This document shows positions 1-33,689 of a stretch of 33,689 bases of DNA, one piece after another (the first letter of the stretch is position 1; every line of letters starts with the position of its first letter). The stretch comes from Ammonifex sp. (GTDB lineage: Bacteria > Bacillota > Desulfotomaculia > Desulfotomaculales > DYER01), in the NCBI GenBank assembly GCA_020725605.1, contig DYER01000108.1, positions 1 to 33,689 on the forward strand, written 5' to 3'. Under the pieces are notes generated by a model. The model had not been told where the DNA came from and searched no databases. It saw only the letters and a program-made list of their open reading frames with translations. Made by a program: the position numbers and the translations under genes.

Positions 1-1
1 G

Positions 2-193
2 CAGCCCTTCCACGTGGCCGAGGCCTTCACCGGCCGTCCCGGCACCTACGTACCCATCAAGGAGACCATCCGCGGGTTCAAGGAGATCCTGGAGGGCAAG
101 CACGACGAACTGCCGGAGGAAGCCTTCTACATGGTGGGCACCATCGACGAGGCCGTGGAGAAGGGCAAGCGCCTGCTAGAAGGAGTGGCTTAA
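2..193 (+). CDS. atpD: ATP synthase F1 subunit beta, C-terminal end (partial)
   Basis: This is the last 63 residues of the catalytic beta subunit of F1Fo ATP synthase, cut by the window start. The reading frame opens at base 2 and carries the conserved C-terminal helical region, with [10 protein letters not shown] and then the [15 protein letters not shown] segment, ending in EGVA and TAA. In the family this part forms the helical bottom of the catalytic head, near the DELSEED-loop side that contacts the gamma subunit. The nucleotide-binding P-loop lies outside the window. Only three bases separate its stop from atpC, as expected for the tail of an atp operon. Identification is secure because sequence and gene order agree. 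Confidence 0.95.
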
Positions 194-196
194 ACC

Positions 197-607
197 GTGG
201 CCGAGAAAACCCAGCGCCTGGAAATCGTCACGCCGGAACGGGTGGTGCTCAGCGACGAGGTGCGGTTTCTGGTGGCCCCGGGCACAGAGGGCGAACTGGG
301 CATCCTGCCCGAGCACGCCCCCCTGATTACCACCCTGGACATAGGCATCATGCGGGTGCAGAAGGAGAACCGCACCTACCGGGTGGTCGTCACGGGCGGC
401 TTCATGGAGGTCCGCAACAACCGGGTGGTGGTGCTGGCCTCCGCGGCCGAGCGGGCCGAGGAGATCGACGTGGAGCGGGCGCGGGCGGCCAAGGAGCGGG
501 CCGAGCGGCGCCTGGCCTCCCGGGACCCGGAGGTGGACCTGGTGCGGGCCGAGGCGGCCCTGAAGCGGGCCCTCACCCGCCTCAAGGCCGCGGAACAGGT
601 GCACTGA
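197..607 (+). CDS. atpC: ATP synthase F1 subunit epsilon
   Basis: Subunit epsilon of F1Fo ATP synthase belongs to the central rotor stalk and can inhibit ATP hydrolysis through its C-terminal helices. The 136-residue product has the family length. Residues about 5-85 form the beta-sandwich domain, with the motif APLITTLDIGIMRV. Residues about 88-135 are an Ala/Arg/Glu-rich helical hairpin. The GTG start at 197 follows the atpD stop by three bases, and the sequence AGAAGGAG inside the end of atpD can serve as its ribosome binding site. It is the last gene of the operon, because two hairpin terminators follow. No anomaly is seen. Confidence 0.96.
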   Translation: MAEKTQRLEIVTPERVVLSDEVRFLVAPGTEGELGILPEHAPLITTLDIGIMRVQKENRTYRVVVTGGFMEVRNNRVVVLASAAERAEEIDVERARAAKERAERRLASRDPEVDLVRAEAALKRALTRLKAAEQVH

Positions 608-656
608 AGATTTTCGGGGGCCGCGCCGGCGGCGTCCCCGGGAAAGCGGAAAGACG

Positions 657-681
657 GGCCGGGCCCAATCCCGGCCTTTTT
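657..681 (+). terminator. Rho-independent terminator after atpC
   Basis: A perfect 7-bp stem (GGCCGGG / CCCGGCC) with a 6-base loop is followed directly by five T. It lies 50 bp beyond the atpC stop and should end the atp operon transcript. Confidence 0.8.
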
Positions 682-703
682 CCTTGGGAGGGCCGAAGTA
701 TAC

Positions 704-732
704 GACCGCCTCAAAGGCGGTCATAATTTTTT
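704..732 (+). terminator. Second Rho-independent terminator
   Basis: A perfect 8-bp stem (GACCGCCT / AGGCGGTC) with a 3-base CAA loop is followed by ATAA and six T. It lies 22 bp after the first hairpin and only about 10 bp before the start of the next gene, so it either backs up the atp terminator or attenuates transcription into the ywmB-like gene. Confidence 0.75.
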
Positions 733-741
733 CCAGAGGAG

Positions 742-1311
742 ATGACAGTGGCGTCGTTCCTATTAACGGTTGTGGTAACCCTTTTGGGATTGTGGTACCC
801 GTGGTGGGCCGGGCGGGCCACGGGGGATCCGGCCCGCCTTCTGGAGGCCAACGGCGTCCGGGTAGACGGGATTTACTGCTACGTGGTATGCGACGGGCGG
901 AACTCCGCGGGGCAGCTCACGCCGGAGGGAGCCATACTGCACGCGGCGCGGGAACGGCCCACCGCGGCCGTCCCCGCCGCGCCCGCCCGGCCGGTCGGTC
1001 CCCGGGGGGGGACCTGCGCCACCGTGCCGGGTACCCTGACCTTCCGGACCGCCTACGCCACGCTGCCGGGTTCGCCCCCGCAGGGGACCCTGGCCCTGGC
1101 CCGCGCCGTGGCGCGGCGCGCCGGGGTAGTGGTGGCCGAAGAGATGGCCGACGGCAACCTGGCTTCGGTGGCCGGCTACGGACCCGGGTGGGGGCCGGCC
1201 CTATGGTCCGGCCGCGGGTACGTTAACCTCCAGGTGGGGGTGCGCTATGACCCCGGGACCAACCGCACCCGCGTGGCCGCTGGCACGCCCGCCGTCTTCC
1301 CGGATTTCTAG
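742..1311 (+). CDS. YwmB-family (DUF1779) secreted or membrane-anchored protein
   Basis: This 189-residue protein has a hydrophobic N-terminus (about residues 4-23, VASFLLTVVVTLLGLWY) that looks like a signal or anchor segment, followed by an extracytoplasmic domain. The C-terminal stretch YVNLQVGVRYD...TRVAAGTPAVFPDF resembles the YwmB/DUF1779 family, whose fold is TATA-box-binding-protein-like and whose role is unknown. Position supports this call, because in many Firmicutes ywmB lies between atpC and spoIID. The ATG start has a good AGAGGAG ribosome binding site 1-7 bases upstream of the spacer. The middle (residues about 70-95) is Ala/Pro-rich and poorly conserved. The murA gene usually found next to it is missing here. 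Confidence 0.7.
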   Translation: MTVASFLLTVVVTLLGLWYPWWAGRATGDPARLLEANGVRVDGIYCYVVCDGRNSAGQLTPEGAILHAARERPTAAVPAAPARPVGPRGGTCATVPGTLTFRTAYATLPGSPPQGTLALARAVARRAGVVVAEEMADGNLASVAGYGPGWGPALWSGRGYVNLQVGVRYDPGTNRTRVAAGTPAVFPDF

Positions 1312-1375
1312 CCCGGACAGGCCCCGCCGCAAGCCGGCCCCTGCGGACGGGTAGGTCTTGCGCCGGGGGGCGGCC

Positions 1376-1384
1376 CATATACAT
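1376..1384 (+). promoter_or_regulatory. Candidate -10 element of a sporulation promoter (spoIID)
   Basis: The 9-mer CATATACAT lies 50 bp upstream of spoIID and occurs again upstream of spoIIID. It resembles the -10 region of sigma-E promoters (CATAcAnT), and both genes are sigma-E dependent in Bacillus subtilis. I see no convincing -35 element, so this is tentative. Confidence 0.3.
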
Positions 1385-1433
1385 AAGGTTAGCCGGGGTC
1401 GTCCCATGCCGCGGCGGAACGGGAGGTGGGGCC

Positions 1434-2393
1434 TTGCGGCGGACTTTTCTGGGCTTACTTCTGCTGTGCGCCGCCCTGGTGGCGGCGGTGACCCTCTATC
1501 GCCAGAGTTCCGGGCCGGTGGTGATCCGCCCTTCGGGCACCGTGGTCCGGGTTTATTGCCACCAGACCGGAGAGGTGCGCGCCATGCCCCTGGAGGAGTA
1601 CCTGGTGGGCGTGGTGGCCGCCGAGATGCCCGCGGAGTTCCCCATGGAGGCCCTTAAGGCCCAGGCCGTGGTGGCCCGCACCTACATCCTCAAGCGCCTT
1701 ATGGGGGGCGGCGTGGTAAACCGGGTCCACCCCGAGGCGGATGCTTGTGACGACCCGCGCCACGGGCAGGCCTGGCTCTCCCGCGAGGAATTGCGCGCCC
1801 GCTGGGGGAAGGCGGGCTACTACCGCTACTACTACAGGGTAAAGGAGGCCGTGGACGCCACCCGGGGCGTAATCGTGACCTACAACGGGCAGCCCATAGA
1901 TCCCGTCTACCACGGGTCCTGCGGCGGCGCCACAGAAAACGCCCGCGACGTCTGGCGGGTGGACGTGCCCTACCTGCGCAGCGTAAAGTGTCCCTACGAC
2001 GGGTACCCCCGCGACGGTGAGCCCGTGACCTTCACCCTGGCCGAACTGGGCCGCCGCCTGGGCACGGACCTGGGCGCGCTGCCCGCCATGGCCGGCCGGC
2101 AATCCCTCCTTGTGGTGACGGCCCGTACCGAGACCGGGCGACCCAAAACCGTGCGCCTGGGGACCCGCCTGGTACCCGCGGCCGAGCTCCGTGAGCGGCT
2201 CGCTTTACGCTCTACCAACTTCCGCGTCGAGGTCAGTGGCGACCGCGTGACCTTCACCTGTACGGGATACGGCCATGGGGTGGGCATGTGCCAGTACGGG
2301 GCCAGGGGACTGGCCGAGCACGGCCACGATTACCGGACCATCCTGAAGCACTACTATACGGGGGTGGAGGTCGCCAGACTTAAAGGCTGGTAA
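1434..2393 (+). CDS. spoIID: Stage II sporulation protein D (peptidoglycan lytic transglycosylase)
   Basis: SpoIID is a membrane-anchored lytic transglycosylase. With SpoIIM and SpoIIP it drives engulfment of the forespore by digesting peptidoglycan from which SpoIIP has removed stem peptides. The 319-residue product has an N-terminal membrane anchor (residues about 4-21) and the SpoIID/LytB domain. The segment LEEYLVGVVAAEMPAEFP contains the conserved catalytic-type Glu (E64). The motifs YHGSCGGATE and GYGHGVGMCQYGA are also present, with the cysteines of the family's metal site. The start is TTG at 1434 with the ribosome binding site GGGAGGTGGGG just upstream. It precedes spoIIQ-like and spoIIID genes. 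Length and motifs indicate an intact gene. Confidence 0.95.
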   Translation: MRRTFLGLLLLCAALVAAVTLYRQSSGPVVIRPSGTVVRVYCHQTGEVRAMPLEEYLVGVVAAEMPAEFPMEALKAQAVVARTYILKRLMGGGVVNRVHPEADACDDPRHGQAWLSREELRARWGKAGYYRYYYRVKEAVDATRGVIVTYNGQPIDPVYHGSCGGATENARDVWRVDVPYLRSVKCPYDGYPRDGEPVTFTLAELGRRLGTDLGALPAMAGRQSLLVVTARTETGRPKTVRLGTRLVPAAELRERLALRSTNFRVEVSGDRVTFTCTGYGHGVGMCQYGARGLAEHGHDYRTILKHYYTGVEVARLKGW

Positions 2394-2396
2394 AGG

Positions 2397-2426
2397 GTAT
2401 AAAAAGGTGCCCCCGGGGCAAGAATA
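2397..2426 (+). promoter_or_regulatory. Candidate sigma-F promoter for the SpoIIQ-like gene
   Basis: GTATA (2397-2401) is followed after 15 bp by GGCAAGAATA (2417-2426). This matches every fixed position of the sigma-F consensus (GYATA, then GGnnAnAnTR) with near-canonical spacing, 18 bp before the ATG. It predicts forespore-specific expression, as known for spoIIQ. Confidence 0.6.
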
Positions 2427-2443
2427 GCACCGGGTGATACAAA

Positions 2444-3091
2444 ATGTGGCAAATCCTGAGGTCGGTGCGGCAGGCCGCAACCCGTATTACGGGGGTCGTT
2501 ATCCCATGGCTGCTGGGCAACTGGCGCGTCCACGTCCTGGCCCTGGCCGTGCTGGTGGTGCTGGTGGCCGCACCGGCCGTGTGGCGGGCCGCGTTCGTCT
2601 CGAGGCACTCCACGGCCCCGCCGGCCCAGGAGGCGGCTGCGACGGCGCCGGCCGAGGAGCGGGAGGACAAGCGTGACCAAACCGTGGAGTTTACCCCGGC
2701 GCTCGCCAGGCCCGTGACCGGGCCGGTACTGCGCGGCTTCGGACCCTACTATTCGCCCACCTACCGCGACTACCGCTGGCACGGAGGGCTCGACCTGGCG
2801 GCCGCCCCCGGCGATGCGGTACGGGCCGCGGCCCCGGGCAAGGTAACGGCCGTGGAGCGCGACCCCTTCTGGGGCGTCGTGGTGCGTTGCACCATCGCCC
2901 CGGACTGGACCCTGGAGTACCGCGGCCTGGGTACGGCCGGCGTCGGGCCCGGGCAGGAGGTGGGGGCCGGCGCGCTCCTCGGGACAGTGGGGCCCGCGCC
3001 CCCGGCCGAGGCCGAACTGAGCCCCCATTTGCACCTGGTGCTCTTGCACAACGGTGCCCCCGTGGACCCGCGTAGTTACCTGGGTCCCTAG
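2444..3091 (+). CDS. spoIIQ: SpoIIQ-like M23 (LytM) peptidase-domain protein
   Basis: The 215-residue protein has a cytoplasmic N-terminus, one membrane segment (residues about 31-46), an Ala/Glu linker and a C-terminal LytM/M23 domain. The zinc ligands of an active M23 peptidase are all present: H113 and D117 (HGGLD), then H195 and H197 (HLH). In B. subtilis SpoIIQ the first His is lost, whereas clostridial SpoIIQ proteins keep an intact site, so this looks like the clostridial type. SpoIIQ in the forespore membrane pairs with SpoIIIAH of the mother cell to form the engulfment channel. A candidate sigma-F promoter upstream and the spoIID/spoIIID neighbours support this over a generic M23 cell-wall hydrolase, but the symbol is inferred. 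Confidence 0.8.
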   Translation: MWQILRSVRQAATRITGVVIPWLLGNWRVHVLALAVLVVLVAAPAVWRAAFVSRHSTAPPAQEAAATAPAEEREDKRDQTVEFTPALARPVTGPVLRGFGPYYSPTYRDYRWHGGLDLAAAPGDAVRAAAPGKVTAVERDPFWGVVVRCTIAPDWTLEYRGLGTAGVGPGQEVGAGALLGTVGPAPPAEAELSPHLHLVLLHNGAPVDPRSYLGP

Positions 3092-3094
3092 CCG

Positions 3095-3103
3095 CATATA
3101 CAT
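3095..3103 (+). promoter_or_regulatory. Candidate -10 element of a sporulation promoter (spoIIID)
   Basis: The same CATATACAT 9-mer as upstream of spoIID lies 30 bp before the spoIIID start. It is proposed as part of a sigma-E type promoter on similarity and gene identity only, because no clear -35 is visible. Confidence 0.3.
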
Positions 3104-3133
3104 GTAAGTAGCACGGGACCGGGAGGTAGCGCG

Positions 3134-3415
3134 ATGCAGGAATACATCCAGAGGCGCGTGCTCGAGATCTGCGCCTACATCCTCGAGACCCAGGCCACGG
3201 TCCGCCAGGCCGCGGCCGTTTTCCAGGTCAGCAAGAGCACGGTGCACAAGGATATGACCGAACGGCTCCCCTGTCTCAACAAGCAACTGGCCCAGCAGGT
3301 CAAGGCCGTTCTGGAACACAACAAGGCCGAGCGCCACCTCCGGGGCGGAGAGGCCACCCGGCGCAAGTACAGTGCGAAGGTTGGAGAACAAAAAGGAATT
3401 GTGGCGGCAAGGTAG
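3134..3415 (+). CDS. spoIIID: Sporulation transcriptional regulator SpoIIID
   Basis: SpoIIID is a small DNA-binding protein that tunes sigma-E and sigma-K regulons in the mother cell. The 93-residue product matches the family along its length: the N-terminal helix (MQEYIQRRVLEICAYILET), the helix-turn-helix VSKSTVHKDMTERLP (about residues 32-46) that reads the major groove, and the basic C-terminal part RHLRGGEATRRKY that contacts flanking DNA. The ATG at 3134 follows the ribosome binding site GGGAGGTAGC. It is immediately upstream of the mreB/mbl homologue, the usual order in Firmicutes. The last ten residues (GEQKGIVAAR) extend a little beyond the B. subtilis protein. Confidence 0.97.
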   Translation: MQEYIQRRVLEICAYILETQATVRQAAAVFQVSKSTVHKDMTERLPCLNKQLAQQVKAVLEHNKAERHLRGGEATRRKYSAKVGEQKGIVAAR

Positions 3416-3498
3416 AATTAATGGTCCGAAATGCCAGGGAGCATTTTTTGACCCGTATCGGTGGACAGGCTTCCGACCCGGAAAGGGGCGCAAAGGTA

Positions 3499-4530
3499 AT
3501 GTTCAATTTCGGTAGCGACATAGGCATCGACCTGGGCACGGCGAGTGTGCTGGTGTATGTGCGTGGCCGGGGCATCGTGCTGCGTGAACCCTCCGTGGTG
3601 GCCATTAACCGCGACACCGGCAAGGTAATAGCCATCGGAGAGGAAGCGCGCCGCATGCTCGGCCGTACCCCGGGCAACATCGTGGCCACGCGGCCGCTGC
3701 GCGACGGGGTGATCGCGGACTACGACGTCACGGAAAAGATGCTGCGTTACTTCATGCAGAAGGCCGACGGGCGGCGGTTCGTCTTCCGCCCGCGCGTCAT
3801 GGTGTGCATCCCGTCCGGGGTCACGGGCGTGGAGGAGAGGGCGGTGCGTCAGGCCGCCATCCAGGCGGGCGCGCGCCAGGCCCACCTCATCGAGGAGCCG
3901 CTGGCCGCGGCCCTGGGCGCCGGTCTGGACATCTCCGAGCCAAGCGGCACCATGGTGGTGGATATCGGTGGCGGCACCACCGACGTGGCCGTGCTCTCGC
4001 TGGGCGGCATCGTATGCAGCCGGTCCCTGCGCGTGGGGGGCGATAAGTTTGACGAGGCCATCGTGCGTTACGTGCGCCGGGAGTTCAACCTGATGATCGG
4101 CGAGCGCACCGGCGAAGAACTGAAGATCGCCATCGGCACCGCCTACCCCCAGGCCACGCCCGAACGCAGCATGCAGATCCGGGGCCGTGACCTGGTGAGC
4201 GGTCTGCCCAGGGCGGTCACGGTAACAAGCAGCCAGGTGCACGAGGCCATTAAGGAGCAGCTGGAGGCGGTGGTGGGGGCGGTCAAGGAAGTGCTGGAGC
4301 GCACGCCCCCGGAACTGTCCGCAGACATCGTGAATAAGGGCATCGTTATGACCGGCGGTGGGGCCCTGCTGGCGGGTATGGACGTCCTTCTGAGCAAGGA
4401 GACGGGCCTGCCGGTGTTCGTGGCCGACGACCCCATGTCCTGCGTGGCCCTGGGCACAGGTCGTGCTCTGGGCATGATCCGCGTATTACCGGCCCCCAAG
4501 ACCAAGAAGCTTTTCCGGCGCGTAGTGTGA
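3499..4530 (+). CDS. mbl: MreB/Mbl-family actin-like cell-shape protein
   Basis: MreB-type proteins polymerise into membrane-associated filaments that direct the lateral cell-wall synthesis machinery. From the ATG at 3499 the product is 343 residues, normal for the family. The actin-fold nucleotide motifs are visible: phosphate-1 GIDLGTASVLVY (9-20), phosphate-2 VVDIGGGTTDVAV (about 153-165), and the adenosine motif TGGGALLAGMD near the C-terminus. The frame is open upstream to 3421, but those 26 codons are unlike the family, and the internal ATG gives the canonical FNFGSDIGIDLG start. Position after spoIIID suggests the Mbl paralogue; the symbol rests on synteny. Confidence 0.92.
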   Translation: MFNFGSDIGIDLGTASVLVYVRGRGIVLREPSVVAINRDTGKVIAIGEEARRMLGRTPGNIVATRPLRDGVIADYDVTEKMLRYFMQKADGRRFVFRPRVMVCIPSGVTGVEERAVRQAAIQAGARQAHLIEEPLAAALGAGLDISEPSGTMVVDIGGGTTDVAVLSLGGIVCSRSLRVGGDKFDEAIVRYVRREFNLMIGERTGEELKIAIGTAYPQATPERSMQIRGRDLVSGLPRAVTVTSSQVHEAIKEQLEAVVGAVKEVLERTPPELSADIVNKGIVMTGGGALLAGMDVLLSKETGLPVFVADDPMSCVALGTGRALGMIRVLPAPKTKKLFRRVV

Positions 4531-4560
4531 GGGTCCGAGGCGAAGGAGCCGTAAGGAGCC

Positions 4561-5118
4561 ATGACTTACTGGCCTACCAAGGGCTCAAAGAACACGGCAC
4601 GAACCGTGGCACTGGCCCTGGCGCGGGCGCGGGAACTGGGAATCGAGCACATTGTGGTGGCCAGCGTGTCCGGCCGTACGGCGCAGGCTTTCCTCAAGGA
4701 ACCTTTGGAGGGCCTGCGGCTGGTGTGCGTCACCCATCACGTTGGTTTTGGGCGTCCGGGAGAGGACGAGATGGCGCCCGAGGTACGCGAGCAGTTAGCC
4801 GCGGCCGGGGTGCCGGTCCTCACCACCACCCACCTCATGGCGGGCCTTGACCGGGCGCTGCGGTTCAAGTTCGGCGGCGTCTACCCCGCGGAAATCATAG
4901 CCGCGAGTTTGCGCATGCTCGGCGAAGGGGTCAAGGTGGGCGTGGAAATCGCGGTCATGGCCCTGGACGCCGGACTCATTCCTTACGGGCGGGATATCGT
5001 GGCGGTGGCGGGCACCGGTCGGGGCGCCGACACAGCACTGGTGGTACGGCCCGCGCACTCCCATCAGTTTTTCGATACGCGGGTCAAGGAGATTATCTGT
5101 AAGCCCCGGGAGTTTTAA
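4561..5118 (+). CDS. Stand-alone pyruvate kinase C-terminal (alpha/beta) domain protein
   Basis: This 185-residue protein resembles only the C-terminal alpha/beta domain of pyruvate kinase (PK_C fold), with no catalytic barrel or B domain. Visible family features are HIVVASVSGRTAQAFL near the start (the pyruvate kinase AxTxSGxTA-like segment), GLRLVCVTHHVGF, and the C-terminal GRDIVAVAGTGRGADTALVVRPAHS. In pyruvate kinases this domain binds allosteric effectors, so the free-standing form may bind a phosphorylated metabolite, but no activity can be stated. A strong ribosome binding site (AAGGAG) precedes the ATG. It follows mbl by 30 bp and may be co-transcribed. The family is seen in other Clostridia as a conserved hypothetical. 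Confidence 0.75.
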   Translation: MTYWPTKGSKNTARTVALALARARELGIEHIVVASVSGRTAQAFLKEPLEGLRLVCVTHHVGFGRPGEDEMAPEVREQLAAAGVPVLTTTHLMAGLDRALRFKFGGVYPAEIIAASLRMLGEGVKVGVEIAVMALDAGLIPYGRDIVAVAGTGRGADTALVVRPAHSHQFFDTRVKEIICKPREF

Positions 5119-5230
5119 CATCCGGTGTCGGGTCCGTAGAGTACGGGAAGCGATCCGGCCAGGCGCCTGATTCTCATGTTCCCGTGGGGACGAGACGTGC
5201 GACTTTTTGAAATTCGGCGAGGTGACCCCC

Positions 5231-5425
5231 GTGCCGGTGGACCCCGAACTTCTGGCCATCCTGGTCTGCCCGGCCTGCAGGAACCCCCTCGTAGAAAGGG
5301 TGGTCGGCGAGGGCATAGAATGGCCGGCCGCGGAGGGGTTGTCTTGCACCGCGTGCCGCCGGTTCTATCCGGTGCGGGACGGCATTCCCGTGCTGCTCGT
5401 GGAGGAGGCGCGGGTGCTGCCCTGA
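5231..5425 (+). CDS. Trm112-family zinc-ribbon protein
   Basis: This small 64-residue protein has the Trm112/YcaR fold signature: [16 protein letters not shown] with C13 and C16, and a second pair C39 and C42 in [18 protein letters not shown]. The four cysteines should bind one zinc ion. In eukaryotes and archaea Trm112 activates methyltransferases; bacterial homologues often sit beside unrelated genes and their partners are mostly unknown. I chose the GTG at 5231 because GAGGTGA lies 5-11 bases upstream and the family starts with PVDPELL; a TTG at 5207 would add eight residues. No methyltransferase gene is adjacent. Confidence 0.85.
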
Positions 5426-5574
5426 GGCCATCCTGACTTTGCCCGGTAACGTGAAACGCCGATGGAAGCCGGGTGCGCCCTTCGGCGTATTGCCGGGTTC
5501 TTCCGGCTGGAAATGGCGGTCGAAGGTGCAGGCTTGGTGGGGGGCGCCGGAACCGCGCCGGGCGAAAAAACTCC

Positions 5575-5603
5575 TTGTCACGGCCCGCAAAAGGGGGTAA
5601 AAT
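5575..5603 (+). promoter_or_regulatory. Sigma-A type promoter upstream of the NifU-like gene
   Basis: TTGTCA (5575-5580) and TAAAAT (5598-5603) are separated by exactly 17 bp. Each hexamer differs from consensus by one or two bases. It lies about 115 bp before the NifU-like start and is the best vegetative promoter in the first half of the window. The 276 bp between the Trm112-like gene and the NifU-like gene contains no other gene. Confidence 0.65.
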
Positions 5604-5719
5604 ACCTTTAGCCCTGTCGAGCATGCGGGTTGCAGTGCTCTTGCGGGAGGCCACAGGGAAAGGAGGGAGCCGGTGCCGGCGCGAGCTAGCGCTGCCGCCG
5701 GGTGACCGGTAAAGGCTCG

Positions 5720-5941
5720 ATGAAGGAAAAGGTCGAACAGGCGCTCGCCAACATCCGTCCGTACCTGCAGCGGGACGGCGGGGATGTGGAACTGGTGGAG
5801 GTCAGCCAGGACGGGATGGTCAAGGTGCGCCTCAAGGGTACCTGTTGCGGTTGTGCCATGGCCACCTGGACCCTGAAGCAGGGCATCGAAAGGGTCCTCA
5901 AGCAGGCGGTGCCCGAGGTTAAGGAAGTCGTTGCGGTGTAG
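5720..5941 (+). CDS. NifU C-terminal-domain Fe-S scaffold protein
   Basis: The 73-residue product is a free-standing NifU C-terminal (Nfu) domain, which assembles and delivers Fe-S clusters to client proteins. The family signature is clear: IRPYLQRDGGDVELVEV followed by C42-x2-C45 in GTCCGCAMATWTLKQGIERVL, and the C-terminal PEVKEVVAV. The two cysteines bind a cluster across a dimer; C43 is an extra cysteine between them. The ATG at 5720 follows AAAGG, and a GTG at 5702 would add six non-conserved residues. A sigma-A promoter lies upstream and a strong terminator follows, so it is likely monocistronic. Confidence 0.92.
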   Translation: MKEKVEQALANIRPYLQRDGGDVELVEVSQDGMVKVRLKGTCCGCAMATWTLKQGIERVLKQAVPEVKEVVAV

Positions 5942-5950
5942 TGCGGCGGA

Positions 5951-5984
5951 GAAAAACTTCCCTTAACGGGGAGTTTTTCTTTTT
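5951..5984 (+). terminator. Rho-independent terminator after the NifU-like gene
   Basis: A 12-bp stem (GAAAAACTTCCC / GGGGAGTTTTTC, one T-G pair) with loop TTAAC is followed by five T. It starts ten bases after the stop codon. The end of the T tract abuts the ribosome binding site of the next gene. Confidence 0.9.
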
Positions 5985-5989
5985 GGAGC

Positions 5990-7087
5990 GTGGTGGCCGT
6001 GGAGTGCCGTTCGTGCGGAGGGGGGCCCGCGACACGGGTTCTGGGTTTTTGTGGGTCCTGCCTGGCCGCCGGCATTGATGCCGCCCGGACCGTAGGGGAG
6101 GCCCACCGCCTCAGCAGGGGTCCCCTGCCGGCCGGGCCGCCCCGGGCCACGGAAGGCGTTTCGTGCCGGGTGTGCGGCAATCTGTGCCGGATGGCGCCGG
6201 GAGAGCGGGGTTTCTGCGGCCTGCGGGTCAACCGCGAGGGCCGCCTGGTGCAGCTGGCCGGCACCCCGGACCGAGGCGTGGCCACCTGGTATCACGATCC
6301 CCTGCCCACCAACTGCGTGGCCGACTGGGTGTGCCCCGGCGGCACCGGGGCGGGCTATCCGCGCTACGCCTATCGGCCGGGGCCGGAAGTGGGCTACACC
6401 AACCTGGCCGTTTTCCTGGGCGCCTGCTCCTTCGACTGCCTGTTCTGCCAGAACGATAACTACCACCGCATGGCCCGGAACGTGGCCCCGCTGGTCGCGC
6501 CCGAGCAGCTGGCGTCCGCCGTGGCCGAGCACACCGCATGCCTGTGCTACTTCGGCGGTGACCCATCGCCCCAGATGCCCTTCGCCCTCAAGGCGGCCCG
6601 GCTGGCCCTGGAAAGGGCCGGGGGGCGCGTCTTCAGGGTCTGCTGGGAGACCAACGGCAACATCCACCCGCGCTACCTGACCGCCGCGGCCGAGCTTTCC
6701 CTGGCTTCCGGGGGTTGCGTGAAATTCGACCTCAAGGCCTGGAGCGGGCCCCTGCACCGGGCCCTGACCGGGGTGGACAACCGGCAGACCCTGCGCAACT
6801 TCGAGACCCTGGCTTCCTACATTCCGAAAAGGCCCGAGCCCCCCTTCCTGGTGGCCAGCACCCTGCTGGTACCCGGCTATGTGGGCGCGGCGGAGGTGGG
6901 CGCCATCGCACGCTTTATAGCCGGGCTCGACCCCGGCATCCCCTACACCCTCCTGGCTTTCCACCCGCACCACCTAATGCGGGACCTGCCCGCCACTTCC
7001 CGCCGGCAGGCCGAGGAGTGCCGCGCGGCGGCCCTGGAGGCCGGCCTGCGCCGGGTGCGGGTCGGCAACGTGCATCTCCTCCACTGA
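5990..7087 (+). CDS. Radical SAM protein, pyruvate formate-lyase-activase-like (COG1180 type)
   Basis: The 365-residue protein carries the radical SAM cluster motif C146-x3-C150-x2-C153 in GACSFDCLFCQN, which binds a 4Fe-4S cluster and S-adenosylmethionine. The glycine-rich segment CYFGGDPSPQ and the strand WETNGN are as in glycyl-radical-activase relatives. The N-terminus adds two cysteine clusters (C6/C9/C21/C24 and C59/C62/C66/C76) that look like zinc or auxiliary cluster sites. The region VSCRVCGNLCRMAPGERGFCGLRVN resembles AmmeMemoRadiSam-type and PflA-like proteins. The substrate cannot be deduced, since no glycyl radical enzyme gene is adjacent. The start is GTG at 5990 with GGAG overlapping the terminator tail. 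The 168 bp after it contain no recognisable gene. Confidence 0.8.
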   Translation: MVAVECRSCGGGPATRVLGFCGSCLAAGIDAARTVGEAHRLSRGPLPAGPPRATEGVSCRVCGNLCRMAPGERGFCGLRVNREGRLVQLAGTPDRGVATWYHDPLPTNCVADWVCPGGTGAGYPRYAYRPGPEVGYTNLAVFLGACSFDCLFCQNDNYHRMARNVAPLVAPEQLASAVAEHTACLCYFGGDPSPQMPFALKAARLALERAGGRVFRVCWETNGNIHPRYLTAAAELSLASGGCVKFDLKAWSGPLHRALTGVDNRQTLRNFETLASYIPKRPEPPFLVASTLLVPGYVGAAEVGAIARFIAGLDPGIPYTLLAFHPHHLMRDLPATSRRQAEECRAAALEAGLRRVRVGNVHLLH

Positions 7088-7255
7088 GCCGGCGGGGGTG
7101 AGGGCCGGCCGCCATGCGTGGATCGCGGCGCGGCGGGGCCAGGGTGCACGGCTCCCGCCCGAACGGAAGGGGGCATCCGTACTTTGGAAGGCCCACCCCG
7201 GCCGGTACCGGGGCCCGCCGCATAGCTACCCGTTTTTGCGCCGGAAGCTGGAAAG

Positions 7256-8161
7256 ATGATCGCCGTTTCGACGAGTTGGGTTTCCGAAAATACTCCTTCG
7301 GCACGGGCCATTCTCGAGGCCGTAGAGTCCCTGGGCGCCCCGGCGGTGGAGCTGGACTACCGCATCGGCCCTCGGACCTACCGCGACCTGCGCGTATTGC
7401 TGAAGCAGGCCGGCATCCGCGTGGTCAGCGTGCACAACTTCTTTCCCACGCCGGAGCTGGCCCGGGAGCCGAGCGGAGATGTATTCCTCTACACCTCCGA
7501 CGACGACCGGGAGCGGGAGCTGGCCCTGCGCTACACCCTGAGGACCCTGGAGGCCTGCGCGGAGGTCGAGGCCCGTGTGGCGGTCCTCCACCTGGGCCGC
7601 GTTCCCCTGCGCGATTACGCGGACCGGCTGTACGAACTACACGGGCGGGGTGAACTGGAGGGTCCTGAGGGAAGGGCCGCCCGGCAGGAGTTGGCCGAAA
7701 GGCGGGCCAGGCTGGCACCCCGCTATCTGGACCGGGTGCTCCTGGCCCTGGACCGCATCTTGCGGGCCGCCGAGCGGTTGGGTGTGATGGTGGGCCTTGA
7801 GAACCGTTATCATTACCATGAAATCCCCTCTCTGGAGGAGGTCGGCCTTATCCTGCGCGAATTCCGCGGCGCGCCGGTGGGCTACTGGCACGACACGGGT
7901 CACGCGCACCACTGGCAGGTCATGGGGTGGGCCCACCAGGAGGATTTCCTGCGCACCTACCGGGACGACCTGATCGGCATGCACCTCCACGACGCCCGGG
8001 GCCGCGAGGACCACCTGGCGCCCGGCACCGGGGAGGTGGACTTCGCGTCGGTGGCGCGTTACCTACGGGACGGCGTGCTGCGGGTGGCCGAGGTGCACGC
8101 CAGGAGTGACCTGGACGGCTACCGGGCCGGGCTGGCCCTGCTGCGCCACCTGGGCTTTTGA
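7256..8161 (+). CDS. Xylose-isomerase-like TIM-barrel protein (sugar phosphate isomerase/epimerase family)
   Basis: The 301-residue product fits the AP-endonuclease-2/xylose-isomerase-like TIM barrel. Metal-binding type residues lie at barrel strand ends: E182 in VGLENRYHYHE, D213 and H216 in HDTGHAH, H243/H245 in GMHLHDARG, and E279 in VAEVHAR. The loop HLAPGTGEVDF (about 253-263) is typical of this family, which includes sugar-phosphate isomerases, epimerases and some dehydratases. The long helical insert about residues 115-165 is rich in Arg and Glu. The start is ATG at 7256. The substrate is unknown, and no sugar transport or kinase gene is nearby. Confidence 0.8.
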   Translation: MIAVSTSWVSENTPSARAILEAVESLGAPAVELDYRIGPRTYRDLRVLLKQAGIRVVSVHNFFPTPELAREPSGDVFLYTSDDDRERELALRYTLRTLEACAEVEARVAVLHLGRVPLRDYADRLYELHGRGELEGPEGRAARQELAERRARLAPRYLDRVLLALDRILRAAERLGVMVGLENRYHYHEIPSLEEVGLILREFRGAPVGYWHDTGHAHHWQVMGWAHQEDFLRTYRDDLIGMHLHDARGREDHLAPGTGEVDFASVARYLRDGVLRVAEVHARSDLDGYRAGLALLRHLGF

Positions 8162-8218
8162 GGGCCCCGGTGGGCGATGCGGAACCGCGTTCCGGCGCCG
8201 GTGTTGCGGGACGCGTTA

Positions 8219-9181
8219 CTATAGCATCCTGCTGGCCCGCAGGATCAGGATGACCGCCGAGGATACGAGGAGGGATAGGAGCACGATGCCCGCGAAGGCC
8301 AGGGGCGACTCCTGGAAGGGTAGACCCACGTTCATGCCGTAGAAGCTGGCCAGCATGGTCGGGATGGCCAGAACGATGGTCACCACCGTGAGGAATTTCA
8401 TGATCACGTTCAGGTTGTTGGAGATTACCGAAGCAAAGGCGTCCATGGTGCTGCTCAGGATCTGGGTGTAGATTTCGCTCATCTCTATGGCCTGGCGATT
8501 TTCGACGATGGCGTCTTCCAGCAGGTCCTCGTCCTCATCGTACAATTTAAGGACACGTCCCCCCACTCCCGACAGTTCCGGGTCCTTGGCCAGGTGTGAT
8601 TTCAGGAGCTTTTCCATCACGAGCTGATTGGCGCGCAGGGAAGTGGTAAAGTACACCAGGCTCTTTTCCAGGCCCAGGAGGCGGATGAGCTCCTCATTGC
8701 GGGTGGAGCGGTGCAACCTCTGCTGGAGGGCCTCGCTTTTCTTGTCGATTTCGCGCAGGTAGCGCAGGTACTGGGAGGCAGTTCTGTAGAACAGGTGCAG
8801 GAGGAAGCGCGTTTTCTTGAAGGTATAAAAGCCCCTGGGCCGGGAAGTGTGGAGTTCGTCCAGCACGGGTACATCTTCCAGACAGACCGTGGCGATGCAG
8901 CCCTCGGTGATGATAACGCCCAGAGGAATGGTGTCGTAGGTGTCTCCGCGGTTGACCGGAACCCGGATGATGATGAGAACGCAACCGTCTTCGGCCTCGA
9001 TGCGCGAGGTTTCCTCCTCGTCCAGCGGGTATTCCACGAAGTCGGCGGGGACGCCGAGCCCGCGGGTGGCTTCCGCGACCTCTTCGGCGGTGGGGTTGAC
9101 CAGATGAAGCCAGCTGCCCTTTTCCCCCACGACACCGGTTTCCAGGAGCGCTTCCCCCTCGCTTCGGTACACCTTGAGCAC
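8219..9181 (-). CDS. corA: CorA-family magnesium/divalent metal transporter
   Basis: CorA proteins are pentameric channels for Mg2+ and sometimes Co2+ or Ni2+. The 320-residue product has the cytoplasmic N-terminal funnel domain, the long stalk helix (about residues 130-260) and two C-terminal membrane segments (about 262-281 and 295-315). The selectivity motif YGMN is at 281-284, followed by VGLPF in the periplasmic loop. The acidic stretch DEDEDLLEDA (216-225) may add metal-sensing sites. I chose the GTG at 9181 because AGGAGA lies 8-13 bases upstream; the frame stays open for 23 more codons that are unlike CorA. It diverges from the phosphoesterase gene and converges on the TIM-barrel gene. 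Confidence 0.94.
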   Translation of the reverse strand: MLKVYRSEGEALLETGVVGEKGSWLHLVNPTAEEVAEATRGLGVPADFVEYPLDEEETSRIEAEDGCVLIIIRVPVNRGDTYDTIPLGVIITEGCIATVCLEDVPVLDELHTSRPRGFYTFKKTRFLLHLFYRTASQYLRYLREIDKKSEALQQRLHRSTRNEELIRLLGLEKSLVYFTTSLRANQLVMEKLLKSHLAKDPELSGVGGRVLKLYDEDEDLLEDAIVENRQAIEMSEIYTQILSSTMDAFASVISNNLNVIMKFLTVVTIVLAIPTMLASFYGMNVGLPFQESPLAFAGIVLLSLLVSSAVILILRASRML

Positions 9182-9308
9182 GTTTTCATCTCCTGCCGTT
9201 TTGTTCGTCCGACGACTGTAATTATAGACGCGCGGGCAGGTCAGTGGCAACTTTTTTTCTTACCGGTTGCGCGAGAGCCAAAACCCGTTTTGCGGAGGTG
9301 ATGTGCGA

Positions 9309-9851
9309 ATGCGTCTGGGCCTGGTGAGCGACACCCACGGCGAGTTGGAAAACCTCAGGGAGGCCGCGCGGCGGCTGGTGCGGGAGTGGCGTGTTGAGGC
9401 CATAGCCCACCTCGGGGACGAGTGTGAGGACGTAGTGGTACTGGAGGAGTTTCCCGGTCCGGAGATCATCCGGGTGCCGGGGGTGTTCTGCGAGCACTAC
9501 CGCGACCCCGCCATCCCCAACCGCCTGGTGCGGGAGCTGGCGGGCCACCGGGTCCTGTTCACCCACACCCCGACCTCCCACGCCAACGACTTGCCCGGGG
9601 ACCCCAAACCCGAGGAACTGGTGGCGCGCCGGGAGGTGGACGTGGTGGCCTTCGGGCACACCCACGTGCCCCTGGTGGAGGAGCGGGACGGTGTGCTTTG
9701 GGTCAATCCCGGACACCTGAAGGGGCAGGATAAACGCGGCCACGCCCCGGGTTTCGCCGTGGTGGACCTGGCCGCGGACCGGGTGGAGGTGCGGCTGGTG
9801 GACCTGGCCGGCGGCGTGGTCACGACCCACTTCGTGTGGGAGCGCAAATGA
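9309..9851 (+). CDS. YfcE/MJ0936-like metallophosphoesterase
   Basis: This 180-residue calcineurin-fold phosphoesterase is of YfcE size. Motif 1 is LVSDTHGE, motif 2 is HLGDECED, motif 4 is LFTHTP and motif 5 is FGHTHVPL, which together hold two metal ions. The usual motif 3, GNCD/GNHD, reads GVFCEH here, so the Asn that binds both metal and substrate phosphate is not in its normal place. The enzyme may still be active on phosphodiesters, but its substrate is unknown. The ATG at 9309 follows GGAGG with a 10-base gap; an in-frame GTG at 9303 is the alternative. It is transcribed divergently from corA. Confidence 0.88.
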   Translation: MRLGLVSDTHGELENLREAARRLVREWRVEAIAHLGDECEDVVVLEEFPGPEIIRVPGVFCEHYRDPAIPNRLVRELAGHRVLFTHTPTSHANDLPGDPKPEELVARREVDVVAFGHTHVPLVEERDGVLWVNPGHLKGQDKRGHAPGFAVVDLAADRVEVRLVDLAGGVVTTHFVWERK

Positions 9852-9962
9852 CCTCCGTTCTCGGCCGGGCGGCGGCCTGAGCCCCGTCGAGGCCTTGAGG
9901 TACCATTAGCCGCAAGTTTTACAAGGGCGGGGAGGACTCGGCGGGAGGGCGAAGAAGTTTAA

Positions 9963-9990
9963 TTGCTGCGTCTTGTCGAAGACACAGCAA
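9963..9990 (+). promoter_or_regulatory. Strong hairpin immediately before a ribosome binding site
   Basis: A 12-bp stem with one C-A mismatch (TTGCTGCGTCTT / AAGACACAGCAA) and loop GTCG ends at the first base of the AGGGGTGAG ribosome binding site of the CoA-transferase gene. There is no T tract, so it is not a typical terminator. It may stabilise the mRNA 5' end or modulate translation. Confidence 0.45.
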
Positions 9991-10000
9991 GGGGTGAGAG

Positions 10001-11170
10001 TTGTTGTACGCGCTTCTTGCGGGCATGAAGGTGCTGGACCTGACCAGGCTGCTCCCGGGAGGCTACGCCACCATGATGCTGGCGGACCTGGGCGCGGAGG
10101 TGCTGAAGATCGAGGATCCGGGGGCCGGGGACTACCTGCGGGAGATGGGCCCCCGGGTCAGCGGGGAGAGCGTGTGGTTCCACGCCGTCAACCGCAATAA
10201 GAAGTCCATGCGCCTGAATCTGAAGGCCCCGGAGGGTCGCGAGGTCTTCGGGCGCCTGGTACGGGAGTTCAACGTGCTCATAGAGGGCTTCAGGCCCGGG
10301 GTCATGGAGCGGCTGGGCCTGGGCTACGAGGCCCTGGCAGCGGTTAACCCCCGCCTGGTCTACTGTTCGCTTTCCGGCTACGGCCAGGACGGGCCTTACA
10401 GTCAGAGGCCGGGACACGACATCAACTACATGGCCATCGCCGGGGCCCTGGGCCTGAGCGGCCACCGAGACGGGCCGCCCGTGCCGCCGGGGGTCCAGGT
10501 GGCGGACCTGAGCGGCGGCCTGATGGCCGTCGTGGGCATCCTGGCCGCCTACGTGCGGAGCCTGGCCACCGGACGGGGGGCCTACCTGGACGTGGCCATG
10601 ACCGACACCGTAATTTCCTGGATGACCATGTACCTCACCCAGTACCTGGCGGGGGCCGGCGAGCCGCGCCGGGGGGCCGAAGAACTCAACGGCGGGCTGG
10701 CCTGCTACAACGTCTACGCCACCGCGGACGGCCGGTACGTGAGCGTGGGTAACCTTGAGCCCAAGTTCTGGGAGGCCTTTTGCCGGGCCGCCGGCCGGCC
10801 GGACCTGCTGCCCCTGCAGTTCGCCCGGGACGAGGAGGCGCGGCGCGCGGTGCAGGACTTCTTCGCCGGCCTTACGCGGGACCGGGCTGTGGCTCTGTTC
10901 GGGGAGGTGGACACCTGCATCGAGCCCGTGCTGGACGTGGCCGAGGTACCTGAGCACCCGCAGGTCAGGGCCCGCAACCTCTTCGTGGAGCTGCCCGCCG
11001 GGGCGGGCCGCGTGCGGGCAGTAGGCCAGCCCTTGAAAATCCGGGGTGCGGAAGGGGCCGCGGACCGGCCGGCACCGGCGCCGGGGGAGCACACCGCGGA
11101 AATCCTGCGCCGCCTCGGTTACGGCGAGGGTGAGATCGAGGCCCTAAAACACGCCGGAGTGGTGGGTTAA
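10001..11170 (+). CDS. CaiB/BaiF-family (family III) CoA transferase or racemase
   Basis: Family III CoA transferases move CoA between carboxylic acids, and the related alpha-methylacyl-CoA racemases belong to the same fold. The 389-residue product starts with the typical KVLDLTRLLPGGYATMMLADLGAEVLKIE. It carries the conserved catalytic-type aspartate D169 in VADLSGG and the GHDINY segment (H139), which in racemases is an acid/base residue. With both present, racemase or transferase activity is possible. The start is TTG at 10001, nine bases after AGGGGTGAG, with ATG 10025 as a shorter option. It is followed by a Sir2 gene after 26 bp, so the two may be co-transcribed and linked through acyl-CoA metabolism, which is inference. 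Confidence 0.85.
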   Translation: MLYALLAGMKVLDLTRLLPGGYATMMLADLGAEVLKIEDPGAGDYLREMGPRVSGESVWFHAVNRNKKSMRLNLKAPEGREVFGRLVREFNVLIEGFRPGVMERLGLGYEALAAVNPRLVYCSLSGYGQDGPYSQRPGHDINYMAIAGALGLSGHRDGPPVPPGVQVADLSGGLMAVVGILAAYVRSLATGRGAYLDVAMTDTVISWMTMYLTQYLAGAGEPRRGAEELNGGLACYNVYATADGRYVSVGNLEPKFWEAFCRAAGRPDLLPLQFARDEEARRAVQDFFAGLTRDRAVALFGEVDTCIEPVLDVAEVPEHPQVRARNLFVELPAGAGRVRAVGQPLKIRGAEGAADRPAPAPGEHTAEILRRLGYGEGEIEALKHAGVVG

Positions 11171-11196
11171 ACCGGCAATACGGGAGGTTTGAGGCC

Positions 11197-11949
11197 GTGA
11201 AGGACGTACAAGCCGTTTTGCGGGCCGCCGCGGCGGAGATCGCGGCCGTGCCGAAGCAGACCATCGCCGTGACCGGGGCGGGCATTTCGGTCCCGAGCGG
11301 CATTCCGGCCTTCCGGGGCATAGGGGGACTGTGGGAAAAGTACGATCCCGAGGAGTACGCCACCATCGACGCTTTCCACGCCAATCCCGGAAAGGTCTGG
11401 CGCATGATAAGGGAGTTCAAGGAGGTCATAGAGCGGGCCCGGCCCAATCCGGCCCACCTGGCCCTGGCCAGGCTGGAGCAACTGGGTTACTTGCGCACCG
11501 TGATTACCCAGAACGTGGACGGGCTACACCAGGCGGCCGGCAATACGGACGTCATCGAGTTCCACGGCAACAACCGGTGGGTGCTCTGCCTGCGCTGCGG
11601 GGCCAGGTTCCCCGGCGCGGAGCTGGTGCTGGAGACCCTGCCGCCCCGGTGCACCTGCGGCGGGGTATTGAAGCCCGACGTGGTCTTTTTCGGGGAGCCC
11701 ATTCCGCCGGAGGCCCTGTCCCGCTCTTATGCCGAGGCGACCCGTTGTCGGGTGGTACTGGTGGTGGGCACCTCGGCCCAGGTGCAGCCGGCGGCCAGCA
11801 TTCCCTTCGTGGCCCGCAGCGCCGGGGCCAGAATAGTGGAGGTCAACCCGGAGCGCTGCCTGCCCTCGGACTACTGCCTGACGGGTCCGGCGGAAGAGCT
11901 GCTGCCCGCGCTGGTGAGCGAGGTGGAGCGACTGGCCGGGAGCCGGTAA
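11197..11949 (+). CDS. cobB: Sir2-family NAD-dependent protein deacylase
   Basis: Sirtuins remove acyl groups from lysines while consuming NAD. The 250-residue protein has all family signatures: the NAD-binding GAGISVPSGIPAFRG (27-41), TQNVDGLH (104-111), the catalytic His123 in EFHG, a four-cysteine zinc site (C131, C134, C152, C154) and VVGTSAQVQPA. The start is GTG at 11197 after GGGAGGT. The residues that separate desuccinylases from deacetylases (Tyr/Arg after the first motif) are not evident here: the helix reads GLWEKYDPEEYATIDAF, which fits a general deacetylase. It directly follows an acyl-CoA enzyme gene. The 204 bp after it contain no gene that I can support. Confidence 0.94.
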   Translation: MKDVQAVLRAAAAEIAAVPKQTIAVTGAGISVPSGIPAFRGIGGLWEKYDPEEYATIDAFHANPGKVWRMIREFKEVIERARPNPAHLALARLEQLGYLRTVITQNVDGLHQAAGNTDVIEFHGNNRWVLCLRCGARFPGAELVLETLPPRCTCGGVLKPDVVFFGEPIPPEALSRSYAEATRCRVVLVVGTSAQVQPAASIPFVARSAGARIVEVNPERCLPSDYCLTGPAEELLPALVSEVERLAGSR

Positions 11950-12153
11950 AGGAGGCCCGGTTTCTGCGTGCGGCCACGGACCGGCGGAGTCGTGGAGGAT
12001 TGCGGTGCCCTCGCGGGGCCACGGAGCAGGCGGGCCCGCAGGCACGGGGCCGACCCGGCATTTGGGGGCGGCGGGCGGTTCGCCCGGCCGGGGGCCTGGC
12101 CGCGGACGAGCCGCCTGCCTGTCCCGGCGAACGGGTGGTTTCCGAGGGTCGAA

Positions 12154-12834
12154 CTACCGGTCCGGCTTGCCTTCGCCCGTTCCCCCCGTGTCGTGGCCCA
12201 GGAGCTGCACCGTGACGTCCGCCGCCACGGCGCACTGCTCGCCCGTGAGGGCCTCGTGGATTTCGGGGCAGCGCCGACGCTTGGGCACGAAGCCGATCTT
12301 TTCCTTGACGATGCGCACCCGGGTGGGAAGATCACCCGTGACCACGGTGTAGGGTACGTTCATAACGTCCAAAAAGCTCTTGATCTTGTTGTCGATGACG
12401 ATGGCGAAGTCGGTATCCTGGTAGCGGATGCCGTCGCTCTGGGCCGTGAACTCCCGGGGCACGTAAAAAATGTCGTACTCCGGGAGGTCGCGCATGGCCC
12501 ACTCGTAGAGTTTCATGAGGGCGTAGACTTCCTTAGGATTTTTGAAGTCGCAGGACAGGAGGCCGTAGACGTAGTTTAGAATGGTGGCGTTGTCGCAGAA
12601 GATGATGTCGCAGTAATTCAGTTCCTCCTCCCGCCGCTTCTGACCCTCGTACAGCAGGAACTGCTCAAAAATGCTGGTGGGTACGCCGTACCAGGCGATG
12701 TAGGACCGGGCGAACTCCAGGCACACGTCGCTGACGTAGCCCGCCATACTGTAGTCCACGTCCAGTTGCTTGCACAGGGTGGTCTTGCCGGTTCCCGGCC
12801 CCCCGAGGATGGCAATTTTTCTGGGCTTGGCCAT
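12154..12834 (-). CDS. P-loop ATPase/kinase-like protein resembling NadR C-terminal domain
   Basis: This 226-residue protein has a Walker A motif GGPGTGKTT at residues 10-18 and the strand IIFCDNATI (about 86-94), where a Walker-B-type Asp sits. The layout resembles the ribosylnicotinamide-kinase part of NadR and related AAA_28 ATPases, but there is no nucleotidyltransferase or HTH domain. A cysteine pair at RRRCPEI and GEQCAV near the C-terminus is unexplained. An AGGAG sequence lies 7-11 bases upstream of the ATG at 12834. The gene is antiparallel to Sir2 and followed on the minus strand by nothing in the window. The substrate is unknown. Confidence 0.7.
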   Translation of the reverse strand: MAKPRKIAILGGPGTGKTTLCKQLDVDYSMAGYVSDVCLEFARSYIAWYGVPTSIFEQFLLYEGQKRREEELNYCDIIFCDNATILNYVYGLLSCDFKNPKEVYALMKLYEWAMRDLPEYDIFYVPREFTAQSDGIRYQDTDFAIVIDNKIKSFLDVMNVPYTVVTGDLPTRVRIVKEKIGFVPKRRRCPEIHEALTGEQCAVAADVTVQLLGHDTGGTGEGKPDR

Positions 12835-12921
12835 CGGTTCTCCTCTCCCGTCCTGTCTCTTGTTACTGATGCCAGTTTAACCGGGAGCTGGAGGACGGGT
12901 CAAGGGGTATTTGCGGGGGGG

Positions 12922-13578
12922 TCAGCCGATGGTAATCACCCTGTGCGGTCCGGCCAGCAGGTCGCAAATCTCGTACATATTGGTTACCCGGCCCGCGGCC
13001 AGCCGTCCTTTGAGGCCGTAGTATTCCAGGCAGGTACCGCAGGAGAGTACTTGCGCGCCGCCGGCCGCCAGCCGCCGTAAGGCCTCCAGCACGGGTGAGC
13101 CCTCGGCGCTCAGGTAGACCCCGGTGTTCAGAAAGATCACGGCGGTGGGCGCCGTATCGCGCCGGGCCAGGGTCTCGAAGAAGCTCTTAATGAGGGTTTC
13201 GCCCAGATCCGCGGCCCCCTGGCCCAGGGTACTGGAGGTCACGAGGTACACGGTACGGACATCGCATGGCGGGAAGGCGCAGGGCCCGGGCCCCGCCTCC
13301 GCTCCCGTGGCCTTTTCTTCGGGCCCGGTGGTCGCCTCCGTCCCGGGTACCGTACCCGCCGGGCCGCGGGTGATGGTGAGATAGTAGAGCCCTTTCTCCG
13401 CGGCCACCTCCACTTCACAGCCCGCGTGGAGGGCGAAGCGCCGCACGTTGTCCCGGGCCGCCTCGTTGTCCACGATTACCCGTAAGGTGCCGCGTTCCAG
13501 CCTTTCCAGGGCCTTCTTGGTCTCCAGTACCGGTAGGGGACAGGACAGTCCCCGACAGTCCAGTTCGCGGAACTCCAC
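12922..13578 (-). CDS. yedF: YedF-like sulfurtransferase (TusA + DsrE-like domains), selenium-metabolism type
   Basis: The 218-residue protein joins an N-terminal TusA/SirA domain (residues 1-72; DCRGLSCPLPVLETKK with C8 and the sulfur-carrying C13) to a C-terminal DsrE-like domain (about 108-218; VYLVTSSTLGQG, FLNTGVYL and LSCGTCLEYYGL). This two-domain layout is that of YedF, found with selenium-using clostridia and proposed to handle sulfur or selenium transfer. An Ala/Gly/Pro-rich linker (about 73-106) separates the domains. The GTG at 13578 is preceded by GGGGAGGT; the frame is open upstream but non-conserved. No selD or selA is in the window, so the selenium link is from family knowledge only. 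Confidence 0.85.
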   Translation of the reverse strand: MEFRELDCRGLSCPLPVLETKKALERLERGTLRVIVDNEAARDNVRRFALHAGCEVEVAAEKGLYYLTITRGPAGTVPGTEATTGPEEKATGAEAGPGPCAFPPCDVRTVYLVTSSTLGQGAADLGETLIKSFFETLARRDTAPTAVIFLNTGVYLSAEGSPVLEALRRLAAGGAQVLSCGTCLEYYGLKGRLAAGRVTNMYEICDLLAGPHRVITIG

Positions 13579-13910
13579 GGCCGCTACCTCCCCGGAGTCT
13601 TGTTCCCTACCTATGGTGCCCATTCGCTGGTTTGCTTTACAATCCTTCATGGAATCTATTTAAAAGCTTTATCTTCTGCATGTGGCCGCCAAAGGAATTT
13701 GAATGGGCACCTCTGGCGGCCGGCCCGAGGGCGGTGCGGCCGTTCCGGGCGCGGGGCGCTTGCCCGGCCTTCGGGAAGGGCCCTACCACCCGGGAGCGCC
13801 GCTTTCGGACGACCGGGTGCCGAACCGAAGCCCGGGTGGCGTGGCAGCACGGGCACTCCCGCGGACAGCCGACCCGGGGGCCGGGCCCTGCGCCATCCGC
13901 CGGTTGCGCC
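13579..13910. other. Intergenic region with GC-rich hairpin, no gene seen
   Basis: About 330 bp separate yedF and the FtsA-like gene. It contains an 8-bp perfect inverted repeat (GGCCGCCA at 13684-13691 and TGGCGGCC at 13714-13721) around an AT-rich 22-base loop. The AT-rich stretch at 13640-13680 may hold the yedF promoter, but I cannot assign hexamers. I recognise no riboswitch class. Confidence 0.4.
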
Positions 13911-13939
13911 TTGTTCACACCCGCCCTCCGTGTTAGAAT
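13911..13939 (+). promoter_or_regulatory. Sigma-A type promoter of the FtsA-like gene
   Basis: TTGTTC (13911-13916) and TAGAAT (13934-13939) are spaced by 17 bp. Transcription would begin about 10 bases before the ATG at 13956, just covering the GGGAAGG ribosome binding site, so the 5' leader would be very short. Confidence 0.55.
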
Positions 13940-13955
13940 TTTCGTGGTGGGAAGG

Positions 13956-15953
13956 ATGGACCTGCAGGTGACACCCGAAAATACCATCTTCGCGCTGGAC
14001 ATCGGCACCCGCACCGTCATCGGCCTGGTGGCCGTACCCGAGGAGGCGCGGCTGCGGGTGGTGGCGGAGTACGCGGTGGAGCATCCCAGGCGCACCATGT
14101 TCGACGGCCAGATTCACGACATCGCCGGCGTGGCCGCCGCGGTACGGGAGGTCAGGGAGGAACTGGAGGCCAGGCTGGGTTTCCGGCTGCACCGCGTGGC
14201 CATTGCCGCGGCGGGCCGCTCCCTCCTCACCCGCCATTACCGCGTAACGCGTGAGGTGGGCGAGGTCGAAATAGACGAGAGGTTCCTGAGCGCCATGGAA
14301 ATGGCCGCGGTGCGGGGGGCCCAGGAGGAACTGCTGGCCGAGCTCGCGGCCACACCCGAGGATTACGCCTGCGTGGGCTACAGCGTGGCCGCCTACCGCC
14401 TGGACGGTTATCCCCTGGCCAGCCTGGCCGGGCACCGCGGCAAGGTTGCCGAGGCCGACGTGATCGCCACCTTCCTCCCCGCCTCGGTGGTCAACGGCCT
14501 GTACGCCGTGCTGGCCCGCGCCGGCCTGGAGCCGCTGCACCTGACCCTGGAGCCCATGGCCGCGGTGGAGGTGGCGGTGCCCGAGGGTCAGCGCCTTTTA
14601 AACCTGGCCCTGGTGGACATCGGTGCCGGGACCTCGGACGTGGCCGTAACGCGGGACGGGGCCATCGTGGCCTACGCCATGGTGCCCCTGGCCGGGGACG
14701 AGGTCACCGAGGAGATCATGCAGGCCTGCCTGGTGGACTTCGATACGGCGGAGGGGATCAAGAGGAAGCTGGGCCGGGAGCGGGAGATACGCTTTTGCGA
14801 CGTCACCGGGATGGAGCAGTGCCTTGCCACGGAAGAGTTGCTCTCCCTCATCGACCCGGCCCTGGAGCGCCTGGCTGGTGAAGTCGCCGGGGCCGTATTG
14901 GGCGCCAACGGGGGGCGGCCGCCTCGGGCCGTGTTCTGTGTGGGCGGCGGGAGCCAGGTGCCCGGCCTCACGGAAAAGATCGCCCGCCATCTGAACCTGG
15001 ACGCCGCGCGGGTGGTCGTGCGGAGCCGCCGCTCCCTGGGGCCCGTGATATGCGGCACCGAAGGGGGCCTTGACGGGCCCGAGGGTGTGACCGTGGCGGG
15101 CATCGCGGTTACGGCCCTGCGGCGGCTGGGCCACGACTTCCTCCACGTGGTGGTCAACGGCCGGGAGCACCGTCTGTTCAACGCCGGCGGGTTCACGGTG
15201 GCCAGGGTGCTGGCCCTCACCGGCTTCGACCCCCGCCAGCTCGTCGGCCGCCACGGCCGCGACCTCATCTTTACCCTCAACGGCCGGGAGCATGTGATCT
15301 ACGGCGAGCCGGCGCGGCCGGCCCGGCTGTTCGTCAACGACTTCCCGGCCACCATGCAGACCCGGGTAAGGCACGGGGACCGGGTGACGGTGGAGCCGGC
15401 CGCGGACGGCGAGGACGCCCGGTGCACCGTAGGCGACCTCCTGCCGGCCGACGGCCTCGTACGTATCGCCCTGGACGGTTGCGAACTGGCCCTGGAGGGC
15501 CTGTGTCTGGTGAACGGAGAGCCCGCCGCGCCGGACCGTTTGTTGCGCGAAGGAGACACCGTGGAAATCTGCACGGCCCTGACCCTGGAGGAAATTGCGG
15601 CCGAGTACGCGGGCCGCCCCCTGTCGGACGTTATGATTACCGTCAACGGCGAACCCGCGGACCCGACCCGCCGGCCGCGTCAGGGAGACCGGGTGGAGTT
15701 GATTCCCGCCGGCGCCGCGGGAACCCCGCCGGGCCGGTGGGACGCGCGAGAAATCACCGTGCGGGTCAACGGCCAGCCCGTGACGCTGACCGGCCGCAGC
15801 AGCTACATTTTCGTGGACGCCCTGGCCCGGGTCGAACTGGACCTCTCCCGGGTGCGGCCCCCGGTGCTTCTGCTCCTCAACGGCCGGCCGGCCGGCCTCA
15901 CCGACGAACTGCGCGACGGCGACGAGGTGGAAGTCTCCTCCGGCGGCGGGTGA
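13956..15953 (+). CDS. FtsA/actin-like ATPase with long C-terminal tail of small beta domains
   Basis: The 665-residue protein begins with an FtsA/SHS2-type actin-like ATPase. It shows phosphate-1 ALDIGTRTVIGLV (about 10-22), an inserted SHS2-like region, phosphate-2 LVDIGAGTSDVAV (about 219-231) and the adenosine motif CVGGGSQVPG. From about residue 385 to the end it carries repeated short modules ending in phrases such as VNGEPA, LNGREH, and RHGDRVTVEP, RQGDRVELIP, RDGDEVEVSS. They read like tandem beta-grasp/ThiS- or SLBB-like units. It is annotated as a cell-division FtsA-domain protein in related clostridia; its true role is unknown. FtsA proper is about 420 residues, so the tail is the notable feature. 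The start is ATG at 13956 with GGGAAGG upstream. It stands alone between a promoter and a hairpin. Confidence 0.8.
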   Translation: MDLQVTPENTIFALDIGTRTVIGLVAVPEEARLRVVAEYAVEHPRRTMFDGQIHDIAGVAAAVREVREELEARLGFRLHRVAIAAAGRSLLTRHYRVTREVGEVEIDERFLSAMEMAAVRGAQEELLAELAATPEDYACVGYSVAAYRLDGYPLASLAGHRGKVAEADVIATFLPASVVNGLYAVLARAGLEPLHLTLEPMAAVEVAVPEGQRLLNLALVDIGAGTSDVAVTRDGAIVAYAMVPLAGDEVTEEIMQACLVDFDTAEGIKRKLGREREIRFCDVTGMEQCLATEELLSLIDPALERLAGEVAGAVLGANGGRPPRAVFCVGGGSQVPGLTEKIARHLNLDAARVVVRSRRSLGPVICGTEGGLDGPEGVTVAGIAVTALRRLGHDFLHVVVNGREHRLFNAGGFTVARVLALTGFDPRQLVGRHGRDLIFTLNGREHVIYGEPARPARLFVNDFPATMQTRVRHGDRVTVEPAADGEDARCTVGDLLPADGLVRIALDGCELALEGLCLVNGEPAAPDRLLREGDTVEICTALTLEEIAAEYAGRPLSDVMITVNGEPADPTRRPRQGDRVELIPAGAAGTPPGRWDAREITVRVNGQPVTLTGRSSYIFVDALARVELDLSRVRPPVLLLLNGRPAGLTDELRDGDEVEVSSGGG

Positions 15954-15994
15954 GCCGGCCGTATCGCGGGCGGGAGCGCGCGGCACGACGCCGG

Positions 15995-16020
15995 GGCCGC
16001 CTCTCCTTGTGGCGGCCTTT
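15995..16020 (+). terminator. Probable terminator after the FtsA-like gene
   Basis: A perfect 7-bp stem (GGCCGCC / GGCGGCC) with a 9-base loop is followed by only three T. It marks the boundary between backbone genes and the CRISPR-Cas locus. The weak T tract lowers confidence. Confidence 0.5.
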
Positions 16021-16188
16021 CCCGGACCATGGGCGTCCGGGAGAAGCCGGGCTCGGGTCCGGCGTCCCGCCGGCGCAATGTGGGCCGCGAGTCAGCCGGT
16101 CCCGCCGCAGTACGTCCGCAAGACGCGGAGGAATCTTCTCTCCGCAGGACGGGCGGGCCTGTTCCAGGGAGGGAGTGCGGGGCGTGAA

Positions 16189-17193
16189 ATGGAAATGACA
16201 GTTGTGCCGTGTCCCGACGGCTTCTTCCTCAGCCGGTACGAGGTGACCCTTGAGGCGGGCCCCGGGGGTCTGCACCTGCCGCCCTACAAGGGGTCCTCCC
16301 TGCGCGGCGGCCTGGCCCGCTCCTTTCGACGCCTGGTGTGCGGCCGGCCCGAGGCCGAATGCCGCGCCTGCCTTTTGCGCCACAACTGCCCCTACGCCCT
16401 GGTATTCGAGAGCGGCCCGCCCCCGGACTCCGAGGTACTGCGTCTCTACGAGAGCGTGCCGCGGCCCTTCGTCCTGGAGCCCCCCTGGGACGGGCGCACC
16501 ACCTACGACCCCGGCGACCGGCTGGCCTTCGGCCTGACCCTGGTCGGCCGCGCGGTGCAGCTTTTGCCCTATTTCATCGTCAGCCTGGAGGAGTGGGGCC
16601 GCTTCGGCCTGGGCCGGGGCCGGCGGCCCTTCGCCATGGTCGAGGTGGCGGCCCTCAATCCCCTCACCGGAGACCGGGAAGTCGCTTTTTGCGCCCCGGA
16701 GCGCACGGTGCGCGACCCCGGGTGGGTGGTGCAGGCCGAGGACCTTTGGGAAGAATCCTCCGGCCCGCCGGAGACGGAATGCACCCTGGAATTCCTGACC
16801 CCCGTGCGGGTGCTCCACGAGGGACGCCTCGTGGCGCGGCCCGAGTTCCACGTCCTGATCCGCAACCTGCTGCGGCGCGTCTCGGCCCTTTATTATTTCT
16901 ACCACGGCCGGGCCTACGAGGCGGATTTCGCGGAGATCATACGGCGGGCCGCCGCGGTGGAACTGGTCCGGGACCTCACCATGTGGGTCGACTGGGAGCG
17001 CTACTCCGGCCGCCAGGACCGCCGCATGAAAATGGGGGGCTTCGTGGGACGCGCCGTCTACCGGGGCCCCATCGCCGCCTTCCGGGGTCTCTTGCGCCTG
17101 GGCGAACTGATCCACCTGGGCAAGGGCGCGGTCTTCGGCCTGGGCAAGGTGCGCCTGTCCCCCGGCCGACCGGGCTCCCCGCCGCGGTCCTAG
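16189..17193 (+). CDS. cas6: CRISPR pre-crRNA endoribonuclease Cas6 (RAMP, cysteine-cluster type)
   Basis: Cas6 cuts the repeat RNA to give crRNAs with an 8-nucleotide repeat-derived 5' tag. The 334-residue product matches the Cas6 RAMP group with a C-terminal PF10040-like domain. Residues 31-48 contain the conserved PPYKGSSLRGGLARSFRR. A four-cysteine cluster follows (C51, C58, C61, C67), probably a zinc site. The C-terminal glycine-rich RAMP loop GAVFGLGKVRL is present. The ATG at 16189 gives the family-like start; the frame is open back to 16009 but non-conserved. GGGAGGGAG lies upstream. A GC-rich hairpin (17194-17215, no T tract) follows the stop. It is the first gene of the locus, separated from the other cas genes by relics. 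Confidence 0.88.
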   Translation: MEMTVVPCPDGFFLSRYEVTLEAGPGGLHLPPYKGSSLRGGLARSFRRLVCGRPEAECRACLLRHNCPYALVFESGPPPDSEVLRLYESVPRPFVLEPPWDGRTTYDPGDRLAFGLTLVGRAVQLLPYFIVSLEEWGRFGLGRGRRPFAMVEVAALNPLTGDREVAFCAPERTVRDPGWVVQAEDLWEESSGPPETECTLEFLTPVRVLHEGRLVARPEFHVLIRNLLRRVSALYYFYHGRAYEADFAEIIRRAAAVELVRDLTMWVDWERYSGRQDRRMKMGGFVGRAVYRGPIAAFRGLLRLGELIHLGKGAVFGLGKVRLSPGRPGSPPRS

Positions 17194-17507
17194 CCCCCGG
17201 CCCGGCGTCCGGGGGCCTTCCGCCAAATGGTGTCACTGCCTCCCGCTTTGCCTTACGCCTTCGGGCCTTCGGTACCCGTGGCACCCTGCCACCGGAGGCA
17301 GTTGATACCCGGTCCTTGTCCGTAAACCAGCTGGCCGAGGCCGAAGTCAATGTGGCGGGTTCAGGCTCTACATCATCCAGTTTGAGGAAGACCGAATAAA
17401 ACTGAGATTGCGAAGATAATGATGGACAGCCATCAGTACAATAACCCCTGAGTAAGGGCTGAGTTAGTGAATCGCGGATTGGTCGGAGGCGAAGGGGCGC
17501 GAACCGG
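17194..17507 (+). repeat. Relic zone with imperfect inverted repeat, no gene
   Basis: About 310 bp hold no supported gene. An imperfect inverted repeat (GGTGTCACTGCCTCC at 17229-17243 and GGAGGCAGTTGATACC at 17294-17309) flanks about 50 bp. After about 17350 the sequence is clearly more AT-rich than its surroundings (for example 17395-17440). It could be the scar of a small mobile element or the end of a deletion, but I find no transposase similarity or target duplication. Confidence 0.35.
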
Positions 17508-17513
17508 CGCGAA

Positions 17514-17757
17514 AGGATTCTGGGCGGACTGTTGGGCGTGGTCGTGGGCGATGCCCTGGGAGTGCCGGTGGAATAACCTCGGCGGCGATTCCGACACCAC
17601 CGGAGCCGTGGCCGGCGGCCTCGCGGGCGTTTGTTACGGCTACCGCTCGATACCCGATGGCTGGCTGCAACAGCTGGCACGGTTCGGGGATATTCTGGGC
17701 CTGGCAGAGCGCTTTGCGGCGTTGCCGGTCTTCGAACCCGGCACGGACTCCACGTGA
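17514..17757 (+). pseudogene. ADP-ribosylglycohydrolase remnant with internal deletion
   Basis: Two pieces of an ADP-ribosylglycohydrolase (DraG/MacroD-unrelated ARH family, normally about 250-350 residues) lie side by side in different frames. At 17514-17573 the frame reads RILGGLLGVVVGDALGVPVE then stop, the family N-terminus. From 17572, in another frame, comes NNLGGDSDTTGAVAGGLAGV followed by CYGYRSIPDGWLQQLAR, the C-terminal metal-binding GGDSDT motif and following helix. Roughly two hundred residues between them are missing, so the gene has collapsed by deletion. No start codon with a ribosome binding site is evident. ARH enzymes remove ADP-ribose from proteins or nucleic acids and often occur in defence neighbourhoods. 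The remnant is certainly non-functional. Confidence 0.85.
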
Positions 17758-17956
17758 AGACCGGCCTCGACCGAGGAACCGCCCGATGGACCTCTTCCCG
17801 GGGAGGCCCGCGATGTGGGAGGTTTTTTCCGGAAGACAGTTCCGCCACCGGCCGGCTCGAAGCCACGGCCCGGTTCTTCCGTATTCGGCTCCATCAACCC
17901 GTAGCGCGCGTCTCCCTGGGCACCTTCCGGCTGGAATTGCTATTTTGCGGCAGGAA

Positions 17957-17985
17957 TTTACAAGCGAACGTAGTAATACCATAAA
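17957..17985 (+). promoter_or_regulatory. Candidate promoter for cas1
   Basis: TTTACA (17957-17962) and CATAAA (17980-17985) are 17 bp apart in a local AT-rich patch, 26 bp before the cas1 GTG. It would make cas1 transcription independent of cas6. The 250 bp between the hydrolase relic and cas1 contain no gene. Confidence 0.4.
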
Positions 17986-18010
17986 CAGCATTTGGTCGGG
18001 ATGTGGGCCC

Positions 18011-19018
18011 GTGCACCTGGTGGTGGATCAGTACGGAGTCTTCCTGGGCAAGAAGAGCGAGCGCCTGGTGGTGCGCGATCAGAACAGGGTCACCCAGGAG
18101 GTCCCCCTGCGCCAGCTGGAGCAGATCACGGTGGCCGGGGGCGGCATTTCCCTTTCCGCGGACCTCATTCGCGAGTGCGTGGAGCGGGGCATCCAGATCA
18201 ATTTTCTGACCTCGGGCGGGCGGCCCTACGCCAAGATCACCTCTCCCATGACCACCGGCACGGTGGCCACCCGGCGCGAGCAGATCTTAGCCTACCTGGA
18301 CGAGCGGGGCGTGACCCTGGCCAAGGCCTTCGTGGACGGCAAGCTGCGGAACCAGGCCGCGGTGTTGAAGTACTTTGCGAAATACCGCAAGACTGCGGAC
18401 CCGGCCACCTACGGGGTGCTGCAGGACGTGGTCGAAGAGATGGAAAGGACACGCGCCGAACTCGACGGCATTACGGGCCCGTGCATCGACGAGGTGCGCG
18501 GGCCCCTTTTTGCCGTGGAGGGCCGCGCGGCCCAGGCCTACTGGAAAGGGGTCCAGGCTCTGATCGGGCAGCGCGTTGACTTCGAAGGCCGCGAGCGCCG
18601 CGGGGCCACGGACCCGGTCAACTCGGCCCTGAACTACGGTTACGGCATCCTCTACGCCCAGGTGTGGGGTGCCGTCATCCTGGCCGGGCTGGAGGCCTTT
18701 GCCGGATTCCTGCACACGGACCGGCCGGGCAAGCCCAGCCTCGTCCTGGACCTCACGGAAGAATTCCGGGCCCAGGTGGTGGACCGCCCGGTCATAGCCA
18801 TGATCACCAAAGGGACGGCCATCGAAATGGAGGGCGAAAGGCTCACGGAGGGGGCGCGCCGGGGCGTGGCCGAGCGGGTCCTGGAGCGGCTGGAAGATCA
18901 CCACACGGTGGAAGGGAAGAAACTCACCCTGCGCGCCGTCATCCAGCGCCAGGCCCGCCTCGTCGCGGCCTTCGTGCGCGGGGAGGACAAGTACAAGCCC
19001 TGGGTGGGAGGGTGGTGA
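18011..19018 (+). CDS. cas1: CRISPR adaptation integrase Cas1
   Basis: Cas1 is the metal-dependent integrase that, with Cas2, inserts new spacers at the leader end of the array. The 335-residue protein has the N-terminal beta domain (HLVVDQYGVFLGKKSERLVV) and the all-helical catalytic domain. The metal ligands are present: E170 in VEGRAAQAYW, H235 in FLHTDRPGKPSLVLDL, and the acidic pair D247/E250. The sequence NSALNYGYGILYAQVWGAV is typical of type I-B/III Cas1. The GTG at 18011 is preceded by a weak GGGATGTGGG; the frame is open upstream but unlike Cas1. Unusually, cas2 and cas4 lie about 11.7 kb downstream rather than adjacent. Length is normal and no frameshift is seen. Confidence 0.95.
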   Translation: MHLVVDQYGVFLGKKSERLVVRDQNRVTQEVPLRQLEQITVAGGGISLSADLIRECVERGIQINFLTSGGRPYAKITSPMTTGTVATRREQILAYLDERGVTLAKAFVDGKLRNQAAVLKYFAKYRKTADPATYGVLQDVVEEMERTRAELDGITGPCIDEVRGPLFAVEGRAAQAYWKGVQALIGQRVDFEGRERRGATDPVNSALNYGYGILYAQVWGAVILAGLEAFAGFLHTDRPGKPSLVLDLTEEFRAQVVDRPVIAMITKGTAIEMEGERLTEGARRGVAERVLERLEDHHTVEGKKLTLRAVIQRQARLVAAFVRGEDKYKPWVGGW

Positions 19019-19367
19019 GGCGGGTGTTGCCGCGTCGCGGGTGCCCCCTCACGGAGCGAGACGACGCGAAGGAAGTGGAGGGTAGTCATGGGAAAGAATT
19101 TTCCCCCATCTCAGCAGAGTGAAGGTACATCGCAGTGCGTTGTGCTACACTGAAAGCAAGGTGCGCGGCATGCCAGGGGTTGGTGGGCTGACCGGGATGA
19201 ACCTTTGTGGGGCGATCGACGGGCGGTTCCGCACGCCCCCCGCTACTGGAGGGGCGGCAAGATCGGGTGCCGGGATCGCGGGTCCCACGGCAACTGCGCT
19301 CGGCACCAACGGGATTTTCGTGGCCAACGGCGCCGGTCTACCTGGGCGATCAGCGGTGTGAGGGTCG
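19019..19367. other. Intergenic stretch after cas1, no gene supported
   Basis: About 350 bp separate cas1 and the next gene. Short open frames here have no family-like features. There is an imperfect hairpin around GGGAAAGAATTTTCCC (19090-19105). An isolated ACTGAAAG at 19149-19156 equals the last eight bases of the CRISPR repeat. Without a matching upstream repeat part, this is likely chance. Confidence 0.4.
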
Positions 19368-20342
19368 ATGGGTGGGAACGTTCCCTTGCTAGTCCTGGTG
19401 TTTCTTGCGCTGACGACGGGTCTTGTTATCTGGTGGGTGGTGCGCCGCCGGCGCCTGGCGCCGTATGCGCATGCCCTCCAGCAGGCGCTGGCGGACGGAG
19501 AACTGTCCGAGGAAGAGTCCAGGAGCCTGGAGCAGCTGGCCGCAGAGTGCCGCCTATCCGAAGACGAACGGAAGCGGGCCGCCCAACTGGCCGTGCGCGA
19601 GCTCTTCGTCCGGATCACCGACGGGCTGCACCGCTTCGCGCGGCCGGCCTTCGACGACTGGCTCGCCCTGGGCCGGGAGCTGGGGTTGACCGAAGGCGAG
19701 GCTTTGGCCGCGGTCGCGCCCCACGCCCGGGAACTGGTACGCAACATGTACCGCCACGTGTACGTGCATGGGGAAACGGACCCCGGGTGGCGCGCGAGCA
19801 TCGAGGAGGCCCTGCAAACCCTCGGGCTGGACCCGGCGGAGTTTCGGAAAGAGCAGGAGCTGATGCGGCGCTTCCTGTTCCTGACGGACGTGCGGGCGGG
19901 TCGCCTGCCCGACGTGCCCGCGCCCATCATCCTGCAGCCCGGAGAGGTGTGCCATTGGGCGACCGGGTGCCGGCTACTTGAGGAACGGGTGGTGCGCCGG
20001 GAATACGTGGGCGGATCACGCGGAGTGAGCATTCGGCTCGCGAAGGGATTGTACTACCGGGTGGGCGGACACCGGGGCAGGGTGATCAGCGAGCGGGCCA
20101 TCGTACCGGTGGACGAGGGCGAACTGGTCATCACGAGCCGCCGGGTGGTCTTCAACGGCAGGGTGAGGACCCTCAGCGTACCGTACGGGAAACTCGTAGA
20201 TGTTCACGCGTACAGGGACGCCGTGGTACTGGCCCGGGCCGGCAAGAAGAAACCCGAGGCCCTGGCCGTGGACGACCCCGAACTCGTGGCCACCATCATC
20301 CGGGTCGCCGCCACCAGGGCACCGGCCCGGGCGGAGCGCTGA
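19368..20342 (+). CDS. Membrane-anchored protein with PH/GRAM-like C-terminal domain, function unknown
   Basis: I do not recognise a named family. The 324-residue protein has one N-terminal membrane segment (residues about 5-25) followed by RRRR, placing the rest in the cytoplasm. Residues 31-175 are helical and charged, with a TerB-like or EF-like rhythm (GELSEEESRSLEQLAAECRL). From about 185 to 310 is a beta-rich domain with the phrases ILQPGEVCHWATGC, EYVGGSRGVSIRLAKG and GELVITSRRVVFNG, resembling bacterial PH/GRAM or SHOCT-associated domains that bind membranes or proteins. The ATG at 19368 has GAGGG upstream. It lies between cas1 and cas8, in the same direction, followed by a second membrane gene. 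It could be a cargo gene or an ancillary defence component; neither can be shown from sequence. Confidence 0.6.
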   Translation: MGGNVPLLVLVFLALTTGLVIWWVVRRRRLAPYAHALQQALADGELSEEESRSLEQLAAECRLSEDERKRAAQLAVRELFVRITDGLHRFARPAFDDWLALGRELGLTEGEALAAVAPHARELVRNMYRHVYVHGETDPGWRASIEEALQTLGLDPAEFRKEQELMRRFLFLTDVRAGRLPDVPAPIILQPGEVCHWATGCRLLEERVVRREYVGGSRGVSIRLAKGLYYRVGGHRGRVISERAIVPVDEGELVITSRRVVFNGRVRTLSVPYGKLVDVHAYRDAVVLARAGKKKPEALAVDDPELVATIIRVAATRAPARAER

Positions 20343-20462
20343 CCTCGCCGGAGCCGCCGGCGGGGCTCGCAAGCGGGCCAAAGCGCCACTGGGGATGAGG
20401 CCGGTCTTGAGGGGCAAGCGTATGCCGGTGGCGGGGCCCTATCGGAAGGGTGGGCAGAAAAA

Positions 20463-20852
20463 GTGCCGGGACCGTGGTGGAGGTGGATCGGCCGTCTCGT
20501 GGGATACGCCATTCTGGCCGTGGTGGCCTCGCCGGCCCTGCTGGTCATGCTGCTGTTGCTGACGCTGCTGGTGGGTTCCGGCCTGGCCCTGCTCGGGCTC
20601 TTTTTGATACCGGCGGTGATCGTGTCCCAGCTGCTGCACGAGTGGGTGGGCCTGACGTTCTGGTGCTGGATGATCCCCACCGGCCTCGGCGCGGTCCTCT
20701 TCTGGGTCTTCTTCCTGGCCTGGCTGTGGGACTCGGCCACCACGGGCTACGAAACCTCGGCAGCGCGCACCAGTTGCTCGCCCTGGTCCTGGCTCCTGGC
20801 CGGACTACTCCTGGGGCACTGGTGGTGGGGCGGGGACGGAGAGCAGGTGTAG
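20463..20852 (+). CDS. Small integral membrane protein, function unknown
   Basis: The 129-residue product has three to four hydrophobic segments: about residues 14-34, 35-57 and 66-90 (FWCWMIPTGLGAVLFWVFFLAW), with a weaker one near 107-120. A Trp-rich tail (GHWWWGGDGEQV) ends it. No catalytic motif or known family is visible. The start is GTG at 20463 with GAAGGGTGGG upstream. It follows the PH/GRAM-like gene by 120 bp and precedes cas8 by 136 bp, all on the same strand. The pair could act together at the membrane. Coding potential is supported by uninterrupted hydrophobic periodicity, but it is not proven to be expressed. Confidence 0.6.
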   Translation: MPGPWWRWIGRLVGYAILAVVASPALLVMLLLLTLLVGSGLALLGLFLIPAVIVSQLLHEWVGLTFWCWMIPTGLGAVLFWVFFLAWLWDSATTGYETSAARTSCSPWSWLLAGLLLGHWWWGGDGEQV

Positions 20853-20988
20853 GTTGGGGAGGGTATTGGAGGATAGGGGCGGTTATCGTGGGGCTGGGTG
20901 AAAGTATTGACTGTGGTGCTGCCAAACGGATGGAGTGGTTGGTGGTTCAGGACCATTCCTCGTTCGTAGTTCCGTGGGGTGATTTACC

Positions 20989-22425
20989 TTGATCCAGTAC
21001 ACAGGTCATCCGTTGGTTGACGTGGGGCTCGCTACCCTGGCGGCCTTCGCGGGGAAAACCGATCTTTGCGCCCTCACAGAGGAGGATCTGACAACTATTG
21101 CCGAATACATTCGCGAAAACTACGTAGTGAACCCGCTAAAGTCCTTCTTGACGGTCGCGTTTCCCAATTCCGGGTTCACGAATCCCGCCTTCGAAAAAAA
21201 GCCCGAAAAGCGTATCGAGTACGCAGAGCGGGTACTCAACGCCTGGCGTGGTAAAACCGACCTGCTAGGGGTTTCCTGCGTCTACACCGGGCGTCCCGCC
21301 GTATGGCGTGCCTTTCGTCAGCATGTCCCCATGCTCACCGGCGAAGACGTGATTAACTTCTACCCTTACGGAGTCGCCGGCCTGCCCCTATCAGGTGAGG
21401 CGTTACTTGCCATCCAGGCCTTTCCCCTGGGATGTGCCAAGGTGGAGGGCCGCTTGCTTGCAGTGCATGCGGACGATCCCGACCTTACCTACCGCTTTGC
21501 GCGGCGCTTTCTGGAGCAGAATCGTCGCGCAATACAGGCGGCGCAGCTGGCGGGGAGCAGCAAGCTTCCCGAAGCGCCGCACCGGGCGGCAACTTTGCTC
21601 CTAGAAACGCTGCTCGACATTGAAAAGGAGCGCTTGTCTAACACTGGTAACGGACAGGAACAGGCCGCTCCGGTCTCCGTTACCGCCTACCATTTGAGCA
21701 ACAGCGGCCAGGGAGTGGCGCTGGACATCTATCATTTGCCCCTCGAAATCTTGGATTTCTTGCGCTCGGTTCTGAGCGCACGCTATCGCGACGCGTGGGA
21801 CAAGATCAGGCAGCGGGGGTGGGAGATCGTCAAAGTAAAGCGTTCCAGGAAGGGCGACGCCGCCCAGGCAGAGCCCCGCTTCAACGTGCTCTACGAAGAC
21901 CTTTTCCAACTGCCCGAGCGGGCCGTACATTTTATCCGTTGTTATTTCCTGCGTACGCCGGTCAGGACAAGGCGACCCGGCGATCCTCGTGCTACTTATT
22001 CGTTCAAAAGTGAAGCGAGCTTGGTTTCATGGGGGCTGGTCGAGCTTTTTTTGAGGAAGGTGGTAAGGATGGAGCAACGGCGCATAGAGCAAATCCGCGA
22101 CCTCGGGGATACGCTTGCCGAGTATGTGTACCACGAGAACGATCGCCGCTTTTTCCAAACGTTCTTAACCGCGCGGCGCTACGAGAACCTCCGGGAGGCC
22201 CTCATCCGCGTCAGTGTGGCCCGGATCAAGAAGGGACAGCCTCCCCTGGTCACCTTCGACCCCTACATCGAGATCTTCGAGCACGGAGTGGACCTGCCGG
22301 ACGCAAACTGGCGCCTGATACGCGACCTCACGCTGATCCGCATGATCGAGCGCCTGTACCAGCTGGGCTGGATCCAGGCTCATGCGGAGGAATTGCCCGA
22401 ACCCGAGGAAGAAACCGGTCTATAA
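20989..22425 (+). CDS. cas8b: Type I-B Cascade large subunit Cas8b1 (Cst1-like)
   Basis: The large subunit of Cascade recognises the PAM and helps recruit Cas3. The 478-residue product resembles the Cst1 (Tneap subtype) family from its first residues: YTGHPLVDVGLATLAAFAGK, then the LTEEDLTTIAEYI helix and AFPNSGFTNPAFEKK. The C-terminal part (DANWRLIRDLTLIRMIERLYQLG) is the helical bundle. Cst1 families are described as carrying two CXXC motifs; none is present here, only single cysteines. The start is TTG at 20989 with GGGGTGAT upstream. It opens the effector operon, with cas7 14 bp downstream. Base composition is clearly less GC-rich than the backbone. Confidence 0.82.
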   Translation: MIQYTGHPLVDVGLATLAAFAGKTDLCALTEEDLTTIAEYIRENYVVNPLKSFLTVAFPNSGFTNPAFEKKPEKRIEYAERVLNAWRGKTDLLGVSCVYTGRPAVWRAFRQHVPMLTGEDVINFYPYGVAGLPLSGEALLAIQAFPLGCAKVEGRLLAVHADDPDLTYRFARRFLEQNRRAIQAAQLAGSSKLPEAPHRAATLLLETLLDIEKERLSNTGNGQEQAAPVSVTAYHLSNSGQGVALDIYHLPLEILDFLRSVLSARYRDAWDKIRQRGWEIVKVKRSRKGDAAQAEPRFNVLYEDLFQLPERAVHFIRCYFLRTPVRTRRPGDPRATYSFKSEASLVSWGLVELFLRKVVRMEQRRIEQIRDLGDTLAEYVYHENDRRFFQTFLTARRYENLREALIRVSVARIKKGQPPLVTFDPYIEIFEHGVDLPDANWRLIRDLTLIRMIERLYQLGWIQAHAEELPEPEEETGL

Positions 22426-22439
22426 AGGGGGTACTTCCG

Positions 22440-23522
22440 ATGGCTTTTGTAACCGGTCTTTTGCTGATCGACGCGCCGGCCTCGGCCCTGAACAACCTGG
22501 GACTGATGGAGGGAACCATGACCGACAATGCCGTAGGGGTGAAGTTCATTCGCACGCGCGAAGGAGCTTACCCGTACGTTTCGGCCCAGGCTTTCCGCTA
22601 CTGGTTGCGGCGCACCCTGGAACGCGGCCCCTGGGGCTGGCAGGCCGCACCCATTTACAGGGAACAAAAGGTGGCCTACACCGACGCGAATCCCATCCGG
22701 TGGTGGGACGACGACCTCTTCGGGTACATGCGGGCACCGTCGACCAGAGCTTCCGCAGTGGCGGCACGCGAGGCCGACGCAGCGGCAGAAGAGCTGACGC
22801 CGGTTACGGAAACAGTGACGCGTGCGTCCCCCTTCCGCGTCAGTACACTGGTAGCCATTGCGCCCGTCCGCCTCGTGAATGATTTTGGAGTCATGGCACG
22901 CCACGAAGGCGACCCGGTACCCCACGAGCACCAGTTCTACCGGGCGACCCTCCAGGGGCTTTTCTCCCTGGACCTACATGCCGCCGGAACCTTCAGCTAC
23001 CGCGACAAGACGGGCTACCTCAATCTGGACGAAGAGCGGTTGAAGGAGGCTCGGCGCCTGAACTTGGAGGAACTGCCCGGCGAAAAGGCCTACCGCCTCC
23101 CGCAAGACGAGCGCATGCGCCGCATCACGGCCTTGCTCGAAGGGTTGGCGGCCCTTGAGGGTGGTGCCAAGCAGACGCTGCACTACACCGATGTGAGTCC
23201 CGACCTCGTCATGGTGGCCGTCACCAAGGGGGGTAACCACATCTTCGGTCATGTGATCGGCACCGACGAGTATCACCTTCCCGTCATAAAGGTCGAAGCC
23301 CTGCGGGAGTCCCTGTCCGTTTTCCGCGAGGAAATCCTTTCGCAGGTTCACATCGGATGGGTGCGGGGCTACCGTGACGAGGAGCGGGCACGCTTCGAGG
23401 CCGCCCTCGAGCGAGAAGACGGCCTGAAGCCCTGGAAGAACAAGATCGAGATCCGCCATCCACGCGAGGCACTACGGGCCCTGGCCCTGGAACTCCGGTC
23501 TCATCCGGAGTGGCTGGCATAA
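22440..23522 (+). CDS. cas7: Type I-B Cascade backbone subunit Cas7 (Cst2/DevR family)
   Basis: Cas7 subunits polymerise along the crRNA spacer to form the Cascade backbone. The 360-residue protein has the DevR/Cst2 N-terminus (FVTGLLLIDAPASALNNLG), the RAMP-type segment YPYVSAQAFRYWLRRTLE, and the central phrase FRVSTLVAIAPVRLVNDFGVMARHEG followed by HEHQFYRATLQGLFSLDL. These are conserved in the family. The ATG at 22440 follows AAAGGGGG with a 9-base gap. It is 14 bp after cas8 and 9 bp before cas5, a tight operon. Length is typical. No abnormality is seen. Confidence 0.92.
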   Translation: MAFVTGLLLIDAPASALNNLGLMEGTMTDNAVGVKFIRTREGAYPYVSAQAFRYWLRRTLERGPWGWQAAPIYREQKVAYTDANPIRWWDDDLFGYMRAPSTRASAVAAREADAAAEELTPVTETVTRASPFRVSTLVAIAPVRLVNDFGVMARHEGDPVPHEHQFYRATLQGLFSLDLHAAGTFSYRDKTGYLNLDEERLKEARRLNLEELPGEKAYRLPQDERMRRITALLEGLAALEGGAKQTLHYTDVSPDLVMVAVTKGGNHIFGHVIGTDEYHLPVIKVEALRESLSVFREEILSQVHIGWVRGYRDEERARFEAALEREDGLKPWKNKIEIRHPREALRALALELRSHPEWLA

Positions 23523-23531
23523 GATGGAGGG

Positions 23532-24284
23532 ATGGCGATGGAGGTACTGAAGGTGGTGGCGGAGGGGCTCACGACCTCCTTCCGCTACCCCCACTTCATG
23601 CAGGGTGTGCAGCCAACCTACAACATGCCGCCCCCGGCAACGCTTTACGGTCACATCTGCAGTGTCCTTGGGGAATGGTTCGATCCCGCGCATGTACGGT
23701 TTGCCGTTCACTTTACCTTTCAGGGGCGTTTCGAGGAAGTCGAACACACCCATGTCTTGCGGCCCGCAACCGGAAGACTTCCCGGAATGAATGTCCCCAA
23801 GGCTCTGGAGGGGGAGGTTAACCCGTTCCGGCGCACCATTCTTTTCCGTCCCCGGCTGGTCCTTTACCTGAACCGGCCGGAGTGGGCTGCCGCCTTCCGC
23901 AGCCCCCGCTATCCCGTGGCCCTGGGAAGGTCCCAGGATCTCTTCACTTATCGCAGTGTGGAGGTCGTTCGACTTCAATTGGCCGACCACGCTTACCTGG
24001 AACACACCCTCGCCCCGTATGATCTAGTACGTTACACGGCGCAAGGGATTGTGGTTTTGATGCCGCGTTTCCTGGATTACGCCAATAACAGGTTTCCTTC
24101 CTTTGGGCGTTACGTGGTTCTTCACCGGCGGGTTCATACCGGAGAATTCTTGCGCTACCAGGGAGAACCGGCACCGGCGTTTTGGGTCGACCCCACGTCG
24201 CCCGAAATCCGAGGGGATCGCTTGGGGTTGATGTTCCACCGGTGGGTGGGAGAAGATGAACGACTCGGACTGCAAGTGCCCTGA
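23532..24284 (+). CDS. cas5: Type I-B Cascade subunit Cas5
   Basis: Cas5 caps the 5' repeat-derived tag of the crRNA in Cascade. The 250-residue product shows the RAMP start SFRYPHFMQGVQPTYNMPPP followed by TLYGHICSVLG, characteristic of the Cas5t group. Glycine-rich elements are seen near EGEVNPFRRTILFRPRLVLYL. The ATG at 23532 has GATGGAGGGATG upstream. It overlaps cas3 by 29 bp, indicating translational coupling. In type I-B Cas5 has no RNase activity because Cas6 does the processing, which fits the presence of cas6 upstream. Confidence 0.92.
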   Translation: MAMEVLKVVAEGLTTSFRYPHFMQGVQPTYNMPPPATLYGHICSVLGEWFDPAHVRFAVHFTFQGRFEEVEHTHVLRPATGRLPGMNVPKALEGEVNPFRRTILFRPRLVLYLNRPEWAAAFRSPRYPVALGRSQDLFTYRSVEVVRLQLADHAYLEHTLAPYDLVRYTAQGIVVLMPRFLDYANNRFPSFGRYVVLHRRVHTGEFLRYQGEPAPAFWVDPTSPEIRGDRLGLMFHRWVGEDERLGLQVP

Positions 24285-26601
24285 ATGGTTGCAGGATATC
24301 TGGGCCAAGAGCCCCGCCGAAGGCGAAAACAGGGGTCAGAGTCTGGTTGAACACACCTGGGGGGTTTTGACCAGGTTGCGGGACCTGGCGCGCCTTCGTC
24401 CCTGGCTCCCCGAGGTGTGCGGCCTTCCGCAGTTGTGGCACATCATGTTCTGGGCGGCGTTGTTCCACGATTGGGGCAAAGCGGCCCGCGGGTTCCAGCA
24501 GATGTTGAGGGGAAAAGGGCGCTGGCCCCACCGACACGAGGTCCTCTCTTTGGTATTTCTGGAGTGGGCCCTTCCCGCGAGCGAAATCCCTGCGGTAGCG
24601 ATGACCATATTATCCCATCACCGCGATCCCGCGGAACTCGAGCGCCTTTATCCGCCGGGTTTGCCGCCCGAAGAGGATCCCCTGGTGGAACTGGTCCAAG
24701 AGCTGGACGAATCCTCCGTGCGGGGGTTGTGGCGATGGCTCCGAGAACTGGTTCCGGCATGGATTGCGACGCTGGGTTTTGAAAAACTCGGGGTGCGTTG
24801 GCAAGACCCGATGCCCCAGGAGGAGGCGATCCGGCGGGTTGAGGGGGGCGCGGCGGTCCTGCGTCGCTTGCTGAACGGCTACGGCGGCCTCGTGCGCGCC
24901 CTCCGAGATGAGGTGCAGCACCCTTGGGTTCTCAAGGGTCTCCTTTTGCGGGGGAGCATGCTCCAGGCAGACCATGCAGCTTCTGCCCTCACCGGCCCCA
25001 TTTCCGGGCCCACGGTGACCATGCCGTCCATTCTGGGGAGCGCCGAACTCGTTCCCGAGCGCCTGTACCCCCACCAGCGGTCGGCCGCGGAGGTTACGGG
25101 GTCGGCCCTACTGGTGGCTCCCACGGGCAGCGGGAAGACCGAAGCGGCCCTCCTTTGGGCAGCGCGACAGGCCCTCACCGAACGGGGCCTGCCCAGGCTG
25201 TTCTACGTCCTGCCGTATCAGGCCAGCATGAACGCCATGTACGACCGCTTCGTCAGGTCGTTCCCCGGCCAGGTGGGGCTTCTGCACAGCCGCAGCGTGC
25301 TGGCCCTTTACCGGCGCCTGATGGAGCGCCAGTACGAACCCGAAAAGGCGGCCAGAGAGGCCCGGTGGGCCCGCAATTTGGCCCGACTTCACTACTACCC
25401 GATTGGCATTTTCAGTCCTTATCAAATGTTGAAGGTGGTCTACCGCCTGAAGGGATACGAGGCGCTACTGGCCGATTTCGCGGGCGGGGCTTTTGTGTTC
25501 GACGAGATTCACGCTTACGAGCCGGCCCGTTTGGCCCTTATTCTGGAAACCGTGCGCTATCTACGGGACCGTTTGGGATGCCGCTTCTTGGTCATGTCCG
25601 CCACCATGCCCCGGCCGGTTTGGAGGCGCGTGGGCGAGGCCCTCGGCACTTGCGAAGAAATAGTGGCTTCTGACGAGGTGTTTCACGCTTTTACCCGTCA
25701 CCGTCTCTTTCTGCTGGAGGGGGAATTGCTCGACGGGGATGCCCTGTGCCGGGTCACCGAGGCTTTCCGCGAAGGCAAATCGGTGCTGGTAGCCTGCAAC
25801 ACCGTGTCGAGGGCCCAGGAAGCCTACCGCCGGTTGCGGGCGCAAATTTCTCCCGAGGCGGTGGTTCTGGTCCACGGGCGCTTCAACGGGAGGGACCGGC
25901 TTCTCAAGGAACGAGAAATCTTGGCCGCCACAGGGGTGGGCAGCCGTCACCGCAGGCAGCTCGTGGTGGTTGCGACCCAGGTGGTCGAGGTCAGCCTGAA
26001 CATCGATCTCGATGTTATTTTCAGTGACCCCGCTCCCCTGGAGGCCCTGATCCAGCGGTTCGGCCGCGTAAACCGCAAGCGTCGGGCGGAGATCCCGGCC
26101 CCGGTGTACGTATTTACCGAGCCGTGCGATGGGCAGGGTGTCTACCTGAGGGAATTGGTCACCAAGACTTTGGGCGTGCTGCAGAAGAACGCGGAAGGCC
26201 GTCCGGTGAACGAGGCGGCCGTGCAGGGGTGGCTGGACGAGGTTTACGCCGGCGAGGTATTGGCGCGCTGGGAAGCGGACTACGGTCGGGTAGCCACGGA
26301 GTTCGGCCGCGCATTCCTGGACACCTTGAGGCCCTTCGACAGCGATTCCAGTCTGGAGGAAGCTTTCGACCGGCTGTTTGACGGAACAGAGGTCTTGCCG
26401 GCGTGTTTGTGGCAGGAATACCGGGCGCTGTCGCAAGAGCGTCCGTTAGAAGCCTTGGAGTTGCTGGTTCCGGTTTCGTGGGGAAGGTGGCACCAGCTTC
26501 GACGGGAGGGGCTCGTGCGCTCCCGAGAGGGGGAGTGGCCCCCGGTGGTAGAAGTGGAGTACTCGCCGGAAACGGGCCTGGACTTTGACGTATCGCCATG
26601 A
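24256..26601 (+). CDS. cas3: CRISPR helicase-nuclease Cas3 (HD + SF2 helicase)
   Basis: Cas3 is recruited by target-bound Cascade and degrades DNA processively. The 781-residue protein has the N-terminal HD nuclease with H33, the HD pair H71-D72 (LFHDWGK), H94 and H121/H122, then the SF2 helicase. Motif I is APTGSGKTEAA (Walker A, 288-298), motif II is FDEIH (415-419), motif III is MSATMP, and motif VI is QRFGRVNRK. Every catalytic motif is intact, so the enzyme should be active. The ATG at 24256 lies inside cas5. It ends the effector operon, after which come a promoter and a toxin-antitoxin pair. Fusion order (HD first) is the common one. Confidence 0.96.
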   Translation: MNDSDCKCPEWLQDIWAKSPAEGENRGQSLVEHTWGVLTRLRDLARLRPWLPEVCGLPQLWHIMFWAALFHDWGKAARGFQQMLRGKGRWPHRHEVLSLVFLEWALPASEIPAVAMTILSHHRDPAELERLYPPGLPPEEDPLVELVQELDESSVRGLWRWLRELVPAWIATLGFEKLGVRWQDPMPQEEAIRRVEGGAAVLRRLLNGYGGLVRALRDEVQHPWVLKGLLLRGSMLQADHAASALTGPISGPTVTMPSILGSAELVPERLYPHQRSAAEVTGSALLVAPTGSGKTEAALLWAARQALTERGLPRLFYVLPYQASMNAMYDRFVRSFPGQVGLLHSRSVLALYRRLMERQYEPEKAAREARWARNLARLHYYPIGIFSPYQMLKVVYRLKGYEALLADFAGGAFVFDEIHAYEPARLALILETVRYLRDRLGCRFLVMSATMPRPVWRRVGEALGTCEEIVASDEVFHAFTRHRLFLLEGELLDGDALCRVTEAFREGKSVLVACNTVSRAQEAYRRLRAQISPEAVVLVHGRFNGRDRLLKEREILAATGVGSRHRRQLVVVATQVVEVSLNIDLDVIFSDPAPLEALIQRFGRVNRKRRAEIPAPVYVFTEPCDGQGVYLRELVTKTLGVLQKNAEGRPVNEAAVQGWLDEVYAGEVLARWEADYGRVATEFGRAFLDTLRPFDSDSSLEEAFDRLFDGTEVLPACLWQEYRALSQERPLEALELLVPVSWGRWHQLRREGLVRSREGEWPPVVEVEYSPETGLDFDVSP

Positions 26602-26689
26602 GCCGAGAAGAGGCGCACTGTGGCCGTAGAGCGGGTGTCGCGCTGGAGTCTCGGCAGGCCGAGCTGTACGCGTAACGACGTTTTACGGG

Positions 26690-26736
26690 TTGCCTTCCGT
26701 TTTACTTGCCTTTATAATTGCGTACAGGTAAAACGG
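26690..26736 (+). promoter_or_regulatory. Promoter with palindromic operator of the vapBC pair
   Basis: TTGCCT (26690-26695) and a perfect TATAAT (26713-26718) are 17 bp apart. The inverted repeat CCGTTTTAC (26697-26705) and GTAAAACGG (26728-26736) is centred on the -10, and an extra direct copy CGTTTTAC lies at 26679-26686. This is the expected layout for autorepression by a VapB antitoxin or VapBC complex. Confidence 0.75.
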
Positions 26737-26750
26737 GAGGTGCGCTTGAC

Positions 26751-27017
26751 GTGAAAATCAAGGTTTCGGGTCGCGGCCAGGTCTGTCTTCCTGTGGCGCT
26801 GCGACGGCGCTTAAAGATCGAGGCGGGCGACTTGCTGGAAGTTCAGGAAAACGGGGAGACCGTGGTTCTCCGTCCCGTACGGCCGAAAAGGGACGAAAAG
26901 GCCGTTGCGGCTTTGCTTGAGCGGACCGCCGGCATCTGGAAGCACCTGTCCCAGGACGGCGCAATTATAGTGCGCGAACTCCGGCGGGAGAGCACGCGGG
27001 ATGTCTGGGCCGATTAA
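26751..27017 (+). CDS. vapB: AbrB/MazE-family antitoxin (VapB type)
   Basis: The 88-residue product has an N-terminal AbrB/SpoVT swapped-hairpin DNA-binding domain: KIKVSGRGQVCLPVALRRRLKI, then GDLLEVQENGETVVLRPV. The C-terminal 40 residues are helical and should wrap the toxin. As antitoxin it should neutralise the PIN toxin encoded next and repress the shared promoter. The GTG at 26751 follows GGGAGGTG. The stop overlaps the vapC start by 17 bp, the usual coupling. It sits between cas3 and the decayed CARF module, which is unusual. Function is inferred from family and arrangement. Confidence 0.88.
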   Translation: MKIKVSGRGQVCLPVALRRRLKIEAGDLLEVQENGETVVLRPVRPKRDEKAVAALLERTAGIWKHLSQDGAIIVRELRRESTRDVWAD

Positions 27018-27429
27018 GACGGTTCTGATAGATACGGACGTGGTCATCAACCATCTCCGGGGGCGGCAGCAGGATACCCGGTTCTTGAGGCGCGTTATGG
27101 TGGAAGGGGAGTTTCAGGGCCTGTACTCTGCCGTGACGGAAGTAGAGCTTTTCGCCGTCGAGGAGCTTCCTCCGGCGCAGGCCGAGGATATCAAAGGTAT
27201 TCTGGCCCATCTGCAACGCGTTGATTTGACCCGCCCGATTGCGCAGCTCGCCGGGCAGTTACTGGGGAGGTACCGCAAAAGCCACGGTCTTTCGATGCCC
27301 GACGCGATCATTGCCGCCTCCGCCCTCGCCTGCGGTGCCGTACTGGCCACGCGCAACACCCGGCATTATGCCTTTATTCCCGGGCTGTTGCTGACCTCGC
27401 CCGATATTTTGGCAGGTCAGGAGAGATAG
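27001..27429 (+). CDS. vapC: PIN-domain ribonuclease toxin (VapC type)
   Basis: VapC toxins are PIN-fold RNases that cleave tRNA or rRNA when freed from their antitoxin. The 142-residue protein has the acidic site D11 (VLIDTDVVINHL), E47/E49 (AVTEVELFA) and D101 (SMPDAIIAASA), and the motif LATRNTRHYAFIPG with N119. All catalytic acidic residues are present, so it should be active. It begins with ATG at 27001 inside vapB. It is followed by a gene remnant of the CARF module after 30 bp. The target cannot be predicted from sequence. Confidence 0.92.
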   Translation: MSGPIKTVLIDTDVVINHLRGRQQDTRFLRRVMVEGEFQGLYSAVTEVELFAVEELPPAQAEDIKGILAHLQRVDLTRPIAQLAGQLLGRYRKSHGLSMPDAIIAASALACGAVLATRNTRHYAFIPGLLLTSPDILAGQER

Positions 27430-29041
<1,612 letters not shown>

Positions 29042-29045
<4 letters not shown>

Positions 29046-29424
29046 TCCTGCTCTACTTCTCGCATTCCCTCACGCCCGTCCACGTAAAGCAAATCGACGA
29101 AATCACGGGCCGGAAGGTCGACGCGTCGTCGAGGTCAACGCGCAAGTAAACCCGCAGCGGCCCCTCGCGCCCCAGGTGGTGGAAATGGCGGACCGGGCGG
29201 GGCTCACGGCGGTGGAGTGGCACACCCTCCCGCTATTGGTGCATCCGCCTTCCCTGAACTACAGCGCGGTGGCGCTGCTAGCCGAACTGCACGGCCGCTG
29301 CGGGTACTTTTTACCCGTGGTCCGCCTCAGGCCGGTACCGGAAAGCCTGCCGCCACGCTTCGAGGTTGCCGAAGTGGTTAACCTGCAGGTGCTGCGCGAG
29401 GAGGCCAGGGCCAAGCGGGAGTAG
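29042..29424 (+). pseudogene. csx15: Csx15-family protein (ring-nuclease type), frameshifted
   Basis: Csx15 is a small CRISPR ancillary protein, proposed as a ring nuclease that removes cyclic oligoadenylate signals. From the GTG at 29042, which overlaps the can2 stop as GTGA, the first frame reads ILLYFSHSLTPVHVKQIDE then ITGRKV, the family N-terminus. The frame then breaks and runs to a stop at 29149. In the next frame VVEVNAQVNPQRPLAPQV, EWHTLPLLVHPP, LLAELHGRCGYF and RFEVAEVVNLQVLREEA continue to 29424 and complete the family. The break is at about 29117-29124, where GTCGACGCGTCGTC suggests a short insertion or one-base loss. Together the pieces give the normal length of about 125 residues. 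The 270 bp that follow contain no gene. Confidence 0.82.
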
Positions 29425-29694
29425 CGGCTCGGAAGGCGGTTCGCGTGGCCGTTGGCCGTGGTGCCGGGCTTGGGGTTCCGGTTCCGGGCCTATGTCGGCC
29501 GGGGGGCAGGGCTTTCCCGGGTCGCAGCAGCCTTAGACGGGGCGGGGTTAGACGGCAGGGCGGGCGTTGTGCATCCCCAAGTAAGGATGGAATTTGAGGC
29601 CGACGCCATGGAGCCTCCCCTGGCGGGCATTGGAGGTTTCCATACGAGAACAGGCGGGTCCCCGGGGGCCGGCGCCGCAGGACGGGGGGACACC

Positions 29695-30000
29695 GTGAAG
29701 ACCCTCGTGGTATACGACATCGTGGAGGACAAGATCCGCGCCAAGGTCTTCGAGGCCTGCAAGGACTACGGTCTGACCCACATCCAGTACTCCGCCTTCT
29801 TCGGCGAACTGAACCACAACCTGCGCCAGGAACTCTACCAGCGCCTGAAGCGCATCCTCGGGCGCAATGAAGGGAAGATCCTCATCTGCCCGGTGTGCGA
29901 CAAGGACCTGCGCCTGCTCCTGGAAATAGTTAATCCCGCGGACGTAGCTCCCCCGGCCGCCGAGCAGGGGGCCTCGGGGAAGAAACGGAGGCGCGGTTAG
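29695..30000 (+). CDS. cas2: CRISPR adaptation protein Cas2
   Basis: Cas2 forms the central dimer of the Cas1-Cas2 integration complex. The 101-residue product has the ferredoxin-like fold start MKTLVVYDIVEDKIRAKVFE with the conserved D8. Next come the YGLTHIQYSAFFGELNH segment and the strand KILICPVCDKDLRL. The C-terminal 20 residues (PAAEQGASGKKRRRG) are a basic, probably disordered tail. The GTG at 29695 follows GGGGGGAC. cas4 starts about 80 bp later, so cas2 and cas4 may be one unit. cas1 is far upstream, with the whole effector module between them. Confidence 0.95.
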   Translation: MKTLVVYDIVEDKIRAKVFEACKDYGLTHIQYSAFFGELNHNLRQELYQRLKRILGRNEGKILICPVCDKDLRLLLEIVNPADVAPPAAEQGASGKKRRRG

Positions 30001-30078
30001 GGCCGGGGAAGGTGCGGCGGTGGTCAGGGGCGCCGGGCAGGTGCTGCTTTGGCTGGATGTGAGGAGGTGACCGCCGTG

Positions 30079-30645
30079 ATGCTCCGGGTGAGCGACATCA
30101 AGCAGTACATGTACTGCCCGCGGGTGGTCTACTTCACCTACGTGATGCCGGTGCAGAAGAAGATTACCTACAAAATGGAAGAGGGCAAGCTCCAGCACCT
30201 GCGCCTGGAGGAACTGGAGACGCGGCGGCGCCTCAAGAGGTACCGGCTGGAAGAGGGCGAACGGCGTTTCCGTACCTACCTGCGTTCCGAGCGCCTGGGC
30301 CTGGAGGGAGTCCTGGACCTGCACATCGTGACGCCGGCGGGCTGCTACCCCGTGGAGTTCAAGCACACGCTACAGCGCTCGGCCCTGAACCACAAGTACC
30401 AACTCACGGCCTACGCTATGCTGCTGGAGGAGTACTACGGACGCCCGGTGCGGTACGGGTTCCTCTACCTCATCCCTCGGGAGGAAATTCGCGATCTGGA
30501 GATTACTCCCGTAATGCGCAGTTTCACGCGCCGGTTGTGCGAGAAGATCCGGGACATAGTGCGCCGGGAGTATTTTCCTCCGCCTCCGAGCAACCGCGGC
30601 CGCTGCGTGGACTGCGAGTACCGGAATTTTTGCGCGGATCTCTGA
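30079..30645 (+). CDS. cas4: CRISPR adaptation nuclease Cas4
   Basis: Cas4 trims and PAM-selects prespacers before integration. The 188-residue protein holds the RecB-like nuclease with D80 (GVLDLHIV) and the E93-x-K95 pair (PVEFK). It also has the four cysteines of an Fe-S cluster: C13 (MYCPR) and C176, C179, C185 (RCVDCEYRNFC). This is the standard Cas4 arrangement and all key residues are intact. GGAGGTGA lies 10 bases upstream of ATG 30079; GTG 30076 immediately before it is an equally good start. A broken second copy of its final 12 codons follows at 30682. It pairs in this locus with a second Cas4-family gene, csa1. Confidence 0.95.
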   Translation: MLRVSDIKQYMYCPRVVYFTYVMPVQKKITYKMEEGKLQHLRLEELETRRRLKRYRLEEGERRFRTYLRSERLGLEGVLDLHIVTPAGCYPVEFKHTLQRSALNHKYQLTAYAMLLEEYYGRPVRYGFLYLIPREEIRDLEITPVMRSFTRRLCEKIRDIVRREYFPPPPSNRGRCVDCEYRNFCADL

Positions 30646-30681
30646 ACTTTGCCTGCGCAGGACTGGGGCATCCACCTGCAA

Positions 30682-30717
30682 GACTGCGGGTAGCGCAACT
30701 TTTGCGGGGACCTCTGA
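30682..30717 (+). pseudogene. Relic copy of the Cas4 C-terminus
   Basis: The 36 bases translate as DCG-stop-RNFCGDL-stop, matching DCEYRNFCADL-stop at the end of cas4 (30610-30645) exactly 72 bp downstream. The bases between the copies are less similar. This looks like the decayed end of a second cas4 or a recombination scar, because the differences (E/G, Y/stop, A/G) show divergence rather than a fresh duplication. The 99 bp that follow lead to the WYL gene. Confidence 0.75.
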
Positions 30718-30816
30718 GCCCCTCTGCAGCCTCCGCGCAACGGGCCGTGTTAGGATGGGACGTGGGGCAAGTGTCGGCAGGGCGGACCTTTGGTTTGGGG
30801 GAGGGGTGTCGTAGCC

Positions 30817-31827
30817 GTGGCCGGACGCCGGCAACTGGAGCGCATCATGGAAATCGACCGTCAGATCCGGGCCGGGAAGTACCCGAACGCCCGGCAGCTG
30901 GCCGCGGACCTGGAGGTCAGCGAACGCACCATCTACCAGGATCGGGAGTTCCTTCTCGAGCGCCTGGGCGCCCCTTTGGCCTACGACCGTCAACGCGGCG
31001 GTTGGTATTACACCGATCCCACCTGGGTACTGCCCTCGGTAATGGTGACCGAGGGCGAGTTGCTGGCCTTTTTCCTGAGCGTGGAGGTGGCCCGGCGCTA
31101 CCTGGGCACCGCCTTCGAAGCCCCGTTGCGCTCGGCCGTGGCCAAGATCACCGCTGGCTTGAAGGAACAGGTGGCGGTGGACCTGGAAGAACTCCGGTCC
31201 GCCTACGCCTTTGCCACCCCGCCCACGGTGGCCGTGAAGGAACAGCTTCTCCTGGGCCTGCACCGTGCCATTCGGGAGCGGCGCCAGGTACGGATGCACT
31301 ACTACACGGCCAGTCGGGATTGCTGGCAGACCCGGGTGGTGGAGCCTTACTACCTTTACAACCTCAGGGGTGACTGGTACCTCATTGCCTTCGACCACTT
31401 CCGCCGCCAAATGCGCGTTTTTCAAACCGGCCGGGTGGACTGGTGGGAGGTGCTGCCGGAGGGCTTCGAGCGCGACCCGAACTTCTCCGTGGAGGAGTGG
31501 TTGGCCCGCGCCTTTCAGGCCGAGCGCGGCGAGGAGGAGGTGGAGGTGGCGATCAGATTTGACGCCTACCAGGCCCGCTACATCCGCGAGCGACGCTGGC
31601 ACGCTACCCAGCAAATAGAAGAGCTGCCGGACGGCGGCCTGATCCTGCGCTTCCGCACCGGGGGTCTGGCCGAGGTCCGGCGCTGGGTGATGGGGTACGG
31701 GAGCCACGCCGAGGTACTCGCTCCGGAAGAACTGCGGCGGGAAGTGGCGGCCGAGGCCCGGGCCGTGGCGCGCCTGCACGCGAGGAGAAGGAAGCCAAGG
31801 AAGCCTTCCTCCCTTTCCCAAGGGTGA
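30817..31827 (+). CDS. HTH-WYL domain transcriptional regulator
   Basis: The 336-residue protein starts with an HTH_11/DeoR-like winged helix (residues about 5-55; LAADLEVSERTIYQDREFLLERLG). A linker region follows, then the WYL domain. The domain's signature tripeptide is in GDWYLIAFDH, and basic residues HYYTASRDCWQTRVVEPYYLY match the ligand-binding face. A C-terminal WCX-like domain (about 240-310) follows. WYL proteins are common regulators in CRISPR and phage-defence loci and are thought to sense nucleic-acid ligands or nucleotides. The GTG at 30817 has GGGGGAGGGG upstream. It sits between cas4 and csa1, suggesting control of the adaptation genes or the array. The 250 bp to csa1 hold no gene. 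Confidence 0.9.
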   Translation: MAGRRQLERIMEIDRQIRAGKYPNARQLAADLEVSERTIYQDREFLLERLGAPLAYDRQRGGWYYTDPTWVLPSVMVTEGELLAFFLSVEVARRYLGTAFEAPLRSAVAKITAGLKEQVAVDLEELRSAYAFATPPTVAVKEQLLLGLHRAIRERRQVRMHYYTASRDCWQTRVVEPYYLYNLRGDWYLIAFDHFRRQMRVFQTGRVDWWEVLPEGFERDPNFSVEEWLARAFQAERGEEEVEVAIRFDAYQARYIRERRWHATQQIEELPDGGLILRFRTGGLAEVRRWVMGYGSHAEVLAPEELRREVAAEARAVARLHARRRKPRKPSSLSQG

Positions 31828-32086
31828 GGAGGGACGCGGGGCCCCCTTATATGGTAGCCATTGCCGGGTCCCGGGGCACTCCGTCGGCGGTATCGCGAAG
31901 GGGGACACCGTTGAGGCGGCGGTGCCGCCGGCGTGGGAGGCGGACCAGGTGGCCCGGCGTCGGCGAGGCGGGGTGCGCGGGACTTGCCTACCGGGAAGCG
32001 AGCCGGGCACCCGGCCCCCGAGGCGGGAGGGACCTGTATGACGCGAAGCCGAGGCACGGGCGATTACGCCACCGGGGGTGGAAAAC

Positions 32087-33004
32087 GTGTATTTTTTGAA
32101 CGAGGAAGAAAGGAGACACCTGCTCAAGAGGCTGCTACCGAAATCGCGGGAACTTGAAGTGGCCGAGGAGCTCCGCGGCTGGAACTGGCATACGGCCCCC
32201 CTCGAGCCGCCGTACGGCTGCCGGCTGGCCCTCTACGAGGTTGCCAGTTCATACTGCCCTACTAACCGCGACCTCTTCCTGCGGCGGGTGGCCAGGGTGC
32301 GCGTCAAGCCCAACGTGGCCATGGTGAGGGGCTCGGCCCTCCACGCCGCGCTCGTTCACGTCCTGGTCGCGGCCAAGCGCCTCATATACCAGTACGGCGT
32401 GGAGCGGTACACGGAAATCTGCCGCGAGCTTCAGGCCCTTGATCCACCGTCCCTTTCGGGGGCCGTACGCGACCTGGCCCCGGAGGAGCAGGCGGACGTG
32501 GCCCAGAAGATGGCACTCCTTACGGAGTTCGAAAAGGCACGGATCGTGGCGCGCATACAGGAAGTCCTGGTCAAGCACCCCTATATCGGAGAGGACTCCC
32601 TGGCCAATCTGGCCCTACCCCTGGTGCTGGAGCAAAAACTCGACGGCAGCTTACTGGGCCTGAGCCAGAACCTCAGTGCCGACGCCATGATCGCCTTCGA
32701 ACCCATGATCATGGACCTCAAGTTCGGCGAACCCCGCGATTTCCATTACCTCACCACCACGGGCTACGCCCTGGTCATGGAGGCCGTGTACGAATACCCC
32801 GTGAACCTGGGGTGCCTGGTCTACGTGGAATTCCGGGACCGGCGCATTATCGTCCGGCGCGACCTGCACATCATAGGCGACGAACTCCGCCAGTGGTTCA
32901 TTGAGACCCGCGACGAGAAGGCCCGACTGGTGGAAGAGGAAATAGACCCCGGGGTGGCCGAGGATTGTCACCCGACATGCCCTTACTTCCGGGTCTGTCA
33001 CTAA
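32087..33004 (+). CDS. csa1: Cas4-family protein Csa1 (Cas4-2 type)
   Basis: Csa1 is a diverged Cas4 relative found mainly in type I-A and some I-B loci. In Pyrococcus, Cas4-1 and Cas4-2 together define PAM, length and orientation of new spacers. The 305-residue product has the start YFLNEEERRHLLKRLLP, an N-terminal Cys (C57, SSYCPTN), acidic residues E182 and D199, and the D210-x-K212 pair in MDLKFGE. The C-terminal cluster C294, C298, C304 (DCHPTCPYFRVC) completes an Fe-S site. I chose the GTG at 32087 because GGGGGTGG lies 5 bases upstream; GTG 32078 is possible but has no spaced ribosome site. It is the last protein gene before the leader and array. Confidence 0.88.
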   Translation: MYFLNEEERRHLLKRLLPKSRELEVAEELRGWNWHTAPLEPPYGCRLALYEVASSYCPTNRDLFLRRVARVRVKPNVAMVRGSALHAALVHVLVAAKRLIYQYGVERYTEICRELQALDPPSLSGAVRDLAPEEQADVAQKMALLTEFEKARIVARIQEVLVKHPYIGEDSLANLALPLVLEQKLDGSLLGLSQNLSADAMIAFEPMIMDLKFGEPRDFHYLTTTGYALVMEAVYEYPVNLGCLVYVEFRDRRIIVRRDLHIIGDELRQWFIETRDEKARLVEEEIDPGVAEDCHPTCPYFRVCH

Positions 33005-33035
33005 TATAAACCAAGGAGCCTGTGTCCCAGTTAGT

Positions 33036-33193
33036 CGTCTCCAGGTTGAGTACCTGAAGACGGTATGTCATTAATGAGTGTGAACCCTGCTGGAGCATGG
33101 GCGTCGTGAGCCGACATCGCAGGTACAGGGATCGGCACCGAAGTGCTATCCGGCCCAACTGGTGAGGGTCAGGACCCGACAGTTGATGCTCAC
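33036..33193 (+). ncRNA. Candidate structured RNA in the leader
   Basis: Three stem-loops lie in a row. 33036-33062 is an 11-bp stem with one mismatch and loop TGAGT. GCCGA and TCGGC pair near 33112-33146. 33156-33185 has nested stems CAACTG/CAGTTG and GGGTC/GACCC. GAGCAT and ATGCTC (about 33093 and 33187) enclose the last two. Such order (a 5' hairpin followed by loops) recalls IS110-type bridge RNAs, but no recombinase is present. It is unidentified. Confidence 0.35.
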
Positions 33194-33464
33194 AGAACCT
33201 TGCCTGGAGAGGAGAAGCATAACCGGGGCTATGGCTACGGTCGGAGGCCCATGCGCCGGCCGGTTGCCTGCGGCCGAAGCTTTCGCAAATCACCAGGCGA
33301 GGCCGCAATACGCATGCCTGGGCGGACCGAGCCTGGTTCCCGCCGACCGGGGTCGAGTCGGCAGAATATGTGGTTTTTAGGGTCAACCACCGATTTCGCA
33401 AATGAAAGGGGGTTCAGATCCGATGGGCCTCCTTCGAAGCAGACACCTCGCAACTCCCAGACCT

Positions 33465-33486
33465 CGACGCCCCAAAACAGGCGTCG
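33465..33486 (+). promoter_or_regulatory. Hairpin close to the first CRISPR repeat
   Basis: A perfect 7-bp inverted repeat (CGACGCC / GGCGTCG) with an 8-base loop rich in A ends 31 bp before the first repeat. It may be a leader element read by the adaptation complex or a small RNA hairpin. There is no T tract. Confidence 0.4.
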
Positions 33487-33517
33487 CTACTGGATCTCCG
33501 CCCAAGCCCAACCTTCT

Positions 33518-33689
33518 GTTGCACCACTAGACCCGATGAAAAGGGAACTGAAAGCCTGGATCAGATGCACTTCGTCAAAGGACTGGATGTTGTTGCACCA
33601 CTAGACCCGATGAAAAGGGAACTGAAAGTTTTATAGGGAACCGCAATGCGGCGTACCCGCCAGGAGTTGCACCACTAGACCCGATGAAA
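33518..33689 (+). CRISPR. CRISPR array, first repeats (runs off the window)
   Basis: Two complete identical 37-bp repeats (33518-33554 and 33592-33628) and the first 24 bp of a third (33666-33689) are separated by two 37-bp unique spacers (33555-33591 and 33629-33665). The repeat begins GTTGCACCACTAG and ends GGGAACTGAAAG. Cas6 would be expected to leave ACTGAAAG as the 5' tag. A short CCC...GGG stem is possible inside the repeat. Orientation matches the cas genes, with the leader at the left, so these are the newest spacers. The ending resembles type I-A/I-B/III repeats. Confidence 0.98.

Follow-up and report, generated by a model that had tools for sequence, protein, structure and literature searches.

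The leader surveys of Santiago-Frangos 2021 and Kieper 2019 are said to describe conserved, phased motifs in CRISPR leaders. Type I-E and I-F leaders that depend on IHF have sites at set distances where bound protein bends the DNA for Cas1-Cas2. One account assigns dependence on IHF to types I-E and I-F, and describes for the type I-A system of Sulfolobus islandicus a leader-distal motif (-143 to -94) that is bound by Csa3a and whose mutation lowers adaptation, together with binding of Cas1 to the leader-proximal end (PMC9456107). The same account raises as an open question the means by which Cas1-Cas2 locates the leader-repeat junction in systems that have no known bending factor (PMC9456107).

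The locus analysed here is the DNA between csa1 and the CRISPR array at the end of the window, the term used for the whole stretch of 33,689 nucleotides. The segment probably consists of lineage-specific filler followed by a type I-B (cas4 plus csa1) leader with putative protein-bound dyads, a reading to which we give a probability of roughly 0.7.

The array leader and sites A and B

The genes upstream of the array encode a type I-B system (Cas8b, Cas7b, Cas5b, Cas3b, Cas1, Cas2 and Cas4, plus Csa1). The features at the end of the window are as follows.

32078-33004, + strand: csa1 (Cas4-family adaptation nuclease), the final cas gene before the array; PF06023 E 2.5e-77, TIGR01896 E 2.1e-63, above cut-off
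33518-33554, + strand: CRISPR repeat 1, 37 nt
33592-33628, + strand: CRISPR repeat 2, identical to repeat 1
33666-33689, + strand: CRISPR repeat 3, cut off by the contig end
33555-33591 and 33629-33665: two 37-nt spacers

The contig stops within the array. With as many as 3 mismatches allowed, the assembly yielded no further copy of the repeat, and neither spacer core had an exact match among viral contigs. The csa1 stop at 33004 and the start of repeat 1 at 33518 leave 513 nt of intergenic DNA, ending at 33517; the preliminary description had placed its segment correctly between csa1 and the array and had given it too short an extent, 460 bp. A WYL/WCX regulator gene lies between cas4 and csa1 (window 30790-31827); cas4 and csa1 adjoin each other in most of the 76 other csa1 loci. 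A Card1-like CARF-PDDEXK nuclease (window 28106-29042) appears split across two overlapping frames (CARF part 28106-28429, nuclease part 28398-29045), through a frameshift or sequencing error.

As the segment had no sequence homologue, csa1-to-repeat intervals were compared by position instead. The gene was present in 26 of the 113 genomes of the order, 51 loci were added from a second genome-contig set, and csa1 loci were read from the end of the gene to the first repeat. No array was detected by script at 8/26 loci of the 113-genome set and 20/50 loci of the second contig set; L110, with a partial csa1, was left out of the array script, and L036, with its repeat near the contig end, was added by hand. 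Loci L061, L062, L063, L069, L070, L071, L073, L075, L077 and L078 of the second set were dropped, their contigs being judged by length to be the same as those of loci in the first set. L066 was dropped as well: its contig also gave L034, its first repeat lay 2,724 nt away and runs of N were present. The features of the array-proximal part of the interval are given below.

33392-33517, + strand: conserved region, near certainly the CRISPR leader; ungapped match to relatives at a fixed distance from repeat 1
33394-33403, + strand: site A, TTTCGCAAAT, at -124
33432-33439, + strand: site B, CTTCGAAG, at -86; spacing as in relatives
33465-33486: leader-proximal inverted repeat CGACGCC/GGCGTCG, -53 to -32; not consistently common to relatives

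Firmicutes arrays behind cas4-csa1 carried two sites ahead of repeat 1, TTTCGCAAA (site A) at a distance of about 123 bp and TTTCGAAAA or TTTGCGAAA (site B) at one of about 85 bp. When relatives were counted back ungapped from repeat 1, TTTTCGCAAAA was found at about -123, GCAGAAAA at about -97 and TTTTCGAAAAA or TTTGCGAAA at about -85, and gapless alignment of 38 csa1-linked leaders from repeat 1 gave A and B at fixed distances, which hold even among distantly related bacteria. Pelotomaculum propionicicum is a cultivated relative with an A/B leader. In the window exactly 30 nt separated TTCGCAAA from TTCGAA (TTCGCAAA-N30-TTCGAA), the same as in relatives. With A and B in place, 33392-33517 is near certain to be the leader of the array; it immediately precedes repeat 1 and is conserved with arrays having related repeats. 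A matrix of A plus B, built without the window, L067, L089, L102, L106 and L108, gave the top score of the whole window at 33392 (14.6), with next scores of 9.2 on the + strand and 11.4 on the - strand. The window has neither GCAGAAAA between A and B nor GGTC(G/T) before repeat 1, both of which are present in most relatives. In 15 of the 50 leaders a strict dyad regular expression matched neither A nor B, indicating that the motif varies. A hairpin common to the leader-proximal ends was rejected, the last 75 nt giving an empty consensus fold (energy 0; L050, L089, L106 and L108 left out) and a strong inverted repeat occurring in some leaders only.

The pattern TTCGCARA-N30-TKCGAA was found in 23 of the 113 genomes of the order, with 39 strand-hits compared to 10 for the reversed control. 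Reading of 27 of the 31 pattern places revealed 24 that precede repeats and 3 that do not; at 18 of the 27 the array begins, by script, 119-123 bp downstream. At L126 the repeat lay near the contig end, and at L134 the A-B pair stood 98 bp before an array built on a different repeat (GTTGCAGTCCCC...CTGAGAC), compared to the usual distance of about 122 bp. Four places (L115, L116, L120 and L124) had complete A-B leaders followed, by eye, by one partly truncated repeat, and may be remnants of lost arrays. In the phylum the pattern occurred in 28 of 398 genomes, where 8 of 25 newly read places preceded repeats, some by eye, and 17 did not. At L155 (genome G259) five A-B pattern places lie within about 16 kb, possibly belonging to several arrays.

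Site C and the proposed folding of the leader

A further site in the window repeats the sequence of site A.

33281-33290, + strand: site C, TTTCGCAAAT, at -237; distal site of the leader

The strict dyad expression was run over -520 to -1 of 50 leaders, 38 linked to csa1 and 12 taken from the A+B pattern, and matched only at about -123, about -85 and -241 to -222. Site C occupied the last of these intervals in 12 of the 50, with no dyad elsewhere in -520 to -140, and was missing from the other 38. The leaders with C were those of the window (L038), L035, L036, L040, L041, L045, L054, L055, L067, L100, L127 and L137; L040, L041, L045 and L055 form one family and L127 and L137 come from one genome, so that the 12 leaders represent about 8 lineages. 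The same 12 were recovered when the analysis was rerun without 3 near-identical leaders (47 loci). Dinucleotide shuffles of the upstream DNA (n=200) placed a dyad in the -246 to -220 bin at a mean of 0.1 loci and a maximum of 2, and anywhere at 1.2 loci. Among csa1-linked leaders, C was present in 10 of the 21 whose gap was at least 230 nt and in 0 of the 17 with a shorter gap, where its position would fall within csa1; in L041, L045 and L055 it begins 0-2 nt past the csa1 stop. No C was found in 8 extra leaders from the phylum sample. The placement of site C is non-random, and the leader thereby has an additional distal site whose position is fixed. The preliminary description had offered a regulatory leader as one option for the segment, and this holds for 33392-33517 and probably from 33281 on.

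Judged from the sequence, A, B and C are most likely the binding sites of a dimeric protein by which the leader is folded to allow spacer integration, array transcription or both; we infer every step beyond the conserved, positioned dyads. One DNA-binding protein would occupy each dyad as a dimer, with A and B acting as a pair and C bound cooperatively across about 112 bp. The bound sites would bend or loop the leader, allowing Cas1-Cas2 with Cas4/Csa1 to integrate spacers at the leader-repeat junction, and the same complex might drive array transcription, a role proposed by analogy since the leader gave no sigma-70-like promoter match. We suggest tentatively, at less than even odds, that in many Firmicutes type I-B (cas4-csa1) arrays the leader is folded by a putative dyad-binding protein, and that a subset including the window adds the third site about 112 bp out and so makes a long-range loop.

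The dyad symmetry, distance and repetition of the sites would also suit operators of a regulator that governs array transcription alone, with no role in integration. This is a possible but not a favoured reading: the fixed distance to the repeat suits integration as well, and no exact TTTCGCAAA occurs at the cas promoters of the window, where the only other exact copy lies in the cas1 coding region. The candidate regulators were also found wanting, as a relative of the WYL regulator was present at just one of the 76 further csa1 loci read (several of which are the same contig twice) and Csa3 exceeded its curated cut-off in 0 of 113 genomes, the window's own incomplete assembly included, so that neither explains the sites. 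Weak Csa3 matches, present in 112/113 genomes and in 14/14 control genomes, were taken as general HTH proteins.

Site C might instead be the relic of an old leader whose array has decayed, the present leader having been copied in downstream. In favour of this origin, a degenerate repeat lies, by eye, about 80 nt past C and ahead of A in L040, and L086, L087 and L094 have a second A-B-like pair farther upstream; it is nevertheless unlikely, because the C-to-A distance is kept in lineages with no visible relic repeat and the window shows neither a repeat relic nor a second B 40 nt past C. No tandem duplication of the leader was seen in the window. The degenerate repeat of L040 lies just 5' of A, as if a leader copy had been inserted behind an older repeat, and in L086, L087 and L094 a TTGACA-like sequence precedes the second pair (by eye).

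The DNA between csa1 and the leader

Upstream of the putative protein-bound leader the interval contains the following features.

33005-33280: lineage-specific DNA between csa1 and the leader, holding the hairpins described earlier; no similarity found elsewhere
33036-33062: hairpin CGTCTCCAGGTTGAGTACCTGAAGACG, 32 nt past the csa1 stop; stem of 5+5 bp with one mismatch, 5-nt loop
33156-33185: CAACTG..CAGTTG hairpin
33093-33191: possible multi-arm fold, enclosed by GAGCAT (33093-33098) and ATGCTC (33186-33191)

Both hairpins and the enclosing pair lie exactly where the preliminary description had located them. Its account of the segment as structured is borne out by the hairpin at 33036-33062, which alone among the hairpins is unusual against background, but not by the overall structure, which is not exceptional. 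Folding of the 460 nt gave a z of -1.38 on the + strand, with 9 of 100 shuffles as good, and of -3.0 on the - strand, with 0 of 100 as good. Compared with a background of 330 windows of 100 nt (25 shuffles each), the 100-nt windows over the first hairpin were the most outstanding, with a - strand z of about -4.6 and 0.6% of the background as low. The enclosing fold at 33091-33192 gave a z of -1.8 (20 shuffles), and the multi-arm fold at 33093-33191 is little better than shuffled sequence. The segment had also been called GC-rich, which is incorrect for this genome (58.9% compared to 65.8% in the window).

Hairpins directly 3' of csa1 were also found in L036, L047, L050 and L102, and the hairpin at 33036-33062 is probably a 3'-end hairpin of the csa1 mRNA, which it would terminate or protect. 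The Csa1 of L036 is the nearest to that of the window among those aligned (69%), and its csa1-to-array interval of 535 nt carries A, B and C, with a short piece resembling the start of cas10 lying 5' of C (weak, E 8.5e-4). As this interval is also long, extended filler ahead of a leader is present at other csa1 loci too and does not have to serve a function.

Covariance-model searches against Rfam, proposed with the original suggestion of a non-coding RNA, gave no family at gathering score and two chance-level matches only at E <=10, and a tRNA/tmRNA search of the segment found none. Homologues of the segment were absent from plasmids, phages, the 398 phylum genomes and the 113-genome class sample, sets without a member of the organism's own family, except for a 22-nt exact match in genome G096 that lies inside surE and was taken as chance; the other csa1 loci had no similarity to 33005-33280. 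The suggestion of a non-coding RNA gained no support from the Rfam and homologue results. The alternative of an IS110 end with a bridge-RNA-like fold was rejected: a search of the genome, whose assembly is about 85% complete, gave no second copy of the segment, there is no adjoining transposase and no transposase fragment in any frame, and the sole PF01548 (IS110-type transposase) match in the genome sits on another contig, C51. A group II intron was rejected, with no Rfam catalytic domains in the segment and no RVT_1 reverse transcriptase in the genome. The absence of a credible gene was confirmed by six-frame pieces with no significant match in Pfam or PHROGs; a protein remnant was rejected on the same searches, the DUF779 match (E 0.29) being chance. 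The segment has the appearance of neither a new RNA gene nor the end of a transposon, and although the first hairpin, its low - strand z and the nested arms are real, it is very improbable that 33005-33392 is a structured non-coding RNA or IS110 bridge-RNA-like element beside the array, given a single genome copy with no Rfam match, class or phylum relative or transposase remnant, and the z of the multi-arm fold.

Comparison with described leaders

To our knowledge a fixed leader site as far out as C is unusual. No paper on the A/B/C motif was recognised in the literature search, and as the main leader-motif survey was outside its reach no claim is made that the motif itself is new. If the folding reading is true, the strategy of these arrays would be IHF-like, with another architect protein and an unusually distant fixed site. 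A fixed-spacing motif common to many cas4-csa1 arrays could serve directly as bait for the factor, and long-range leader folding could be tested cleanly on site C; the A-B pattern also detects orphan leaders with one leftover repeat.

The leader resembles the IHF-dependent leaders of types I-E and I-F in having sites at set distances, where a protein would bind and bend the DNA, and differs from them in its motif, a TTTCG(C/A)AAA dyad. Compared with the type I-A system of S. islandicus, the system here is bacterial and type I-B, has a third site at about -235 and shows no Csa3 above cut-off in the order. The two are alike in that the adaptation module contains csa1 in both, and the distal motif of S. 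islandicus, at -143 to -94, overlaps the A/B interval of the present leader, a comparison by distance rather than as the same motif.
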